Part shown: in pieces, positions 1-64,000 of the stretch
Layout: each line of letters begins with the position of its first letter
Position numbering within the stretch: the first letter of the stretch is position 1
Origin: Saccharothrix deserti
GTDB taxonomy: Bacteria > Actinomycetota > Actinomycetes > Mycobacteriales > Pseudonocardiaceae
DNA: 64,000 nucleotides
Assembly (NCBI RefSeq): GCF_009769385.1
Contig: NZ_ML775962.1
Location: forward strand, 252,955 to 316,954
Direction: 5' to 3'
Translations under genes and position numbers: made by a program
The notes under the pieces: generated by a model
What the model was told of the DNA's origin: nothing
The model's database searches: none
Seen by the model: the letters and a program-made list of their open reading frames with translations, nothing else

Positions 1-417
1 GTCTACTACCACGTGAAACGCCTGGTCGAAGCCGGTCTGGTGACCCAGGTGAGCGAACGCCGGGTGCGCGGCATCAACGAGGGCGTGTACCAGGCCAGCG
101 CGCGCTCGTACTGGCTGTCGCCGGGGCTGGTCGGCCGCCTCGGGCTGCGCCGGGCGCAGGACGAGTTGAGCCTGGGATACCTGCTGGACCTCGTGGAGCA
201 GGTCCAGGCGGACATCGCGGGCCTCGATCGGACGCGGCCCGAACTGCCGTCGCTGGGCGTGTCCGGCGAGATCCGGGTGCGGCCCGACCAGCGGCAGCAG
301 TTCTTCGACGACCTCAAGACGACTTTGCAGGACCTGTTCAGCCGCTACGGCGGCGCGGAAGGGGACGCCTTCCGCCTTGCCGTGGCGTGCTACCCGAAGG
401 AGGAGACCGATGAGTGA
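1..417 (+). CDS. ArsR-type winged-helix regulator (5' end outside window)
   Basis: The frame is open from base 1 (VYYHVKRLVEAGLV...), so the N-terminus lies before the window. The visible start is the end of a winged-helix recognition helix: YYHVKRL followed by a wing-like VTQVSERRVRGI. This is typical of ArsR/PadR-like regulators. The rest is an effector or dimerisation region without a recognised motif. Its TGA stop lies inside the start of the next gene (8-nt overlap), so the two are probably translationally coupled. Pairing an ArsR-like regulator with an SRPBCC protein is a common actinobacterial arrangement. Subfamily is uncertain because the N-terminus is missing. Confidence 0.75.
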   Translation, partial: VYYHVKRLVEAGLVTQVSERRVRGINEGVYQASARSYWLSPGLVGRLGLRRAQDELSLGYLLDLVEQVQADIAGLDRTRPELPSLGVSGEIRVRPDQRQQFFDDLKTTLQDLFSRYGGAEGDAFRLAVACYPKEETDE

Positions 418-1303
418 GACCGTGGTCCTTCGCGTCCGCACCACCGCGCCCGCCGACCGCGTGCGGCAGGCGTTCACCGACGCGGACGAGCTGAGCACCT
501 GGCTGGCCGAGCACGCCGCCGTCGAACCACCCGACCGGTTCGAGTTCTGGGGCAGGTACACGCCGGAGGGCGACGTGCCGCACCAGACGCTGCGGCACCT
601 GGACGACCGGTCGCTGCGGTTCGACTGGCGGGTCGGCGGCGAGGGCACCACCGTCGAGATCGGCTGGGCCGCCGGGGAAGGCGACACCGAGGACGGCGGC
701 GACACGATCGTCACGCTCTCGCAGAGCCACTTCCCGGGCTGGCAGGCGGCCGTGGCGGAGAGCAGCGTGCTCGGCTACCTGTACACCTACTGGGCGTTGT
801 CGCTGGCGAACCTGGTCGACCACGTCGAAGGCCGTCCGCTCACCCAGAAGGTCGATTTCAGCACGACCGAGATGCGCGGCGAGGTGCTGATCGGCGCGCC
901 CGTCGAGGCGGTGGCCCGGTCGCTGGTCGACGCGGAGGAGTACTCGCGGTGGTTCGGCGCGAAGATCGACATCGAGGCGTGGGAGGGCGGTCGGGTCGCC
1001 ATGGGCGGCTTCGACATGAACCCGGAGCCCGCGAAGGTGGTCGACTTCGAGCCCGGCAGGCGGATGGGCATCGACTGGGGCGGCATGGTGTCGACCTGGG
1101 AACTCGCCGAGTCCGGCGGCGGCACGCGGCTGACGTTCGTGCAGAGCGGGTTCGACACCGGTCAGCCGCCGTACGGCGCGTGGGCGGGCTGGCTGTCGGG
1201 CGTGGCGGAGCTGCGCCGGTACCACGAGCTGGCCGACTGGCGGCCGATCTGGCTCCAGCCGGACGTGCCCGGACTGCCCGAGGGCATGCTCACCGAGGGC
1301 TGA
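410..1303 (+). CDS. SRPBCC (START/AHSA1-like) protein with two tandem domains
   Basis: This 297-aa protein looks like two SRPBCC/Bet v1-type ligand-binding folds in tandem. The first (about residues 1-145) begins with the AHSA1-like pattern TTAPADRVRQAFTDADELSTWL. The second (about 150-280) repeats it as IGAPVEAVARSLVDAEEYSRWFGA. The ATG at 410 overlaps the upstream regulator by 8 nt, and this start leaves a clean family-like N-terminus. There is no signal peptide or membrane segment, so it is cytoplasmic. Ligand and function are unknown. The regulator-SRPBCC pairing suggests co-regulation by the ArsR-like protein. Confidence 0.8.
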   Translation: MSETVVLRVRTTAPADRVRQAFTDADELSTWLAEHAAVEPPDRFEFWGRYTPEGDVPHQTLRHLDDRSLRFDWRVGGEGTTVEIGWAAGEGDTEDGGDTIVTLSQSHFPGWQAAVAESSVLGYLYTYWALSLANLVDHVEGRPLTQKVDFSTTEMRGEVLIGAPVEAVARSLVDAEEYSRWFGAKIDIEAWEGGRVAMGGFDMNPEPAKVVDFEPGRRMGIDWGGMVSTWELAESGGGTRLTFVQSGFDTGQPPYGAWAGWLSGVAELRRYHELADWRPIWLQPDVPGLPEGMLTEG

Positions 1304-1332
1304 GGCGGTTGATCGTCCGCCGTCCCGGGTAG

Positions 1333-2190
1333 GTGGGACGGGTGGCCGACTTCACGCTGAGCAGGATCGACACGGGCGACGCGGAACTGCGGGTGAGCCA
1401 CGGCGGTTCCGGGCCGCCCGTGCTGCTGCTGCACGGCCACCCGCGCACCCACACCACGTGGCGGCACGTCGCGCCGCTGCTCGCCGCGGACCACACCGTC
1501 GTGTGCCCCGACCTGCGCGGCTACGGCGAGTCGTCCAAGCCGGAGACGACGCCCGACCACGCGCCGTACTCGAAACGGGCGATGGCGCGCGATCTCGTCG
1601 CCCTCATGCGCTCGTTGGGGCATGGGCGGTTCGCCGTGGTCGGGCACGACCGCGGCGGGTACGTCGCCACCCGGCTCGCGCTGGACCACCCGGACCTGGT
1701 CACGCACCTCGTCGCGCTGGACGTCGTGCCGATCGGGTCGGCGCTGGCCCGCTGCGGCGCGGAGTTCGCCCGGAGCTGGTGGCACTGGTTCTTCCTGGCC
1801 CAGCCCGAGGTGCCGGAACGGGTCATCTGCGCCGACCCCGACGCCTGGTACCGCACCGACCGCAGGCCGGTGGACGACGACACCCTGCGCGCCATGCACG
1901 ACCCGGCGACCGTGCACGCCATGGTCGAGGACTACCGCGCCGGCCTCGGCGTCGACCGCGCGCACGACGACGCGGACCTCGCCGCCGGCCGGCGCGTCCG
2001 GTGCCCGGTGCTGGTCCTGTGGGCGGAGGGTGATGATCTGCCGACCCTCTACGGCGACGTGCTGGGCGTCTGGCGGGACTGGGCGGACGACCTGCGTGGC
2101 CACGGCATGAAGTCCGGGCACCACCTGGCGGAGGACGTGCCGCGGGAATTGGCGGCGGAGTTGCGCGGGTTCCTGCGGGCGGCCGGCTGA
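1333..2190 (+). CDS. Alpha/beta hydrolase, haloacetate-dehalogenase-like
   Basis: A 285-aa alpha/beta hydrolase. HGHPRTHTTW gives the oxyanion loop. GHDRGG carries an aspartate nucleophile, as in fluoroacetate and haloacetate dehalogenases, rather than serine. LDVVPIG supplies the probable acid, and the C-terminal SGHHLAEDVP supplies the catalytic His. The cap-region phrase WHWFFLAQPEVPERVI is also characteristic of the fluoroacetate-dehalogenase branch. Epoxide hydrolases share the Asp nucleophile, so substrate is inferred. The start is GTG 1333, or an in-frame GTG at 1342. It lies 29 nt after the SRPBCC gene and may be cotranscribed. Confidence 0.8.
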   Translation: MGRVADFTLSRIDTGDAELRVSHGGSGPPVLLLHGHPRTHTTWRHVAPLLAADHTVVCPDLRGYGESSKPETTPDHAPYSKRAMARDLVALMRSLGHGRFAVVGHDRGGYVATRLALDHPDLVTHLVALDVVPIGSALARCGAEFARSWWHWFFLAQPEVPERVICADPDAWYRTDRRPVDDDTLRAMHDPATVHAMVEDYRAGLGVDRAHDDADLAAGRRVRCPVLVLWAEGDDLPTLYGDVLGVWRDWADDLRGHGMKSGHHLAEDVPRELAAELRGFLRAAG

Positions 2191-2349
2191 GCGGTCTGTG
2201 CGGGCTGTGCGGTGTGGGCGTCACGTGGCGGAGGGCGTTTCGTGGGAACCAGGCCGCCGAACTGCGGTTGTCCGTCTCGGCAATCGGCTGAACGGACCAT
2301 TCATCCGCGTTGCGGGCGGGGATGGCGTCACCGGGCGTTCGTCCGGGGT

Positions 2350-2361
2350 TAGGGTTCCCGT
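2350..2361 (+). promoter_or_regulatory. Leaderless-type promoter of pafB
   Basis: TAGGGT at 2350-2355 fits the actinobacterial -10 pattern TAnnnT and ends 6 nt before the GTG start at 2362. No Shine-Dalgarno sequence precedes the GTG. Transcription would therefore start on or very near the start codon, giving a leaderless mRNA. Confidence 0.45.
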
Positions 2362-3348
2362 GTGGCCATCGCACGTGCCGAACGGCTCGTCAACCTGGTG
2401 CTCTGCCTGCTCTCGACCCGGCAGTACCTGACCGCCGAGCGCATCCGCGCCATCGTCCCCGGCTATGCCGACGCCGCGACGGACGAGGCGTTCTTCCGCA
2501 TGTTCGAACGCGACAAGACAGAGCTGCGCGATCTCGGCGTGCCGCTGGAGACAGGCCGCAGCGCGGGCTTCGACGCGATCGACGGGTACCGCATCGCCCG
2601 CCGGGACTACGAACTCGGCGACATCGACCTGGAGCCGGACGAGGCCGCCGCCGTCGCGCTGGCCGCCCGGCTGTGGGACTCGCCGCAGTTCACCGGTGCC
2701 GCGCACGGCGCCCTGATCAAGCTCCGCGCCGCGGGCGTGGACGTCGACCAGGACGTCCACGTGCCGGTCGAGCCGAAGGTCCGCACCAGCGAACCCGCGT
2801 TCCCGCCGCTGCTGGCGGCCGTCCAGGAGGGGCGCGTGGTCGAGTTCGACTACCGCCGCCCGGTGCCGGTCGAGGTGCGCACCCGCACCGTAGAGCCGTG
2901 GGGCGTCGTCGCCTGGCGCGGCCGGTGGTACCTCGTCGGCCACGACCGCGACCGGAACGCGCCGCGCTGCTTCCGGCTGTCCCGGATCGTCGGCGACGTC
3001 CGCGTCGTCGGCAAGCCCGGCGCGGTGCAGCGGCCGGACGAGATCGACCTGCTGTCGTTCGTGGCCCGCACCCAGCCCGTCACCGACCAGGGCGTGGCCA
3101 CCGCCAAGCTGTGGGTGGCCAGGGGGCGTGCGCAGGGCGTGCGCAGGCGGGCGACGGTCGTCGGCACGCAGGAGTTCGACGGCGAGCCGGGCGACGTGCT
3201 GGAGATCGAGCTCCGGTTCCCCGACTCGGCGGCGGGGTGGATCGCCGGGTTCGGCCCGGACGTGGTGGTGTTGGAGCCCGAAGTGCTGGCCAAGACGGTG
3301 CGGGAGAAGCTGCTGGGCGCGCTGCGCGGTGCGGGGGTGCGCGCGTGA
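2362..3348 (+). CDS. pafB: PafB, WYL-domain DNA-damage transcription activator subunit
   Basis: A 328-aa protein, close to mycobacterial PafB. It has an N-terminal winged helix (residues 1-75; RAERLVNLVLCLLSTRQYLT, then FERDKTELRDLGVPLETG), a WYL domain in the middle (about 140-230) and a WCX C-terminal domain. In mycobacteria PafB and PafC act as a heterodimer that activates the LexA-independent damage response at RecA-NDp promoters, and the WYL domains bind single-stranded DNA. The GTG start sits 6 nt after a -10-like TAGGGT. The gene overlaps pafC by 4 nt (GTGA). The proteasome genes that precede pafBC in many actinobacteria are not just upstream here. Confidence 0.93.
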   Translation: MAIARAERLVNLVLCLLSTRQYLTAERIRAIVPGYADAATDEAFFRMFERDKTELRDLGVPLETGRSAGFDAIDGYRIARRDYELGDIDLEPDEAAAVALAARLWDSPQFTGAAHGALIKLRAAGVDVDQDVHVPVEPKVRTSEPAFPPLLAAVQEGRVVEFDYRRPVPVEVRTRTVEPWGVVAWRGRWYLVGHDRDRNAPRCFRLSRIVGDVRVVGKPGAVQRPDEIDLLSFVARTQPVTDQGVATAKLWVARGRAQGVRRRATVVGTQEFDGEPGDVLEIELRFPDSAAGWIAGFGPDVVVLEPEVLAKTVREKLLGALRGAGVRA

Positions 3349-4316
3349 ACGCCGCCACCGACCGGCTGCCCCGGCTGCTCGCCCTCGTGCCGTACCTGCT
3401 CGCCCGGCCGGGCATCCCGATCGACGAGGTCGCGGCCGATTTCGAGGTGACACCGAAGCAGGTTCGCAAGGACCTCGAACTGCTGTGGATGTGCGGACTG
3501 CCCGGCTACGGCCCCGGTGACCTGATCGACCTGTCGTTCGAGGGCGACACGGTCACCGTCACGTTCGACGCGGGCATGAGCAGGCCACTGCGGCTGACCG
3601 CGGCGGAGGCGACGTCGCTGCTGGTGGCGCTGCGGGCGCTGGCCGAGACGCCCGGCGTCGCCGACCAGGCCGCCGTGCAGCGGGCGGTGGCGAAGATCGA
3701 GGCCGCGGTGGGGCAGGCGCAGCCCGCCGGGGTGGCAGTCGGCCTGGCCGTGCGGGAGGCGCCGGAGACGGCACGCGTGCGTGACGCGGTGTCGGACGGC
3801 GTCCTGCGTGGGCGCGCGCTGCACCTGCGCTACTACACGCCGTCGCGGGACGAGATCACCGACCGCGTGGTCGACCCGATGCGGATGCTGCTCGTGGAAG
3901 GCCGAAGTTACCTGGAGGCGTGGTGCCGCGCGGCGGACGGCGTGCGGCTGTTCCGGCTCGACCGGATCGACGCCGTGCGGGTGCTGGGCGAGCCCGCCGC
4001 ACCGCCGCCGCACGCCACACCCACCGACACATCGGAGGGGTTGTTCCAGCCGGACCCGTCGCAGCGGACGGCCGTGCTGGTGCTCGAACCGGACGGCCGC
4101 TGGGTGGCCGAGTACTACCCGACCGACGGGCTGGTGGAGTTGCCCGAAGGCCGGGCCAGGGTGCTCATGCGGTACGCCGACACCGCCTGGATGGTGCGGT
4201 TGCTGCTCGGATTGGGCGGCGAGGTGCACGTCGAGCAACCGCCCGAACTCGTGGCCGAGGTCGCCCGACAGGCGGAGGCGGCGTTGCGCCGGGCGGATCA
4301 CCTCCCGGCAACCTGA
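3345..4316 (+). CDS. pafC: PafC, WYL-domain DNA-damage transcription activator subunit
   Basis: A 323-aa partner of PafB. It has an N-terminal HTH (about 5-60; LARPGIPIDEVAADFEVTP with KQVRKDLELLWMCGLPGYG), a central WYL domain (about 140-225; RYYTPSRDEITDRVVDP, then LEAWCRAADGVRLFRLDRID) and a C-terminal WCX extension. The GTG at 3345 forms a GTGA overlap with the pafB stop. This implies translational coupling and equimolar production, as expected for the heterodimer. A longer frame runs upstream but would overlap all of pafB, so the coupled start is preferred. Confidence 0.93.
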   Translation: MNAATDRLPRLLALVPYLLARPGIPIDEVAADFEVTPKQVRKDLELLWMCGLPGYGPGDLIDLSFEGDTVTVTFDAGMSRPLRLTAAEATSLLVALRALAETPGVADQAAVQRAVAKIEAAVGQAQPAGVAVGLAVREAPETARVRDAVSDGVLRGRALHLRYYTPSRDEITDRVVDPMRMLLVEGRSYLEAWCRAADGVRLFRLDRIDAVRVLGEPAAPPPHATPTDTSEGLFQPDPSQRTAVLVLEPDGRWVAEYYPTDGLVELPEGRARVLMRYADTAWMVRLLLGLGGEVHVEQPPELVAEVARQAEAALRRADHLPAT

Positions 4317-4322
4317 GCCAAG

Positions 4323-4334
4323 TACCGTAATGCC
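4323..4334 (+). promoter_or_regulatory. Leaderless-type promoter of the tatA-upstream gene
   Basis: TACCGT (4323-4328) fits TAnnnT and ends 6 nt before the GTG at 4335. No ribosome-binding site precedes that start. It may also drive tatA and tatC. Confidence 0.4.
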
Positions 4335-4601
4335 GTGCCGTACTTGCCGATCCTGGTGCTGATCCTGCTCGGGGTGGTCGTGCTCGTCGTGACCGGAATC
4401 CGAGTCATCGGATCGTTGCGTCGATTCCGCGCCGCAAGCACTCTGGTGGGTGACAGGGTCGGCGACGGTGTCGGTCTGCTGCGGGCGCGGTTCGCCGCGC
4501 TCGAGGTGGCCTTCGCCGAACGGCGTCCGGACCAGGCCCGTCAGGGCGAACCCCGCGTACCATCGGTGGACCGGGGGAGACAGGAGGATCACCGTGGGTA
4601 A
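4335..4601 (+). CDS. Small single-pass membrane protein upstream of tatA
   Basis: An 88-aa protein with one N-terminal membrane segment (about residues 4-22; [14 protein letters not shown]), a basic stop-transfer region ([13 protein letters not shown]) and a charged cytoplasmic tail. Its TAA stop lies 8 nt inside tatA, so the genes are probably cotranscribed. Position and topology suggest a small conserved actinobacterial protein tied to this locus. I do not recognise a named family and assign no function. Confidence 0.65.
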
Positions 4602-4944
4602 CCTCGGAGCTACTGAGCTGATCATCATCGCCGTGGTGATCATCTTGCTGTTCGGGGCGAAGAAGCTGCCCGACATGGCGCGTTCGCTCGGCCGCTCGGC
4701 CAAGATCCTGAAGGCCGAGACCAAGGGCCTGCGCGACGAGGACGACCAGTCGCAGGCGAACCAGCAGGGCACCACCGCGCAGCAGGTCCAGGCGCCGCAG
4801 CAGCTGCCGCCGGCCCAGCCGCAGGTCGCCCAGCCGCAGGTCGTCCAGCAGCCGGTCGCGCAGCCTCAGCCGGCGCAGCCGCAGGTCGCCCCGCCCATCG
4901 AGCAGTCCGGGCAGAACCTCCAGAACAAGCAGAACAGCAACTGA
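4594..4944 (+). CDS. tatA: Twin-arginine translocase subunit TatA
   Basis: A 116-aa TatA. The short N-terminal transmembrane helix ([20 protein letters not shown]) leads into the conserved [21 protein letters not shown] amphipathic region, and a Gln/Pro-rich acidic tail follows (about 50-116). TatA oligomerises to form the translocation path for folded proteins. The GTG at 4594 has a good ribosome-binding site (AGGAGG in 4581-4588), and starting here puts the family N-terminus first. tatC begins 41 nt downstream. The tail, built from Q-P-Q-V repeats, is longer than in many TatA proteins but is common in actinobacteria. Confidence 0.95.
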
Positions 4945-4985
4945 CGAGCCAACGCACCAACTAGAGCCGAAGGACGGTCCGCACG

Positions 4986-5984
4986 GTGGGGGCAAGTCCG
5001 GTCCGGTGGTGGTCCCAGCGCAGGGAGCGCCGCAAGGTCACGAGTCGTCGGAGCAACCCCGACGGCACCATGTCGTTGAAGGATCACCTCTACGACCTCC
5101 GGCACCGCCTCGGGCTGGCGCTGCTGTTCATCGCGTTCGGTGCGATCTTCGGCTTCTTCTGGTGGGGCTGGCACATCTTCGGGACGCCCAGTCTCGGCGA
5201 CATCGTCATCTCGCCGTACTGCGGCATCCCGGTGGCCGACCGGTTCAGCCAGAACGGCGAGTGTCAGCTGTTGCAGACCAAGCCGTTCGAGGCCTTCATG
5301 ATCCAGCTGAAGGTCGGCGCGGCGGCCGGCATGGTGATCACCGGCCCGCTGTGGCTGTACCAGGTCTGGCGCTTCATCGCGCCGGGCCTGTACGCCAAGG
5401 AACGCCGGTTCGCGGTCGTCTTCGTGGCCTGCGCGTCGGTGCTGTTCCTGCTCGGTGGGGCGCTCGCGTTCTACGTCGTGCCGCAGGGCCTGACGGTGCT
5501 GGTCGGCTTCGGCGCAGGCCAGTTCCTCACCGCGCTCTCCGGCGGTGACTACATCGACTTCGTGCTCACGCTGCTGCTGATCTTCGGCGTGAGCTTCGAG
5601 CTGCCGCTGATCGTGGTGATGCTCAACCAGGTCGGCATCCTCACCTACGACAAGCTCAGTCGTTGGCGGCGCGGCATCCTGTTCGGGTTGTTCATCTTCG
5701 CCGCGCTCGCGACACCGGGCACCGACCCGGTTTCGATGGTCGCGTTGGCGGTGGCGCTCACCCTGCTGTTCGAACTGGCCATCCAGATAGCCCGCATCCA
5801 CGACCGGCGGGCCGCGCGCAAGCGCAAGGACGAGGGCTTGGATGCCCTGTCCGACGACGAGGCCGCGCCGTTCGAGTACACGCCTTCCTCGATCGACGAC
5901 CCGGAGTCGAAGGACACGACCACGCCGGAGCCGGTGCCCGCACCGGAGCCGCCCGGACGTGTCCGCTACGACGACGCGACCTGA
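4986..5984 (+). CDS. tatC: Twin-arginine translocase subunit TatC
   Basis: A 332-aa TatC with six expected membrane segments between about residues 40 and 270. The signature MSLKDHLYDLRHRL precedes helix 1, and YQVWRFIAPGLYAKERRF is the conserved cytoplasmic loop that binds the RR signal peptide. The acidic Pro-rich C-terminal tail (about 275-332) is actinobacterial. TatC is the receptor for Tat substrates. One likely client in this window is the RR-lipoprotein dioxygenase at 48546-49358. The GTG 4986 start adds about 28 basic residues before the conserved MSLKDHL. An internal ATG there is an alternative. Confidence 0.95.
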   Translation: MGASPVRWWSQRRERRKVTSRRSNPDGTMSLKDHLYDLRHRLGLALLFIAFGAIFGFFWWGWHIFGTPSLGDIVISPYCGIPVADRFSQNGECQLLQTKPFEAFMIQLKVGAAAGMVITGPLWLYQVWRFIAPGLYAKERRFAVVFVACASVLFLLGGALAFYVVPQGLTVLVGFGAGQFLTALSGGDYIDFVLTLLLIFGVSFELPLIVVMLNQVGILTYDKLSRWRRGILFGLFIFAALATPGTDPVSMVALAVALTLLFELAIQIARIHDRRAARKRKDEGLDALSDDEAAPFEYTPSSIDDPESKDTTTPEPVPAPEPPGRVRYDDAT

Positions 5985-6029
5985 GCGACGGAATCCGAGC
6001 GACGCGACCTGACGCGTCGGCGGCCTTTG

Positions 6030-6043
6030 TAGGCTGCCCGACC
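6030..6043 (+). promoter_or_regulatory. Leaderless-type promoter of the lipid kinase
   Basis: TAGGCT (6030-6035) ends 8 nt before the ATG at 6044. The pepE promoter uses the same hexamer followed by the same GCCCG context, so the two signals support each other. Confidence 0.4.
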
Positions 6044-6970
6044 ATGGCGACGTCAACGCGGGCGGCCCTGCTGGTGTGTCCCGCCTCGGGCAAGGGCAGG
6101 GCGGCGCGCGTGGCGGGCACCGTCGCGGCACGGCTGCGCGACGTGGTCGACCGCCTCGACCTGCACGTGGCGTCCTCGGCGGAGGGCACGGCGGAGTCGG
6201 CGCGCCGGGCGGTGGCCGAGGGCGTGGACGTCCTGGTCGTCCTCGGCGGTGACGGCGGCGCGCACCTGGCCGTGCAGGCCTGCGCCCGGTCCGCGACCGC
6301 GCTGGCCGTGGTGCCCGCGGGCACCGGCAACGACCTGGCCAACGCGCTCGGCACGACCTCGGTGGACGACGTGGTGACCGCGTTGCGCGAAGGCACCCGC
6401 CGCACGTTCGACCTGGGACGTGTCGAGAACGGCCCCTGGTTCGCCACCGTGCTGTGCGCGGGGTTCGACTCGGCGGTCAACGAGCGGGCGAACGCGATGC
6501 GCCGGCCCGCCGGTCCTCGGCGCTACGACCTGGCGATCCTGGCCGAACTGGCGGCGCTGCGGCCCGAGCGGCTGGTGGTCGGGACCGAGGACGGCGTGGT
6601 GGAGATGGACGCGCTGCTGGTCGCGGTCGGCAACACGACCAGCTACGGCGGCGGCATCCCGGTGTGCCCGGACGCGTCGCCTGCCGACGGCCTGTTCGAC
6701 CTGACCGTGGTGGCGGCCGCACCACGGCGCACCCTGCTGCGGATGCTCCCCACGCTGCGCACCGGGCGGCACGTGGACCACCCGGCGGTGCGCACGTTCC
6801 GGGCGCGGTCCGTGCGGCTGTCCGGGCCGTCCTGGGTCGCCTACGCGGACGGTGAGCGGCTGGGCGCGGTGCCGTTGACCGCCACGTGCGTGCCCGGCGC
6901 GCTGACCGCCGTCACGGGTGCCGTCGAGCCCGTCGGCGTTGCCCCCGAGCCGGTCAGCGGTGCCGGCTGA
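6044..6970 (+). CDS. Diacylglycerol/sphingosine kinase-family lipid kinase
   Basis: A 308-aa member of the DAGK catalytic-domain family (DgkB/YegS-like). VLGGDGGAHLAVQA matches the GGDG nucleotide-binding motif at about residues 66-80. PAGTGNDLANALG is the conserved P-G-T-x-N-D motif, and VAVGNTTSYGGGIPVCPDAS is the typical second-lobe signature. It would phosphorylate diacylglycerol or a related membrane lipid using ATP. The ATG 6044 start is preferred because it follows a -10-like TAGGCT and begins just before the first beta strand. The stop overlaps the convergent gene by 17 nt. The gene interrupts the tatC-helY adjacency known from Mycobacterium. Confidence 0.85.
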   Translation: MATSTRAALLVCPASGKGRAARVAGTVAARLRDVVDRLDLHVASSAEGTAESARRAVAEGVDVLVVLGGDGGAHLAVQACARSATALAVVPAGTGNDLANALGTTSVDDVVTALREGTRRTFDLGRVENGPWFATVLCAGFDSAVNERANAMRRPAGPRRYDLAILAELAALRPERLVVGTEDGVVEMDALLVAVGNTTSYGGGIPVCPDASPADGLFDLTVVAAAPRRTLLRMLPTLRTGRHVDHPAVRTFRARSVRLSGPSWVAYADGERLGAVPLTATCVPGALTAVTGAVEPVGVAPEPVSGAG

Positions 6971-7439
6971 GCACGTCGCGCTTGCGCCACGAGGCGTGCG
7001 GCTCGGTCGTGCCCCGGTCGAACAGCCACCCGGCGACGGTCAGCACCCCGTTGGCCGCGTCCAACGGCGTGTCGTGCGCCGATTCGACGGTCTCGATCTC
7101 GTGCCTGCCGCAGTCCCGGATGGCGTCGCAGCGGACCGAGATCTCACCCTCCACCTGCCACGGAGGTGGAGGCGTGAGCACGTGGCGGTGCGGGTCGCGG
7201 GGCGGCGCCACGTGGACGTGGAAGGCCACCTCCTCGATCTCGGCGAGGCCGGAGAGACCCGCGTAGGGTGCGCCGGGCAGGTGGTCGAAGACCAGCCCGG
7301 TGCCCGGTCTGCCCAGGTGGTCGGCCAGCCGCTCGACCCGTGCCGCGGCCAGTCGCAGCACGTCGAGCACCGGGTCCACGTCGACCAGGTCGGGGAACAC
7401 CCACCGGAGGTCGCCCTCCGCCAACGGAATCGCCTCCAC
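6954..7439 (-). CDS. Conserved-looking hypothetical protein, 161 aa
   Basis: Read from GTG 7439 this gives VEAIPLAEGDLRWVFPDLVD and continues with LVFDHLPGAPYAGLSGLAEI, a beta-rich stretch, and a C-terminus ending in KRDVLSRHR. It has no signal peptide or membrane segment. I do not recognise the family. Third-position GC bias supports coding. The frame stays open upstream to 7574, but that part crosses the AT-rich intergenic region and the helY promoter, so the shorter start is chosen. It is divergent from helY and convergent with the lipid kinase. Confidence 0.55.
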   Translation of the reverse strand: MEAIPLAEGDLRWVFPDLVDVDPVLDVLRLAAARVERLADHLGRPGTGLVFDHLPGAPYAGLSGLAEIEEVAFHVHVAPPRDPHRHVLTPPPPWQVEGEISVRCDAIRDCGRHEIETVESAHDTPLDAANGVLTVAGWLFDRGTTEPHASWRKRDVLSRHR

Positions 7440-7538
7440 GGTTGACGAGTGTGCCGCATGACCTGTACCGATGGTCTTTATAGCTTCAGTGTTGATTAAA
7501 GAAGACGTTCCGCGGTCCGTCGCGGATCTGAAGCGATT

Positions 7539-7567
7539 TTGTCGGTGGGTTATGACAGCCTGGACAG
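7539..7567 (+). promoter_or_regulatory. RecA-NDp-like (PafBC-type) promoter of helY
   Basis: TTGTCGGTG (7539-7547), then 8 nt, then CAGCCT (7556-7561), then 6 nt to the helY GTG at 7568. The mycobacterial LexA-independent damage promoter is tTGTCRGtg-N8-TAnnnT. The upstream element matches fully and the hexamer differs at the first base (C for T). Spacing gives a leaderless start. The PafBC activator is encoded 4-5 kb upstream, so damage induction of helY is a reasonable inference. Confidence 0.5.
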
Positions 7568-10333
7568 GTGTCAAGCACTTCGCGGTCTCCGGCCGACTCG
7601 TACGCGGATTTCCGGCGTCGTTCCTCCTGGCCCAAGCTGACCGACTTCCTCGGGGTCATCTCGTTCGAACTCGACCCGTTCCAGCAACGCGCGTGCGAGG
7701 CGCTGGAGGACGGGCACGGTGTGCTGGTGTGCGCGCCCACCGGCGCGGGCAAGACCGTCGTCGGCGAGTTCGCCGTGCACCTCGCCCTGTCCGAGGGCAG
7801 CAAGTGCTTCTACACGACGCCGATCAAGGCGCTGTCGAACCAGAAGTACGCCGACCTGGTCGCCCGCTACGGCCCCAAGAAGGTCGGCCTGCTCACCGGC
7901 GACACGTCGGTCAACGGCGACGCGCCGATCGTGGTGATGACCACCGAGGTGCTGCGCAACATGCTGTACGCGGGCTCCTCGACGCTGCGCAGCCTGGCCT
8001 ACGTGGTGATGGACGAGATCCACTACCTGGCCGACCGGTTCCGCGGCCCGGTGTGGGAGGAAGTGATCCTGCACCTGCCCGAGTCGGTGCGGCTGGTCGG
8101 CCTGTCCGCCACGGTCAGCAACGCCGAGGAGTTCGGCGAGTGGCTGGTCGAGGTGCGCGGCGACACGACGGTCGTGGTGGACGAGCACCGGCCCGTCCCG
8201 CTGTGGCAGCACATGATGGCGGGCGGCCGGATGCTGGACCTGTTCGCGGGCGACACGCCCGACGGGCACACCCGGATCAACCCCCAACTGCTGCGCCACA
8301 CCGACGACCTGTCCCGCTTCCACGTGCCGTGGAGCCGGAACCGCAACAACCGGGACCAACGCGGCCGGCCGCCGCGCGGGTCGGGGTTCAAGCCGCCGTC
8401 ACGGGTCGACATCGTGCAGCGGCTGGACGGCGCGGGCCTGCTGCCCGCGATCGACTTCGTGTTCAGCCGGGCGGGCTGCGACGCGGCGGTGACGCAGTGC
8501 GTGCGGGCCGGGCTGCGGCTCAACTCGAACGACGAGGTCGAGCAGATCCGCGCGGTCATCGAGGAGAAGACCAAGGACCTGCCGCAGGGCGACCTGATGG
8601 TGCTGGGCTACTGGGAGTGGCGGGAGGCGCTGGAGCGCGGTATCGCCAGCCACCACGCCGGTCTGCTGCCCGCGTTCAAGGAGACCGTGGAGGAGCTGTT
8701 CGTCCGCGGTCTGGTGAAGGTCGTGTTCGCCACCGAGACGTTGGCGCTGGGCATCAACATGCCGGCGCGGACGGTCGTGCTGGAGAAGCTGGTCAAGTAC
8801 AACGGCGAGGCGCACGTCGACCTGACCCCCGGTGAGTACACGCAGCTCACCGGCCGGGCCGGGCGGCGCGGTATCGACGTCGAGGGCCACGCGGTGGTGG
8901 TGTGGCAGCCGGGCGTCGACCCGAAGGCGGTGGGTGGCCTGGCGTCCACCCGCACGTACCCGCTGCGGTCGTCGTTCCGGCCGGGCTACAACATGGCCGT
9001 CAACCTGGTGAACCAGCTGGGCGCGGCGTCGGCGCGGGAGATCCTGGAGCAGTCGTTCGCGCAGTTCCAGGCGGACCGGTCGGTGGTGGGCCTGGCGCGG
9101 CGCATCGAGCGCAACCGGGAGGCCTTGGGTGGTTACTCCGAGGCGATGACGTGCCACCTGGGTGACTTCACCGAGTACGCGTCGCTGCGCCGCCGGGTCG
9201 CCGAGCGGGAGAAGGCGTTGTCGCGGCAGAACACCTCGGCGAAGCGGGCCGAGGCGGCGGCGTCGTTGGAGCGGCTGCGCAAGGGTGACGTGATCGCGGT
9301 GCCGTCCGGGCGTCGGTCCGGGCTGGCCGTGGTGATCGACCCCGGTCTGGAGCCGCTGGGCGAGGCGCGCCCGTTCGTGGTGACCGAGGACCGGTGGGCG
9401 GGTCGGCTGACGTCGGCGGACTTCCCGATGCCGGTCGAGGTGCTGGGCAAGATGCGGCTGCCGAAGCAGGTGGACACGCGGTCGCCGAAGTCGCGGCGCG
9501 ACCTGGCGGCGTCGTTGCGGGCCACCGGGATCGTGGCGCCCGCGATGCGCAAGCGGCGGTCCACCGCGGACGACGACGCGGAGCTGGCGACGTTGCGGCG
9601 GGCGTTGCGGGCACATCCGTGCCACGGCTGCGAGAAGCGCGAGGACCACGCCCGGTGGGGCGAGCGGTACCACCGGCTGCTGGCCGAGACGGAGCAGTTG
9701 GAGCGCAAGGTCGCGGCGACCACGCACTCGTTGGCGCGGGAGTTCGACCGGATCCGCGGGCTGCTGCGGGAACGCGGTTACCTGCACGCGGAGGAGACCG
9801 GGCCGGGCGAGGAGGTCACCGAGCACGGCAAGCGGCTGACCAGGCTCTACAGCGAGTCTGACCTGTTGGCGGCGGAGTGCCTGCGGCACGGCGTGTGGCG
9901 CGATCTCGATCCGGCCGAGCTGGCCGCCGTGGTGTCGGCGTTGGTGTACGAGGCGCGTCGGGACGGTCCGCTGGAGGCGCGGTTGCCACCGGGGAAGGTG
10001 TCGGACGCGTTGACCGCGACCGCCCGGTTGTGGGCGGAGCTGGAGGACGACGAGCGCAGGCACCGGCTCGACCGGACCCGGCAGCCCGACCCCGGTTTCG
10101 CGTGGGCGGTGTACCGGTGGGCGCGCGGCGAGTCGTTGGAGAAGGTGTTGTCGGCGGCCGAGGAGAACGGCGCGGAGCTGGGCGCGGGCGATTTCGTCCG
10201 GTGGTGCCGGCAGGTGATCGACTTCCTGGACCAGATCCGGGACGTGGTCGGTGGCGGTGATCCGGTGGGTGCCGCCGCCCGGAAGGCGGTGGACGCGTTG
10301 CGCCGCGGGGTGGTGGCCATGGCCACCGTTTGA
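7568..10333 (+). CDS. helY: HelY, Ski2/Mtr4-type superfamily 2 helicase
   Basis: A 921-aa DEVH/DEIH-box helicase similar in length to mycobacterial HelY. Visible motifs are FELDPFQQRACEAL, Walker A APTGAGKTVVGEF (about residues 58-70), TPIKALSNQKY (Ia), VVMDEIHYLADRFRG (Walker B, DEIH), VGLSATVSN (III), GINMPARTVV and QLTGRAGRRGID (VI). The C-terminal half is the Ski2-like arch and helical region, with a CHGCEK pair near 680 that could bind zinc. It probably remodels RNA or DNA-RNA duplexes. The start is a GTG 6 nt after a RecA-NDp-like promoter. Confidence 0.92.
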   Translation: MSSTSRSPADSYADFRRRSSWPKLTDFLGVISFELDPFQQRACEALEDGHGVLVCAPTGAGKTVVGEFAVHLALSEGSKCFYTTPIKALSNQKYADLVARYGPKKVGLLTGDTSVNGDAPIVVMTTEVLRNMLYAGSSTLRSLAYVVMDEIHYLADRFRGPVWEEVILHLPESVRLVGLSATVSNAEEFGEWLVEVRGDTTVVVDEHRPVPLWQHMMAGGRMLDLFAGDTPDGHTRINPQLLRHTDDLSRFHVPWSRNRNNRDQRGRPPRGSGFKPPSRVDIVQRLDGAGLLPAIDFVFSRAGCDAAVTQCVRAGLRLNSNDEVEQIRAVIEEKTKDLPQGDLMVLGYWEWREALERGIASHHAGLLPAFKETVEELFVRGLVKVVFATETLALGINMPARTVVLEKLVKYNGEAHVDLTPGEYTQLTGRAGRRGIDVEGHAVVVWQPGVDPKAVGGLASTRTYPLRSSFRPGYNMAVNLVNQLGAASAREILEQSFAQFQADRSVVGLARRIERNREALGGYSEAMTCHLGDFTEYASLRRRVAEREKALSRQNTSAKRAEAAASLERLRKGDVIAVPSGRRSGLAVVIDPGLEPLGEARPFVVTEDRWAGRLTSADFPMPVEVLGKMRLPKQVDTRSPKSRRDLAASLRATGIVAPAMRKRRSTADDDAELATLRRALRAHPCHGCEKREDHARWGERYHRLLAETEQLERKVAATTHSLAREFDRIRGLLRERGYLHAEETGPGEEVTEHGKRLTRLYSESDLLAAECLRHGVWRDLDPAELAAVVSALVYEARRDGPLEARLPPGKVSDALTATARLWAELEDDERRHRLDRTRQPDPGFAWAVYRWARGESLEKVLSAAEENGAELGAGDFVRWCRQVIDFLDQIRDVVGGGDPVGAAARKAVDALRRGVVAMATV

Positions 10334-10472
10334 CAAAGCTTTGCGGGGTGGGTGGGTACCGCTCGCACACCTGTGGTTTGATCGCGCCCGCAAGGCTTGA
10401 ACGGCTTTGTGGCATTTGTGCAGACCGCTGTTCAGACCAACACTGTTCCAGACCGACCGTCGGAGGCCGAGC

Positions 10473-11171
10473 ATGACCAGTCCGTACGGACCGTCCGGAG
10501 GGAACGACCCGCAGCCGCAGTGGGGCCAGCAACAACAGCCCTACGGTGGTGGGTACCCCGGCACGCCGTCGGGTGGTTTCCCCGCTCAGCAGCCCAACCC
10601 CTACGGGCAGCCGGATCCGTCACAGCAGCAGCAGTGGGGCCAGCAGCCCCAGCAGCAGCCGTACACGCAGCAGTACCCGGCCGGGTACGACCCGAACAAC
10701 CCGCAGTCGAACCCGTACGGGCAGCCGCAGCAGGGTCAGTTCGGGCAGCCCGGCCAGCCTGGTCAGTTCGGTCAGCCGGGCCAGTACGGGCAGCAGCCCG
10801 GCCAGTACGGTCAGCCGGGTCAGTACGGCCAGCAGCAGCCGCCGCCGAAGAAGTCCGGCGCGGTCGTGTGGGTCGTCGTGGCGCTGGTCGTGCTGCTGTT
10901 CGGTGCGGTCAGCATCCTCGGGTTCGTCACGCCGGGCTGGTTCACGACGAAGGTCTTCGACCAGGCGTCCGTGCAGCAGGGTGTCGTTGGCATCCTGAAG
11001 GACGTCTACAAGCTCCCCGACGTGGAGAGCGCCACCTGCCCGGCCGACCAGGAGGTCAAGCCGAACACGACCTTCGAGTGCACCGCGAAGGTCGGCGGCA
11101 AGGACAAGACGGTCAAGATCACGGTCAAGACCGAGGACGGCGAGTACGAGGTCGGCCAGCCCGCCGGCTGA
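10473..11171 (+). CDS. DUF4333 membrane protein with Pro/Gln/Gly-rich head
   Basis: A 232-aa protein in three parts. A low-complexity N-terminal region (about 1-128) is rich in Q, P, G and Y with repeated GQPGQYGQ-like units. One membrane helix follows (about 131-155; AVVWVVVALVVLLFGAVSIL). The exported DUF4333 domain comes last (about 165-230), with two Cys in SATCPADQEVKPNTTFECTA spaced for a disulfide. It occupies the position of the Rv2091c membrane protein downstream of helY. The ATG at 10473 follows CGGAGG (10461-10466). Function is unknown. The repetitive head is probably cytoplasmic. Confidence 0.8.
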   Translation: MTSPYGPSGGNDPQPQWGQQQQPYGGGYPGTPSGGFPAQQPNPYGQPDPSQQQQWGQQPQQQPYTQQYPAGYDPNNPQSNPYGQPQQGQFGQPGQPGQFGQPGQYGQQPGQYGQPGQYGQQQPPPKKSGAVVWVVVALVVLLFGAVSILGFVTPGWFTTKVFDQASVQQGVVGILKDVYKLPDVESATCPADQEVKPNTTFECTAKVGGKDKTVKITVKTEDGEYEVGQPAG

Positions 11172-11174
11172 TCC

Positions 11175-11200
11175 GCGTGTCGTACGTGTCGTACGTGTCG
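11175..11200 (+). repeat. Short tandem repeat, CGTGTCGTA unit
   Basis: Just after the DUF4333 gene stop, the 9-mer CGTGTCGTA is repeated about 2.7 times before the terminator hairpin. It is a small non-coding tandem repeat with no known role. Confidence 0.5.
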
Positions 11201-11203
11201 TGC

Positions 11204-11246
11204 CCGAGGCCATTCCCGCTGTCGTTCGCGGGGGTGGCCTCGGTTT
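11204..11246 (+). terminator. Rho-independent terminator after the helY unit
   Basis: A 16-bp stem pairs 11204-11219 (CCGAGGCCATTCCCGC) with 11228-11243, with only two G-T wobbles, an 8-nt loop and a TTT run. It separates the DUF4333 gene from the Eis-like gene. Confidence 0.75.
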
Positions 11247-11311
11247 CGTCTGCGCGTTCGTCTGCGCGTGAATCGCGTTAGCGGTTCACACGATCCCGCC
11301 GGCACCATGCG

Positions 11312-12523
11312 GTGGTGACTGATCACGACATCCGCGTTCTGGACGATTCCCAGTACCGGGCCGCGCACGCGTTGTTCCGCGGCACCCTGCACCGCGCGCC
11401 CACGCCGGACGACCAGTGGAAGTACGTGCAGGAGTCGTACGAACCGGGGCGTGCGCTGGGGGCGTTCGCCGACGGGGAGATGATCGGGACGGTCCAGTCG
11501 TTCCCGTCGACGATGGCCGTGCCGGGTGGTGCGGTCGTGCCGCACGCGGCGGTGAGCCGGGTCGGGGTGCGGGCGGACTGGACGCGTCGGGGTGTGTTGA
11601 GCGCGTTGCAGCGGGAGCAGCTGCGGGCCATGCGGTCGGCGGGTGACGTGGTGGCGTCGCTGCGGGCGTCGGAGACGGTGATCTACGGGCGGTACGGGTA
11701 CGGAGTGGCGTCCCGGTACCGGTCCCTGCGGATCGACCGGCATCACGCGGCGCCGCGGACGCGCCCGGCGGGTCGGGTGCGGCTGGTCGAGGGCGAGGCG
11801 GGGGAGCGGATTGCTCGGGAGCTGTTCGAGGAGCTGTCGCCGGGGCGCACGGGCACGATCTCGCGGTGGCCCGCGTGGTGGGGGCTGAACGTCCGGCGCA
11901 GGATGGCCGACGAGAACATGAAGATCGCGGTGCGGTCGGGTGCTTCGGGTGACGACGGCTACCTGGTGTACAAGGTGGAGCCCGGCGAGCACGATCCGGG
12001 TGACGAGAAGCCGACCACGTTGGCGGTGCTCGACCTGTGGGCGCGGGACGCGGAGGCGTGGGCCGATCTGTGGTTGTTCGTGCTCGGGATCGACCTGGTG
12101 GTCGAGGTGACCGCGTCCGGCCGGCCGGTGGACGAGCCGCTGCAGTGGCTGCTGGGCGACCGGCGGGCGTGCCGGATGACGGACGAGTACGACGAGACGT
12201 GGTTGCGGCTGCTCGACGTGCCGGCCGCGTTGGCGGCACGCACCTACCGCGAGGGCGAGCCGGTGGTGATCGGGGTTCGTGACGTGTACCTGCCGGAGAA
12301 CTCGGGGACGTACCGGGTCGCGGCGGGCGGTGTCACGCGGGTGGAGGATGGGGCCGAGCTGGTGCTGGACGTGGACGTGCTGGCGGCGGCGTACCTGGGT
12401 GACGTGTCGTTCTCGACCCTTGCTGCCACGCGTCGGCTGGACGTGGTGGAGGCCGGCGCGCTCCGGCGTGCCGATGCGCTGTTCGCGGTGGACGAGGTGC
12501 CGTGGTGCGGTTCGTACTTCTAG
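11312..12523 (+). CDS. Eis-like GNAT N-acetyltransferase
   Basis: A 403-aa protein with Eis length and layout: an N-terminal GNAT domain (about 1-160), a second degenerate GNAT fold (about 170-290) and a C-terminal SCP2-like sterol-carrier domain (about 300-403). The acetyl-CoA loop is VRADWTRRGVLSALQREQ. SETVIYGRYGYGVAS includes the Tyr region used as general acid in Eis. The protein ends in phenylalanine (VPWCGSYF), as Eis does, where the terminal carboxylate acts in catalysis. Eis enzymes acetylate lysines and amines at several positions, including on aminoglycosides. The native substrate here is unknown. Start is GTG 11312 or 11315. Confidence 0.85.
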   Translation: MVTDHDIRVLDDSQYRAAHALFRGTLHRAPTPDDQWKYVQESYEPGRALGAFADGEMIGTVQSFPSTMAVPGGAVVPHAAVSRVGVRADWTRRGVLSALQREQLRAMRSAGDVVASLRASETVIYGRYGYGVASRYRSLRIDRHHAAPRTRPAGRVRLVEGEAGERIARELFEELSPGRTGTISRWPAWWGLNVRRRMADENMKIAVRSGASGDDGYLVYKVEPGEHDPGDEKPTTLAVLDLWARDAEAWADLWLFVLGIDLVVEVTASGRPVDEPLQWLLGDRRACRMTDEYDETWLRLLDVPAALAARTYREGEPVVIGVRDVYLPENSGTYRVAAGGVTRVEDGAELVLDVDVLAAAYLGDVSFSTLAATRRLDVVEAGALRRADALFAVDEVPWCGSYF

Positions 12524-12526
12524 CCC

Positions 12527-12607
12527 ACACGATCGGGTGATCATGGCCTGACGACCTACGGAAAACGCTGTTATTCTCAAGTTGAAACGTCGGTTGAAAC
12601 AACGAGG
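12527..12607 (+). repeat. Dispersed ~80-bp inverted repeat, copy A
   Basis: Starts 3 nt after the Eis-like stop. It shares ACACGATCGGGTGATCATG, GACGACCTA, AAAACGCTGT and the direct doublet GTTGAAAC-GTCG-GTTGAAAC with copy B (21473-21552), which lies in the opposite orientation. About 68 of 80 positions agree by eye, with one indel. It is not obviously coding. Confidence 0.75.
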
Positions 12608-12621
12608 CCCGCGACCGACCA

Positions 12622-12653
12622 CCCGACCACCCTCCGACCCGACCACCCTCCGA
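12622..12653 (+). repeat. Two perfect 16-bp tandem units
   Basis: CCCGACCACCCTCCGA occurs at 12622-12637 and again at 12638-12653, directly after repeat copy A. It is non-coding with no known role. Confidence 0.7.
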
Positions 12654-12685
12654 CAGGTGCGGGCTTGCGGGCTGGTGTTCGGCTT

Positions 12686-12703
12686 CCGGCCCGCGCGGGC
12701 CGG
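12686..12703. terminator. Perfect palindrome between convergent genes (possible terminator)
   Basis: CCGGCCCGCGCGGGCCGG is an 18-bp perfect palindrome between the Eis-like gene and the exonuclease gene, which converge here. It could form a stem on either transcript. It lacks a U-tract, so termination is only suggested. Confidence 0.4.
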
Positions 12704-12737
12704 CCGTGGCCGGCGAGCGCTGCGGGAGGGCCGCGGC

Positions 12738-13679
12738 CTAGCGGCGTTCCATGGCGGACAGGAGCCTGGGCAGTGAGCTGCCGAGGCCCCAGCGCCGGGT
12801 CAGTTCGGCGACGCGGTCCGGGTCGGCTGGTGCGGTGGGGACCGTGTCCGGGCGGTCCATGACGATTTTTGCGTCGGTTGCCACGTTGACCACGGTCGGG
12901 GCTACTGCGAGGTAGTCCTGGGCGTTGAGGAGCGCGGTGCGGGCGCGGGTGGTGAGTTTGCGGTCGCGGCCGTCGTGCACCGCGTCCAGCACGGCTTGCA
13001 GGGAGCCGAACTCGCTGATCAGCTTTGCCGCCGTCTTCTCGCCGATGCCGGTCACGCCGGGCAGGCCGTCGGACGGGTCGCCGCGCAGCACCGCCATCCC
13101 GGCGTACGCGCGCCCGGCGTCGTGCACGGGCAGGGCGTACTTCGCGGCCAGTTCCTGCGGCCCGAGCAGCTCCGCCTTCGCCCACCCGCGCCCGAGGTAC
13201 AGCACGCGCACCGGGGTCGGCTCCTCGCGCACGACCTGGAACAGGTCGCGGTCGCCGGTGATCACCTCGACCGGGTCGGTGGTCTCGCGGGCGGCAAGGG
13301 TGCCGATCACGTCGTCGGCCTCGTAGCCGTCGGCCTCGGCGGTCGCGATGCCGACCGCGTCGAGCACGTCGAGGATGATCGGGATCTGCGGCGTGAGGGT
13401 GTCCGGCACTTCCTCCTCGCCCTCGACCGCGCCCTCGGCGACCCGGTGCGCCTTGTACGACGGGAGCGCGGCGACCCGGAACGCCGGCCGCCAGTCCGCG
13501 TCCAGGCACGCCACCAGCCGACCGGCCTTCCGGTCGGTGATGACCTTGGCGATCGTGTCGACGAACCCGCGCACCGCGTTCACCGGTGTGCCGTCCGGCG
13601 CGGTCATCGACTCGGGCAGTGCGTAGAACGCCCGGAAGTACAGGCTGGCGGCGTCCATCAGGACCAGCGGGTTGCTCAC
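12738..13679 (-). CDS. 5'-3' exonuclease (Pol I N-terminal-domain family)
   Basis: A stand-alone FEN-like 5'-nuclease of about 313 aa, resembling the N-terminal domain of DNA polymerase I. LMDAASLYFRAFYALPES carries the first metal-binding Asp. VACLDADWRP, EADGYEADDVIGTLA and VITGDRDLFQVV supply the acidic metal ligands. GDPSDGLPGVTGIGEKTAAK is the H3TH DNA-binding region. The family acts in Okazaki-fragment and repair-flap removal. It matches the mycobacterial Rv2090 position and opposite strand in this locus. GTG 13679 puts the family N-terminus first. ATG 13703 is an alternative. Neither has a clear ribosome-binding site. Confidence 0.88.
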   Translation of the reverse strand: MSNPLVLMDAASLYFRAFYALPESMTAPDGTPVNAVRGFVDTIAKVITDRKAGRLVACLDADWRPAFRVAALPSYKAHRVAEGAVEGEEEVPDTLTPQIPIILDVLDAVGIATAEADGYEADDVIGTLAARETTDPVEVITGDRDLFQVVREEPTPVRVLYLGRGWAKAELLGPQELAAKYALPVHDAGRAYAGMAVLRGDPSDGLPGVTGIGEKTAAKLISEFGSLQAVLDAVHDGRDRKLTTRARTALLNAQDYLAVAPTVVNVATDAKIVMDRPDTVPTAPADPDRVAELTRRWGLGSSLPRLLSAMERR

Positions 13680-13923
13680 CCCGGACAGCTTGCCAGAGAC
13701 CATCGACGACCACCGACGACCATCGACATCACCGACCCGGACGACGTGCGGCCGGGTCGGGCGACGTGCGACCGGTCCGGACGACGGGCGGCCGGGAGGA
13801 GCCCGGGTGCCCGCCTGCGCCGGCTGGTGCCGTAGTCGTCGCCGGCCGGACCCAGGTGGCGGGGAGAGCGCGGCACACGGGTGGGCGCGGCGGCGTGTTG
13901 GCGTGCGACGGGCCGCGCACCAC

Positions 13924-13936
13924 TAGGCTGCCCGTC
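13924..13936 (+). promoter_or_regulatory. Leaderless-type promoter of pepE
   Basis: TAGGCT (13924-13929) ends 7 nt before the ATG at 13937 and shares its downstream GCCCG with the lipid-kinase promoter. No ribosome-binding site is present. The 13704-13923 region otherwise shows only short GAC/CAC-rich repeats. Confidence 0.45.
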
Positions 13937-15064
13937 ATGTCGACCAAAGTTGGGCCCGTCGACGTGGACGCCCTGCGCGCGCGCCTCGACCGGGCCACCG
14001 CCGCGGCCTCCATCGCGGGCGTGGACGCGTTGCTGATCACGCCCGGTTCCGACCTCCGCTACCTCATCGGCGCGGGCGGGTCGTCGTTCGAGCGGTTGAC
14101 GTGTCTGGTGCTGCCGGTCGGTGGCTCGCCCGTGCTGGTCGTGCCGAAGCTGGAGCAGCCCGGTTACGCCGGCGTCCCGCTCGACGAACTCGGCGTCGAC
14201 GTCGCCACCTGGGTCGACGGCGAGGACCCGTACGCCCTGGTCAAGCGGGCGTTGAAGGGTGCCCGGACCGCGGTCTCGGACATGATGCCCGCTCTGCACA
14301 CCCTGCGGTTGCGGGACGTCGTCGGCACGGATCAGGTGCTCGCCGGCCCCGTGCTGCGGGAGCTGCGGATGCGCAAGGACGCCGCCGAGGTGGCTGCGCT
14401 GCGCAAGGCGGGCGCGGCGATCGACCGGGTCCACGCGCGCATGGCCGAGTGGCTGCGCCCCGGCCGCACCGAAGCCGAGGTGGGCGCCGACATCGCCGTC
14501 GCGATCGTCGCCGAGGGCCACACGGAGGCCGATTTCGTCATCGTCGGCTCCGGCCCGAACGGCGCGTCACCGCACCACGACGTGTCCGACCGGGTGATCG
14601 AGGCCGGTGACGTGGTCGTGGTCGACATCGGCGGCCCGATCGCCGAGGGCTACAACTCCGACTCCACCCGCAACTACGTGCTGGGCGAGCCGCGTGATGC
14701 CGACGTGTGGGAGACCTACGCGGTCCTCCAGGCGGCGCAGAAGGCGGCCGTCGAGGCGGTCCGGCCCGGCGTCACGTGCGAGGCGGTCGACGCCGCCGCA
14801 CGCCAGATCATCGCGGACGCGGGTTTCGGCGAGTACTTCGTGCACCGCACCGGCCACGGCATCGGCCTGGACGTGCACGAGGAGCCGTACATCGTCAGCG
14901 GCAACGACCTGCCGCTGGAGCCGGGCATGGCGTTCAGCGTCGAGCCCGGCATCTACCTGCCCGGCCGGTGGGGCGCGCGGATCGAGGACATCGTGGTGGC
15001 CACCGCCGACGGCGTGGAGAGCGTCAACAACCAACCGCACGAGCTGGTGGTGTTGCCCGCGTGA
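13937..15064 (+). CDS. pepE: M24-family Xaa-Pro dipeptidase
   Basis: A 375-aa pita-bread metallopeptidase, the same length as mycobacterial PepE (Rv2089c). A creatinase/prolidase N-domain (about 1-135) precedes the catalytic domain. Metal ligands are visible in VVVVDIGGP, YNSDSTRNYV, HRTGHGIGLDVHEEP, FSVEPGIY and RIEDIVV. It cleaves dipeptides with a C-terminal proline in the cytoplasm using two metal ions. The ATG at 13937 is close to a -10-like element with no ribosome-binding site, fitting a leaderless message. The stop overlaps the next gene by 4 nt (GTGA). Confidence 0.9.
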   Translation: MSTKVGPVDVDALRARLDRATAAASIAGVDALLITPGSDLRYLIGAGGSSFERLTCLVLPVGGSPVLVVPKLEQPGYAGVPLDELGVDVATWVDGEDPYALVKRALKGARTAVSDMMPALHTLRLRDVVGTDQVLAGPVLRELRMRKDAAEVAALRKAGAAIDRVHARMAEWLRPGRTEAEVGADIAVAIVAEGHTEADFVIVGSGPNGASPHHDVSDRVIEAGDVVVVDIGGPIAEGYNSDSTRNYVLGEPRDADVWETYAVLQAAQKAAVEAVRPGVTCEAVDAAARQIIADAGFGEYFVHRTGHGIGLDVHEEPYIVSGNDLPLEPGMAFSVEPGIYLPGRWGARIEDIVVATADGVESVNNQPHELVVLPA

Positions 15065-15510
15065 CGAACCTGGAGCCGATCGACCGGGCGATCCTGCGCG
15101 AACTCGCCGCCGACGGGCGGTGCAGCTTCACCGACCTCGCCGAGCGGGTCGGGTTGAGCGTGTCGGCCGTGCACCAGCGGGTGAGGCGGCTGGAGCAGCG
15201 GGGTGTGGTGCGCGGTTACGCCGCGCGGCTGGACGGCGACGAGATCGGCCTCCCGCTGACCGCGTTCATCTCGCTCACCCCGATCGACCCGGCGGCTCCG
15301 GACGACTACCCGAAACGGGTGGAGCACCTGCCGCAGATCGAGGCCTGCTACTCGGTCGCCGGTGACGCGTCGTACGTGCTGCGCGTCCGGGTGGCGTCCC
15401 CGACGGCGTTGGAGGAGCTGCTGAGGCAGATCCGCGAGGCGGCGAACGTGTCCACCCGGACCACGGTGGTGCTGTCCACGCCGTACGAGGACCGCCCGCC
15501 CGCCGTGTGA
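15061..15510 (+). CDS. Lrp/AsnC-family transcription regulator
   Basis: A 149-aa Lrp-type protein. An N-terminal HTH (about 5-60; LEPIDRAILRELAADGRCSF, SVSAVHQRVRRLEQRGVVRG) is followed by a RAM/AsnC ligand-binding domain (about 70-145; IEACYSVAGDASYVLRV). Such regulators sense amino acids and control their metabolism. The GTG 15061 overlaps the pepE stop as GTGA, so the two are coupled. Control of peptide or amino-acid use is a reasonable inference. It converges with the next gene, leaving 10 nt. Confidence 0.88.
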   Translation: MTNLEPIDRAILRELAADGRCSFTDLAERVGLSVSAVHQRVRRLEQRGVVRGYAARLDGDEIGLPLTAFISLTPIDPAAPDDYPKRVEHLPQIEACYSVAGDASYVLRVRVASPTALEELLRQIREAANVSTRTTVVLSTPYEDRPPAV

Positions 15511-15520
15511 CGCGCGGCCG

Positions 15521-16426
15521 TCAGAACAAACGGCCCCAGGTGTTCGCGAAGCGGGCGAGCACGTCGCGGTCACGCCGGTCGGGCGCCCGCGGGAGCAGGC
15601 GCCTGACCTCGTCGTCGGTCGCGGGCCGCACCGAGAGCACGAACTCGCGCACGGCCTCCACGTCCGCCCGATCGGAGACCACGGCCACCGCCTCGACGTC
15701 GCCCATCCGCCGCACGAACACGTGGTCGGTGGGGTCCGGCCGGTACACCAACTCGGTGGTCTCCACCGTCGCCGGCAGCACGACCAGGCGCGGGAACGCG
15801 TGCAGCTTCCCGTTGGCGCCGTTCGGGCCGTAGTTCGGGCTGTAGTCCAGGTTGGCGCGGCCTTCGGCGATGGTCAGCCGGGGGAAGTCGTAGCCCTCGG
15901 GCGTCGCGATCAGCAGCACGCCGCCGGGCAGCTTCGCGTGCGCGATCCGGGACGCGGCGTCGTCGGTCGGCATCGTGCCGGGCAGCCAGATGCCGAACGC
16001 CACCGCCGCGACGGTCACGCCCACCGCGACCAGCCGCACCGCCCAACCGTGCGCGAGCATGGCCGCGACCAGCGCGAACGGCACGCCGATGCCCGCGATG
16101 GACAGCCACGACGGCGGTTTCGCCGGTTCGCTCGCCTCCAGCACCGACGTGTAGAACACCGCTCCGACCAGGCCGAACACCGTCACCAGCGCGGCCCACC
16201 CGATGCGGCGCGGCGCGGTGGCCGTCAACGGGCTGCCACCGGCGGTGAACGTGCCGATCAGGAAGACCACCGCGAACGGGCCGACCATGCCGATCGCCAC
16301 GAGGGCCGCGCTCTCGACGAAGAACCCGAACAGCACCAGCCAGCCGACCACGACCGCCGACAACGCCATGACCAGCCACACCACGGCGATCTGCACGGGA
16401 ACCCTGAAGTCGATCACACCGCACAC
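15521..16426 (-). CDS. Membrane protein of unknown function
   Basis: A 301-aa protein. The N-terminal half contains about five hydrophobic segments (roughly residues 12-35, 40-62, 74-93, 108-125 and 130-150). The C-terminal half (about 155-301) is soluble, with phrases such as GGVLLIATPEGYDFPRLTIA and DYSPNYGPNGANGKLHAFPR. The soluble part probably sits on one face of the membrane. I do not recognise the family. The start ATG lies 53 nt from the end of the minus-strand aminotransferase gene. Confidence 0.65.
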   Translation of the reverse strand: MCGVIDFRVPVQIAVVWLVMALSAVVVGWLVLFGFFVESAALVAIGMVGPFAVVFLIGTFTAGGSPLTATAPRRIGWAALVTVFGLVGAVFYTSVLEASEPAKPPSWLSIAGIGVPFALVAAMLAHGWAVRLVAVGVTVAAVAFGIWLPGTMPTDDAASRIAHAKLPGGVLLIATPEGYDFPRLTIAEGRANLDYSPNYGPNGANGKLHAFPRLVVLPATVETTELVYRPDPTDHVFVRRMGDVEAVAVVSDRADVEAVREFVLSVRPATDDEVRRLLPRAPDRRDRDVLARFANTWGRLF

Positions 16427-16479
16427 GGTCCCGCGCGGCCGTCCGGCGGGGCATCGGTGGATCTACTCAACCGGCGCGG

Positions 16480-17232
16480 CTACTCGAACGGGTCGGCGGG
16501 GATCGCGTCGTAGGCGGCCTGCACGCGGGCCATGGCCGCAGCGTCCACCGCGAACTCGACGTCGTCGATCCGCGACACCGCGACCACCCCGACGGAGTTG
16601 GTCAGGAACGCGCCGCGATAGCGGCCGACGTCCGCCAGCCGCACCACCTCCCGGCGTGACGGCAACTCCCGTTCCAACAACTGCATGGTGATGCCGTGCA
16701 GCCAGTCGGCCTGCGCCCACACCAGGTCGTCGCTGTCGTCCAGGAACGCGATGTTCGCGATCGCGCCCTCCACCACCACCCCGTCGGAGGTGAGCAGCGC
16801 GTCGTCGAAACCGGCCCGCTCGGCGCGGTTGCCGTGGTGGATCTGGCCGAACCCGCCGAGGTGCTTCACGTGCGGCAGCGGGCGGGCGTAGTCCACCGAC
16901 ATCAGGCGCTGCGGCGTCGCCGGGGGAGTGGACGGCGGCCGCACCGCGACCATGACCGACGGCACGCCGATACCGAACACGACGACCCGCACGGCCGCGT
17001 CACGCACGTCGTCGCCCAGCGCGTGGGAGATCAGGGTGCGGACGCGGTCGCCGGACAGGCCCGTGCCGTACAGCTCGCGGGTGCCCTGGTCGAGCCGGCG
17101 CAGGTGCAGGTCGAGGCCCTTGGTGCGGCGGTCCCGGACCTGCATGGCGGTGAAGTGCCCGTAGTTGCTCAGCAGGCCGAACGCCAGCCGCTCGCTGGTC
17201 GGCGGCTCGCCGTCGATCTCGATCCTCAGCAC
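16480..17232 (-). CDS. Class IV aminotransferase (branched-chain/ADC-lyase fold)
   Basis: A 250-aa fold-type IV PLP enzyme. HVKHLGGFGQIHHGNRAERA holds the probable catalytic Lys region, as in the ...VKH/VKW... signature of BCAT and aminodeoxychorismate-lyase-like proteins. VVEGAIANIAFLDD matches the E-x-x-x-x-N-[IL] PLP-binding motif, and FLTNSVGVVAVSRIDD closes the family pattern. Many actinobacterial proteins of this length and style are annotated as aminotransferase IV with unknown substrate. The GTG at 17232 is chosen because it begins the family beta strand (VLRIEIDGEP). The gene is divergent from the GlxA-type regulator at 17311. Confidence 0.78.
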   Translation of the reverse strand: MLRIEIDGEPPTSERLAFGLLSNYGHFTAMQVRDRRTKGLDLHLRRLDQGTRELYGTGLSGDRVRTLISHALGDDVRDAAVRVVVFGIGVPSVMVAVRPPSTPPATPQRLMSVDYARPLPHVKHLGGFGQIHHGNRAERAGFDDALLTSDGVVVEGAIANIAFLDDSDDLVWAQADWLHGITMQLLERELPSRREVVRLADVGRYRGAFLTNSVGVVAVSRIDDVEFAVDAAAMARVQAAYDAIPADPFE

Positions 17233-17310
17233 GGACGCGACCGTAGCGTGGCAGGAATCGAGGGTCATCGGTCGTTGCCGCCGCGCCGGGCGGTGGAGAG
17301 GGTGGACGGT

Positions 17311-18267
17311 GTGGAACGCGAGGTGCTGGTCGTCGGGTACGAGGGGGCGACGCTGACCGATATCGCCGGCCCGGTGGACGTCTTCGACGGCGCGAACCGG
17401 GCGGGCGCCGCCTACCGGGTGCGGCTGGCGGCGGTCGGCGGCGGGTTCGCGGTGGGCGGCGGGCTGCGGATGGAGGCCGAGGACCTGCGGGACGTGTCCG
17501 GAGGGGTGGACACGGTCGTGGTGGCCGGCGGCTTCGGGTTCGCCGACGTGGCCCGTGACGCGGAACTGCTGCACCACCTGCGGCGGGTCGCGGCCGACGC
17601 GCGGCGGGTGACGAGCGTGTGCACGGGCGCGTTCCTGCTTGCTGCGGCCGGGCTGCTGGACGGTGCCCGCGCCACCACGCACTGGGCGTACTGCGACCGG
17701 CTCGCCACCGACCACCCGTCGGTGGAGGTGGTGCCGGACGCGATCTACGTGCGGGACGGGCGGCTGGCCACGTCCGCCGGCGTCACCGCGGGCATCGACC
17801 TGGCGTTGGCGCTGGTGGAACGCGACCACGACGCCGCGCTGGCCAGGCTGGTCGCCCGCTGGATGGTGGTGTTCCTGCAACGGCCCGGCGGCCAGTCGCA
17901 GTTCAGCGTGCGTGCCCGCGTGCCGCCCGTGCGCGAACCGGGCCTGCGGGCGGTGCTCGACGCCGTCGCCGACGACCCGGCGGCCGGCTGGACGGTCGAG
18001 GAGATGGCCCGGCGCGCCGCGATGAGCCCGCGGCACTTCGCCCGCGTGTTCCCGAGCCGGGTCGGCGTGCCGCCCGCCCGGTACGTGGAACGCGTCCGGG
18101 TCGAGGCGGCGGCCGGGGTGTTGGAGTCGGGCGACGAGGGGCTGGACGTCGTGGCTCGACGCAGTGGTTTCGGCACGGCGGAGACGATGCGCCGGGCCTT
18201 CCTGCGGGTGCTCGGCGTGACGCCGGGCGGTTACCGCCACAGGTTCCGCACCTCCGGTGTGGCCTGA
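17311..18267 (+). CDS. GlxA-family regulator (DJ-1/PfpI domain plus AraC HTH)
   Basis: A 318-aa regulator. The N-terminal DJ-1/PfpI amidotransferase-like domain (about 1-170; VLVVGYEGATLTDIAGPVDV) has the nucleophile-elbow Cys in VTSVCTGAFLLAAAGLL. A C-terminal AraC/XylS double HTH follows (about 215-315; WTVEEMARRAAMSPRHFARV and FGTAETMRRAFLRVLGVTPG). The DJ-1 part in such regulators senses small ligands rather than acting as a protease. GTG 17311 follows GGAGAGG. A GTG 9 nt upstream is an alternative. It is followed 29 nt later by a stand-alone DJ-1/PfpI protein, a likely operon partner or target. Confidence 0.88.
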   Translation: MEREVLVVGYEGATLTDIAGPVDVFDGANRAGAAYRVRLAAVGGGFAVGGGLRMEAEDLRDVSGGVDTVVVAGGFGFADVARDAELLHHLRRVAADARRVTSVCTGAFLLAAAGLLDGARATTHWAYCDRLATDHPSVEVVPDAIYVRDGRLATSAGVTAGIDLALALVERDHDAALARLVARWMVVFLQRPGGQSQFSVRARVPPVREPGLRAVLDAVADDPAAGWTVEEMARRAAMSPRHFARVFPSRVGVPPARYVERVRVEAAAGVLESGDEGLDVVARRSGFGTAETMRRAFLRVLGVTPGGYRHRFRTSGVA

Positions 18268-18296
18268 ACGACAGCGTTGACAACGAGGGGGAAGCG

Positions 18297-18923
18297 ATGG
18301 ACGTGGCTTTCGTGCTCTACCCGGACATGACCGCGTTGGACCTGGTCGGGCCGTACGAGGTGCTGGGGCACCAGCCGGAGGTGACCGCGCACTTCGTGGC
18401 CGCGTCACTCGACCCGGTGCGCACCGACGCCGGGCTGACGATCATGCCGACGACCACGTTCGACGTGCTGGACCGCGCCGACGTGATCGTGGTGCCCGGC
18501 GGCGCGGCCTGGGCCGAGGTGCTGGAGGAAGGCGTGGTCGCGGCGTGGCTGCGCAAGGTGCACCCGACCGCGACCTGGACCACCTCCGTGTGCTCAGGGT
18601 CGACGTTGCTGGCGCAGGCGGGCATCCTCGACGGCCGCCCCGCGACCACGCACTGGGCGTTGCGCGACGAGTTGGCCGCCCGCGGCGCGGTGGTGAGCAC
18701 CGACCGGGTGGTGGTCGACGGGTCCGTGGTCACCGGCGCCGGGGTGGCCGCCGGGATCGACATGGCGCTCACCCTGGCGGGCCGGATCTGGGGTGACGAC
18801 CGGGCCGAGTTCACCCAGCTCGTCATCGAGTACGACCCCCGGCCGCCCTACCGGGCCGGGTCCCCCGAGACCGCGTCCGCCGAACTCGTCGCCTTCGTCC
18901 GTGGCGTGATCGTCGGCAGCTGA
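18297..18923 (+). CDS. DJ-1/PfpI-family protein
   Basis: A 208-aa single-domain DJ-1/PfpI protein. FVLYPDMTALDLVGPYEVLG opens the family fold. WTTSVCSGSTLLAQAGILDG carries the conserved Cys in the nucleophile elbow. The THWALRDEL motif matches isonitrile-hydratase-like members. It could be a hydratase, a glyoxalase-like enzyme or a ligand sensor. The upstream GlxA-type gene suggests shared regulation. The ATG at 18297 follows GAGGGGGAAG. Its last ~330 nt are overlapped antisense by the minus-strand cupin-like frame. Confidence 0.85.
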   Translation: MDVAFVLYPDMTALDLVGPYEVLGHQPEVTAHFVAASLDPVRTDAGLTIMPTTTFDVLDRADVIVVPGGAAWAEVLEEGVVAAWLRKVHPTATWTTSVCSGSTLLAQAGILDGRPATTHWALRDELAARGAVVSTDRVVVDGSVVTGAGVAAGIDMALTLAGRIWGDDRAEFTQLVIEYDPRPPYRAGSPETASAELVAFVRGVIVGS

Positions 18924-19169
18924 CCCGGTCGACCCGGTCGACCGGGTCACCGCGACCAGCACGGCGGGCTGCCCGCCGTGCTGGCGCAGGACTTCCAGCG
19001 GCAACCCGGCCAACGCCAGCACCGAGCCCTCCGGGAACAGCTCGCCGTCCAGGTCCAGCTCGCCGCTGAGCACGATCACCAGCGCGTCCCGCCACTCCCG
19101 TTCGTCGTAGGGGCGGGAACCCGCGACGGTGACCACGCGGACGTCGAACCGCACAGCGTCGAAGCTCAC
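18594..19169 (-). CDS. Small cupin-like protein coupled to ECF sigma gene, abnormally extended 3' end
   Basis: GTG 19169 overlaps the sigma-factor stop as GTGA. The first ~78 residues form a plausible beta-barrel cupin-like domain (YDEREWRDALVIVLSGELDL, GSVLALAGLPLEVLRQHGGQ). The frame then passes through three in-frame copies of TCGACCGGG and has no stop until 18594, deep inside the opposite-strand DJ-1 gene. The last ~110 residues (Gly/Pro/Asp/His-rich) look like antisense shadow. Either the ancestral stop was lost or the gene is longer than its relatives. Function is unknown. Position suggests a modulator or effector of the adjacent ECF sigma factor. Confidence 0.5.
   Translation of the reverse strand: MSFDAVRFDVRVVTVAGSRPYDEREWRDALVIVLSGELDLDGELFPEGSVLALAGLPLEVLRQHGGQPAVLVAVTRSTGSTGSAADDHATDEGDEFGGRGLGGPGPVGRPGVVLDDELGELGPVVTPDPARQGERHVDPGGHPGAGDHGPVDHHPVGAHHRAAGGQLVAQRPVRGRGAAVEDARLRQQRRP
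18931..18948. repeat. Perfect 18-bp palindrome after the DJ-1 gene
   Basis: GACCCGGTCGACCGGGTC reads the same on both strands. It follows an extra GACCCGGTC half and starts 7 nt after the DJ-1 stop. It could terminate the plus-strand transcript, but it lies inside the open minus-strand cupin-like frame. Confidence 0.55.
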
Positions 19170-20104
19170 AGCGTCGCGGGCAGGCCGAAGAGCGGGAACC
19201 GGTCCGACGGGAACGTGATGACCTCGGTGATCTCGCCGTCCTCGACGCGCAGCACGTCCAGCGCAACCGGCTTGAAGTGCTCCTCGCCGGGCTCGCGGAC
19301 GTAGTTGGCGATGGCCGGCTGCCGGTTCGCCCTGGTCTCCAGCACCTTCCACTCGCCGAACGCCTTCGGGCCGACCATGACCTCGGCCCAAAAGCCGATC
19401 AGCACGTCCCGGCCGCGGTGCCACTCGGGCTGCGGCGGCATGGTCCACGTGGCGTCCTCGCGCAGTGCGGCGGCCAGCATCTCCATGTCGCAGCGCTCGG
19501 TGGCCTCCACGAACCTCCGGACCACCGCCTTCTCCTTCGGGTTCGGCTCACCCGACCAGTCGGCACGCCGTTCCGGCAGGTGCTTGCGCATGGTGACGCG
19601 GGCGCGTTGCAGCGCGCTGTTCACCGCCGGCACGGTTTCCTCCAGCAACGCCGCCGTCTCGGTCGCCGGCCAGCCCAGCACGTCCCGCAGCACCAGCACC
19701 GCTCGCTGTTTCGCCGGCAGGTGCTGCACCGCGGCCAGGAACGCCAGCTCGATCGTCTCCCGCGCCACCACCTCCGCGTCCGGTTCGGCGTCCAGCAGGG
19801 AGTCCGGGAACGGCTGGAGCCACGGCACGTCGGCCGCCGGCATCTCGTCGGTCGTGGTGTGCGGGGGACGTCGGTTGATCACGTCGAGGCACGCGTTCGT
19901 GGCGATCCGGTACAGCCAGGCGCGGAACGACGAACGTCCCTCGAACGTGTCCCTGGCGCGCCACGCCTTGAGGAACGTCTCCTGCACCAGGTCCTCGGCC
20001 TCGTCGAACGAACCGAGCAGCCGGTAGCAGTGCACCCGCAGCTCGTGCCGGTACCGCTCGGCCTCTCGCGTGAAGTCAACCGTCATCGCCGCAACCTCGC
20101 TCAT
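19166..20104 (-). CDS. ECF sigma-70 factor with SnoaL-like C-terminal domain
   Basis: A 312-aa ECF sigma factor. Region 2 (about 10-80) contains HCYRLLGSFDEAEDLVQETF and FRAWLYRIATNACLDVINRR. Region 4 (about 125-180) contains LPAKQRAVLVLRDVLGWPAT and VNSALQRARVTMRKHLPE. A SnoaL/NTF2-like domain follows (about 195-310; RRFVEATERCDMEMLAAALR, MPPQPEWHRGRDVLIGFW). SigG/SigJ-like groups share this build, where the tail replaces an anti-sigma factor in controlling activity. ATG 20104 follows GGAGG at 6-nt spacing. The cupin-like gene downstream is translationally coupled. Confidence 0.9.
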   Translation of the reverse strand: MSEVAAMTVDFTREAERYRHELRVHCYRLLGSFDEAEDLVQETFLKAWRARDTFEGRSSFRAWLYRIATNACLDVINRRPPHTTTDEMPAADVPWLQPFPDSLLDAEPDAEVVARETIELAFLAAVQHLPAKQRAVLVLRDVLGWPATETAALLEETVPAVNSALQRARVTMRKHLPERRADWSGEPNPKEKAVVRRFVEATERCDMEMLAAALREDATWTMPPQPEWHRGRDVLIGFWAEVMVGPKAFGEWKVLETRANRQPAIANYVREPGEEHFKPVALDVLRVEDGEITEVITFPSDRFPLFGLPATL

Positions 20105-20184
20105 GGTCACCCTCCGGGCTTGTACGGTGGCGTGCCGGTCGCACGCCGCACAACATGTGACTCAGCCGGCCCGGGAAACTCATC

Positions 20185-20234
20185 GGTCACGCATCGGTCA
20201 TTGGTCACCGGTCACGCATCGGTCATCGGTCACG
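20185..20234 (+). repeat. Two near-perfect 25-bp tandem units
   Basis: GGTCACGCATCGGTCAT begins each 25-bp unit (20185-20209 and 20210-20234). The units differ at only two positions. They lie in the divergent promoter region between the ECF sigma gene and the MFS gene. They could be binding sites or a replication-slippage product. Confidence 0.65.
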
Positions 20235-20251
20235 TCGGATCGGGGGAGCTG

Positions 20252-21448
20252 TTGGGCGGGGGCACGGGGTTCCGCGCGGTGTTCGCGGTGCCGGAGTTCC
20301 GGGTGCTGTGGTCGGCGGCCGTGCTGTCGACCGTCGGCGACCAGCTGGCCCGGGTGGCGCTGTCCGTGCTGGTGTTCCAGCGCACCGGGTCCGCGGCGTG
20401 GACCGCGCTGACCTACGCGTTGACGATGCTGCCCGCGCTCGTGTCCGGCGTGCTGCTGACCGGCCTGGCCGACCGGTACCCCCGGCGGACCGTGATGGTG
20501 GTCGCGGACGTCGTGCGGGCCGTGCTGCTGGCCGTGATGGCGGTGCCCGGCGTGCCGCTGCCGCTGGTGGCGGCGTTGCTCGTGGTCGCGCAGCTCGCGG
20601 AGCCGCCGTTCGCCGCCGCGCAGGGCGCGCTGCTGCCGTCCGTGCTGGGGGACCGGTACGAGGCCGGGCAGTCGGTGCACCTGATCACCCACCAGGCGGG
20701 GCTGCTGCTGGGGTTCGTCGGCGGCGGTCTCGTGGTGGCGTGGCTGGGCACGTCCGGGGCGTTGCTGGCGGACGCGGTGACGTTCGCGCTGTCGGCTCTG
20801 CTGCTGCGGTTCGGTCTGCGTCAACGGCCCGCTCCCGCGTTCGTGCCCGCCGTCCACGTGCGGATTCGCGCCGGTGCGGCGTTGGTGTGGCGGGACCGGA
20901 GGCTGCGGCTGCTGGTCGGGTTGGGGTGGCTGGCCCTGTTCACCGTGGTGCCGGAGGGGCTGGCCGCGCCGTTCTCGGCGGAGGTCGGCGCCGGCGCGGC
21001 GGGCGTCGGCCTGCTGCTGGCCGCCGACCCGGCCGGGATGGTGCTGGGGACGGTCCTGCTGCGCTTCCTGCCCGCGTCGGTGCGCGTGCGGCTGCTCGGG
21101 CTGCTCGCCGTCGCCACGGCGCTGCCCCTGGTCGGCTACCTGCTCGCGCCGAACCTCGTCGGGGCGGCGGCGTTGCTCGCGTTGAGCGGCGTGTTCAGCG
21201 CGTACCAGGTGACGGCGGGGGCCACGTTCGTCCGCCTCGTGCCGGACGAGCAGCGCGGCCAGGCGTTGGGCTTCGCCCGCAGTGGCCTGGTGGCCGCGCA
21301 GGGGATCGGCGTGGCCGCGGGCGGGCTGCTGGCCACCGTCGCCGGCTCGGCGACCACCGCCATCGCCGTGGCGGGCATCGCGGGCACCGTCCTGGCCCTT
21401 GCCGCCACCTCCGCTTGGTCGCGGGTCGCGCCTGCCGCGGTGAACTGA
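20252..21448 (+). CDS. MFS transporter (drug-exporter-like)
   Basis: A ~398-aa major-facilitator protein with about 12 membrane helices. FRVLWSAAVLSTVGDQLARV starts helix 1, and the helix 2-3 loop LADRYPRRTVM matches the conserved G-x-L-a-D-r-x-g-r-r motif. LVPDEQRGQALGFARSGLVA is typical of the enterobactin-exporter-like/MFS_3 group. The substrate is unknown. The start is uncertain: TTG 20252 after GGGGGAG (short spacing) or GTG 20279. The frame continues open upstream through the tandem repeat without a convincing start. Confidence 0.82.
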   Translation: MGGGTGFRAVFAVPEFRVLWSAAVLSTVGDQLARVALSVLVFQRTGSAAWTALTYALTMLPALVSGVLLTGLADRYPRRTVMVVADVVRAVLLAVMAVPGVPLPLVAALLVVAQLAEPPFAAAQGALLPSVLGDRYEAGQSVHLITHQAGLLLGFVGGGLVVAWLGTSGALLADAVTFALSALLLRFGLRQRPAPAFVPAVHVRIRAGAALVWRDRRLRLLVGLGWLALFTVVPEGLAAPFSAEVGAGAAGVGLLLAADPAGMVLGTVLLRFLPASVRVRLLGLLAVATALPLVGYLLAPNLVGAAALLALSGVFSAYQVTAGATFVRLVPDEQRGQALGFARSGLVAAQGIGVAAGGLLATVAGSATTAIAVAGIAGTVLALAATSAWSRVAPAAVN

Positions 21449-21472
21449 CGGGATTGCGGGTTGGTCGGCGGT

Positions 21473-21552
21473 CCTCGTTGTTTCAACCGACGTTTCAACC
21501 CAAAGATTACAGCGTTTTCTTAGGTCGTCGGGGCATGATCACCCGATCGTGT
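21473..21552 (-). repeat. Dispersed ~80-bp inverted repeat, copy B
   Basis: Inverted partner of 12527-12607, 25 nt after the MFS stop. It keeps the doublet GTTGAAAC-GTCG-GTTGAAAC and the ACACGATCGGGTGATCATG end. That end overlaps a degenerate version of the CGCGACAAGATCTGGTGA block seen three times just to the right. Confidence 0.75.
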
Positions 21553-21661
21553 CGCGTGGGACGTGTGCTGCGCGGTGCGCCGGCCGCGGGAGTCGGAGGC
21601 TCGCCGCGGCCCGCGCCTGGCTCCGGGGGGCATCGTTCACGGTCGTCTGCGGAACTCCGCA

Positions 21662-21682
21662 TCACCAGATCTTGTCGCGCAT
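21662..21682 (-). CDS. Seven-codon minigene M-R-D-K-I-W-stop, copy 1
   Basis: Minus strand ATG CGC GAC AAG ATC TGG TGA. A GGAGG (complement of 21692-21696) ends 9 nt before the ATG. Copies 2 and 3 are identical from codon 2 to the stop but have different flanking sequence and intervals. Identity stops at the edges of the reading frame apart from the ribosome-binding site, as expected if the peptide or its translation is selected. No known family is recognised. A DNA-level repeat remains the alternative. Confidence 0.5.
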   Translation of the reverse strand: MRDKIW

Positions 21683-21737
21683 GGCGGCGCACCTCCCCTC
21701 GGCAATGGCGGCGGTCGGAACCGGGTCGGTAGGGGGA

Positions 21738-21758
21738 TCACCAGATCTTGTCGCGCAC
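21738..21758 (-). CDS. Seven-codon minigene M-R-D-K-I-W-stop, copy 2
   Basis: Minus strand GTG CGC GAC AAG ATC TGG TGA. GGAGG (complement of 21766-21770) ends 7 nt before the GTG. It lies 55 nt upstream of copy 1 on the same strand. The start codon is the only base that varies among copies (A or G at its first position), and both forms are valid starts. Confidence 0.5.
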   Translation of the reverse strand: MRDKIW

Positions 21759-21823
21759 AACCGCACCTCCGTCCGTCTCGACAGGACTCGACAGGCCCTC
21801 GAAAGGGCTGCTGACCAGCGGTT

Positions 21824-21844
21824 TCACCAGATCTTGTCGCGCAC
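21824..21844 (-). CDS. Seven-codon minigene M-R-D-K-I-W-stop, copy 3
   Basis: Minus strand GTG CGC GAC AAG ATC TGG TGA. GGAGG (complement of 21853-21857) ends 8 nt before the GTG. It is the first copy met by transcription from the 21860-21960 region, which it would share with the divergent GGDEF gene. No modification-enzyme gene lies on this strand downstream. The next gene there is the convergent MFS. Confidence 0.5.
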   Translation of the reverse strand: MRDKIW

Positions 21845-21964
21845 CGCAATCACCTCCAGCGGGTTGCGTCACCCCGGTAGCGGCTGACATCCGCGCAGGT
21901 CACCATTACTGTGACCCTCCGTCCGGATACCATGACAGTCCGGGATAGACAGTCGTGAGGAATC

Positions 21965-23290
21965 ATGGGCACAGCGCGTTCGACGTCGTCGGGCGATCGA
22001 CGCTGGTCACTATGGTCCCTGCCCAGGCAGGCCCTGGTGTACGTGCTGTCGGTGGATCTGCTCGCCACCGTCGCGATCGCCGCCACCACCGCCTGGCCGG
22101 TGCCCACCGACTCCTGGACCACGTTCGCCGTCCTGCTCGGCTGCGCCGCGCTGCACCTGCACTGCTCCCGCTGGATCGAACGCATCCGCCGCGACCACAG
22201 CCACCTGCCGCACGTCGACCTGTGCAGCATCTGGATCCTGGCCGGCGCGCTGGTGCTGCCGCCGACGCTCGCGGTCGCGCTCGTCGTGATCATGTACGCG
22301 CACCGCTGGTGGGTCGTCGGCCGCTGGGACGCGTCACGTCCACCGCACCGGTGCGTGTTCACCACGGCGATGATGGTGCTGGCCACGCTCGCCGCGAGCA
22401 CCGTGGCGGGTGTCACCGGCCTGCGCGACCACCTCCAGGCCGGGCAGCCCGGAGGCGCGCTCGACCTCGTCGGACTGGTCGGCGCTGGCACCGCCCAGTG
22501 GCTGGTCAACACCGCCCTGGTCGCCGCGGTGATCCTGCTGACCGTCCGGCCCCGCTCGGTGAAGGACTCGCTCGGCAGCGCCGCGGACAACCTCCTCGAA
22601 GCCGGTCAGCTCGCGATGGGCGGGTTCGTCGCCCTCGGCGTGGCGTGGTGGCCCGGGTTCGCGGTGCCGATGGTCGTCGCGGCCGTCGCCCTGCACCGCA
22701 CCGTGCTCATCCACCAGCTGGAGCTGGCCGCCCGCACCGACACCAAGACCGGCCTGCTCAACGCCGAGGCGTGGCACCTGCAGGCCACGCTGGAGCTGCA
22801 GCGCACCCGCCAGCAGCCGCCGGGCGCGAGCGTCGGCCTGTTCATGATCGACGTCGACCACTTCAAGGACATCAACGACACCCACGGCCACCAGACCGGC
22901 GACCTGGTGCTGCGGCGGATCGCGGCGGCGCTGGAGTCCGCGGTGCGGCGCGGTGACGCGGTGGGCCGCTTCGGCGGCGAGGAGTTCGCCGTGCTGCTGC
23001 CGGGCGTGGAGCACGAGGAGGCGATCGCGATCGCCGAGCGGATGCGCTCGGAGGTGCACCGGGTGATCGTGGACGACGGCAACGGCGGCATGGTGGCGGG
23101 GCTCACGGTCAGCATCGGCATCGCGGTGTGGCCGGACGTCGCCGAGGACACCGTGGAAGGACTGCTCGCGGCGGCCGATTCCGCGCTGTACGAGGCGAAG
23201 CGGCTCGGCCGGGACCAGGTGCAGGCAGCGGGCAGGCGGCGCCGTTCACCGTGGACGCCGGCGGCGAGATCGGAACGGCCCGGCGTGTAA
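21965..23290 (+). CDS. Membrane-bound diguanylate cyclase (GGDEF)
   Basis: A 441-aa protein. The N-terminal half (about 1-250) has six or more hydrophobic segments and probably senses a membrane or small-molecule signal. The C-terminal GGDEF domain (about 255-420) has TDTKTGLLNAEAWH, FMIDVDHFKDINDTHGHQTG and an intact GGEEF active site. An RxxD inhibitory site (RRGD) lies five residues before GGEEF, so it should make c-di-GMP with product inhibition. No EAL domain is present. The ATG at 21965 follows GAGG. The CHAT-protein gene begins 108 nt downstream and could be cotranscribed. Confidence 0.9.
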   Translation: MGTARSTSSGDRRWSLWSLPRQALVYVLSVDLLATVAIAATTAWPVPTDSWTTFAVLLGCAALHLHCSRWIERIRRDHSHLPHVDLCSIWILAGALVLPPTLAVALVVIMYAHRWWVVGRWDASRPPHRCVFTTAMMVLATLAASTVAGVTGLRDHLQAGQPGGALDLVGLVGAGTAQWLVNTALVAAVILLTVRPRSVKDSLGSAADNLLEAGQLAMGGFVALGVAWWPGFAVPMVVAAVALHRTVLIHQLELAARTDTKTGLLNAEAWHLQATLELQRTRQQPPGASVGLFMIDVDHFKDINDTHGHQTGDLVLRRIAAALESAVRRGDAVGRFGGEEFAVLLPGVEHEEAIAIAERMRSEVHRVIVDDGNGGMVAGLTVSIGIAVWPDVAEDTVEGLLAAADSALYEAKRLGRDQVQAAGRRRRSPWTPAARSERPGV

Positions 23291-23398
23291 GAAGCGCGAC
23301 TACCCGCCGAATCTCCTACAGGTCGGGCCTCGGGTGGCGTAGTTTCTGCCCGCCACCACCCACACGGTGGATCATTCGCTTGCAAGGGTCGTGAGCCA

Positions 23399-26300
23399 GT
23401 GGATCTCGGTGCCCCGCACGGAATTCGTTTCCGCTTCGAGGCGGGGCTGCTGCGTGCCGTCCTGCTCGACGTGCACCGCAAACCGCCGGTCGACGCCGGT
23501 GAGGAGCTGACCGCCGAGGCGGGCGCGCGCGACCTGCTGGTCGACGAGACCCGCGACGGTCACGTGCGCGCGGTGCTGCGGCAGCGCTTCGACCTGCCCG
23601 CGCCCGCACGCTGGCGGCTCGCCGTCGACGCGCCCGCCACCGAGACCGGCGACGGGGTGGCGTTCGCCCTGCCGGACTCGGTGTCGCTGCTGGTCTCCGG
23701 CTCGGAGCCGTGCACGGTCGAGGACGGCGGTGTGTCCGTGGAGCTGCCCGCCGGCGAGTCGGAGCTGAGCGTCACGGTGACCAGCGAGCCGGTGTTCGAG
23801 GTCGGTGACACGGCCGTGGTGTGCCGCCCGGACCAGGTGCGCGAGGCCGCGGTCGTGGTGTCCTGCCTGCCCGCCGACCGCGTCACACCCGTCCTCGCGC
23901 TGAGACCCGGGGACGAGTCATCGCACCGGCACGACGGGCTGGTGACCGAGCTGCTCACCGCGATGGGCGTGCGCCGTGCGGTGTTCCTCGACGAGCCGGA
24001 CACCGAGCTGTTCCCCGACCTGCCCGAACGCCTCCACCTGCCGTGCGAGGACCCCGTCGGCCTGACCGGCAAGGCGTGGGAGCTGCTGCGCGGCGGCGGT
24101 GAGCCCGAACGCACGCTGGACGTCGCGCCCGACGCCGACTTCGTCGCCGCCCTGTTCACCGCCCTGCGCACCGGTTCGGCGCTGCGCGTGGACGACGGCG
24201 CGCCGCCCGTGCCGTTCGCCGAGCACAACCCGGACGGCGGCGACGAGGCCGTGCTGGTCGAGCGCACCGGCGAGGTCGACGACCTGACCGCCGCCCTCTA
24301 CGCGCACCACCGCGGCGCCCGGCTGGTGATCACGCCGAAGCCGGACCTGACCGAGGTGTGCGCCGTGGTGGCCGAGGAGCAGGACCGGGTCACCGCGGCG
24401 GCCGGCGCGATCGGCGACGCGGTCAAGGGCATCGGGTTCGTCGAGGCGCTGTGGCGGTACCTGTCGACCGGCGGGCACGACCCGTACGCGACGGTCGAGG
24501 CCGTGGTCACCGCGCAGGTGCCGGCCGAGGTCGTGGCGGAGGTCGGGGACCGCACGCTGACCGCGTTCACCACCGGCCTGCCCTACTCGTTCGTGCACAC
24601 CGAGACGGTGAACTGGGCGCGCAAACCGATCGGGCACGTGGTGGCCGACCCGGCGCTGGTGGTGCTCACCGAGCTGCACCGCGCCGGCGTGGCACGGGAG
24701 CCCGGCGCGTTCAGCCTGGTGTTCGACTCCGGGGCGTTCCTCGAGGTGCCGGAGACCACTGCGTCCCTGGGGCACCACACTCACCCGATCGTGCTGTCCG
24801 GTCAGGACGCGTCACCGGACGCGCTGCGCCACCTGGTCGAGGACCTGCCCGTCGAGCTGGTGTTCTTCAACAGCCACGACGCCGACGACGCGATCCTGCT
24901 CGGCGGCCACGAGCTGCCGGACGCGGACATCCCGGTGACCCTGCGGCACCGCCCGATCGTGTTCAACAACTCCTGCCGGTCGTGGACGGCGCTGGGGCGC
25001 GAGTTCGTGCGGGCCGGCGCGCGCGGCTACATCGGCACGCTGTGGACCATCCCGGCGAACCTGGCGGCGGGGTTCGCCCGCACCGTCGTGCGGCGGCTCA
25101 CCGCCGAGGAGACGCCCGCCGCGCGCGCCATCGTCAACACCGGCACCCCCGGCGGCATCGAGCGGTCCTACCTGTACGTGGGCACGGTCAACGGCAGGCT
25201 GGACGAGTGGCGCGACCGGTCCACCACCGACGCCGAGGCGGCGCTGACCGGGTGCGAGCTGCTGGCCGCCGCATCCCGCGACTGCGCCGCACCCCTGTCG
25301 TCGGTGCTGCACCGGGAGATCTCCGCGCTGCGCGAGGTCGCCGAGCGGGGCGGCGTGACCGACACCCCGTCGTACGCCGACGTGCTGCTGGCCGAGCTGC
25401 GGCTGGAGGACGACGACGAGCGGGCCGCCGCGCTGGTCGAGCGGATCGACGCGCTGCTGCCCGATCTCGACCTGCCCGACGACGAGGTCGAGCCCCTGTG
25501 GGCGACCAGGTTCGAGGTCACCGGTGCGCGATTCGAGCGGCGCGGGGAATACGCGGCGGCGCTGGCGGACTTCGAACGGTGTGTGGGCTTGGGCGACGCG
25601 TGCCGCGACCGAGCGGCCGTCCTGCTGCGGATGGCGAGGCTGCTGATGCACGAAGGCAGAACCGACGAGGCCGGACAAGCGGCGCGGCTGGCGTACGAAG
25701 AACACCTCGCGCGCGAGAACAGGGCCGGGCGGCTGGAGGCGATCACCGTGCTCGACGGCATCGGCGACGCGGACTCCCGGACCGCCCTCCGCTACGCCGT
25801 GGAGGGCCACGACCTGGCCGAGGAGCTGGGCGACCGCGCCCGGCAGGCCGCGTTCAAGCTCGCCGAGTGCGACCGGCACCGGGAGAACGGCGACCTGGCC
25901 GAGGCGATCGAGGCCGGGTCCCGTGCCGTGGAGCTGTTCCGCGCCGAGGGTGACGACCGGCAGGAGTTGGCCGCGTTGCGCCGGCTCGGCGCGTGCCACC
26001 GCGACCGGGGCGACCTGGAGACCGCGCAGCACTACGCCGTCGTCGGCCTCGCCCGCGCCGAACAGGTGGGCGCGGCGGCCGAGGTGGCGTCGTTCCACGA
26101 CGACCTGGGCGGCGTGCTGGCCGCGCGCGGTGAGCACGGCAAGGCGTTGGAGCACTACCGGCACGCGGTGGAGAAGCTGGTCGCGACCGGCGCGTGGGAG
26201 CGCGGCGCGGAACTGCTGCCGCACCTGGCCGTCGGCGCGGTCCGGGCGGGCGACCCGGAGGCGCTGTGGACCGCGGCCCTGTGCGGCGGCCTGATCTGCG

Positions 26301-26665
26301 AGGTCGCGCCGCGCGAGGTGTGGGCGTCGGTCGTGCCGCTGGTGGTGGACTCGATGAAGCGGGCGATCGAGACCGGGCCGCTGGAGCTGACCGAACGCGG
26401 CATGACCGACTTCGCCAGCGCGGTGACCACCGGCAAGCGCGAGGACATGCCGTTCCAGGTGGGTCTGCTCGCGGACGTCGTGGTCGTGCTGCTGGCGTGG
26501 CTGATGGACCGCACCGACCCCGACATCCTCGGGTTCGCCCGCGAACTGGACCGCACCAGCGGCGGCGTGCTCGACCTCGTCGGCTACGTGTCGGTGCCGT
26601 ACGCCGAACGCGCCCGCAACCCCGGGGTCGGCCGGTCGCGGCCTACCAGTGGCGGCCCACGCTGA
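23399..26665 (+). CDS. CHAT-domain protease with C-terminal TPR array
   Basis: A 1088-aa protein. The N-terminal ~380 residues are unrecognised. A CHAT (caspase-HetF-associated-with-TPR) peptidase domain spans about 390-610. The probable catalytic dyad is His493 in VFFNSHDADD and Cys526 in IVFNNSCRSW, followed by RAGARGYIGTLWTIPANLAA and AAGFARTVVRRL, which match CHAT C-terminal strands. About residues 690-990 form helical TPR-like repeats (AALADFERCVGLGD, YAVVGLARAEQVGAAAEVAS, ALEHYRHAVEKLVATGAW). CHAT-TPR proteins act as regulated proteases in conflict and cell-death systems. The GTG start is uncertain (23391 is out of frame). The stop overlaps the convergent gene by 23 nt. Confidence 0.85.
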   Translation: MDLGAPHGIRFRFEAGLLRAVLLDVHRKPPVDAGEELTAEAGARDLLVDETRDGHVRAVLRQRFDLPAPARWRLAVDAPATETGDGVAFALPDSVSLLVSGSEPCTVEDGGVSVELPAGESELSVTVTSEPVFEVGDTAVVCRPDQVREAAVVVSCLPADRVTPVLALRPGDESSHRHDGLVTELLTAMGVRRAVFLDEPDTELFPDLPERLHLPCEDPVGLTGKAWELLRGGGEPERTLDVAPDADFVAALFTALRTGSALRVDDGAPPVPFAEHNPDGGDEAVLVERTGEVDDLTAALYAHHRGARLVITPKPDLTEVCAVVAEEQDRVTAAAGAIGDAVKGIGFVEALWRYLSTGGHDPYATVEAVVTAQVPAEVVAEVGDRTLTAFTTGLPYSFVHTETVNWARKPIGHVVADPALVVLTELHRAGVAREPGAFSLVFDSGAFLEVPETTASLGHHTHPIVLSGQDASPDALRHLVEDLPVELVFFNSHDADDAILLGGHELPDADIPVTLRHRPIVFNNSCRSWTALGREFVRAGARGYIGTLWTIPANLAAGFARTVVRRLTAEETPAARAIVNTGTPGGIERSYLYVGTVNGRLDEWRDRSTTDAEAALTGCELLAAASRDCAAPLSSVLHREISALREVAERGGVTDTPSYADVLLAELRLEDDDERAAALVERIDALLPDLDLPDDEVEPLWATRFEVTGARFERRGEYAAALADFERCVGLGDACRDRAAVLLRMARLLMHEGRTDEAGQAARLAYEEHLARENRAGRLEAITVLDGIGDADSRTALRYAVEGHDLAEELGDRARQAAFKLAECDRHRENGDLAEAIEAGSRAVELFRAEGDDRQELAALRRLGACHRDRGDLETAQHYAVVGLARAEQVGAAAEVASFHDDLGGVLAARGEHGKALEHYRHAVEKLVATGAWERGAELLPHLAVGAVRAGDPEALWTAALCGGLICEVAPREVWASVVPLVVDSMKRAIETGPLELTERGMTDFASAVTTGKREDMPFQVGLLADVVVVLLAWLMDRTDPDILGFARELDRTSGGVLDLVGYVSVPYAERARNPGVGRSRPTSGGPR

Positions 26666-27221
26666 GGTCGTCCAGTTCGGGGCGCGAGAGGTGCAGCACG
26701 CGGTAGCGGATGTCCTCGTCGGTCGCGGGCACCGTGCTCCACAGCGTGAAGTGCAGCAGTTCCCAGTGCCTCGGGTCGATCGCCAACGCGGTGGCGTGCA
26801 CCTCGGGGTTGTCCTTGCGCTGCTTGAGCTCTTCCAGGGCCCGTTCGATCGCCTCGGTCGGGTCCGCGTCGGCTCCGATGTGCTCGGTGCGCTTGGTGGC
26901 GGCGGTGGGCGTTGTCGCTGTGCCCTTCTCGAACGCGAGGCCGACCCAGTGCTGCACGGTCGGGCGGCCGAAGTCGGCGCTCAGCCCCCGGAAGCCCGGA
27001 CCCCACAGGAAGCTGTTCATGCCCTCGGCGGTGCGCCACAGGTAGAACGGGGCGTACTGGTTGACCAGCGAGCCGTCGACGCCGCGTTCCCGCAGGCAGT
27101 ACGCCTTCAGACCCAGGCCCGGGAAGTCGTCCAGCGCGGAGCCCCGGGTGGCGACGCGGGTGCGGATGATCCCCATGTCGTAGTCGGCGGGCAGGGTGAT
27201 CTCGTAGTGCATGGCGTGCAT
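26643..27221 (-). CDS. DUF4865 family protein
   Basis: A 192-aa protein that begins MHAMHYEITLPADYDMGIIR, the DUF4865 signature. FPGLGLKAYCLRERGVDGS and NQYAPFYLWRTAEGMNSFLW follow in the family order. It is cytoplasmic, with no signal or membrane segment. Function is unknown. Homologues often sit beside small-molecule-metabolism genes and resemble monooxygenase-like ferredoxin folds. ATG 27221 follows GGGGGA. An internal ATG at 27212 is possible. It lies 3 nt after the P1-peptidase gene, so the two form an operon. Confidence 0.82.
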   Translation of the reverse strand: MHAMHYEITLPADYDMGIIRTRVATRGSALDDFPGLGLKAYCLRERGVDGSLVNQYAPFYLWRTAEGMNSFLWGPGFRGLSADFGRPTVQHWVGLAFEKGTATTPTAATKRTEHIGADADPTEAIERALEELKQRKDNPEVHATALAIDPRHWELLHFTLWSTVPATDEDIRYRVLHLSRPELDDLSVGRHW

Positions 27222-27224
27222 GGT

Positions 27225-28172
27225 TCAGTTCCCCCGGTACGTGGCTGCGGTGCGCGGGTACAGCTCGCGGTAGGCCGCGAGGTGGCCCCAGGGTGTGGTG
27301 ATCGACTCCGCCCGGAGCAGGCCGTGCACCAGTGCTCGGGCGAAGACTTCCCGTGCCGCCGTGAGCACTTGTGCCGCGTCGGCGTCGTGGGTGCCGGTCG
27401 AGGCGGCGAAGACCGTGTCGCCGTCGGTGAGGCCGTGTGCCGGGCGGACGGCGATGGCGAGGCCGTCCTGGGCGGCGTTGGCCAGGGCGAACAGGTGCGG
27501 CAGGCGGGCGTTGGTGGCGACGACGCCGATCACCGTGTTGAACGGCTGGGCGTGGCCGGTGCTCGCGGCGCGGGCGGCGTCGAGGTCGTCGCCCTGGTAC
27601 GCGGGGAACTCGCCCGGCAGGCCCAGGTGCGTGGCGAACGGCAGGCCGGTGTCGAGGTCGACCGACGGGCCGACCGCGTTGAGAGCGGCGATCGCGCCGA
27701 CCACCACGCCGCCGGGCAGTTCGACGCTCGCCGTGCCCAGGCCGCCTTTCAGGGTGGCGTTGAGCGCGCCCGTGCCCGCGCCGACGTTGCCCTGCACGAC
27801 CTCGATGCCCGCGTTGCGCACGGCCTCCGCGCCGTCGTCCGGCCCGGGGTGGGCGTGGAAGTCACCGCCCCGGCCGAGGTCGAACAGCGCGGCGGCGGGC
27901 ACGAACGACCCCAGCTCCCGCGCCGCACCGTCGGCCGCCGCGAGCCCGTACGCGCTCCCGCCCGTCAACACGACGCCGCGCACCTCCCGGCCGCCGTAGC
28001 GGGGATCGAGCGCGGCCGTGTCCCGAGTGGCCGGAGCCCCGCCGCGAACGTCCACAGTGGACAGCGTGGCGGGTGGGAACAGCACGGCCGTGGTGCCGGT
28101 CAGCGCACCGTCCCCGATCCGCGTGGCGTGCCCGACCAGCACACCGGGCACGTCGGTGATCGAGTTCCGCAC
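27225..28172 (-). CDS. P1-family (S58/DmpA-like) peptidase
   Basis: A 315-aa Ntn-type hydrolase. MRNSITDVPGVLVGHATRIG and VVLTGGSAYGLAAADGAARE are S58 signatures, and ALNATLKGGLGTASVELPGG contains the region of the autoprocessing nucleophile. VIGVVATNARLP is another conserved strand. Members include DmpA (L-aminopeptidase/D-esterase) and 6-aminohexanoate-oligomer endohydrolases. Substrate is unknown here. The enzyme would self-cleave into two chains. It is divergent from the caspase-STAND gene, leaving 126 nt for both promoters. Confidence 0.88.
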   Translation of the reverse strand: MRNSITDVPGVLVGHATRIGDGALTGTTAVLFPPATLSTVDVRGGAPATRDTAALDPRYGGREVRGVVLTGGSAYGLAAADGAARELGSFVPAAALFDLGRGGDFHAHPGPDDGAEAVRNAGIEVVQGNVGAGTGALNATLKGGLGTASVELPGGVVVGAIAALNAVGPSVDLDTGLPFATHLGLPGEFPAYQGDDLDAARAASTGHAQPFNTVIGVVATNARLPHLFALANAAQDGLAIAVRPAHGLTDGDTVFAASTGTHDADAAQVLTAAREVFARALVHGLLRAESITTPWGHLAAYRELYPRTAATYRGN

Positions 28173-28298
28173 ATCCCGATGCTACGGAACAGACGACCGC
28201 GCTACACCATCCGGTGATCACCGCTACGGTGCGCGTAACACCGGTGAGGAAACAGGCGAAGGTCGGTCAAGGGGCGGATCCGGGTGGAGGGATAGCTG

Positions 28299-31200
28299 GT
28301 GTGGGCGCGACGCGCACTGTCCATCGGGGTGACCGGGTTCGAGCGGCACGAACGCCTCGACTTCGCGCCCGACCGGGTCCGGCGGCTGGGCAAGGCCCTG
28401 GCCGACTTGGGCTACGACGTGCGGGAGGTCGCGCCGGAGACCCTGCCGAGCGGCGAACTGGGCGCCCTGGTGACCGAGACCCTGACCAGCGCGAGCAGCG
28501 ACGACCTCGCGATCGTGCACCTGGTCTCGCACGGTGAGCCGGCCGACGGTGGCGCCACCCTGTTCGCCCTGGGCAGCGACGGCCTGCCGCACCCGGACAC
28601 GAGCATCGCGCACTGGCTGACCGTGCAGCAGGCCACCGAGCAGCCGTTGACGCTGTTCCTGCTCGACCTGTGCTCGGCGGGTACGTCCGCCCGGTTGCCG
28701 TGGCAGGTGCGGCTGGAACGGCCGATGCGCGGCTGGGTCGTGGCCGCGTGCGGGCCGGCGGAGTCCGCCTACGACGGCCGGTTCACCGAAGCCGTGATCA
28801 CCGTGCTGGAGGCGGTGCGCGCCGGCGAGCTGGACATCGACCCGAGCATGTCGCACGTGCCGCTGAGCACGGTCGCCCGCGCCATCCGGCAGGAGGTCAA
28901 CCGGCTCGCCGAGGCCGACGACGCGTTCCCCCAACAGGTCACCGCGAGCCTGGTGGACATCAGCGCGGACGTCGACCCGGCCTTCTTCCCCAACCCCGCC
29001 TACGACCCCGCTCCCCGGCCCAGGCTGCGGGCCGCGGTCGACCCCGGCGTGCTGCCGTTCCTGGACGACCTCGACGAAGGCCTGGACGCCCGGCACTTCC
29101 TGGAACGGGCCACCGGCCTCGGTCGGCTGACCGACACCAACTCCGGCCTGGTCGGCTGCTTCACCGGCCGCGACCGGGAGCTGAAGCAGATCTCGCCCTG
29201 GCTCAACGGGGTCGGCGACGAGCCGCTGTGCGTGGTCACCGGCAGTCCGGGCGCGGGCAAGTCCGCGTTGCTCGGCGTGCTGGTCTGCGCGGCCAACCCG
29301 CTGCTGCGCGAGACCACCAGACCCATCTGGAACCGGGTCGCCCAAGCGCCGCTGCCGATCCGCGAACTGGCCGCGGTGCACGCCCGGCAGCGCGGCCTGG
29401 CCACCGTCGTGGCGTCGATCGCCCGCCAGCTCGGCCTGCCGGAGAACTCGTCGGCGGCCGAGCTGACCACTGCGTTGCGTGGCCGGTCGGCCCGGCCGGT
29501 GCTCGTACTGGACGCGTTGGACGAGGCCGACGACCCGGACAGCCTGATGACCGAACTGCTGCTGCCGCTGACCGACCCGGACGCGCCGGGCACACCGGTC
29601 CGCCTGCTGGTGGGAGTGCGCCACTACGAGAACTTCGCGCCGCTGTTCGAACGGGCGTGGCTGGTGGACCTGGACGACGTCGAGCAGGCCGTCTTGGAGG
29701 ACAACCTCTTCGACTACGTGAAGAGCCTGCTGCGCACCACCGCCGAGTACCGCAGGCAAGGCGGGGTGACCGGTGCGTTCGCCCACTCCGTGGCGAGCGT
29801 GCTCGCCGAGCCGGACGCCGACGGGCGGCGCCGGTGGGGCCCGTTCCTGGTGGCCGGGCTGTACACCAGGCACTTCATCACCGCCAACGCCGAGAAGGTG
29901 GTCACCGACCCGGTGCTGGCGGCCGAACTCGGCGAGCGGGTCCCGGCCGACCTTCGCGGCGTGCTGGAACTCGACCTGGAATCAGAGCGCGACCAGTTCT
30001 GGCTGCGCCCGGTGATGACCGCGCTGGCACACGCGCGCGGTGCCGGGATGCCGGTCTCCGTGCTGGCGCGGATCGCACCTGCGTTCGTCGACCCGGGCGC
30101 ACAACCGGCACTACAACCGGCGCCACAGCCGACCGCCGCACACATCCGCTCCGTGCTGTTCATCGCCAAGTTCTACCTGCGCCAGTCGATGGACTCCGAC
30201 CGCAGCAACCTCTACCGCCTGTTCCACCAAGGCTTGGCGGACACGCTGGCCGAGCCGTCGCCGCAGGTGGCGAGCGCGGTGCTGGACGCCATGCTGTCGT
30301 CGCTCGGCGCGCCGGACAGCCGGGACTGGGACGCCGCCGAGCCGTACCTGTTCCGCCACGTCGCCGCACACGCCGCGGACGCCGGCCGGTCATCGGAGAT
30401 CGAGACCGATCCGGGCTTGTTCCTGCACCCCGATTCGTCGCTCGCGCTCACCGCGGCGGCCGACGACTCGCACGCGGCGGAGTCGGTGGCGAACAGCGCA
30501 CGCCTCTACGCCGGCATCACGTCCCCGGAGGAACTCGCCCTCGCCGCCGCCCGAGCCGGTGACATCGAGCTGGCGAGACGTGCCGCGAACGTGGCCGGTC
30601 GGCCACCGTTGACCTGGCAACCCCGCTGGACCGTCGGCTCGCCGGTGGCGGTGGACGGGGTCCGGCAGGAGGTGCCGTCACCGGGGCAGGACGAGCCCGA
30701 CAGGTTCGAGTCCACCGCCATCTCCGCCGACGGCTCGCTTGTGGCCGCGGTCGGTGTGGACGGCCTGGTTTCCTGGTCCTGGAAGAAGGGCGTGGAGCCG
30801 TCCCACCCGGAGGCTTCCCTCGATGTTCCGGGGTACCTGGTGCTGATGTCGATGGACGGCGATGAGCTCATCGTGGGCATTCCCGGCACCTTGGTCAGCA
30901 TGCGCGATGGAGCGAGCTGCGTGTTCACCGCGATCACGGTGGCAAGAGTGAGGGCGGCAATCCCATTGGGTGGGCCGGAGTACCTGTGCGTGAGCGTCGA
31001 CGGGGAGATCGCGCGGTACGACATCCAGGGCGGGACGTACGAGATCCTGCAACGGACCGGCCATCGCGGTGACTCCTGGGCGGTCGCGCACGGAAACGGC
31101 AGCCCAGTGGCGGTGTCCCTGGACACCGGCCGCCAGCTGGTGTTGTTCAAGGACGGGCACACCTGGAACAACCTCTACCCGGTGCACCAGCCCGTCAGCG

Positions 31201-32237
31201 CCTTCGCGATCAGCCCGGACGGCAGCTGGCTGGCCGCGGGCACCGAGGACGGCTGGGTCGGCCTGGAGGATCGCCACAACAACGTCAGCTGGAAGTACAC
31301 CAACGTGCTGGGCGACGCGGTGACGGCCCTGGCTTTCGCGCCGCACGGCAGCTTGGTCGCCGCGGGCTGCCGCGACGGCAGCGTGTCCGTCGTGCGGTTG
31401 GACGGCAAAGTCGACGGTTCGGCCCGGCTGTCCGACCGGCCGATCACCGCGGTCGCGATCAGCGATCGGTTCAGCCGGGTCGTCGCCCTGGACAGCGGCG
31501 GCCGTGCCCATTGCTTCGATCCCGTCAGGGGTACGACGTCCCGCCTCCGCGCTCCGCACACCTCGGTCATGGAGGACGAGCCTGCGAGCGAGGCTCGTCA
31601 GTGGGAGGTGCCGGTCGTCACCGCGTTCATGACCACGGAGGGTGACACCCTGGCCGGCTACGCGGACGGGTCCTTCGTCCGGGTGGACACCGTCACCGGC
31701 GACGTGCACACCGGGATCGAGCTGGATGCGCCCGCGCGCGACCTCGTGGTGGTCGACATCGGTGGCCGGCCGGGGCTGTTGGCCGCCACACCCAAGGGGT
31801 ATTGGTTGGCCCACCGCGATGTGGGCGATGGCGGTCCGACCTATCTCGGTTACGGCGACTGGGCCGCGGGAAGGTTCCGGTCCAGGGCTGCGGCATCGCA
31901 CATCGGGCTGGACGGGCGCCTGGTCGAGGTGGTGCACAGCGGCGACATGCTGTCGATCAAGAAGGTGAGCGGCGGCGGGTTCCTGCCGGAGCCACTGGGT
32001 GAACACCCCGGCTGCCAGGTTGTGCACTGCGCCTACTTCGGGCACCGTCCGCTGGCGTTCACCGGTGGCGCCGACGGGTGCGTGCGTGTGTGGGACCTCG
32101 GCATCCGCCAACTGGTCGACACGCTCGACATCGGTCAACCGGTCTGGCGGATCGACACCGTCGAAGGGCGGCACCTGTTGATCGGCGCGGGCGGCGAACT
32201 GGTCGCTTTCGAACATTTCACCGGGAGTAGGGCGTGA
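28299..32237 (+). CDS. Caspase-like peptidase / STAND NTPase / beta-propeller protein
   Basis: A 1312-aa three-part protein. The N-terminal caspase-like (C14) domain (about 1-230) has the dyad His78 in IVHLVSHGEP and Cys125 in LFLLDLCSAGTS. The NACHT/STAND NTPase (about 280-720) has Walker A GSPGAGKS at 315-322 and Walker B VLVLDALDEAD starting at 401. From about residue 790 there are degenerate WD40-like blades (TAISADGSLVAAVGVDGLVS, AFAISPDGSWLAAGTEDGWV, LAFAPHGSLVAAGCRDGSVS). By analogy with caspase-STAND defence and cell-death proteins, the propeller would sense a trigger and the NTPase would oligomerise to activate the protease. The stop overlaps the next gene by 4 nt. Confidence 0.87.
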   Translation: MWARRALSIGVTGFERHERLDFAPDRVRRLGKALADLGYDVREVAPETLPSGELGALVTETLTSASSDDLAIVHLVSHGEPADGGATLFALGSDGLPHPDTSIAHWLTVQQATEQPLTLFLLDLCSAGTSARLPWQVRLERPMRGWVVAACGPAESAYDGRFTEAVITVLEAVRAGELDIDPSMSHVPLSTVARAIRQEVNRLAEADDAFPQQVTASLVDISADVDPAFFPNPAYDPAPRPRLRAAVDPGVLPFLDDLDEGLDARHFLERATGLGRLTDTNSGLVGCFTGRDRELKQISPWLNGVGDEPLCVVTGSPGAGKSALLGVLVCAANPLLRETTRPIWNRVAQAPLPIRELAAVHARQRGLATVVASIARQLGLPENSSAAELTTALRGRSARPVLVLDALDEADDPDSLMTELLLPLTDPDAPGTPVRLLVGVRHYENFAPLFERAWLVDLDDVEQAVLEDNLFDYVKSLLRTTAEYRRQGGVTGAFAHSVASVLAEPDADGRRRWGPFLVAGLYTRHFITANAEKVVTDPVLAAELGERVPADLRGVLELDLESERDQFWLRPVMTALAHARGAGMPVSVLARIAPAFVDPGAQPALQPAPQPTAAHIRSVLFIAKFYLRQSMDSDRSNLYRLFHQGLADTLAEPSPQVASAVLDAMLSSLGAPDSRDWDAAEPYLFRHVAAHAADAGRSSEIETDPGLFLHPDSSLALTAAADDSHAAESVANSARLYAGITSPEELALAAARAGDIELARRAANVAGRPPLTWQPRWTVGSPVAVDGVRQEVPSPGQDEPDRFESTAISADGSLVAAVGVDGLVSWSWKKGVEPSHPEASLDVPGYLVLMSMDGDELIVGIPGTLVSMRDGASCVFTAITVARVRAAIPLGGPEYLCVSVDGEIARYDIQGGTYEILQRTGHRGDSWAVAHGNGSPVAVSLDTGRQLVLFKDGHTWNNLYPVHQPVSAFAISPDGSWLAAGTEDGWVGLEDRHNNVSWKYTNVLGDAVTALAFAPHGSLVAAGCRDGSVSVVRLDGKVDGSARLSDRPITAVAISDRFSRVVALDSGGRAHCFDPVRGTTSRLRAPHTSVMEDEPASEARQWEVPVVTAFMTTEGDTLAGYADGSFVRVDTVTGDVHTGIELDAPARDLVVVDIGGRPGLLAATPKGYWLAHRDVGDGGPTYLGYGDWAAGRFRSRAAASHIGLDGRLVEVVHSGDMLSIKKVSGGGFLPEPLGEHPGCQVVHCAYFGHRPLAFTGGADGCVRVWDLGIRQLVDTLDIGQPVWRIDTVEGRHLLIGAGGELVAFEHFTGSRA

Positions 32238-33031
32238 CCGCGGTTCTGGGTGTGCACGGGATCGGCAACTACAAGTACTTCCGGAAGGGCGGGTCGGCCG
32301 AGGAGGCCGCCGCGTTGTTGGCGGGGGAGTGGCGTGCGGCCCTCGGGCATGAGCACATCGACGTCGCCTACTACGCCCACCACCTGCACCGTGGCACCGC
32401 GCAGGGTGCCCAGGACGATCCGTCCACGTTGGAGCCGGGCGCGCAGGATCTGCTGGTCGACTGGACGGAGTTGCTGCGTCCAGGCCTGAGCATCCCGCAG
32501 GGGCCGCGCACCGCCCGCGCCCGCCAGGCGGCGGACTGGATCACCCGCAACTTCGGCGCCGCCGCACGGCTGTTCGCCATCGCGTTCTGCCGCGAGGTGC
32601 ACACCTACCTGTCCGAGCCGGACTCGCCACGCCGGGCCGCCGTCCGCCGGACCGTCGCCGACGCCGTCGCCGAACGCCGCCCGGACGTGATCGTCGCGCA
32701 CTCGCTCGGCAGCGTCGTCACCTACGAGACCCTGTGGGCGCACCAGGACCACGACGTGGAGCTGCTCGTCACCATCGGCAGCCCGCTGGCCATGCCGGGC
32801 ATCGTGTCGCCCCGCCTGCACCCCGCCGCGAGCGCCGGCGGCACGCCACCACGGGTCCGCCGCTGGGTGAACGTCGCGGACGTCGGCGACATCGTGGCCA
32901 TCCCGCGGACGGGTCTGCGGGACCACTTCGACGGCGTGGAGCGCGACATCACGGTGGTGATCGGCGAGTGGGACTTCCACACCGCGACCGCCTACCTGCG
33001 CAACCCCGAGGTGGCCGCGCTGCTCGCCTAG
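32234..33031 (+). CDS. PGAP1/lipase-like serine hydrolase, coupled to the caspase-STAND gene
   Basis: A 265-aa alpha/beta hydrolase starting at GTG 32234, inside the stop of the upstream gene (GTGA), so it is made with it. LGVHGIGNYKYF is the oxyanion strand. Ser157 lies in IVAHSLGSVVTYETL, the probable acid is in WVNVADVGDIVAIPR, and the His is in WDFHTATAYLRNPEV. The order fits PGAP1/lipase-like or esterase families. It has no signal peptide. The strict coupling suggests it is an effector or a substrate of the caspase-like protease, but that is inference. Confidence 0.82.
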   Translation: MTAVLGVHGIGNYKYFRKGGSAEEAAALLAGEWRAALGHEHIDVAYYAHHLHRGTAQGAQDDPSTLEPGAQDLLVDWTELLRPGLSIPQGPRTARARQAADWITRNFGAAARLFAIAFCREVHTYLSEPDSPRRAAVRRTVADAVAERRPDVIVAHSLGSVVTYETLWAHQDHDVELLVTIGSPLAMPGIVSPRLHPAASAGGTPPRVRRWVNVADVGDIVAIPRTGLRDHFDGVERDITVVIGEWDFHTATAYLRNPEVAALLA

Positions 33032-33097
33032 CACCTTGGTCGCCGGAATCCGGGCAGGCACGTACGGCAGGCGCCTCGTCCGTGGTCGAATGATCTC

Positions 33098-33303
33098 GTG
33101 GCAGTCGTGCGTCGTCTCGGGGTCTTGCCGGCGTTGGTGGCATCGCTGTGCGTCGCGTGCGGGGAGACCGCGGAGCCGACGGGGCGCAACCCCGCACTGC
33201 TCGACGCCGTGAAGGGCTTCATGGATTCCGAACCGCCGCGTACGTCCGCAAGGGGTACACCTGCTGGCTCCACGACGACGACTTCGAGCACTTCCCGCTC
33301 TGA
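33098..33303 (+). pseudogene. Small secreted or lipoprotein gene with a frameshift
   Basis: GTG 33098 opens a signal-peptide-like frame (LGVLPALVASLCVACGETA, with a possible lipid-attachment Cys) that stays protein-like to GFMDSEPP (about 33237). The frame then becomes Thr/Ser junk, while the adjacent frame reads AYVRKGYTCWLHDDDFEHFP up to TGA 33301. The two halves make one sensible ~68-aa protein if one base is added, or two removed, near 33236. It is a recent mutation, a sequencing error or programmed frameshifting. No recognised family. Confidence 0.6.
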
Positions 33304-33318
33304 TCGGGCGAGTGGTCG

Positions 33319-34752
33319 CTAGCCGCCCGACGTGAGCAGGCGGGCGCCTATTTCGCGGATCACGGAGGCCAGGAGGTCGACGTCCTCCTCCGTGGTCCGC
33401 CAGTTCACGATCGCCGGGCGCAGGGCGACCACGCCCCGGTACACGGTGGTGCCCGCGTACACCCGGCCGTCCTCGATCAGCGCCTCGCCCAACCTGCGGT
33501 TGAGGGCGTCCAGGTCTTCGGCGGGCACGCCCGGCGGCCGGTAGCGGAAGCAGACGACGAACAGGTTGATCGGGGCCAGGAGTTCGAGGTCCGGGGCCTC
33601 CTCGATCCGGCGACCCAGGCGCAGCGCGAGGTCCTGGTGGCGTTCCACCATCGCCCGGTGCCCGTCCCGGCCGTAGGCGCGCAGCGTCGCCCAGATCGGG
33701 AACGCCCGCGCCCGGCGCGAGGACTCCGGGCCCAGGTTGTTGTAGTTGATGAACTCCTCGTCCGGATCGGGCAGGTACGGCGCGTTCCAACTGCCGAACG
33801 CGCGCCCCATCAACGACCGGTCCCGCACGAACGCGACACCGCTCTCGTACGGCACGTTGAGCCACTTGTGCCCGTCCGCCGCCACCGAATCGGCCCGCTC
33901 CACACCGCGCACCAGCCCGGCCGTGCGCGGGGAGAGGGCGGCGAACAGGCCGAACGCGCCGTCCACGTGCAGCCACGCACCGTGTCGTTCGGCCAGGTCC
34001 GCCATCTCGTCGATCGGGTCGTAGTCGCCGCCGTTGACCTCGCCCGCGTTGCCGATCACCACCGCCGGGCCGGAGGACGCCAGCGCCTCGTCGAGCGCGT
34101 CCACGTCGAGCCTGCCCGCGTCGTCACGGGTCAGCGTCCGCACGGTGTCGCGGCCCAGACCCAGCAGTTGCAGCGCCTTCCGGCTGCTCGGGTGCACGTA
34201 CCCGCTGGAGAACACCGGCATCCGCGGCAGGCCGACCAGCCCGTCCACGGTCACGTCCGCACCGTGTTGCTCCGCCCACCAGTACCGCGCGCACGCCAAC
34301 CCGGTCAGGTTCGCGAACGTCGCGCTCGGCGTGAGCACCCCGCCGTACGACGCGGGCAGGCCGAACAGCTCCTTCAGCCACCGCAGCACCACCGTCTCCG
34401 CCTGGGCGGCGAACGGCGAGGCCAACCACAGCCCGCTGACCTGGTCCAACAGGGACGTCACCCAGTCCGCCGCCTGCGCGGCCGGCGTCGCGCCACCGAC
34501 CACGAAGTGGAAGAACCGCGGCCCGGACGAGTGCGTGGCCGCCCGCGTGCCGATGCGCAGCAGGTCCGCGACCGCGGCGATGGTCCCGTCACCGGCCTCC
34601 GGCAGCGGGCCGTCGAGGTCCTTGAGCAGGTGGGCGTGCGTGGCGTCGCGCACCGGCAGGTGCGGCAGCGCGTCGAGGTAAGGCCCGGCAGCCCGCGCGA
34701 CCATGCCCAACGCCTCGGCTGCGTCATCTCGAGCGTTCAGCGGATCACCCAT
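33319..34752 (-). CDS. Group II PLP-dependent amino-acid decarboxylase
   Basis: A 477-aa aromatic-L-amino-acid/tyrosine-decarboxylase-like enzyme. SSGPRFFHFVVGGATPAAQA is the substrate-entry region, GGVLTPSATFANLTGLACAR the PLP-phosphate site, and WLHVDGAFGLFAALSPRT the pyridine-binding Asp. ADGHKWLNVPYESG carries the Schiff-base Lys. NYNNLGPESSRRARAFPIWA is the mobile-loop region. Aromatic amino acid, glutamate or diaminobutyrate substrates cannot be separated by eye. The ATG at 34752 is only 18 bp from the divergent carboxylesterase ATG. Confidence 0.85.
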   Translation of the reverse strand: MGDPLNARDDAAEALGMVARAAGPYLDALPHLPVRDATHAHLLKDLDGPLPEAGDGTIAAVADLLRIGTRAATHSSGPRFFHFVVGGATPAAQAADWVTSLLDQVSGLWLASPFAAQAETVVLRWLKELFGLPASYGGVLTPSATFANLTGLACARYWWAEQHGADVTVDGLVGLPRMPVFSSGYVHPSSRKALQLLGLGRDTVRTLTRDDAGRLDVDALDEALASSGPAVVIGNAGEVNGGDYDPIDEMADLAERHGAWLHVDGAFGLFAALSPRTAGLVRGVERADSVAADGHKWLNVPYESGVAFVRDRSLMGRAFGSWNAPYLPDPDEEFINYNNLGPESSRRARAFPIWATLRAYGRDGHRAMVERHQDLALRLGRRIEEAPDLELLAPINLFVVCFRYRPPGVPAEDLDALNRRLGEALIEDGRVYAGTTVYRGVVALRPAIVNWRTTEEDVDLLASVIREIGARLLTSGG

Positions 34753-34770
34753 TGTGGAAGGGTAGATGGG

Positions 34771-36069
34771 ATGACACGGCGTGGGCAGTTCAGAGGCCGG
34801 GCGGTCGGCGCCGGAGTGGACGCTTTTCTGGGTATCCGGTACGCGGAGCCGCCGTTCGGGGCGCGCCGGTTCGGTGCGCCCGTGCCCACCGAGTCCACGG
34901 GTGACTGCCTGGAGTTCGGGCCGATCGCGCCGCAGTCCGCGCGGTTGCCCGGTGCGCCGGTGTGGCGTCCGGGGGACGAGGACGTGCTGAGCCTCAACGT
35001 CTGGGCACCATCCACATCGGATGGTCCGTGGCCGGTGCTGTTCTACGTGCACGGTGGCGCTTACACGTTCGGTTCGTCCGCGCAGCCCGACTACGACGGC
35101 GCCGCGTTGGCGCGTGCGGGCCTGGTTGTGGTGACGTGCAACTACCGGCTGGGGTTCGAGGGGTTCGGGCACGTGCCCGGCCGGCCGGACAACCGGGGGC
35201 TGCTCGACCAGCGGGCCGCGCTGCGGTGGGTGCGGGACAACATCGCGGTGTTCGGGGGCGACCCGGGCAACATCACCGTGGGCGGGCAGTCGGCGGGTGC
35301 GGCTTCGGCGTTGTTCCTGGCGTCGTGGGAGCCGGTGCGGCGGGTTATCGCGCACAGTGCGCCGAACCGGTTCTACACGCAGGGGTTCGCGCGGCGGGTC
35401 GCGGAGTGGATCGACATCGGGACGCCCGAGTCGGCTGTGGCCTCCGCCGACGCGCTCGCCGCCGCACAGCGCAGCGGGCCGTTGAGCTACGACCCCGTGC
35501 TGTTCGGACCGGTGGCCGACGGGTTGCCCGCGTTGCCGGCGGACGTCGACGCCCTGCTCTGCCACACGGATGTCGAGTACCGGCTGTTCGAGGCGGTCGG
35601 CACGTTCCACCCGCCGGCCGACCTGCGGGCGTTCGGCCGGGCGTGGGGCATCCCGGACCACGTCGTGGCGGCGTACGAGCACTTCGAGGACGCGCACGTG
35701 CGGCTCGCCGGCGACTTCGAGTTCGCCGAACCCACCACCAGGCTCGCCGAGGCGCACGGCCGGGCGTTCCTGGCGAGGTTCACCCGACCGCCCGCCTGGC
35801 ACACCGCGGACGTGCCGTTCTCGTTCGGCAACCTCGGCGGTGCGGAATTCCTCATCGGGGGGCCGGTCGGCGACGACGAGCGCGCGCTGTCCCGTCACAT
35901 GCTCCGGGCGTGGGTGGACTTCTGCGCGACCGGCGACCCCGGCTGGACGGGTGTGCGGTACTGGGGCGAGGAGGTCGAGGCCCGGCGCGAGCCGTGGCGG
36001 GGCGTGGACCTCTCCGCGCCCGTCGACTACCCCGTCGACCCCGTGCCGCAGGTCCAGCGCGTCACCTGA
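34771..36069 (+). CDS. Type B carboxylesterase
   Basis: A 432-aa esterase of the cholinesterase/PnbA fold. FLGIRYAEPPFGARRF and EDVLSLNVWAP are family signatures. LFYVHGGAYTFGSS forms the oxyanion hole. The nucleophile elbow is VGGQSAGAASALFLA (GQSAG instead of the usual GESAG), and WHTADVPFSFGNLGG carries the catalytic His. It is shorter than the usual ~490-550 aa, with a reduced middle region. No signal peptide, so cytoplasmic. It starts 18 bp from the divergent decarboxylase, so the two must share overlapping promoters. Confidence 0.85.
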   Translation: MTRRGQFRGRAVGAGVDAFLGIRYAEPPFGARRFGAPVPTESTGDCLEFGPIAPQSARLPGAPVWRPGDEDVLSLNVWAPSTSDGPWPVLFYVHGGAYTFGSSAQPDYDGAALARAGLVVVTCNYRLGFEGFGHVPGRPDNRGLLDQRAALRWVRDNIAVFGGDPGNITVGGQSAGAASALFLASWEPVRRVIAHSAPNRFYTQGFARRVAEWIDIGTPESAVASADALAAAQRSGPLSYDPVLFGPVADGLPALPADVDALLCHTDVEYRLFEAVGTFHPPADLRAFGRAWGIPDHVVAAYEHFEDAHVRLAGDFEFAEPTTRLAEAHGRAFLARFTRPPAWHTADVPFSFGNLGGAEFLIGGPVGDDERALSRHMLRAWVDFCATGDPGWTGVRYWGEEVEARREPWRGVDLSAPVDYPVDPVPQVQRVT

Positions 36070-36168
36070 ACCGGCGTCCGCCGCCTCGACCGGCACCGTG
36101 ATCCTGTTCTCCGGCGTCGCCTGCCGCCACGGGTGCGCGGTGTTCCTCCGACGCGGATCCGTGGTGGA

Positions 36169-37074
36169 TCACCGTGCCGCGACGGCCTCGCGAACCGCCG
36201 GGACGATCTCGTTCGCCCACGTCCCGAGCGCGACGTCCGTCAACGGCTCGCGGACGGGGAAGAGCACGAAACCGGACGCGTCGTGCTCCAGCACCGCGCC
36301 GGTCAGTTCCTCCACCCACTGCTCGACCGAGCCGCCGATCCACCGGCCCTCGTCGTCACGGGTCGCGGCCAGCGGGGTGGGCGAAATGACGCCGGGCAGG
36401 TTGTAGACCGTGGCGATGCCGCGCGGGTCCCGGCCCGCGGCCGTCGCCGCCTCGTCGATGACCGGGCGGGACGTCCGGTAACGCTCGCTGAGCCAGTCCG
36501 CGGCGTGCCCGGGGATCCACCCGTCGGCCAGCCTGCCGGTGACGGCCAGCGATTTCGGGCCGACGGAGCCCGTCCACACCGGAGCCGCCGGCACCGGAGC
36601 CGGTTCCAGGGCGGTGACCTGGTAGAACTCGCCGTCGAACGTCACCGGCTCACCACCGCCGGACAGCGCCCGCACCAGCGTGATCGCCTCTTCCAACGCG
36701 CGGATGGCGGCTCCGGGCGTGCGCCGTGGAGCACCGAGCCTGGCGATGTCGTCCCACAGCCCGCCCGCGCCCATCCCCAGCACGATCCGGCCCCCCGACA
36801 GGGCGGACAGCGAGGTGACCGTGCGGGCCAGCATGGGCGCGGGACGGCTCGGCAGGTTGGTCACGCTCACCAGCCCCGCGATGTCCGTGGTCCGGCCGAG
36901 CGCGACGCCCACGATGGTGTAAGCGTCCAGTCGACCGCCGAAGTAGGGGTGGTCGGACACCGTGAACAGGTCGAGCCCGGCGCGATCCGCCTCGACGGCG
37001 AGCCGCAGGGTTTCCCGCGCCTCACCGACGGCGGTGCTGACGCCGACTCCGAACACCGGCTTGCGTGTCGACAT
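36169..37074 (-). CDS. LLM-class (F420-dependent-type) flavin oxidoreductase
   Basis: A 301-aa luciferase-like monooxygenase. FGVGVSTAVGEARETLRLAV, GLDLFTVSDHPYF, LGRTTDIAGLVSVTNL and SALSGGRIVLGMGAGG follow the order of F420-dependent members. VWTGSVGPKSLAVTGRLADG WIP near residue 180 also fits. It reduces or oxidises an unknown substrate with F420 or FMN. ATG 37074 follows GAAGGA. It is divergent from a MarR regulator, with one TTCG-N5-CGAA operator between them, so MarR control is likely. Confidence 0.83.
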   Translation of the reverse strand: MSTRKPVFGVGVSTAVGEARETLRLAVEADRAGLDLFTVSDHPYFGGRLDAYTIVGVALGRTTDIAGLVSVTNLPSRPAPMLARTVTSLSALSGGRIVLGMGAGGLWDDIARLGAPRRTPGAAIRALEEAITLVRALSGGGEPVTFDGEFYQVTALEPAPVPAAPVWTGSVGPKSLAVTGRLADGWIPGHAADWLSERYRTSRPVIDEAATAAGRDPRGIATVYNLPGVISPTPLAATRDDEGRWIGGSVEQWVEELTGAVLEHDASGFVLFPVREPLTDVALGTWANEIVPAVREAVAAR

Positions 37075-37109
37075 GCGTGTTCCTTCCCGAGCATTGGGTG
37101 GTGGATTAG

Positions 37110-37122
37110 TTCGTGGCCCGAA
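37110..37122. promoter_or_regulatory. MarR operator candidate, site 1
   Basis: TTCGTGGCCCGAA is an inverted repeat with TTCG-N5-CGAA geometry (extended GTTCG...CGAAC) located between the divergent LLM and MarR genes. The same geometry occurs twice at 37814-37848. It lies just upstream of the MarR -10. Confidence 0.5.
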
Positions 37123-37132
37123 CCAGGTGGCG

Positions 37133-37144
37133 TATCGTGGCCGC
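37133..37144 (+). promoter_or_regulatory. Leaderless-type promoter of the MarR gene
   Basis: TATCGT (37133-37138) ends 6 nt before ATG 37145, with no ribosome-binding site. Confidence 0.45.
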
Positions 37145-37609
37145 ATGGCCAAGGCCGTTGGTGAGCAGATGGGTGTCGTCACTGCGCTGGTTCGGTCCAC
37201 ATTCCTGGTGAACACCGTGTACGCGGAAGCGGCCAGGGAGTACGGGCTGACGCAGCAGCAGGGGCAATTGCTCTGCGTGCTGATGGCGCACCCGTACGGC
37301 ATGGGCGAGTTGGGCGAGGTGCTGCGCCTGGCGAAGTCGAGCCTCAGCGGTCTGGTGGACCGGACCGCACGGCTCGGCCTGGTCCGCCGCGAGTCGGACC
37401 CGTCGGACAACCGCGCGGTCCGGGTCGGGCTCACCCCGGAGGGCAGTCGGCTCGCGGACGAGTTCTACGCCGAGACCTGCCGACGGATCGAGCAGCTGCC
37501 CTCGGGGCTCGACGACACCGAGCGCGACACCCTCGCGGAGCTGCTCGCCCGGGTGGTGCGGGACAACGAGGTGCCGCCGGTCTTCATGGTGTTGAACGAG
37601 CAGGGCTGA
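37145..37609 (+). CDS. MarR-family regulator
   Basis: A 154-aa MarR protein. The winged helix spans about residues 50-100: YGMGELGEVLRLAKSSLSGL is the HTH and VRRESDPSDNRAVRVGLTPE is the wing with the conserved D-x-R. N- and C-terminal helices form the dimer interface. It probably binds the TTCG-N5-CGAA site beside its own promoter and the pair at 37814-37848. No redox Cys is obvious near the DNA-binding domain, so the ligand is unknown. Confidence 0.88.
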   Translation: MAKAVGEQMGVVTALVRSTFLVNTVYAEAAREYGLTQQQGQLLCVLMAHPYGMGELGEVLRLAKSSLSGLVDRTARLGLVRRESDPSDNRAVRVGLTPEGSRLADEFYAETCRRIEQLPSGLDDTERDTLAELLARVVRDNEVPPVFMVLNEQG

Positions 37610-37624
37610 GGCCGAACAGCTCCA

Positions 37625-37665
37625 CGGTCACGTGCTCGTCCGGTCACGTGTTTTTCGGTCACGTG
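37625..37665 (+). repeat. Three direct copies of CGGTCACGTG
   Basis: Located at 37625-37634, 37641-37650 and 37656-37665, so 15-16 bp apart. They fall in the decayed 3' part of the adjacent oxidoreductase remnant. This could be decay-associated slippage or binding sites. Confidence 0.55.
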
Positions 37666-37716
37666 GTTTTCGGCCACACGGCCTTGATCTGGCCGGACAG
37701 CTTTGTGCGTGGCGCG

Positions 37717-37788
37717 CAGCCGGTCCAACGCCTTGGCGTCGGTGGCGCCCCCGTACCCGCCACCGACGACCACGACAGTGCTACCCAT
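37717..37788 (-). pseudogene. N-terminal remnant of an FAD/NAD oxidoreductase
   Basis: ATG 37788 with GGGGAG upstream starts MGSTVVVVGGGYGGATDAKA, a clear dinucleotide-binding Rossmann motif of NDH-2/FSP1-like enzymes. After ~24 codons the sequence turns into repetitive non-protein-like text (HVTEKHVTG) and reads on into the antisense of marR. The catalytic body has been deleted, but promoter, operators and start remain. Confidence 0.6.
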
Positions 37789-37813
37789 CGGACACTCCCC
37801 AGAGATCTGTCAG

Positions 37814-37848
37814 TTCGTCCTACGAACCATACTAGTTCGTAGGGCGAA
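37814..37848. promoter_or_regulatory. Tandem MarR operator candidates, sites 2 and 3
   Basis: TTCGTCCTACGAA (37814-37826) and TTCGTAGGGCGAA (37836-37848) share the geometry of site 1 and are centred 22 bp apart (two helical turns). Together they form a larger inverted repeat with 18-bp arms (37809-37826 and 37836-37853, one mismatch). They sit in front of the oxidoreductase remnant. Confidence 0.6.
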
Positions 37849-37875
37849 CTGACAATTAATGAGGTCGATGAGGAG

Positions 37876-39564
37876 TCAGCGCGGGTCGTCGCGCTCCCGT
37901 CGCACGGTGACCTTGCGGCCCTTGATGGTGGCGCCCCGCAGTGACGCGATGACCTGCTGCGCCGCCGCCTCCGGCACCTCCACCAGCGAGAACCGGTCCG
38001 CGATCTCGATCGCGCCGATGTCCCGGCCGTTCAGCCGGGCCTCACCCGCGATCGCGCCGACCAGGTCCTGCGGCCGGATGCCCGAACTGCGGCCCGCGCC
38101 GACGAACAGCCTCGTCATGCCCGCGGACGGCCGGCGCGGCTTGCGCGGCTCACGGCGGTCGCCGCCGGCCTCGCGGCCACGGCGCTCACCGGACGGCCCG
38201 GACCGCGGCACGTACTCGGGGATCTCCTCCTCGTCGGCCGCCGCGCCGGTGGCCTCGTGCGCGAGCTTGACCGCCGCGAGAGCCACCTCCATCACGTCGA
38301 ACTGGTCGGTCAGCGTCTCCACCACGACCCGGAAGTGCTCCAGGTCGTCCTCCAGCAGGCTCTCGTGCAGCGCGGCCCTGGTCAGCTCCAACTTGCGGGC
38401 CCGCAGGTCGGCGATGGTCGGGACCTTCTCCATGTGGATGCGCTGCTTGGTGACGCGCTCGATGGTCTTGAGCATCCCGTGCTCACGCGGCTCGGCCAGG
38501 GTGATCGCCACACCCTCGCGGCCCGCCCGACCGATCCGGCCGATGCGGTGCACGTACGACTCCGGCGCGGACGGCACGTTGTAGTTGACGACGTGCGTCA
38601 GCTGCTCGATGTCCAGCCCGCGGGCCGCCACGTCCGTGGCCACCAGCAGGTCCGCCGTGCCGTTGCGCAGCCGTGCCATCACGCGGTCGCGCTGCTCCTG
38701 GCTGATGCCGCCGTGCAGCGACTCCGCCCGGTAGCCGCGCCCGTTCAACGTCTCGGTGAGCTGGTCGACCTCGTCACGGGTCCGGCAGAACACGATCGCC
38801 GCGGTCGGCGCCTCGACGTCCAGCACCCGGCCCAGCGCGGCCGGCTTGTGGGCGCGCGGCACGACGTACGCGCTCTGCCGCACGCGCGGCGCCTCGCCCG
38901 GCTCGGCCTGCTCACGGCCGATGGTGATGCGCACCGGGTCCTTGAGGTGCTGGCGGGCCAGCCGGTCGATGCGTCCCGGCATGGTCGCGGAGAACAGCAC
39001 GGTCTGCCGCTCGGAGGGCGTCTCGGCCAGGATCGTGTCCAGGTCCTCGGCGAAGCCCATGTCCAGCATCTCGTCGGCCTCGTCGAGCACGACGACTTCC
39101 AGGTTCTCCAGCTTCAGCGTGCCCCGGTTGAGGTGGTCCACCGCGCGGCCCGGCGTGGCCACCACGACGTCCACGCCCTGCTCCAGCACCCGCAACTGCC
39201 GCCCGATGGGCTGGCCGCCGTAGATCGGCAGCACCCGGGCGCCCAACTCCCGGCCGTACCGGTGCACCGCTTCGGAGACCTGCACCGCCAGTTCCCGGGT
39301 CGGCACGAGCACGAGCGCGAACGGCGCCCTCGAGTTCCGCTCACCGCCGGCCATGCGTTCCAACACGGGCAGCGCGAACGCGGCGGTCTTGCCGGTGCCG
39401 GTGGCGGCCTGTCCGAGCAGGTCGCGGCCTTCGGTCAACGGCGGGATGGCCTCGCGCTGGATGGGGGTGGGCTCCTCGTAGCCGAGGCCGGTGAGCGCCC
39501 GGAGGAGTTCGGGGCGCAACCCGAGGTCGGCGAAGCTGGTCCGGTCGTCGGGCTCGTCGTTCAT
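37876..39564 (-). CDS. DEAD-box RNA helicase (DeaD/CsdA-like)
   Basis: A 562-aa helicase. Q motif GLGYEEPTPIQREAIP, Walker A ATGTGKTAAF (about residue 57), VPTRELAVQV, ATPGR, VVLDEADEMLDMGFA (DEAD), LFSATMP, then in domain 2 VFCRTRDEVDQL, ATDVAARGLDI and YVHRIGRIGRAGREG. A charged linker rich in E, R and G (about 450-490) precedes a C-terminal DbpA-type RNA-binding domain (MTRLFVGAGRSSGIRPQDLV). DeaD-like proteins help ribosome assembly and RNA decay, often in the cold. ATG 39564 begins directly before the Q motif. Confidence 0.92.
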   Translation of the reverse strand: MNDEPDDRTSFADLGLRPELLRALTGLGYEEPTPIQREAIPPLTEGRDLLGQAATGTGKTAAFALPVLERMAGGERNSRAPFALVLVPTRELAVQVSEAVHRYGRELGARVLPIYGGQPIGRQLRVLEQGVDVVVATPGRAVDHLNRGTLKLENLEVVVLDEADEMLDMGFAEDLDTILAETPSERQTVLFSATMPGRIDRLARQHLKDPVRITIGREQAEPGEAPRVRQSAYVVPRAHKPAALGRVLDVEAPTAAIVFCRTRDEVDQLTETLNGRGYRAESLHGGISQEQRDRVMARLRNGTADLLVATDVAARGLDIEQLTHVVNYNVPSAPESYVHRIGRIGRAGREGVAITLAEPREHGMLKTIERVTKQRIHMEKVPTIADLRARKLELTRAALHESLLEDDLEHFRVVVETLTDQFDVMEVALAAVKLAHEATGAAADEEEIPEYVPRSGPSGERRGREAGGDRREPRKPRRPSAGMTRLFVGAGRSSGIRPQDLVGAIAGEARLNGRDIGAIEIADRFSLVEVPEAAAQQVIASLRGATIKGRKVTVRRERDDPR

Positions 39565-39659
39565 ACCCTCAAGTCTCGCTGATCGCCCCTGAACCGCTCG
39601 GTGAGGGGGGTACGCCCAGGATGTGGTCCTGCAGTTCGGCGTGCCGGAACTCCGTCGGC

Positions 39660-39698
39660 GGGCCCGGTGTGGAGGCTTGCCGTCTTCACACCGGGCCC
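39660..39698 (-). terminator. Hairpin terminator of the CE15 gene
   Basis: GGGCCCGGTGTG (39660-39671) pairs perfectly with CACACCGGGCCC (39687-39698) around a 15-nt loop, 25 nt past the CE15 stop. No T-run follows, as is common in actinobacteria. Confidence 0.65.
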
Positions 39699-39722
39699 TG
39701 GGAATTCGCCGAGCGCGGGGGA

Positions 39723-41354
39723 CTACCTGGCGGAGCAGGTTGGGGTCATTCCCGAGCCGGTGCCGGTGGCCTGGTAGCCGAATTCGGTCGACTGGCCGGC
39801 GGCGATGGAGCCGTTGAAGCTGACGTTGGTGAAGTCGACCGTGCCGCTGTTGCCGCTGCGGTTGGCGTTCCAGGCGTTGGTGATGCCTGCGCCCGACGGC
39901 AGGGTCATGGAGACGGTCCAGCCGTTGACCGGCGCCGAGCCGGCGGTGACCTTGACCGTGGCGACGAAACCACCCGTCCACTGGTTGATCGACACCGACG
40001 CCGTGCAGCCGCTACCGGTCGGCGGAGTGGTGGTCGTGCTGGTGGTGGTGGTCGTCGTGGAGGTGGTGGAAGTGGTCGAGGTGGTGGACGTCGGGCCGTC
40101 CGAGAGGGTCGGGGTCGTCCAGGTCCTCCACTCGGACAGGTTGCCGGTCGCCCTGCTCGACATCCTGATCGTGCCGGGAGCGTTGCCCGTCTTCAGCAGG
40201 AACTTCTGGATGTTCTGCTGCAACGGGGTCCGCCATTCGGCCCTGGACGCGCAGTGGCTGCCGTCCTGGACGTCGGACCAGTAGGTGATGTTGTCCCCCG
40301 CGCCGAGCGCCTTGTAGACCTCCGCTCCGCCCAACGCCGCCACGCTCGCGGACTTGGGGCCGAGGTTGGTGATGTGGGGGTTGTCCATGATGAACAGTCC
40401 GCGCGGCGCGACCATGGCCACCACTTCGTGCGTGTCCACCGGCAGGTTCGCCGGGTTGCTCGTGAAGGAGCCGAACGCGTCGCCCAGCCACGGCTGTTCA
40501 CCGTAGGCACTGCTCAGGCTCTGGGCGCCTTCCCCGGGAATGCCGCGGAAGACGGGCACACCGGCGCTGCCGGACTCGATCGGCATGGTCAACGCGATGC
40601 GCTGGTCGAGCACACCGATCGCGAAGGCGCCCTTCCCGTACCGCGAGCATCCCGTGACGCCCATCGCGTCCGCTTTGAGAACGCTGCCGCCCGACTGCTC
40701 GATGACGTCGATGATCCGGCTCACGCCCCAGCCCCAGGCGGCCAGCAGCCCGGTGCTGCTCGTGGCGCCGTAGATGCTGTAGAACGCGCCTTGCTTGTTG
40801 TTGCGCGGCGTGCCTTCTCGTCCGACCGCGAGGGGGTCGTAGTTGATGACGGCGGCACCGGCGGCTTTGATCGTGGCCGTGTCCGCTCCGAACCCTCCCA
40901 CGACGACAACGGCGGGGAACGGGCCGGAACCGCTGGGCAGTTCGACCCTCGCCGAGAAGCTGGAGCTCCTGCCGTTGTGCGTCACGTTCACGGTGATGTT
41001 GGTGTTCGAGACCGTTCCCGTGACGCTTGAGGGCTTTCCGGGCTTCTCGCCGTAGACGTACCGCTCCGCCAGCTTCTTGATCTCCGCCCGTCGGCACCGC
41101 CAGTCGGACTTGGTGGAGATGCGCGTGCCGTTCAGCTTCTGGAAGGGATCGGGAAGCTTGGCATCGGCCGTTAACGAGCCGGGCAGGGTCACCGGGCAGT
41201 CGGCACCCTCGTCTTCGACGCCCGCGGCGACCGCGAGACTGCCGGTGGCCGTGGTTCTCGCTACCGCCGTCAACGCTCCAGCGAGCGCGAGCGCCGCTAC
41301 CGCCAGCATGACGACCGTCGAACGGATCCTGGAGCGGCCTGAGCTGATGATCAC
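39723..41354 (-). CDS. Secreted CE15 glucuronoyl esterase with CBM2
   Basis: A 543-aa exported enzyme. A Sec signal peptide (about 1-33; VVMLAVAALALAGALTA) leads to the CE15 catalytic domain (about 50-410) with the nucleophile motif MGVTGCSRYGKGAF, the acid region LTMPIESGSAGVP and the His in VQDGSHCASRAEW. A Thr/Ser-rich linker (about 430-455) precedes a family 2 carbohydrate-binding module whose Trp residues (NQWTGGFVATVKV, NGWTVSM) would bind cellulose or xylan. CE15 enzymes cut ester bonds between lignin alcohols and glucuronoxylan. A GTTTCGA-N8-TCGAAAC inverted repeat lies just upstream. Confidence 0.9.
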   Translation of the reverse strand: MIISSGRSRIRSTVVMLAVAALALAGALTAVARTTATGSLAVAAGVEDEGADCPVTLPGSLTADAKLPDPFQKLNGTRISTKSDWRCRRAEIKKLAERYVYGEKPGKPSSVTGTVSNTNITVNVTHNGRSSSFSARVELPSGSGPFPAVVVVGGFGADTATIKAAGAAVINYDPLAVGREGTPRNNKQGAFYSIYGATSSTGLLAAWGWGVSRIIDVIEQSGGSVLKADAMGVTGCSRYGKGAFAIGVLDQRIALTMPIESGSAGVPVFRGIPGEGAQSLSSAYGEQPWLGDAFGSFTSNPANLPVDTHEVVAMVAPRGLFIMDNPHITNLGPKSASVAALGGAEVYKALGAGDNITYWSDVQDGSHCASRAEWRTPLQQNIQKFLLKTGNAPGTIRMSSRATGNLSEWRTWTTPTLSDGPTSTTSTTSTTSTTTTTTSTTTTPPTGSGCTASVSINQWTGGFVATVKVTAGSAPVNGWTVSMTLPSGAGITNAWNANRSGNSGTVDFTNVSFNGSIAAGQSTEFGYQATGTGSGMTPTCSAR

Positions 41355-41423
41355 CAGAGCTCTCCTTCCGGGTGGGTGGAGGCGAAGGCGGCGGTCCTTG
41401 ATCGCGGATGCGAATAACCTAAA

Positions 41424-41445
41424 GTTTCGAGCAGGTTATCGAAAC
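41424..41445. promoter_or_regulatory. Inverted-repeat operator upstream of CE15 gene
   Basis: GTTTCGA (41424-41430) and TCGAAAC (41439-41445) form a 7-bp-arm inverted repeat with an 8-nt spacer in an unusually AT-rich stretch. A TAGGTT -10-like hexamer on the minus strand follows. GAAA/TTTC palindromes are reported for xylanase control in streptomycetes, so sugar-responsive repression is possible. Confidence 0.45.
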
Positions 41446-41527
41446 ATGTCAATGTGACCTGACCTGCGCAAACTTTTCGTGGTCTCACTTGGCGATCGCC
41501 GAACGTGGCGAGCGCGTCCCGACGTGA

Positions 41528-42067
41528 TCAGGTAAGGGGGTTCGCCGCCCTGAACTCCGCGAGCCACCGCCTCACCTCACCGGCCGACCGCAGCCGCACC
41601 CACGGCACGCCGGTCCGCGCAAACCGGTCCGGGTACTCCGCCTGGTGCCTGCGGTGCGCGTGGAACGCCCACGACAGCACCGAATTCGGCCCGATCAGCG
41701 CGCCCGGCCCTTCCCGGTTGCCGTTCCACAGCTCGGTCCGGCGCACGATCCGGATCGTGGTGCGGCGCAACAACCGCAGCATGATCACCCGCAACGGCAG
41801 GTCGAGCCACACCACGAGGTCGGCGCGGTGCCACAGGACTTCCGCGGTCTGGTTGATGTAGTTGCCGTCGACCACCCAGGCGGGCCCCTCGGTGGCCGCC
41901 GCGAGCCGCGCCCGGAACTCCTCCACCGGCGGTGGCGTCCAATCCGGGCCGTGTTGGATCGCGTCCAGCTCGACGTGCACGCCGTCGACCAGCGGCGCCA
42001 ACGCGCCCGCCAGCGTCGACTTGCCCACACCGCTGACGCCCAGGACCACAATGCGACGCGGAACCAT
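41528..42067 (-). CDS. Small P-loop kinase (adenylate-kinase-like)
   Basis: A 179-aa P-loop protein. Walker A VVLGVSGVGKSTLAGALA at the N-terminus, GVHVELDAIQHGPDWTPPP (the FlaR/topology-modulation-like D-x-[IL]-x-[HW] pattern), WVVDGNYINQTAEVLWHRAD and a LRRTTIRIVRRTELWNGNRE lid-like basic region. It resembles DNA-topology-modulation-protein/AAA_17 small kinases, whose substrate is not known. ATG 42067 follows GGGAGG at 7-nt spacing. It is divergent from the antiporter. Confidence 0.8.
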   Translation of the reverse strand: MVPRRIVVLGVSGVGKSTLAGALAPLVDGVHVELDAIQHGPDWTPPPVEEFRARLAAATEGPAWVVDGNYINQTAEVLWHRADLVVWLDLPLRVIMLRLLRRTTIRIVRRTELWNGNREGPGALIGPNSVLSWAFHAHRRHQAEYPDRFARTGVPWVRLRSAGEVRRWLAEFRAANPLT

Positions 42068-42362
42068 GCCGAAGCCTCCCGGGTGAGTGAACCGGTGCAG
42101 GCTTACCAGCTCGCCGTGACCCGAGGCCACCCGATTGATCACAGAGTCCACATCGGACCGTTTTGCCCACCCGGCCTGGTCCTGATCGTCATCGGCCGAG
42201 TCGATCTGACGAAGTGGGGCCGAAATTTTGCCGAAGTCGGCACGGCATCACCGATCTGTTGGCGCTCGGTCACAGCGGGCCGAAAGCATTGACCTCGACG
42301 ATCAGGACGGCGCTCGAAGAGGCCGGGCGTTCAAGCCGCTTTGTCCTATGTGGAGGGCAACT

Positions 42363-43613
42363 TTGACTGACATCCTTTTACGTGCGGTGCACGTGGTCGC
42401 CGTCCTGGCGGTGGTGTTGGTCGCCGCGTACCTGGGACGGCTCGTGGCACGTGCGCTGAGGCAGCCCGAGGTCATCGGCGAGATCCTGGCAGGCATCCTG
42501 GTGGTGCCGGCGGTGCTCGCGGTCGGTGGCGCGTCGACCCTGGCGGCGGTGTTGCCGACCGATGTGGTGAGCCCGCTGAAGGTCGTCGGGCAGGTCGGCC
42601 TGGTGCTGTTCCTGGTCGGCGTGGCGCACGAACTCCGGCACGGCGGCTCGGGCCTGGGCGCCCGTGCGGTCGGCTGGGTTACCGCCGGTTCGTTCCTGCC
42701 CGCCCTGCTCACCGGCCTGGTGATGGCCGCGTGGGTGGTCTGGGTGGCCGATCCGGAACTGCGCGGCGACGCGCCCACACCGGCGCTGGTGCTGATGATC
42801 GCGGTGGCGTTGAGCGTGACGGCCGTGCCCGTGCTGGCCCGCGTGCTGGAGGACCGGGGCATGGTGGAGAGCCCGGCGGGCAGGCTCGCCATGGCCGCCG
42901 CCGTGGTCACCGACTCGGCGGCGTGGGTGCTGCTCGTGGTGGCCGTCGGCATCTCCGGTGGGCTCGTGGTGTCCCTGGTCCTGCTCGTCCTCGGCGTCAC
43001 GGTGACCGTCATCGGCCGCATCCTGCTGCGCGGCCGGGTGCCGATGTCGTGCGCCGAACGTTCCCCCCGTGCCACCGCCGCGGCCGTCTCCGCGTTGGCG
43101 CTGCTGGTGGCGTTCCAGTTCGAGCACTGGGGCCTGACCGCCGTGTTCGGCGCGTTCGCGGTCGGCCTCGCGATCCCCGGCGGGCCGTGGGCCAAGGCGG
43201 TGCGGCCGGTGATGTCGTCCGGACGCCTGCTGGTGCCGGTGTTCTTCGTGGTGGCGGGCATGGGTGTGGCGAACGCGCCGCGCGGCTCGGTGCCGTGGAG
43301 CGCCATCGCCATCGCGCTGGTGCTGGCCATCGTCGGCAAGATCGGCGGCGGCTACCTCGGCGGTCGGCTGGCAGGCCGGGACCGCCGGACGGCGTTGACG
43401 GTCGGAGTGCTGGTGAACACCCGCGGCCTGACCGAGATCGTGGTGCTGCAGGCCGGGTACAGCGCCGGTCTGCTCTCCGTGCAGCTGTTCCTGGCCCTCG
43501 TGGTGATGGCGCTGGTGACCACTGCCATGACCGGACCGCTGCTCTCCCTCATCGAACGCCGGGTCGCACCGAAGCGGGTACCGGTCCCCGGGCTGCCCCC
43601 GAACAGGCCATGA
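42363..43613 (+). CDS. CPA2-type cation:proton antiporter
   Basis: A ~416-aa membrane transporter of the Kef/NapA (CPA2) family with about 12 helices. RQPEVIGEILAGILVVPAVL is the conserved helix 1-2 region, MIAVALSVTAVPVLARVLED and VTDSAAWVLLVVAV hold the ion-site Asp, and VGVLVNTRGLTEIVVLQAGY is a strong Na/H-exchanger signature. It exchanges K+ or Na+ for protons. There is no TrkA-N domain. TTG 42363 has an excellent ribosome-binding site (GGAGGG, 6-nt spacing). ATG 42348 is the alternative. The 295 nt between this gene and the kinase hold no gene I can support. Confidence 0.87.
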   Translation: MTDILLRAVHVVAVLAVVLVAAYLGRLVARALRQPEVIGEILAGILVVPAVLAVGGASTLAAVLPTDVVSPLKVVGQVGLVLFLVGVAHELRHGGSGLGARAVGWVTAGSFLPALLTGLVMAAWVVWVADPELRGDAPTPALVLMIAVALSVTAVPVLARVLEDRGMVESPAGRLAMAAAVVTDSAAWVLLVVAVGISGGLVVSLVLLVLGVTVTVIGRILLRGRVPMSCAERSPRATAAAVSALALLVAFQFEHWGLTAVFGAFAVGLAIPGGPWAKAVRPVMSSGRLLVPVFFVVAGMGVANAPRGSVPWSAIAIALVLAIVGKIGGGYLGGRLAGRDRRTALTVGVLVNTRGLTEIVVLQAGYSAGLLSVQLFLALVVMALVTTAMTGPLLSLIERRVAPKRVPVPGLPPNRP

Positions 43614-43621
43614 CCCGGACG

Positions 43622-43662
43622 CCGCTCTCCCCGCCAGGCGGGACTCCTGGTGGGGAGAGCGG
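43622..43662. terminator. Strong bidirectional terminator
   Basis: CCGCTCTCCCC (43622-43632) pairs perfectly with GGGGAGAGCGG (43652-43662). An inner CCAGG/CCTGG stem extends it. It lies between the convergent antiporter and LCP genes. Confidence 0.8.
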
Positions 43663-43676
43663 ACCGGTCACCGCTC

Positions 43677-44720
43677 TCAGTCGACGCAGCCGTCGTCCGG
43701 GTTCCGGGAGGTCGGGACGGGGGACGCGATGGGCTGGGTGGGCTGGTCGGCGAAGAACTCCGCCGCGAACGCCTTGGCGTCCGCCGGGTCGATGGCGAAT
43801 GCCGGGTTGGTCCGGGTCTCGATGAGATCCGGGTTGACCGGGATCGTCGCGGTGCGGGCGTTCGGGGTGAGTTGCCCGGCGAACTCCAGCAGGTTCCAGT
43901 CCGGGTCGGTGCGCACGGCGGAACGTGCCGTCTCCACCAGTCGGGCGAGTTTCGCGGGGTCGTCGAGGCCGGCCACCTCGGCGGCCAGCGACCGGAGGAA
44001 CGCCTGGTGCCGCCTGACCCGGTCCAGGTCGCCGTTGCGCAGCCCGACGCGCTGCCGCAGGAACGCCAGCGCCTGCTCGCCGTTCAACGACTGCCGACCC
44101 GCGGGCAGGTCGATGCCGGAGTAGCTCTCACGGGCCGCCGCCTTGAGGCAGACGTCCACGCCACCGACCGCGTCCGCCAGCGAGGCGAAGCGCGCCATGT
44201 CGACGGCCGCGTAGTGGTCGATCTCCATGCCCACCAGCGCTGCGACGGTCTGAACGAGCGCCTGCGCGCCGGCCGTGTCGCCGTCCTGCCCCTCGGCCTG
44301 CGCGGCCGCGTGAGCCTCGGGGTACGCCGAGTTCAGCCTCCCCATGCCCCGGCCGGGGATGTCGACCCACAAGTCGCGCGGCAGCGACGCCGCGCTGACC
44401 GTGCCGTCCGCGCCGACCCGTGCGAGCACGATGGCGTCGGTGTTGGTTTCCCCGTCCAGACCGATCAGCAGCACGGTCTGCGGGGTCGCCGGCGGCGCGG
44501 CCGGGTCGACCGGCGGTGGCGACGCGTTCCGGCCCATGCTGAGCGGCACGATCACCGCGACGGCCGCGGCCACCACGGTCAGCGTGGCGGCGGCGATCAA
44601 CGCCATCGGCCGCCGCCGGGACCGCTTGCCGTGCAGGTTCGCGAGGACGGCGCGGTAGTCGACCGCCTGGTCCGCCTCGGCCGCGATCGCCTCGCGGATG
44701 AGGGCCTCCTGTTCGGTCAT
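43677..44720 (-). CDS. LytR-CpsA-Psr family protein
   Basis: A 347-aa LCP protein. A cytoplasmic head (1-38), one membrane helix (about 39-60; MALIAAATLTVVAAAVAVIV) and an exported LCP domain: TVLLIGLDGETNTDAIVLAR, LPRDLWVDIPGRGMGRLNSA and YAAVDMARFASLADAVGGVD. FLRQRVGLRNGDLDRVRRHQ carries the Arg residues that bind lipid pyrophosphate. LCP enzymes attach polymers such as arabinogalactan or teichoic acid to peptidoglycan. ATG 44720 overlaps the sigma-factor stop (ATGA), so a SigE-family sigma factor and this protein are coproduced. Confidence 0.9.
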   Translation of the reverse strand: MTEQEALIREAIAAEADQAVDYRAVLANLHGKRSRRRPMALIAAATLTVVAAAVAVIVPLSMGRNASPPPVDPAAPPATPQTVLLIGLDGETNTDAIVLARVGADGTVSAASLPRDLWVDIPGRGMGRLNSAYPEAHAAAQAEGQDGDTAGAQALVQTVAALVGMEIDHYAAVDMARFASLADAVGGVDVCLKAAARESYSGIDLPAGRQSLNGEQALAFLRQRVGLRNGDLDRVRRHQAFLRSLAAEVAGLDDPAKLARLVETARSAVRTDPDWNLLEFAGQLTPNARTATIPVNPDLIETRTNPAFAIDPADAKAFAAEFFADQPTQPIASPVPTSRNPDDGCVD

Positions 44721-45223
44721 CGCAGCACCTCCGACGGGGTGTTCTCGTTGATCCGCAGCTTCTGGAGCGCGCGGGAGATGTGGCTGCGCACGGTGCCTTC
44801 CGCGCAGCCCAGGATCTGGGCGATCTCGGCGTCGGTGCTGTCCTCGTAGTAGCGCAGCACGAGTGCCGCACGCTGCTTGCGCGGCAGCACGGCGATCCGG
44901 GCGCGCATCGCGTCCCGTTCCGCGTGCCGCACCGCCGGGTCGGCGACCACCGGCGCCAGTTCGTCGAGCGCGCTGTGCGTCGACGAGACGTCCCGGGCCG
45001 CCCGGCGGCGTCGCCACGACAGGTACTCGTTGGTCACCATCCGCTTGACGTAGAGGTAGGGCACGTCCACCGCCCCGATCCGCGCCCACCGTTGCCTGGC
45101 GCGCAGCAGCACGTCCTGGACGATGTCCTGGGCCAGGTACTTGTCGCACGTCAACGCCGTGGCGTAGCGCAAGAGTCGATCAAGACGTTCGGTGACGAAC
45201 TGGTCGTAGTCGTCGTCCGGCAC
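44717..45223 (-). CDS. SigE-family ECF sigma factor
   Basis: A 168-aa sigma factor with the compact SigE-family build of actinomycetes. Region 2 includes FVTERLDRLLRYATALTCDK, AQDIVQDVLLRARQRW and LYVKRMVTNEYLSWRRRR. Region 4 includes LPRKQRAALVLRYYEDSTDA and CAEGTVRSHISRALQKLR. GTG 45223 (AAGGGGG upstream) gives the usual family length. The frame stays open to 45316, but that adds residues outside the family. No anti-sigma gene follows. Instead the LCP protein is coupled, and its cytoplasmic head could serve that role (inference). Confidence 0.87.
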   Translation of the reverse strand: MPDDDYDQFVTERLDRLLRYATALTCDKYLAQDIVQDVLLRARQRWARIGAVDVPYLYVKRMVTNEYLSWRRRRAARDVSSTHSALDELAPVVADPAVRHAERDAMRARIAVLPRKQRAALVLRYYEDSTDAEIAQILGCAEGTVRSHISRALQKLRINENTPSEVLR

Positions 45224-45319
45224 GTCGCCCCCTTCTGCCGCTGTCAGGTCCGTTGCGGTCGGGAAACCCCTTGGAGGACGCGCCACGTTGAACCACTCGG
45301 GTGTGACCTGCGACACGTG

Positions 45320-45356
45320 TTGTCTATAACCCTATCTGGGGGTATACATGGGGTTA
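45320..45356 (+). promoter_or_regulatory. Near-consensus promoter with flanking inverted repeat
   Basis: TTGTCT (45320-45325) and TATACA (45343-45348) are 17 bp apart, the strongest classical promoter seen in the window. TAACCC (45327-45332) and GGGTTA (45351-45356) form an inverted repeat around the -10, a likely repressor site. It drives the RHH/Clp-N gene. Confidence 0.65.
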
Positions 45357-45380
45357 CACATTCCCTGGAGGGGGAACGTC

Positions 45381-46082
45381 GTGCCGAAGATCAACGTGTA
45401 CCTGCCGGACGAGCTGGCCGAGCAGGTCAAAGAGGTAGGGGTGCCGGTGTCGGCCGTGTGCCAGCGTGCCCTGGAGCAGGCCGTGCGGCGGATCGGGTCG
45501 ATCCGGGCGATCAGGCTGGACGACCCGGCGTCGCAGGACGCGGCGGCGCGCCAGTCCAGGTTCACCGACCGGGTGCGCACCGTGCTGCGGCTGGCCGCCG
45601 ACCGGGCCCGCGCGGACGGTTCGGCGACCGTCGGCACGGAACACCTGCTGGTCGGCGTGCTGGAGGAGGGTGGCAACCTCGCCTTGCGGGTGTTGCGGGC
45701 GATGGAGGTCGACCCGGACCGCATCACGTTGCCCGAGCAGCCCGCGGGCGACGCCACGCCCACGGCGTTCAGCCCTTCGGCGGCCGTCGCGCTGGAACTG
45801 GGCGTCACGGAGGCGATCACGCTGGGCCACAACTACGTCGGCTGTGAACACCTGTTGATCGGCCTGGCCGCCGAACCCGACGGCACGGCCGGCAACGTCC
45901 TGCGCGCCCTGGGCGTCGACCCGCGTTCCGCCCGTCAGGCCGTGGTGGCGGCGTTGAGCGGCTTCGCGCACTTCCAAGCCGCCTCCACACCGGCCGACCC
46001 GACCGCCGTGATCACCGCCGTGGTCCGCAAGGAACTCCAGCCGGTCGTCGAGCGGATCGAACGCCTGGAACGCCGGGCGTGA
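45381..46082 (+). CDS. Ribbon-helix-helix plus double Clp-N-domain protein
   Basis: A 233-aa protein. The N-terminal CopG-like RHH motif (about 1-45; PKINVYLPDELAEQVKEVGV) suggests DNA binding. Two Clp repeat (N-domain) units follow (about 65-115 and 125-190; VGTEHLLVGVLEEGGNLALR and YVGCEHLLIGLAAEPDGTAG), as found at the N-terminus of ClpA/ClpC. There is no AAA+ part, so it cannot unfold proteins itself. It could be a regulator, an adaptor for ClpC substrates, or a ligand-sensing repressor. GTG 45381 follows GGAGGGGG. The promoter inverted repeat suggests autoregulation. Confidence 0.82.
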   Translation: MPKINVYLPDELAEQVKEVGVPVSAVCQRALEQAVRRIGSIRAIRLDDPASQDAAARQSRFTDRVRTVLRLAADRARADGSATVGTEHLLVGVLEEGGNLALRVLRAMEVDPDRITLPEQPAGDATPTAFSPSAAVALELGVTEAITLGHNYVGCEHLLIGLAAEPDGTAGNVLRALGVDPRSARQAVVAALSGFAHFQAASTPADPTAVITAVVRKELQPVVERIERLERRA

Positions 46083-46152
46083 GACGGCCACCTGGATAGC
46101 CGACCCGGTAACGGGTAGCTTCCCGTCGTCCGCGCACCACGACGGGGAGCAC

Positions 46153-47382
46153 ATGCGATTCCTCTTCCGCCCACCCGCCGCCGAGGCCGGTGGCCTGCTC
46201 GCCCTCCCGTGGGCCCAGCCGCTGGAGGAGTGGGACGAACGGCTGCTGCTGACCGTCCCACAGCGGGGCATCTCGCGGCACGTCGTGCGGTTCGTGGCCA
46301 GTGAAGGCCACGTGTACGCGCTCAAGGAGATCGCCGAATCCCTCGCCCGGCACGAGTACGCCGTGCTCGGCGACCTGGAAGGCGAGGGGATGCCCTCGGT
46401 ATCGGTGCTCGGGCTGTGCGTCGACCGCCCGGACGACCAGCAGGCCATCCTGGTCACCCGCTACCTCGAACACTCCATGTCCTACCGCTACCTGTTCTCC
46501 AGCCCGCGCGCCGAGCACTCGGCCGAGCGCCTCGTGGACGTGCTGGTCGAACTGCTCGTGCGGCTGCACCTGTCGGGCACGTTCTGGGGCGACTGCTCGC
46601 TGTCGAACACCCTGTTCCGGCTCGACGCGGGCAACCTGGCCGCGTACCTGGTCGACGCCGAGACCGTCGAACGCCACCCCGAGCTGTCCACGGGCCAGCG
46701 CACCTACGACGTGGACCTGGCGCGGGAGCGCATCGGCGGTGAGCTGATGGACCTCGAAGCCGGCGGCCTGCTGCCGCCCGACATCGACCCGGTCGAGGTG
46801 GCCGACAGCGTGCCCCGGCGTTACGCCGCCCTGTGGGACGAGGTGACCCGCGAGGAGTTCTTCCGGCTCGACGAGCAGCGCTACCGGGTCGCCGAACGTT
46901 TGCGCAGGCTCAACGACCTCGGCTTCGACGTCGGCGAGGTGGAGCTGGTCACCTCCGACAGCGGCGCCCGGCTGCGGGTGGACATCCGGGTCGCCGAGAT
47001 CGGCCAGCACCGCCGCGAGCTGTTCAAGCTCACCGGACTGGAAGTGCAGGAGGGCCAGGCCCGCCGCCTGCTCAACGACCTCCGCTCGTTCCGCGCGTAC
47101 CTGGAACAGCGCGACGGCGCACCGGTCCCGGAGACCACCGCCGGTCACCTGTGGCGCAACGAGGTCTACGACCCGGTGGTCGCCGCCGTCCCGCCCGACC
47201 TGCTCGGCGTGCTGGCGCCGGCGGAGCTGTTCCACGAGGTCCTGGTCCACCGCTGGTACCTGTCCGAGCACGCGGGCCGGGACGTCGGCACCACCGCCGC
47301 CCTCCGGTCCTACCTCGCCACCGTGCTGCCGGATCGGGACGCGGAGGCCGAGAGCCAGGTCGAGGTCGAGGAGATCGACTGA
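46153..47382 (+). CDS. DUF4032 kinase-like protein
   Basis: A 409-aa protein. The first ~215 residues resemble a lipopolysaccharide-kinase-like fold: VYALKEIAESLARHEYAVLG (Lys of the ATP site), LHLSGTFWGDCSLSNTLFRL (HGD-type catalytic loop changed to WGDCSLSN) and LVDAETVERHPELSTGQRTY (DxE in place of DFG). The DUF4032 region follows (about 220-390; NDLGFDVGEVELVTSDSGAR). It is cytoplasmic. Kinase activity is possible but unproven, since the loop departs from canonical HxDxxxxN. GGGGAG precedes ATG 46153. Confidence 0.82.
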   Translation: MRFLFRPPAAEAGGLLALPWAQPLEEWDERLLLTVPQRGISRHVVRFVASEGHVYALKEIAESLARHEYAVLGDLEGEGMPSVSVLGLCVDRPDDQQAILVTRYLEHSMSYRYLFSSPRAEHSAERLVDVLVELLVRLHLSGTFWGDCSLSNTLFRLDAGNLAAYLVDAETVERHPELSTGQRTYDVDLARERIGGELMDLEAGGLLPPDIDPVEVADSVPRRYAALWDEVTREEFFRLDEQRYRVAERLRRLNDLGFDVGEVELVTSDSGARLRVDIRVAEIGQHRRELFKLTGLEVQEGQARRLLNDLRSFRAYLEQRDGAPVPETTAGHLWRNEVYDPVVAAVPPDLLGVLAPAELFHEVLVHRWYLSEHAGRDVGTTAALRSYLATVLPDRDAEAESQVEVEEID

Positions 47383-47400
47383 CCGTGCGGTGACGATCAC

Positions 47401-47420
47401 CAGCCAGCCAGCCAGCCAGC
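47401..47420 (+). repeat. (CAGC)5 microsatellite
   Basis: Five perfect CAGC units lie 18 nt after the DUF4032 gene. This is a slippage-prone tract in non-coding DNA. The rest of the 163-nt gap holds no gene I can support. Confidence 0.8.
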
Positions 47421-47532
47421 CGGGCGCGGCCGTGCGGCAGGCGTTGGAGGGGGCGCGGCATCGAGGCGTACCCGCAGCGGAGGCGGGCGGGGTCGAACGG
47501 GTGGCGGGTCGTCACCGCGGCAGCCGCTCGCC

Positions 47533-47545
47533 TACATTTGCCCGC
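47533..47545 (+). promoter_or_regulatory. Leaderless-type promoter of the YdcF-like gene
   Basis: TACATT (47533-47538) ends 7 nt before ATG 47546. No ribosome-binding site is seen. Confidence 0.4.
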
Positions 47546-48544
47546 ATGATCTTCGGGGTCGCGGCGCTGGTGCCCGCCACGTTCTTCGTCATCGGTGTGA
47601 TCCGCGACCGGCGGCGGCTCGGCAATGCGGTGTGGCTCGGCGCGACGCTCGTGTTCCTCCTGCTCTGGCTGCTCTTCCGGGCCTCGATGAGCGACGGGTG
47701 GCTCGCGGTGGCGGTCGGGTACGGGTTCGTGGCCGTGCTGCTCGGGTTGGGGTTGGTGCTGCCGATCGCGCTGATCGCGAACGGCGTGCTGATGTTGCGC
47801 CGGGAAGGCTTCCGCCTGGCGAACCTGCTCTCGCTCCTGGCCGGGCTCGCGGTCTTCGGCGTCGTCGCCGCCTTCGGGTTCGCCACCGCGTACACCGGCC
47901 CGCTGGTCGACGCCCTGATCGGGGCACTGCTGATCGTCGCGGCCTACGTCGCGTTCCTGTTCGTCAGCCTGCTGCTGTACTCGATCGTCTACGGCAGCGT
48001 CGGCCGCCGGTCCGGGTTCGACGCGGTCATCGTGCTCGGCGCGGGCCTGATCGGCGACCGGGTGCCGCCGTTGCTGGCCGGCAGGTTGGACCGCGGCCTG
48101 CACCTGTACCGCCGCGAGGTCGACGCCGGCCGTGCGCCCCTGATGGTCGTCTCGGGCGGGCAGGGCCCGGACGAGGTGGTCTCCGAGGCGGCGGCCATGC
48201 GCGACTACCTGCTCCGCCGCGAGGTCCCCGACGAGCTGATCGTGCTGGAGGACCGGTCCACCACCACCGAGCAGAACCTGAAGTACAGCGCGAACGTGCT
48301 CGCCGAACGCGGCTGGACCGGCCGCGCGGTGGCGGTGACCAACAACTTCCACGTGTTCCGCGCCGCCGTCCTGGCGCGCCGGCTGAAGCTGCGCATGCAG
48401 ATCATCGGCGCGCCCACGGCGTGGTACTTCCTGCCCAGCGCGTTCCTGCGCGAGTTCGCCGCGCTGCTCACGCACAACCCGGTCGCGCACACCGTCACGT
48501 GCGGCCTGCTGGTGGCCCTGCACGTGGTGTTCACCCTCGCCTGA
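47546..48544 (+). CDS. YdcF/ElyC (DUF218) membrane protein
   Basis: A 332-aa protein. About five membrane helices occupy residues 1-155, then the DUF218 domain: DAVIVLGAGLIGDRVPPLLA, MVVSGGQGPDEVVSEAAAMR, IVLEDRSTTTEQNLKYSANV and AVTNNFHVFRAAVLARRLKL. This matches SanA/YdcF/ElyC proteins, linked in E. coli to envelope and lipid-carrier homeostasis. A final hydrophobic stretch closes the protein. The ATG at 47546 directly precedes helix 1. The gene converges with the dioxygenase gene, with 1 nt between stops. Confidence 0.85.
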   Translation: MIFGVAALVPATFFVIGVIRDRRRLGNAVWLGATLVFLLLWLLFRASMSDGWLAVAVGYGFVAVLLGLGLVLPIALIANGVLMLRREGFRLANLLSLLAGLAVFGVVAAFGFATAYTGPLVDALIGALLIVAAYVAFLFVSLLLYSIVYGSVGRRSGFDAVIVLGAGLIGDRVPPLLAGRLDRGLHLYRREVDAGRAPLMVVSGGQGPDEVVSEAAAMRDYLLRREVPDELIVLEDRSTTTEQNLKYSANVLAERGWTGRAVAVTNNFHVFRAAVLARRLKLRMQIIGAPTAWYFLPSAFLREFAALLTHNPVAHTVTCGLLVALHVVFTLA

Positions 48545-48545
48545 A

Positions 48546-49358
48546 TCACACCGTCACGGTGAGCGAGGCGGTGTAACCGGCGTTCACGTCGCCGGTGACG
48601 TCGGCCATCTGCTCGTCGTGCCCGTCGCTGAACACCATGTCGTCCGACAGGGACGTCCGCGCCATGTTGCGCACGCTCTGCACGTACCCGGTGGTGCCGT
48701 AGACGGTCTTGCAGATCTGCTCGGGCAGCGCCAGCTGGGACGTGGTGATCTCGGTGCCCGCCTTGGTCGCCTCGGCCAGGCTCGGGTAGACCTCGAAGTG
48801 GATGTGCGGCCACCGCCCCGAGTAGGCGCCGGGGAAGATGCTGGTGAACGCGAGCTTGCCGGACGAGTCGGCCTCCTGCACGCCGCGCAGGTAGTTCTCG
48901 TTCGTCACACCCGACGAGTACAGCGAGTACTTGCCGTCGATGTCGCAGTGCCACAGGTACACCGCCGCGCCCGCGTACGGCGCGCACCCCGACCCGTTGT
49001 CCAGGATGGTCAGCTCGATGCGCAGCGGCACGCCCTCGGCGGTGCGGGAGCCGGTGCCGAAGCTGGTGCGGATGTCGCTGCGCACGATGCCGGACTGGGT
49101 GAGCACGTTCGGGCCGTTGGAACCGTCACCGGGGTACGGCCCGGCGGTCTCCTGCGGGATCACGTCACCGCACTCGGCCGCCGCGGCGGTGCTCGTGGTG
49201 CTGCCGGTGGTGGAAGTGGTGGTGGACGTCGACTGACCGCCTCCGGTGGCGCACGCCGTCAGCGAGGCGAGCCCCACGCCACCGAAGAGCGTGAGGGCCC
49301 GCCTCCGGGTCAGCGTGGCGAGGTCGAAGGCGAGTCCGCGGTCGTGGATGGGCGTCAT
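48546..49358 (-). CDS. Tat-exported intradiol dioxygenase-like lipoprotein
   Basis: A 270-aa protein. A twin-arginine signal (LTRRRALTLFGGVGLASLTA) is followed by a lipobox Cys at about residue 36 and a Ser/Thr linker (43-60). The intradiol-dioxygenase fold follows: CGDVIPQETAGPYPGDGSNG, LTILDNGSGCAPYAGAAVYL, WHCDIDGKYSLY and WPHIHFEVYPS, which carry the Tyr/His iron ligands. Cytoplasmic family members open catechols and protocatechuate. Exported ones may act on lignin-derived aromatics. Tat export fits a folded Fe(III) enzyme and the tatAC genes at 4.6-6 kb. A CE15 esterase lies 7 kb away. Confidence 0.87.
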   Translation of the reverse strand: MTPIHDRGLAFDLATLTRRRALTLFGGVGLASLTACATGGGQSTSTTTSTTGSTTSTAAAAECGDVIPQETAGPYPGDGSNGPNVLTQSGIVRSDIRTSFGTGSRTAEGVPLRIELTILDNGSGCAPYAGAAVYLWHCDIDGKYSLYSSGVTNENYLRGVQEADSSGKLAFTSIFPGAYSGRWPHIHFEVYPSLAEATKAGTEITTSQLALPEQICKTVYGTTGYVQSVRNMARTSLSDDMVFSDGHDEQMADVTGDVNAGYTASLTVTV

Positions 49359-49414
49359 GTGGACAACCTTGACGCCTGTTCCTGTGTGTTGCCTGTGGAG
49401 TTCCTGTTCAATCC

Positions 49415-51259
49415 TTAGCAGAGGTGGTCGGCGAACCAGGAGACGATCAGGTCCACGGTCTCGGCCAGGCCGGCCCGGTTCCAGCCGTGCCCGACGCCGG
49501 GGTGCATCACCAGCCGTGCCGGTTTGCCCAGCTCACGCAGCCTCCGGTACATCAGCTCGGACGCCTCCGGGTTCACGTTGGCATCGTTCTCGCCGTGCAT
49601 GATGAGCACCGGGGCGCGAAGCCGGTGGGCGTTTTCGAGCGGGCTGCGTTCCGTGAGCACCGCCACGTCGGCCGGGTCGTCCGGGTTGCCGATCCAGTCG
49701 TTCGCCCGCTTGCGCCACGTCGGCGGGAACGACCGGATGTCGTTGAGCAGGTCCGACGGCCCGCACTCGCTCACACCGGCCCGCCACAGGTGCGGCAGCC
49801 CGGTCAGGCACGCCAGCGCGGCGAACCCGCCGTACGACGCTCCGTGCACGCCGAGCCGCGTTCCGTCGGCCCAAGGCACGGTGTCGAGCAGTCCCGCCGC
49901 GGCCTCCAGGTCCAGCAGGTCACCGCCGCCCCAGTCGCGGTAGATCAGCCGCTGGTAACGCATCCCGTAGCCGGAGGAGCCGCGGATGTTCGGCGCCAGC
50001 ACGCCGATCCCGCGCGCCAACAAGGACTGCACCAGCGGGTCGAACGCCGGGCGCGCCTGCCACTCCGGTCCACCGTGGACGGTCACGACGACCGGCACGG
50101 GCGTCTCCGCGCTCGCCGGCGGCGGCCGGTAGAGCAGGCACGGCACGGTGAGCCCGTCGGCGCTGATCGCGTGCACGACCGTCGGCGGTACGATCCCGAC
50201 GGGCAGCCCGGCGCCGCAGTCGGTGAGCTGCCGGGCTCTCTGCGGTGCCCGTTCCCCTCGGGCAGGCAGGTCCACCAGGAACAGGTCGGTGGCCGCGTCC
50301 GGCCGGCCGAGCTGCACCAGGAGTTCACCGGACGTCGTGAACCGCAGGGCGTGTCCGTCCAAACCGAACTCGGCGACCGCGACACCGCGCGGCAGTCCGG
50401 TCACGTCGGTGGGGGAGCCCCCCACCTCCGCCCACCTCAGCCGCGTGTACCCGTCTTCGTTGAGCCCCCACGCCAGCCGCGTGCCGTCCGGTGACAGCGC
50501 CGCACCCTCCACATCGGACTCCGGCGTGTCGATCCAGGTCAGCTCACCGGTCAGGGACAGCACGGCCGGTCCCAGGAAGTCACGCCCCTGGGTCGTGCAC
50601 AGGTACACGCCGGACGAGTCGGGCAGCCACGCGACCGGCTGGTACTTCGCCGGGCCGTCGTGCGGGGTGAGCAGCCGGACGGTCCCGTCGGCGAGGTCGC
50701 ACACGAACAGGTCCTGCTCGGTGTTCTGGTGCAGCCGCAGCACCAGCAGCAGGCGTGAGTCGGGGGAGAAGCCCATCGGCAGGTAGCGGTCGTCGCCGTG
50801 CAGCACGATCCGCTCCTCGCCGGTGCGCAGGTCGCGCACCAGCACGTCGAACACCTCGCGGTCACGGGCGTTGCAGGCGTACGCGAGCAGCGTCCCGTCC
50901 GGGCTGTACGGTCGGCCGGTGCTGCCGTACGGCACGCCGATCTCGCACCGCACGCCGTCCTCGGCCACCAGCCATTCCACCGTGCCTGCCCGCGCTGGAT
51001 CGGACACCGTGGGGTCGACCTCGGCGAGCCGGTGGTTCTCGCCGCCGTCGGGATCGGTGAGCACGAGCAGCCGCGCGCCGTCCGGCCGCCACACGCACCG
51101 GCCGACCGACCCGGCCACCTCCACGTGCCGCGCGGGTCCGCCGGCCAACGGCAGCACCCACGGCTGCGGACGCCCGGAGACGTCGCTCAGGTACACCACG
51201 CTCTTGCCGTCGGGGCTGGGTTCCGCGCCGGTGAGCCATTCGAAGTCGGTCCAGCTCAT
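49415..51259 (-). CDS. S9-family prolyl-oligopeptidase-type peptidase
   Basis: A 614-aa peptidase. An N-terminal beta-propeller (about 1-370) has TolB/WD-like repeats (AEPSPDGKSVVYLSDVSGRP, GFSPDSRLLLVLRLHQNTEQ, AALSPDGTRLAWGLNEDGYT). The C-terminal alpha/beta hydrolase domain (about 375-614) has GVHGASYGGFAALACLTG (Ser), MHGENDANVNPEASEL (Asp) and HPGVGHGWNRAG (His). This is the acylaminoacyl-peptidase/dipeptidyl-peptidase branch, acting on short peptides. No signal peptide. The ATG overlaps the stop of an M20-peptidase remnant (ATGA), suggesting the two were once a peptidase operon. Confidence 0.9.
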   Translation of the reverse strand: MSWTDFEWLTGAEPSPDGKSVVYLSDVSGRPQPWVLPLAGGPARHVEVAGSVGRCVWRPDGARLLVLTDPDGGENHRLAEVDPTVSDPARAGTVEWLVAEDGVRCEIGVPYGSTGRPYSPDGTLLAYACNARDREVFDVLVRDLRTGEERIVLHGDDRYLPMGFSPDSRLLLVLRLHQNTEQDLFVCDLADGTVRLLTPHDGPAKYQPVAWLPDSSGVYLCTTQGRDFLGPAVLSLTGELTWIDTPESDVEGAALSPDGTRLAWGLNEDGYTRLRWAEVGGSPTDVTGLPRGVAVAEFGLDGHALRFTTSGELLVQLGRPDAATDLFLVDLPARGERAPQRARQLTDCGAGLPVGIVPPTVVHAISADGLTVPCLLYRPPPASAETPVPVVVTVHGGPEWQARPAFDPLVQSLLARGIGVLAPNIRGSSGYGMRYQRLIYRDWGGGDLLDLEAAAGLLDTVPWADGTRLGVHGASYGGFAALACLTGLPHLWRAGVSECGPSDLLNDIRSFPPTWRKRANDWIGNPDDPADVAVLTERSPLENAHRLRAPVLIMHGENDANVNPEASELMYRRLRELGKPARLVMHPGVGHGWNRAGLAETVDLIVSWFADHLC

Positions 51260-51402
51260 CGTCCTGCCTCCGCGATCGCGTAGTGCACGGTGGCCGCCGC
51301 GATGATCCCGCGGCGGAACCAGTCCGGTTCGAGGTTTTCGTCGGGGGCATGGTTGGCCTCGTCCACGTTGGCCGGCGGCACGCCGTAGCACGCACGTTCA
51401 CC
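51256..51402 (-). pseudogene. C-terminal remnant of an M20-type peptidase
   Basis: The frame ending at 51256 reads YGVPPANVDEANHAPDENLE, then DWFRRGIIAAATVHYAIAEA, the usual tail of M20/ArgE-DapE-like dipeptidases (the ...xNxHxPdExx... motif plus last helix). The catalytic domain and N-terminus are absent. Upstream sequence is not M20-like. The stop still overlaps the S9 start codon, so the remnant preserves an old operon junction. Confidence 0.6.
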
Positions 51403-51531
51403 CGTCCCGCGTCCGTGCCCATTCCCCGACTTGCCTCGCCAACCGGTCCACCGCGCCCCCAAGTGATTTCATCTTATGCAATCGATGTCAGTGAATCAAA
51501 CCACTGTCCGGCGCGGCAAGAGCGCGTGGGT

Positions 51532-51544
51532 TAGCCTCTGCGGC
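51532..51544 (+). promoter_or_regulatory. Leaderless-type promoter of the winged-helix gene
   Basis: TAGCCT (51532-51537) ends 7 nt before GTG 51545. A TGTCAGTG at 51486-51493 resembles a RecA-NDp upstream box, but its hexamer (CACTGT) fits poorly. Confidence 0.4.
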
Positions 51545-52075
51545 GTGCCGGCCCTGCCCGATCACCCCGCCCGCGACGCCACGGTCGAGGAGTTGAAGGC
51601 GCTCGCGCACCCGTTGCGCTGGCGCATCCTGCGGTTGTGCCTGGACCGGGCGTTGACCAACAAGGAGCTGTCCGAACGGCTGGACGTCGCGCCCGCGACC
51701 GTGCTGCGGCACGTGCGGGCGCTGGTGAAGACCGATTTCCTGGCCGCCGAACCCGTGCGCACCGGGACGCGCGGCGCGCTGGAACGCCCGTACCGGGCAA
51801 CCGGCCGGACGTGGCGGCTCGGTTTGGTCGACGTCGAGGGCGAGGGCCTGGCCCGACGGGTCGAGCTGGCACTGCTGGCCGCGCACCGCGCCGAGGTCCT
51901 GGAGGCCGGCCCGGACGCCAACCGCGAGACCGCCAGGGGAGTGCTGCGCCTGGGCGCGGCGTCACAGGCTGAGCTGAAGGCCCGGATGGCCGCGCTGATC
52001 ACCGAGTTCGTCGAACGCGACGAACCCGACGGCGAAGCCCTCAGCTACCTGTGGTCCCTAGTGGCCCGCGGGTGA
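51545..52075 (+). CDS. ArsR-type winged-helix regulator
   Basis: A 176-aa protein. HTH about residues 15-85: ATVEELKALAHPLRWRILRL, LTNKELSERLDVAPATVLRH, and a wing with RGALERPYRATGRTWRLG. The C-terminal helical region (about 95-176) probably dimerises. This is the HTH_20/ArsR-like group often controlling an adjacent exporter or hydrolase. Here the flanking genes are a peptidase and a broken glycosyltransferase, so the target is unknown. GTG 51545 is preferred to the upstream ATGs because of the TAGCCT -10-like element. Confidence 0.78.
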   Translation: MPALPDHPARDATVEELKALAHPLRWRILRLCLDRALTNKELSERLDVAPATVLRHVRALVKTDFLAAEPVRTGTRGALERPYRATGRTWRLGLVDVEGEGLARRVELALLAAHRAEVLEAGPDANRETARGVLRLGAASQAELKARMAALITEFVERDEPDGEALSYLWSLVARG

Positions 52076-52094
52076 GCGCGGCCGACGGGCCGCG

Positions 52095-52709
52095 GTGGAG
52101 ACGGGCGTGCCGGTCGTGCTGGTGGCCGACGCCGTCGAGTTCGACGACCTGCCCACCGCGGTGGAGTGCGGGGCGGGACCGGTCGACCTCGCCGACATCG
52201 GCCCGATCGTGGACATGTTCACCGGCACCAGGGTCGACATGACCTTCGAAAGGGCCCTGGCCGTCGCGCGCGAGCAGCGGCCCGACCTGTTCGTCTCCGA
52301 GCACACCGACTTCGTCGGCCCGCTGGTCGCGGCTGCTCTGGGCGTGCCGTGGGTGTCGTTCGGCATCACGACGGCGCTGAACCCCTTGTTGGACAAGGGT
52401 TTCCGTGACGGGTTCCACCGTCGGCTGCGACGAACCGGGCGGACCCGCGTTCGCACCGCGGTTCCCGGGGCGTGAGCACCTGCCCACCGTCCTGCTCACG
52501 CTCGGGACCGTCGTCGACGACGAGGGTCTGTTGGCGACCATGCTGGAGCAGGTCCTCCGGCGGGACGTGAACGTGGTGGTCACGGTCGGACCGGCGACCG
52601 GCGGGTCTGGTCGGCCACTTGGAGGGGGATGGGGTCGTGGTGGTGTCGGAGGAGGAACGCGACCGGTCGCACGCGGTCGCCTACGCGGTTCGCTGCGGTC
52701 TGATCTGAC
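52095..52709 (+). pseudogene. Degraded GT1-family glycosyltransferase
   Basis: Three blocks in different frames resemble one antibiotic-type glycosyltransferase. Block 1 (52095-52470) reads FERALAVAREQRPDLFVSEH and GPLVAAALGVPWVSFGITTA. Block 2, from about 52465, reads PTVLLTLGTVVDDEGLLATM and RRDVNVVVTVGPAT. Block 3 (52608-52709) reads LVGHLEGDGVVVVSEEERDR. The N-terminal acceptor domain is cut short, frameshifts separate the blocks, and the sugar-nucleotide-binding C-terminal part is lost. GT1 enzymes of this kind glycosylate natural products, so a former biosynthetic or resistance role is plausible. Confidence 0.65.
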
Positions 52710-52715
52710 CGGGGC

Positions 52716-54234
52716 TCAGTCGCCGACGGGCAGTGCGATGCCGTTCAGCTCGTGGTGCCACAAGAGATCGCTCATGCGGTCCACCGCCGACACCAGGTGT
52801 CGGCGGTAGGTGCTGAACGGGATGCCGAGGCTGCGTGCCACGGCCTCCTGGGTGGGGGAGCCGTTGAAGTAGGTGGCGGTCACGGCGCGGTGGCGTTTGT
52901 GCCCGCCCCTGTCCTTCAGGAGCAGGTCGGCGGCGCCCGCCAGCACGTCGGCCAGGTTCCGGCCGCTCCCCACCACCAACCGGCTGCGGGTGAGCGGGTT
53001 GCCCGCCGGCCCCCTGCGGCGACTGCAGGGCGCGCAGCGCGTCACGGACGGCCACGTCGAACTCCGGGCGGGACATCGCGACCACGCCGTCCTGGCCCGC
53101 GGCGGGTCCGAGGCCTGCCGGGGAGCCCGACAGCATCACGTTGGACTTCTCCCGCAACCAAGGCACCACGGGTTGCGCCCGCCAGTCGTGGCCGAAGAGC
53201 GCGTGCCGGTGACCACCGACGACCGGCCGGTCCTCGATCGGCACCATGTTGATGTCACCCAGGTGGGCGTCCCAGAAACCGTCGTCGCGCATGACGACGT
53301 ACGACCACGTGAGCCGGTCGGCCACGATCATCTCCCCGGTGGCACGCCACTGGGTGAGGGTCATGGACGCCGACGGCCGCTGGTGGGCCGGCGGGTAGAC
53401 GGAGAAGCGGGCCAGCGCGAGGTGCTCGCCGGGCTTCGGGGCCCCGGTAGCGCGCGCGTGTTCCCAGGCCGCCGCCACGACCGGGTCGACCTCCACCCCC
53501 TCCGGGTCGAACAGCCGCAACCACGTCGAGAAAGCCACGATGCCGCCCGTTTCCGTGGACCGGTAGACCCGGAACGCCTCGGGTTGGCGGTCGAGCCAGA
53601 ACTCGGCGATGAACGCGGATTCGGCCCCCTCGGCCTCGTCGACCAGGTCCAGCACGCGCTGCCGGTGGGCCGGCGCGTACGGCTGGTCCTCCACCAGCCC
53701 CGCCTCGCGCCAGTTGTTGAACTCCGAGATCCGGCGGTCGGTGCGGTAGAGGTAGATCAGCGCGCCGGTCGCCGGCACGAGCAGGTTCCCGGGCGCCGAG
53801 CGGAGCTGGTCCAGCAGGTGCTCGAGCATGTTCCGGTGCATCTCGGCGAAGCCGTCCGGATCACGCCACTTCAGGTCGGCTTCGAGGACCTCTCGCACGG
53901 CGTCGTGCGGGAACACCCCGGACGGGGCGGACTCCACGAACGGCTGGGCGCGCAGCCAGGCGAACAGCTCCGGCGCGTCGTCCCCCATGAGGGCGCGCAG
54001 CATCGATTCCGAGGTGATGTGGGCGTGGGCGCAGATCTCCAGGGCCCGGCGGTGCCGGGGGCTCGGGGTGTCCCCGACGAGTTTGGGCACGAGCGTGCCG
54101 ATGACGTGGTGGCCGGGCGTCCAACCGGAGGTGTCACCTCGAAGGGCGACGGCGGCGGCCAGCGCGAGTGCGAGGGGGTTGCCGCCGGTGAACGAGAGCA
54201 CCGTGTCCCGCGCGTCCGGTGCGACTCCGCGCGC
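52716..54234 (-). pseudogene. Truncated, frameshifted STAND/LuxR-like ATPase regulator
   Basis: From about 54234 the frame reads VLSFTGGNPLALALAAAVAL, the sensor-like end of an AAA_16/LAL regulator ATPase, then helical repeats (LEICAHAHITSESMLRALMG, FPHDAVREVLEADLKW). A GNAT-like segment follows (WLDRQPEAFRVYRSTETGGI, MVPIEDRPVVGGHRHALFGH). Near 53003-53015 the frame shifts and the C-terminal HTH continues (ATYFNGSPTQEAVARSLGIP, FSTYRRHLVSAVDRMSDLLW). The Walker A/B half is missing and replaced by the adjacent hydrolase remnant. It cannot be a working regulator. Confidence 0.65.
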
Positions 54235-54236
54235 GT

Positions 54237-54740
54237 CCACCAGTGGCCCAGTCCGTCGAGGCGGCGGGTACGGGCGCCGAGGCGGGCGGCCACGTGGTCG
54301 GAGGCCGCCTGGTCGTCGTACGGGTCGAGCGACGGCTGGAGCACCAGTCCGGGTGCGGTGGTGGGCGTGGACCGTGCGGCCGCCCAGTGGGTGTGCGGGT
54401 TGGGTGTCGCCGAGCGGTACAGGTCCAGGACGCACTGCGCCATGGTGGCGTCGAACTCGGCGCCCATCCACCCGGCGTCCGCGGCGGGGACGCCGGCCGC
54501 GGTGAGCTGTCCCGCGGGGGTGTGCCCGACCAGGTCGACCGGCCCTCGGAGCCCGTGCAGTTCGTGCAGTTCGCGCACCAGCCACTCGACGTAGTCGTCC
54601 ATCGTCGCGCCGAACCCGTCGGGGCGAGGCACGCCGAACCCCGGTAGTCCCAGCGCGATCGACCCGGGCGGGAGGCCTGCGCGCAGCCGGTCCCACAGCC
54701 GGCCGGTCTCGGGCACTCCGTGGACGAACACAGCGGTCAT
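54237..54740 (-). pseudogene. Gutted alpha/beta hydrolase
   Basis: ATG 54740 begins a normal hydrolase N-terminus (MTAVFVHGVPETGRLWDRLR, LPGFGVPRPDGFGATMDDYV, ELHGLRGPVDLVGHT). The sequence then jumps to cap and C-terminal segments (LTAAGVPAADAGWMGAEFDA, PGLVLQPSLDPYDD, GLGHWW). The nucleophile elbow, normally after LVGH, is deleted. The protein ends at GHWW (54237), where it runs into the truncated regulator. Two deletions in one gene point to decay. Confidence 0.65.
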
Positions 54741-54771
54741 GGCATTCCTCCGGCTACGAGGATCGATGGGC

Positions 54772-56181
54772 TCAGTCGCGGGTGAGGGCGGACAACAACT
54801 CGGCGCGGGTGGGGCCGGGATCGGGGTAGCGGGGTGCGCCGGCGCCCAGTTCGAGGATCTTCTCCAGCGGCCCCGGCTTGGCCAGGGCCTCCTCCGTCGT
54901 GGTGAGCATGCAGGCCACGTCGGCGAGAGCACGCAGGACGTCCGGGGCGTGCCGGCGCGCGGTGTCGAGGGCGATCTGGAGGTTCCAGGCGGGGTCGTCG
55001 GTCGTGTAGACCTCGCCACGCATCTCGGCGTCGATCTCGGCGAAGCGGTGCCCGTCCCACGCGGCGAAGCTCGTCCACACGGGAGAGAGGTTGTGCTCGG
55101 TGGCGGCGTGGAACCGCACGGCGAACTCGACGGGGTCCTCGACGCCGACCATGCGCAGCGTGTTGCGCAGCAGCGCGGCGTGCCGGAAGCCCATCGTCAT
55201 GCCCGTGCCGAACTGCGGGTTGATCGTTGCCCACGCGTCGCCGAGCGCGACGATGCCGGTGGCCACGGGCCGGCCGTCCACCACGAAGCTGCGGTACCGG
55301 CTCTCCGTCCCGCCCATCGCGGTCACGTTCGTGATCGGCTCGCCGTCGCCCCAGTGCGCGGCAGCCGGGTACAGCGCCAGCGCGCGCTGCCACGCGTCGT
55401 TGTGCCCCAGGCCCCGCAGTTCCTGGTCACGACCGGAGGTCGCCAACGTCACCGACCACGTGCCGGAGTCACCCGGAGCGGTGAGCACGGTGAGGCTGTC
55501 GTGGTGCTGGTTCGGCCACGGCAGCCGGCGCGGCAGCACACCGTCGGCCGAGCGGAAGAACCTCGTGTAGTAACGGAACCCGACCTCCGCGCGCTGCTCG
55601 TGGGGCTCGGCGCCGATCGCGGCGAGCATCGCGGTCACCTGCGAGTTGCGGCCGGACGCGTCGACCACGAGGTCCGCCGCCAGCTCACCGTCCCCCGTGC
55701 GCACACCGGTCACGTGGGGCTGCCCGGCGGTCCCCGCCTCGGTCAGCAAACCGATCACCCGCACACCGCGCCGCAGCGTGACACCGGCGGTCTGCTCGGC
55801 CTCGGCCAGCACAGCCGCCTCCAGCAGGGGCCGCCGCACGGCCACCGTCCCGAACCGGTCGTCCTCCGGCTCCCGGCCGCCGACCTGCCCGACACCCCAC
55901 GCGCCACCGATCATGTTGTGCCGGCGTCCACCCAGCCCGATCAGCCGGTCCACGATCGCGGGAACCTCGGCGGCCAGCATGTGCAGACCACCGGGCAGCA
56001 GGCAGTGCGTGTGGTGGAACTGGTTGACGCCCGGTCGTTTCCAGCCGCTCCACACCACACCCGCGTCCCCGTCGGGCGGCGAGGCGTCGCGGTCGAGCAC
56101 GGTGACCCGATGTCCTTCCGCGGCCAACAACATCGCCGCCATCAAGCCCGTCGGTCCGGCCCCTAGTACCACTGCGCGCAC
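54772..56181 (-). CDS. FAD-dependent monooxygenase (squalene-epoxidase/GGR-like)
   Basis: A 469-aa flavoprotein. The N-terminal Rossmann motif is VVLGAGPTGLMAAMLLAAEG. LLEAAVLAEAEQTAGVTLRR and ADLVVDASGRNSQVTAMLAA (DG/DASG motif) and VALGDAWATINPQFGTGMTM (GD FAD-binding motif) follow. It resembles FAD-binding-3 monooxygenases and geranylgeranyl-reductase-like proteins of secondary metabolism. GTG 56181 follows GGAGA and starts right before the Rossmann strand. It lies downstream of the permease gene by 153 nt with no gene between. Confidence 0.83.
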   Translation of the reverse strand: MRAVVLGAGPTGLMAAMLLAAEGHRVTVLDRDASPPDGDAGVVWSGWKRPGVNQFHHTHCLLPGGLHMLAAEVPAIVDRLIGLGGRRHNMIGGAWGVGQVGGREPEDDRFGTVAVRRPLLEAAVLAEAEQTAGVTLRRGVRVIGLLTEAGTAGQPHVTGVRTGDGELAADLVVDASGRNSQVTAMLAAIGAEPHEQRAEVGFRYYTRFFRSADGVLPRRLPWPNQHHDSLTVLTAPGDSGTWSVTLATSGRDQELRGLGHNDAWQRALALYPAAAHWGDGEPITNVTAMGGTESRYRSFVVDGRPVATGIVALGDAWATINPQFGTGMTMGFRHAALLRNTLRMVGVEDPVEFAVRFHAATEHNLSPVWTSFAAWDGHRFAEIDAEMRGEVYTTDDPAWNLQIALDTARRHAPDVLRALADVACMLTTTEEALAKPGPLEKILELGAGAPRYPDPGPTRAELLSALTRD

Positions 56182-56334
56182 CGTGATCTCCTTCTCTTGC
56201 GGTAGGAGACCCATGGTCGGCCGAAGAACTGCTCAGTTCCCAGATCGATTACCTGACCGGCACTGCTCACCGCTGATCGGCATCCGAGGTGCATGGAAAC
56301 GGCTGCCCCTGACGGACCGGCGCCGTGTTGAACC

Positions 56335-58095
56335 TCAGGCCCCGCGCCGTCCCGACGCCGTGCCGGACACGGCGAGAACGGAGACCAGGACGAGCGCGCA
56401 GGCCGGGCCGAGCACGGTCCACGGCGCCAGTTCCAGGTACGGCTGGTTCTCCGAGAGCAGGCGGCCCCACTCCGGCGTGGGCGGCTGCTCGCCCAGGCCG
56501 AGGAACCCGAGGGATGCCAGCACGAGGACCGTGGTGGGCAGGCGCAGGACGGCGTTGCGCAGCACGGCGGGCAGCACCGCGGGCAGCAGGTGGTGGCGCA
56601 GCAGGTGCGCCGAGTCGGCTCCACACGAGATCGACGCCAGTATGTGACCGGTCGCCCGTTCCTGTTCGAGCAGCGCCGCGGCCTGGGCGGCGTAAGGGGT
56701 CCAGCCGACCAGGCACACCGCGCACGCGGCGCCCCACACCGACGGCCCGGTCACCGCGGTCGTCAGCAGTCCGACCAGGACGGCCGGCAGCGTCGACATG
56801 ACTTCCGTCAGGCCCGCGCTCACCTGTCCCGCCATGCCGAGCAGCAGCCCGGTGACGATGCTGACCGCCGTCACCGCCAGGGCCAGGCCCGCCGTGCGCA
56901 GCGCTCCGTGCCCCAGCCGGGCCAGCAGATCACGGCCGAGGGCGTCCGTGCCCAACGGGTGCGCGGCCGAGGGCGGCAGCAGGCGGGCCGCCGTGTCCAC
57001 GTGCAGGGGATCGCGCAGCAGCCCGGCCACGACCAGCGTGACCAGGGCGAGCGCGCAGAACACGGCCACCCGGCGGGTGGAGCGCCGGCGCGGGAGGGCC
57101 GGCGGGTGCGGTGCGGACAGGGCGCCGTCACGCAGGGCGGGGCCGAGGAGAGCGCGGCGCAGGGCCTGGATGAGCAGACCGGCGACGACACCGAGCAGGA
57201 CGAGGGCCAGTGTCGCGGTCTGCAGCGGTGGGAAGTCCTGGGCGATGGCGGCGTCCAGGGCGAGCCGGCCGAGCCCCGGGATGTTGAAGATCTTCTCCAC
57301 CGCGACCGCGCCGCCGACCAGGGCGACGACGGTCGGCAGGAGCTGCGGGAGCAGCCCGGCCAGCACGCCCCGCAGCGCGTGCAGGCCGATGTGGCCGGGC
57401 GAGAGCCCGCAGGCGTGCCAGGTCCTCACCCACGGCTCGTGGAAGGTGGCGGGCAGGGACTGGTCGAGCAGGCCGCCGATCACCGCCCCGGACGGCACGC
57501 CGAGGGCGAGTGCGGGCAGCACCATCGACCCCGGTCCCGCCCAGCCGCTGGACGGGAACCAGCCCAGCCACACCCCGAACACGGTGGCGAGCAGCGAGGC
57601 GAGCAGGAACTTCGGCAGCGCGGCGAGGAAGGCGGCCCCGGTGCCCGCCCGCCGCTGTCCCAGCGCCCGCCGCGATCCGAGGTACAGGGTGCGTGCGCTG
57701 ATCAGCGCGGCCACGGCGATCGTGACGACGAGCGCGCCGAGCATCATCGTGACGGAGACCGCGAACGCACTCGTCACCTCGGGCAGGACCGGTTCGCCCG
57801 ACACCCACGAGGTGCCCGCGTCGCCGCGCGGCAGTCCGCCGAGCCAGCGCGCGAGGTGCGTGAACGGCCCCTCGTCCAAGCCCAGTTGCTCACGCACGGC
57901 GGCCAGCTGCGCGGGGGTGGGGTCCTGGTCGGCGGACCGCGCCCGCAGCACCGTCAGCGCGGGATCCGTCCCGGACAGCCAGGGCAGCAGGGCGACGGCC
58001 GTCAGCAGAGTGGTCCCGGCGACGACGCGGCCGGCGCCCGCGCGCCACCGGACCGTGCGGGCGTCGGCCGAATCGTCGGACGTGACGCTGCTCAT
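56335..58095 (-). CDS. Fused DppB-DppC-type ABC permease
   Basis: A 586-aa protein that joins two peptide/nickel-type permeases normally encoded separately. The DppB half (about 1-325) has the periplasmic loop QLAAVREQLGLDEGPFTHLA and the EAA-like motif AVAVEKIFNIPGLGRLALDA. The DppC half (about 330-586) has HPLGTDALGRDLLARLGHGA and LVLASLGFLGLGEQPPTPEW. About 12 membrane helices in total. Fusion fixes 1:1 stoichiometry. The ATPase subunits (DppD/F) are not in this window on either side of the gene. It starts 6 nt after the binding-protein stop, so they form an operon. Confidence 0.87.
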   Translation of the reverse strand: MSSVTSDDSADARTVRWRAGAGRVVAGTTLLTAVALLPWLSGTDPALTVLRARSADQDPTPAQLAAVREQLGLDEGPFTHLARWLGGLPRGDAGTSWVSGEPVLPEVTSAFAVSVTMMLGALVVTIAVAALISARTLYLGSRRALGQRRAGTGAAFLAALPKFLLASLLATVFGVWLGWFPSSGWAGPGSMVLPALALGVPSGAVIGGLLDQSLPATFHEPWVRTWHACGLSPGHIGLHALRGVLAGLLPQLLPTVVALVGGAVAVEKIFNIPGLGRLALDAAIAQDFPPLQTATLALVLLGVVAGLLIQALRRALLGPALRDGALSAPHPPALPRRRSTRRVAVFCALALVTLVVAGLLRDPLHVDTAARLLPPSAAHPLGTDALGRDLLARLGHGALRTAGLALAVTAVSIVTGLLLGMAGQVSAGLTEVMSTLPAVLVGLLTTAVTGPSVWGAACAVCLVGWTPYAAQAAALLEQERATGHILASISCGADSAHLLRHHLLPAVLPAVLRNAVLRLPTTVLVLASLGFLGLGEQPPTPEWGRLLSENQPYLELAPWTVLGPACALVLVSVLAVSGTASGRRGA

Positions 58096-58101
58096 CCGCC
58101 G

Positions 58102-59625
58102 TTACTTCAGGTGGGTGTCGACATTGACCAGAGAGCGCTCGCGCGGGTCGAGGAGCACACCTTCGACATCGGTGCTGATGCCCTGCACGACCTTCTCGTG
58201 GACCAGCGGGACGATGGCGCCGGTGCGCAGGATCTCCGCCTCGGCCCGCATGATCTTCTGCTGCCGCTGCGCGGTGTCGCCTTCCTCGGCGGCGGACGTG
58301 ATGGCCTGGTCGACCCCGGAGTCCTTCACACCGGCGATGTTGTAGACGCCGCTGCTCGTGAAGTCGCTCGCGAGGTACGCGACCGCGTCGCCGGTGTCGA
58401 GGAGCGTCACCCGGGAGAAGACGAGCGCGTCGTACCTGCCCGCGAGCAGGTCGGCTTCCATCTGCGTGTACTCGCGCACGTCCTGCTGCACGGTGAACCC
58501 GGCCTTCTCCAGCTGCTGCTGCAGCACGGTCGCGGCCTCGGGCAGTTCGGCGCGGTTGGTGTAGGTGGCCAGGCGCAGCGTCGTGCCCTGGGTCTTCGAC
58601 TTGACCTGGTCGGTGGTCGCGGCCGTCGCGCGGCCGGTCACCTCGACCCGCTTGTCGGCCGCCCAGGGGACGGCGGGCCCGAACAGGCCCTGCGCGGGGT
58701 CGGCGTACCCGCCGAAGACCGAGTCGACGAGGGCGGAACCGTCCACCGCCTCGCGTGCGGCCGCGCGCAGCGACTCGTCGGCGAAGATGCCGCCGGCGGT
58801 GTTGAGGACCAGGCTGTCGGTCCGCACGGAGGGCACCTCATGACGGGTGTCCTGGTCCAGCAGCTCCGCCTGGGCGGTGGGGATCCACTCGGCGATGTGG
58901 ACTTCGCCTGCGCGCAGGGCGTTGGCACGGGCGGTGCCGTCGGCGATCCAGGTCACGTCGATGCCGGATGCCTTGGCCTTGCCGCCCCAGTAGTCGTCGA
59001 AGCGGTCCAGGGCCGCCTTGGTCTTCCCGGTGAGGTCGGTGATCTTGAAGGGGCCGGTTCCGGTGCCGACCGGACTCACGGTGCCGTCCTGCGCGTACGC
59101 CTTCGCGGCGAGGATGCCCAGCGCGGGGCTGGCGAGCCGCAGCGGGAGCACCGGGTCGGCGGTCTTCGTGCTGATCGTGACGGTGTCGGCGTCCTCCGCC
59201 TTCGCGGTCAGCGTCACGTCGCTGAGCACGCGGGGCTTGGTCTTGGCCGCGTTGGCGTGGTCGAGCGCGTTGACGACGGACTCGGCGGTGACCTCGGTGC
59301 CGTCGTGGAACTTGGCCTTGCGCAGCTCGAAGACCCAGGTGGTGACGTCCTTCCGGGTCCAGGACTCCGCCAGCGCGGGCGCCGCGGCTCCGTCCTGGTC
59401 CAGCGCCGTGAGTCCTTCGGCCACGGAGAGCTTGCTCAGCACGGTGGCGTCATTGCTGTACGGGGACAGGGCCTGTGCCGGCGGCACCGCGAGGGCGATC
59501 CCCAGACGACCGGACGACGCGGCGTTCGCATCCGTGTTCGAGTCGCCCTCGCCCGGCACGAAACAGCCGGCCAAAAACGGGGTGAGAGCGAGCGCGGCGG
59601 CGAGGCCACGGCAGGTGGGGCGCAT
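58102..59625 (-). CDS. Peptide/metal-chelate-binding lipoprotein (SBP family 5)
   Basis: A 507-aa extracellular binding protein. The signal peptide ends in a lipobox (AAALALTPFLAGC). SBP_bac_5 signatures include LSKLSVAEGLTALDQDGAAA PALAESW, FELRKAKFHDGTEVTAESVV, VGTGTGPFKI and DRFDDYWGGKAKASGIDVTW. It would deliver peptides, nickel or chelated metal to the fused permease downstream. ATG 59625 is chosen for the signal peptide. A candidate iron box (59699-59717) precedes the gene, which favours a metal-chelate substrate, though this is inference. Confidence 0.87.
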   Translation of the reverse strand: MRPTCRGLAAALALTPFLAGCFVPGEGDSNTDANAASSGRLGIALAVPPAQALSPYSNDATVLSKLSVAEGLTALDQDGAAAPALAESWTRKDVTTWVFELRKAKFHDGTEVTAESVVNALDHANAAKTKPRVLSDVTLTAKAEDADTVTISTKTADPVLPLRLASPALGILAAKAYAQDGTVSPVGTGTGPFKITDLTGKTKAALDRFDDYWGGKAKASGIDVTWIADGTARANALRAGEVHIAEWIPTAQAELLDQDTRHEVPSVRTDSLVLNTAGGIFADESLRAAAREAVDGSALVDSVFGGYADPAQGLFGPAVPWAADKRVEVTGRATAATTDQVKSKTQGTTLRLATYTNRAELPEAATVLQQQLEKAGFTVQQDVREYTQMEADLLAGRYDALVFSRVTLLDTGDAVAYLASDFTSSGVYNIAGVKDSGVDQAITSAAEEGDTAQRQQKIMRAEAEILRTGAIVPLVHEKVVQGISTDVEGVLLDPRERSLVNVDTHLK

Positions 59626-59698
59626 AGTGGGTCCTGTCGTGCAAGCGGGTCGGTCACGCCCCGGCTCGCTGGATGCGGCGAGGGGCGACGCCACCCTA

Positions 59699-59717
59699 TA
59701 AAGCAAGCCTTACCAAA
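59699..59717. promoter_or_regulatory. Possible DtxR/IdeR-type iron box
   Basis: TAAAGCAAGCCTTACCAAA matches 13 of 19 positions of the actinobacterial iron-box consensus TTAGGTTAGCCTAACCTAA, with the right half best conserved. It lies ~75 bp upstream of the binding lipoprotein in an AT-rich island that includes TATAAAG. A further CTTG-CT-CAAG palindrome follows. Confidence 0.4.
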
Positions 59718-59796
59718 CTTGCTCAAGGTGAGTGACATCTCAACCAAGCCCTCTGCGCCTCCAGGGGCTACTCGAGGTCCGGGGGACTGATGGCCG

Positions 59797-59826
59797 TGGG
59801 GCCGGTGCTGTGTCGCGCCGGCCCCA
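59797..59826 (-). terminator. Hairpin terminator after the NmrA-like gene
   Basis: TGGGGCCGG (59797-59805) and CCGGCCCCA (59818-59826) pair perfectly around a 12-nt loop, ~100 nt past the NmrA-like stop. Between them the minus strand reads DIRGEQAALLNTRAPTGV-stop, possibly another gene tail. Nothing else is recognisable in 59626-59925. Confidence 0.55.
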
Positions 59827-59925
59827 CTGTCCCCGGCCCGCCTCGCACTGGTTGCCGGCGCTGTTACACGCCGGTGGGTGCGCGGGTGTTGAGCAGCGCG
59901 GCCTGTTCGCCGCGGATGTCTTGCG

Positions 59926-60861
59926 TCAGAACGCGTCCTTGTGCTCCGTCACCCACTGCTGGAAGGTCTGCAGCCGCGGGTTCAACTCGCGCACGGCATT
60001 CAGGTCGCGGGCGGCGTTGAACTGAGGCACCTCCGCGTAGAACTGGAACATGTTGCCCATCTCGACCGCGCTCGGGAACGGTTGCGCCCGCAGCACGTCG
60101 AAGGGCACGGGCACGTACTGCACCTCTTCACCGATGACCGCGCCGAGCTGCTCGGCGATCTGCGCGCCGGTCAGGTGCTCACCGGCGATGCTGACGGTCC
60201 GGCCGACGAGGTCGGTGCCGCGGGTGAAGATGCCGTAGGCGGTCCTGCCGATGTCCTCGGTCGCGATGCCGGCGAGCTCGCTGTCGCCCATCGCCAGGGC
60301 CAGCACGAGCCGGCCGTCCTCGCCCCGCTGCGGCGCCAACGGGCCGAGGAGGTTCTCCCAGTAGAACGTGGTCCGCAGGAAGGTGGTCGGCACCCCCGCG
60401 TCGGTGAAGAACCCGTCGGCCTCGGCCTTGGCGTCGAAGTGCGGCACCTTGTAGCTGCCCAGCAACGTCGGCATCCGCTCGTCGTCGAGCGGGATGTGCT
60501 CGCGGGTGTCCTCCAGCGTCGACCAGACCACATGGGTCAGGCCGGTGGTCTTCGCGGCCCGCGCCATGGTCGCGGCGTCCTGCTTCTCACGCTCGGGCGA
60601 CATGTGCTCCCAGAAGCTGGTCAGCAGGAACGCCCCGTACGCCCCGTCGAACGCCTTCGTCAGGCTCGTCTCGTCGCTGACGTCGGCCTCGACCACCTCG
60701 GCACCCTGCGCGGCCAACTGCCGCGCCGCGTCCGAGTCCGGGTTGCGGGTCAACGCGCGCACCGCGAACTCACCATCGGCGTCGGCCAGGATCGCCCTGG
60801 CCAACCCGCCGCCCTGCTGACCGGTCGCACCGACGATCGCGATCACTTTCTTCTCCGCCAT
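59926..60861 (-). CDS. NmrA/HSCARG-like NAD(P)-binding protein
   Basis: A 311-aa atypical short-chain dehydrogenase. KVIAIVGATGQQGGGLARAI is the GxxGxxG dinucleotide motif and VRALTRNPDSDAARQLAAQG follows. FDGAYGAFLLTSFWEHMSPE and THVVWSTLEDTREHIPLDDE are typical NmrA/HSCARG phrases. The catalytic Tyr-Lys pair of true dehydrogenases is not evident, so it may sense NADPH/NADP or act on quinone-like compounds. ATG 60861 has GGAGGA upstream. Its promoter region carries two TGACAYGTCA palindromes and a divergent MarR remnant. Confidence 0.85.
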   Translation of the reverse strand: MAEKKVIAIVGATGQQGGGLARAILADADGEFAVRALTRNPDSDAARQLAAQGAEVVEADVSDETSLTKAFDGAYGAFLLTSFWEHMSPEREKQDAATMARAAKTTGLTHVVWSTLEDTREHIPLDDERMPTLLGSYKVPHFDAKAEADGFFTDAGVPTTFLRTTFYWENLLGPLAPQRGEDGRLVLALAMGDSELAGIATEDIGRTAYGIFTRGTDLVGRTVSIAGEHLTGAQIAEQLGAVIGEEVQYVPVPFDVLRAQPFPSAVEMGNMFQFYAEVPQFNAARDLNAVRELNPRLQTFQQWVTEHKDAF

Positions 60862-60882
60862 GACCCTCGTCCTCCATTCGTA

Positions 60883-60924
60883 TGACACGTCATCTACTTG
60901 CTTCCGAACGTACATGACATGTCA
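60883..60924. promoter_or_regulatory. Operator pair upstream of the NmrA-like gene
   Basis: TGACACGTCA (60883-60892, one mismatch) and the perfect palindrome TGACATGTCA (60915-60924) are centred 32 bp apart (about three helical turns), in the divergent promoter region with the MarR remnant. They probably bind a dimeric MarR/HxlR-type regulator. Confidence 0.5.
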
Positions 60925-60946
60925 AGTGGTTGGTGGACCGGTCTCG

Positions 60947-61053
60947 ATGAACGACGCGACCCAGTGGCTCGGCCCGGCGGAACAGCACGCCTGGCGCACT
61001 CCAAGCTGTCCGGCGCCGCCAAGGTGACGCTACGGGCGTGTTCAGGCTCTTGA
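60947..61053 (+). pseudogene. Remnant of a MarR-type regulator
   Basis: ATG 60947 reads MNDATQWLGPAEQHAWR, the typical N-terminus of many actinobacterial MarR proteins, and hits a stop at 61027. A second frame continues LAHSKLSGAAKVTL to 61053. The winged helix is missing. The rest of the region up to 61213 shows nothing recognisable. Confidence 0.45.
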
Positions 61054-61213
61054 CGGGGCGGCGGTCATACCAATCACCTGCGACGATGCCGGCGAGCGGC
61101 CATCGGGAGACACCGTGACGACTCGGTAGATCGGCCCCGGGTGACAGCTTCCGGCCAGACCGGGCAAGCCCGCGGCCGCGAGATCTAACGTTCGTCGCGG
61201 CAACATCCGCACC

Positions 61214-61942
61214 GTGGGCGGGGACATGCAACCACCACTCGGGAATCTCGTGAGCACCCATCCGGTCGCCAACGGCCGGCGATGGATCGCCGGCATCGGG
61301 GCATTGCTGATCGCCGCCGCGGTGGGAGTCCTGCTGGCGTGGCTGATCACCAATCCCGGACCGGGTCGGAGCTACGGCGGGGCGCTCGCCCTGGTGATGA
61401 TCGTGATCGTCGCGGCGCTGCCCGTTGTGGGGACGCAGTTGGGCAAGGCGGTGCGCGGTGGCTTCGCCGAGTCGTTCGAGCTCTACGACAACGGCATCGC
61501 GCACATCGCCCACGGCCGGCGGCGCGGTTGGACGTGGGAGCAGGTCGAGGCGGTCGCCGCGGCCGAGAAAGGTGAACGGCTCGGTCTCGGCTGGGACTTC
61601 GGCTGCGCGGTCCTCTTCCACGACGGCAAGCGCCTGCAGTTCAACAGCCTCACCCGCGACGCGCGGACGATCGCCGCGGCGCTGGTCCGCCATTGCCCCC
61701 AGGCGGTCGGCCGGTCGACCACGAGCGAGTGGGTGGAAGAGCTCCCATTCCGGCTCGCACCGCCGCTGTTGATCGGGTTCGGCGGCGCGCTGTGGTGGGC
61801 GGTGAGCTACACCGTGGACCACAACGACGAACTGACCGGCGCCGCGGTCGGCGGCTTCGCCGCACTCATGATCTTCTGCGTGGCGGGCATCGCCGTCTCC
61901 GCGATCTTCACCGTCCTGCTGATCATGGACCGCTTCTTCTGA
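61214..61942 (+). CDS. Membrane protein with PH-like middle domain (DUF6585-like)
   Basis: A 242-aa protein. Two N-terminal membrane helices (about 22-45 and 55-75), a soluble central domain (about 80-170; FAESFELYDNGIAHIAHGRR, WTWEQVEAVAAAEKGERLGL, FHDGKRLQFNSLT) resembling PH-like DUF6585 sequences, and two C-terminal helices (about 180-240). Function is unknown. GTG 61214 or ATG 61226 could be the start. Neither has a strong ribosome-binding site. The 187 nt after it hold no gene I can support. Confidence 0.65.
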   Translation: MGGDMQPPLGNLVSTHPVANGRRWIAGIGALLIAAAVGVLLAWLITNPGPGRSYGGALALVMIVIVAALPVVGTQLGKAVRGGFAESFELYDNGIAHIAHGRRRGWTWEQVEAVAAAEKGERLGLGWDFGCAVLFHDGKRLQFNSLTRDARTIAAALVRHCPQAVGRSTTSEWVEELPFRLAPPLLIGFGGALWWAVSYTVDHNDELTGAAVGGFAALMIFCVAGIAVSAIFTVLLIMDRFF

Positions 61943-62129
61943 CCATCCCCGTGACCGCTTGACGCGCACCCTGCTCGAACACGCCGCCGGGCGGACCGGA
62001 GTGGTGTCCGAGACCCGCAAGTCGGAGTCGGTCCGATCCTGCTCCGCCTCGATCACGACTCCGGCCCCGGCGGCTCCGCGCAGTGGCGCCCCGCCGGCCG
62101 GTGCGCGGACGCTGACGTCGAGCCCAACC

Positions 62130-62795
62130 CTATGGCTGGGCCTCCTGATCCGCTGCCGCTTCGCATGACGGCGGTGGGGTGGTGATGACGAAGAGGGTGA
62201 AGTCTTCGCGGGCCTTCGCGTCGATGGACATGGGCAGGCGGATGCGCCCGGAATCGACCATGCCTCTCACGGCGGATCGACTCAGGCCGAACCCGGCCGT
62301 GAGCAGCTTCTCGACCCGGATGGGCGCCGGGAGCTCGAATCTGACGACGACCTCGAGTGGCACCGGATCCTCGCGCCCGAGTTCGTAGAACGGCATGTCG
62401 GTTTCCAGCTCCCACGTGCCGCTCCAGTCGAGCCGGTATGCGGCCTTGCCGGCCAGCGCCGCGTCCATGACCAGATGTCGCACCATGGCGGGATCGTTGT
62501 TCTCGAACATCAGCAGCCGCTCGTGCTCGAGCGCCTGCACATGGATGCGCTCGTGGACGGGGATCTTCGACGTGCGGCCGCACAGCTCGCAGCAGATCAG
62601 CATCCAGACGTCGAGGAGCTTGCCGTTCGCGTTCACGCGGAACTTGCCGGTGGGGTGGTGACGCGTGGACCTGCACGACACGCATGCTTTGACGATGGCG
62701 GGCAGACCGAGCTCTCCGACCACCCACAGCGCTTTCCGGTCGATGCCGGATCCGCCACCTTCAGCGGGCACACGGGTACTGCGAAAATCGTTCAT
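62130..62795 (-). CDS. DUF1062 family protein
   Basis: A 221-aa protein with the DUF1062 pattern: a zinc-ribbon-like pair of Cys pairs (KACVSCRSTRHHPTGKFRVN, VWMLICCELCGRTSKIPVHE), the conserved NANGKLLDVW stretch, LEHERLLMFENNDPAMVRHL, and a C-terminal S4-like segment (LLTAGFGLSRSAVRGMVDSG RIRLP) that may bind RNA. Function is unknown. ATG 62795 is preferred. A TTG 18 nt upstream is possible. A bare C-terminal-looking frame precedes it on the same strand. Confidence 0.82.
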   Translation of the reverse strand: MNDFRSTRVPAEGGGSGIDRKALWVVGELGLPAIVKACVSCRSTRHHPTGKFRVNANGKLLDVWMLICCELCGRTSKIPVHERIHVQALEHERLLMFENNDPAMVRHLVMDAALAGKAAYRLDWSGTWELETDMPFYELGREDPVPLEVVVRFELPAPIRVEKLLTAGFGLSRSAVRGMVDSGRIRLPMSIDAKAREDFTLFVITTPPPSCEAAADQEAQP

Positions 62796-62831
62796 GGCTT
62801 CGGCGAACTCCAAGGCTTTGCGGAGGAGGCG

Positions 62832-62930
62832 TCAGGCAGCGCTTTGCCGCGCCGTGAATTCCTCCCGGATCCAGTGGCGTACGGCCGGCGCCTGAAAGCG
62901 GAGCACGCCGGCCGGCGCGACGTCGCACAT
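62832..62930 (-). CDS. Very short frame or gene tail upstream of DUF1062
   Basis: ATG 62930 to TGA 62832 encodes 32 residues (VLRFQAPAVRHWIREEFTAR QSAA at the end) with natural-protein character. The same frame extends upstream through PTCRSKPAPCDQCGFPSRDV without a start codon before an in-frame stop. It could be a gene fragment with a lost 5' end. A terminator-like hairpin lies inside the extension, which argues against translation there. No family recognised. Confidence 0.3.
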   Translation of the reverse strand: MCDVAPAGVLRFQAPAVRHWIREEFTARQSAA

Positions 62931-62948
62931 CACGTCGCGTGAAGGAAA

Positions 62949-62972
62949 CCCGCACTGATCACACGGTGCGGG
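62949..62972 (-). terminator. Hairpin followed by T-rich tract (minus strand)
   Basis: CCCGCAC (62949-62955) pairs with GTGCGGG (62966-62972). On the minus strand the stem is followed by TTTCCTTC. It would stop transcription entering from the right, although no intact minus-strand gene lies there within 460 nt. Confidence 0.45.
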
Positions 62973-63076
62973 CTTCGAGCGGCACGTCGGAGAAAGACGG
63001 GGAGTGACTCGAACCCGTCTTCATTCCGCACGTGCTCCACCACTGCTTACAGATCCATGATCGCCATGATGTTCAA

Positions 63077-63260
63077 CCAGCGGGCTTCAGGCAACAGATT
63101 TTCCAGGAGGCCACGGTCGGTCACCCAGGAGCTGTCTGACTACCTCTCTGCACGCAGCACCGGGCACATCGGCTCACTGATGACGCTGACGGCCGGCGGG
63201 AGGCGCTGCCGGTGGACAGCCGGGAGGTGATCGCCACGGCGCTCGACCGGGTCCCGCAGC
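63077..63260 (+). pseudogene. Possible TniB-like transposition ATPase fragment
   Basis: One frame reads QELSDYLSARSTGHIGSLMT, resembling the C-terminal YLHxRTGGxIGSLSxL region of TniB/TnsC-like AAA ATPases. A shifted frame then gives REALPVDSREVIATALDRV, resembling the next helices. Nothing else of a transposon is visible. In 62973-63436 I find no other gene. Confidence 0.35.
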
Positions 63261-63436
63261 CCTGCCGACTCTCCGCCCCGGCGGGGGTGATCAGAAGCGG
63301 CTGGCGAAACCGCGGAACGTCTTGCCCGCTCACCGAAAACATTTCGGAGGATTGCCGGTCACGGGCCCATTGCCCTAGCGTTCCCGAGGTCCGGCGGAAA
63401 TGCCGGCACCGGCTGTCGCACTGGGTGGGAGTCGCA

Positions 63437-64000
63437 ATGTTCGCCACGCCCCTTCGGGTTTCCGCGTCGTCGCGTACGCGCAGATCAGCCGTCCTGGCCG
63501 CGATTGTCGCGTTAGGACTGTCGGTGATCGCCCCGGCGCCCGCCGCGGCGGCGCAGACGATCGGCTACCCGACCTTTTCCGGCCCGGACGTCCCGCCGCC
63601 GCCGGTCGGCTACACCACCGGCGACATGATGCGTGCGATGTACGACCGGGAGAAGCGGGGAACGGACTTCTGGATGGACCGGCTGCTGGCCCGGCGCGGC
63701 GCAGACCCGGCGGGCGACTGGCTGATGACCCGCGGCCGTGCGGTGTTCATGAAGTCCCACGACCCGTCCGTGATCGGGTTCGGCGGCGACATCGCTTACT
63801 GGGAGAGCATCGACGGCCGCGACGCCTATTCGGTCGAACTGAGTCCGGGCACGTTCACGGAGAAAGTCGACGAACGGCTGCAGACGCCGAGCTACTGGCA
63901 GGGCACCTACACCAGCGGCTCCCTGCGGCTGACCGTGCGCAAGTTCATCACCGACAACAACTCCGCGGTCGCCGACCTGACGCTGACCAACGACGGGGAC
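63437..64000 (+). CDS. Secreted glycoside-hydrolase-like protein (3' end outside window)
   Basis: The frame stays open to the window end (188 codons seen). A Sec signal peptide occupies about residues 1-40 (SAVLAAIVALGLSVIAPAPA AAAQ). The mature part begins YPTFSGPDVPPPPVGYTTGD, then FWMDRLLARRGADPAGDWLM, TRGRAVFMKSHDPSVIGFGG and LRLTVRKFITDNNSAVADLT. This resembles the beta-sandwich leader of large exported actinobacterial glycosidase-like proteins (MGH1/GH63-like). No catalytic domain is visible yet, so activity is unproven. ATG 63437 follows GGGAG. Confidence 0.65.
   Translation, partial: MFATPLRVSASSRTRRSAVLAAIVALGLSVIAPAPAAAAQTIGYPTFSGPDVPPPPVGYTTGDMMRAMYDREKRGTDFWMDRLLARRGADPAGDWLMTRGRAVFMKSHDPSVIGFGGDIAYWESIDGRDAYSVELSPGTFTEKVDERLQTPSYWQGTYTSGSLRLTVRKFITDNNSAVADLTLTNDGD

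Follow-up and report, generated by a model that had tools for sequence, protein, structure and literature searches.

The Firmicutes pheromones, such as Phr, PapR and the enterococcal sex pheromones, are peptides of 5-8 residues, each with its own receptor, that are cut from longer exported precursors. Among natural products made from minigenes, the microcin C cluster includes the MFS exporter MccC and its precursor peptide ends in Asn, and the biarylitide precursors are pentapeptides in which residue 3 is Tyr and residue 5 is aromatic. In the accessible part of a study on microcin C, the seven-codon gene mccA is described as giving a precursor without a longer leader, the peptide varying and its length being kept, and one ribosome as retranslating tiny frames in vitro, an effect that wanes with frame length (PMC6495379). 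Regarding the biarylitides, a source available in part reports that bytA, a gene of 18 bp overlooked by annotation, is present in actinobacteria including a Saccharothrix, encodes a precursor starting with MR and is paired with the P450 gene bytO (PMC13417212). As for sensing, the S-component-fold receptors of the LytS/5TMR type, e.g. BtsS, some of which are fused to GGDEF domains, combine a six-helix core with a cytoplasmic output domain according to an excerpted text (PMC11109136). In the available portion of a census of c-di-GMP stimuli, the word "peptide" appears once, for the possible ligands of another domain type (PMC8846402).

The locus considered here belongs to a window of 64 kb, i.e. 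the whole stretch of DNA that was analysed, and associates three hexapeptide minigenes (MRDKIW) with genes for an MFS transporter and a membrane diguanylate cyclase (DGC). Compared with microcin C, no conserved modifying enzyme was found, the minigenes form tandem arrays and a DGC is the constant partner; besides, MRDKIW ends in Trp instead of Asn, and the related peptides described below end in S, T, D, G, Y, F or H, with N in the MRDNNWN arrays and in one MRDTTWN copy. Compared with the biarylitides, neither the neighbourhoods nor the window contain a P450 motif, there is no Tyr-x-His, the copies are in tandem, a DGC is the partner, and neither the hexapeptide MRDKIW nor the other peptides follow the pentapeptide pattern. 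In common with the Firmicutes pheromones there is a short peptide with what may be its own receptor in each case, but here the gene itself is six or seven codons long and the output would be c-di-GMP. The window DGC resembles the S-component-fold receptors by its predicted six-helix core and cytoplasmic output domain, and differs from them in the peptide gene linked to the receptor gene; the 5TMR family was not among the Pfam matches obtained. All these parts have known relatives, but we could not place their combination in any known kind, and the papers listed in the literature searched, which covered few subscription papers, included no report of these peptides, of the module or of a gene-encoded peptide tied to a c-di-GMP-making receptor.

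Three identical minigenes in the window

The minus strand of the 64-kb window has exact copies of RTGCGCGACAAGATCTGGTGA at 21662-21682, 21738-21758 and 21824-21844, and no fourth site was found in the window at up to 3 mismatches; shuffled sequence gave 0.01 matches on average, and three matches in 0 of 100 shuffles. In reading order, the first minigene (21824..21844) starts with GTG and is preceded by GGAGG at 21853-21857, 8 nt before the start, the second (21738..21758) starts with GTG, with GGAGG at 21766-21770, 7 nt before the start, and the third (21662..21682) starts with ATG, with GGAGG at 21692-21696, 9 nt before the start. Each encodes (f)MRDKIW followed by a stop codon, and the copies are separated by 55 and 65 nt. 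The three identical blocks, their Shine-Dalgarno (SD) distances and their intervals had all been given in the initial annotation and were confirmed from the coordinates. Genome-wide, exact copies of the 17-nt core TGCGCGACAAGATCTGG are limited to these three positions; at 2 mismatches, 9 further scattered matches were obtained vs. 8 for a reversed-pattern control. A decayed fourth copy at 21539..21559 on the same strand reads CCA-CGC-GAC-ACG-ATC-GGG-TGA, without start codon and without SD.

Directly before the first SD, the TGTCAGCCGCTACCGGGGTGAC block (21868..21889, minus strand) forms an imperfect palindrome conserved in an alignment of 21 rows including the window, and is possibly an operator or a promoter part. 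Another possible operator is the palindrome GGTCAC-N7-GTGACC at 21898..21916, between the minigenes and the DGC gene. GGTCAC is also repeated several times at 20186-20236, just before the MFS gene, and these shared sites would possibly allow one regulator to be common to the MFS and DGC genes. A search of 21300-22100 detected no sigma-70-type promoter; the sole terminator-like site there is on the plus strand at 21458-21474, just 3' of the MFS gene.

Gene neighbourhood and the predicted sensor

The MFS transporter gene (20306..21448, plus strand, delimited from the MFS_1 region to the stop, the true start being slightly upstream) is convergent with the minigenes, and the gene of the membrane DGC (21965..23290, plus strand, 441 aa) is divergent from them; the minigenes are thus read on the strand opposite to both neighbours, away from the DGC and towards the MFS gene. 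The 441-aa protein is a predicted DGC with a GGDEF domain (residues 257-418; PF00990, E 3.6e-42), in which the sequence motifs GGEEF, of the catalytic type GG(D/E)EF, and RxxD are present. Its N-terminal membrane domain, covering approximately residues 1-250, is predicted to adopt an S-component fold with the six-helix core and an extra N-terminal helix, a model comparison for which the best matches were listed and the absence of other families is not read as evidence. 5TMR_LYT (PF07694) was not among the domain matches and MASE9 was weakly matched in 4 of 36. Further along the window, a large WD40 protein with a STAND-type NTPase domain (28299-32237) is encoded near a TPR/CHAT protein (23399-26665).

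Across 20 neighbourhoods of 20 kb and 20 kb of the window, the DGC and MFS families are the only ones that recur widely. MFS genes are present in 14 of the 21. In microcin C clusters, the minigene adjoins the gene of a ThiF-type adenylating enzyme, MccB; here, as judged by BLAST, any third family is present in at most four of the 21. The absence of a modifying enzyme nearby, as stated in the initial annotation, holds to the extent that a motif scan of the 20 neighbourhoods (20 kb each) and of the whole 64-kb window detected no P450 or radical-SAM motif (ORFs of 150 aa or more for the P450 heme motif), but the constant divergent DGC and the frequent MFS partner had been overlooked.

A wider set of 99 DGC loci was assembled from 30 with the locus in a first listing, the next 40 there and 29 new ones from a second DGC search; some are close relatives, and matches near contig ends (G035:C555 and G083:C10) were dropped. 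With ten neighbourhood MFS proteins as queries, an MFS homologue was found upstream in 68 of the 99, on the strand of the DGC in 68/68. Peptide and MFS genes occur together at 60 loci, a peptide gene only at 22, an MFS gene only at eight and neither at nine, the 82 peptide-positive loci being counted with motif lists composed after the data had been seen; a candidate ORF with a weaker SD is present in five of the 17 loci scored without peptide. The array lies on the strand opposite to MFS and DGC in all 60 loci having both peptide and MFS genes, and the four MLRGVTW loci have no MFS neighbour. One locus (L049, genome G067) has just one MRDKIW minigene, with a same-strand gene about 80 nt beyond it in place of the MFS gene.

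In related bacteria, c-di-GMP controls development, and TnAC-N5-GTnA is the BldD box motif. BldD-like boxes of this form were found in 20 of the 99 loci (23 sites vs. 5.5 in shuffles). A feedback by c-di-GMP through BldD was considered and discarded, there being no BldD-like box in the loci of the genus code g1 with MRDKIW or MREKIW. At four loci (L270, L273, L274 and L276), TTACACATCGTTA lies 88-91 nt before the matched DGC start.

Conservation of the locus in relatives

In the genus code of the window, the array is present in 21 of 25 genomes and a DGC orthologue (E <= 1e-100) in the same 21, both being missing from the remaining four; the 25 include the window's own genome and many are closely related. 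The 21 genomes hold 57 array copies, of which 48 are exact (18 genomes), six are MREKIW (three genomes) and three are variants seen once each, one starting with TTG, one encoding MRDRTW and one whose stop codon is lost (genome G018). All 13 named full-length relatives (nine Saccharothrix, two Umezawaea, one Lentzea and one Actinosynnema) have the array, in the MREKIW form in Actinosynnema pretiosum; for the other 67 of the 80 loci listed, the match is mostly to the GGDEF portion. MRDKIW is also present upstream of DGCs at 58-60% identity from other genera of this family, and upstream of one at 49% identity there are two copies of MSDKGW, one with the codon AAG and one with AAA. The pattern SD + RTG-nnn-GAn-AAR-nnn-TGG-TGA matched in 29 of 346 family genomes, one of which (G144) is a stray match, the neighbourhood fetched having no DGC.

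Short SD-led ORFs are more frequent at this position than in shuffles or at control genes. Over the 450 nt upstream of the 99 DGC genes, the divergent strand has 119 such ORFs (4-10 codons) at 66 loci, counted with no peptide filter and with the long repeat ORFs left out, vs. 11 ORFs in 11 loci on the other strand of the same regions. In 100 rounds of shuffling of the upstream regions, 7.1 ORFs were obtained on average and never more than 15, and 195 control genes from the 20 neighbourhoods and the window gave 10 ORFs at eight genes. ORF lengths peak at six codons (52) and seven codons (47), i.e. 99 of the 119.

Evidence for coding

Within each locus, SD-led ORFs of equal length were compared with no condition on the peptide. 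The resulting 34 groups (119 ORFs) gave a pS of 0.207 and a pN of 0.017, i.e. a ratio of 0.083, with 28 codon columns that are synonymous-only vs. 16 with an amino-acid change. Copies chosen by DNA similarity alone gave 28 vs. 13 columns and a pN/pS of 0.094. A version based on motif lists (32 arrays) gave a pN/pS of 0.083 and 27 synonymous-only columns vs. 10; these lists were composed with the data already known, a choice that may reduce pN, and the ratio was redone without the filter. As pN/pS between the copies is 0.08-0.09, the tandem copies are considered as coding. Start codon, SD and frame are preserved, with flanks and spacing that vary and an SD distance that shifts by a few bases. 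Together with the pN/pS in homologous arrays, this favours ultra-short peptide genes, which the initial annotation had listed as one option beside regulatory minigenes and a binding-site array. Blocks kept with the start or frame lost, cited there as evidence against coding, amount to a single G018 copy without its stop, out of the 57 at the locus, and the one decayed copy in the window. From sequence comparison, the minigenes are thus shown to behave as ultra-short protein-coding genes in which selection acts on the peptide.

Synonymous variation that leaves the peptide intact, put forward at the outset as a check, was found in the homologous arrays but not in MRDKIW itself. With a pattern allowing CGN, GAY, AAR and ATH, the codons are identical in 49/49 matches from 18 of 60 genomes. 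This invariance is explained mostly by codon bias for Asp, Lys and Ile, since the codon shares in the window's genes are 0.93 for GAC, 0.91 for AAG and 0.97 for ATC. The share of CGC is 0.39, and the invariant Arg codon (CGC in 49/49) is left partly unexplained by codon bias.

Other peptides beside paralogous cyclases

DGCs only about 35-50% identical to that of the window have other tiny divergent-strand genes upstream. In the family of the window, the peptides include MRNRES (five copies), MATREG, MTSRDQ, MRGKDW, MRGVEY, MGGIEY, MNGRED, MTNKDW and MRTREH. In family code f32, presumably Micromonosporaceae, tandem seven-codon genes are found, e.g. MRDNTWT, MRDTTWS and MRDNNWN, the largest array (L252) having 11 copies, 10 of them SD-led. 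SD-MRDxxWx-stop occurs at 74 sites in 15 of 22 f32 genomes, 71 of them just upstream of a DGC and three elsewhere (G501:C4:932335, G492:C91:128084 and G554:C29:47), and at none in 396 genomes across the phylum; the pattern had been modelled on known f32 arrays, which are included in the 22 genomes, so that it shows confinement to the locus and is no independent sample. Some loci have instead a single ORF of 22-50 codons in which a unit is repeated, e.g. RPTDWLRPTDWARPTDW, DSHWNRDSHWNR, STDWTF or RPTDW. With four tandem 15-codon genes MRDTNWVLRDTNWSW of two units each (rows 221, 314, 461 and 554), locus L253 is an intermediate linking the minigene arrays and the multi-repeat ORFs. At least four family codes (f1, f32, f29 and f24) include DGCs of the window type with adjoining peptide genes, and the majority of the f1 and f32 loci have an MFS gene as well. 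Aromatic residues, generally Trp, are frequent among the peptides but absent from several of them.

Peptide and cyclase are paired. On a quick tree of 59 DGCs, with 25 peptide types and "none" (four rows) as labels and with long branches of unsure placement, the peptide label requires 26 changes, for a minimum of 25 and an average of 47.1 with shuffled labels. Judging from this tree, the DGC lineages are shown to have their own peptides, the peptide following the DGC phylogeny. The window genome itself has MRDKIW in three copies and MRNREW at another MFS-DGC locus, and its third DGC of the window type (L299, G000:C42:25874-27073) has no peptide gene; the gene divergent from the latter looks like a histidine-kinase gene.

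Proposed mechanism and alternative explanations

The MFS transporter, the ultra-short peptide and the membrane DGC could form a module of three. The product would be a hexapeptide, N-formyl-MRDKIW or a trimmed form of it. The ribosome would directly make the finished peptide of six or seven codons, with no signal peptide or leader to remove, and the products of the repeat ORFs would have to be cleaved. Tandem copies, perhaps along with re-initiation on very short frames, would raise the yield. The strict length of six or seven codons could stem from retranslation of short frames by the same ribosome, for which microcin C is a precedent, and the many copies are consistent with it. The MFS protein would then export the peptide, and the S-component-like domain of its own DGC would bind it, changing the c-di-GMP output. 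We give a probability of roughly 0.55 to this reading, i.e. short peptides directly made, exported and sensed by their own DGC, for which we infer the export, the binding, the output and the sense of the effect.

The alternatives differ in what the peptide would be for. The peptides may instead be matured by enzymes encoded elsewhere into a small natural product of the RiPP or microcin C kind, with the MFS protein as exporter and the DGC merely controlling the locus or reacting to the product. Minigene precursors of 5-7 residues are known from the accessible texts on biarylitides and microcin C (PMC13417212; PMC6495379), the multi-repeat ORFs resemble multi-core precursors and Trp is frequent, but no family beyond MFS and DGC recurs widely in the neighbourhoods and MATREG, MNGRED and MRNRES have no aromatic residue, which leaves this alternative unlikely, about one chance in five; its variant with a nearby enzyme was rejected for want of a widely recurring enzyme family by BLAST and of a P450 or radical-SAM motif in the motif scan. 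Somewhat less probable still is a role inside the cell, in which the small peptide would regulate the DGC or the MFS protein without being exported. In favour of such a role, 22 of the 99 loci, including all four with MLRGVTW, have a peptide and lack an MFS homologue over the stretch examined, but in four of these 22 the absence is uncertain because less than 650 nt of upstream sequence is available, and the predicted sensor domain resembles those that bind outside ligands in the portion of the source at hand (PMC11109136).

Two further explanations dispense with the peptide. Translation itself could regulate, by trapping of ribosomes or peptidyl-tRNA or by attenuation, the peptide being inert. 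The strict 6-7 codons, strong SDs and many copies would suit this, the excerpted microcin C study has the same ribosome retranslating frames of 2-8 codons (PMC6495379), and L049 has its same-strand gene after the minigene. However, peptide conservation (pN/pS 0.08-0.09) far exceeds what trapping needs, the peptides differ between DGC lineages, and some loci replace the array by a single ORF with internal repeats. Moreover, both in the window and at the 60 loci having peptide and MFS genes, the array is read against the MFS and DGC genes, and the layout of a leader-peptide attenuator, i.e. a short ORF upstream on the transcript of the regulated gene, is not encountered there, L049 being the exception, so that this explanation is improbable. 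The last alternative, a DNA or RNA element such as an operator array or an antisense RNA that mimics minigenes, could account for the MRDKIW core without synonymous variation in 49/49 matches and for the location between divergently read genes. It is considered as largely ruled out, with barely any residual probability, by the codon evidence, by homologous loci that share the gene layout with differing DNA, and by the lack of any Rfam match in 21400-22000.

Implications

Direct synthesis, export and sensing of the peptide by its own DGC would amount to a previously unrecognised kind of actinobacterial signalling, in which hexa- and heptapeptides from tandem minigenes are exported by dedicated MFS proteins and sensed by neighbouring DGCs of S-component fold, several private channels per cell feeding c-di-GMP. 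This broader proposal is put forward tentatively, at slightly less than even odds. If true, a gene family extending across several actinobacterial families would have been overlooked by annotation, because its members are only 21-24 bp long, and a genetically encoded peptide would be tied to a c-di-GMP-making receptor. As each DGC is paired with a predicted ligand, specific tests are possible, and the matched peptide-receptor pairs would offer a natural series for the study of how signal specificity evolves.
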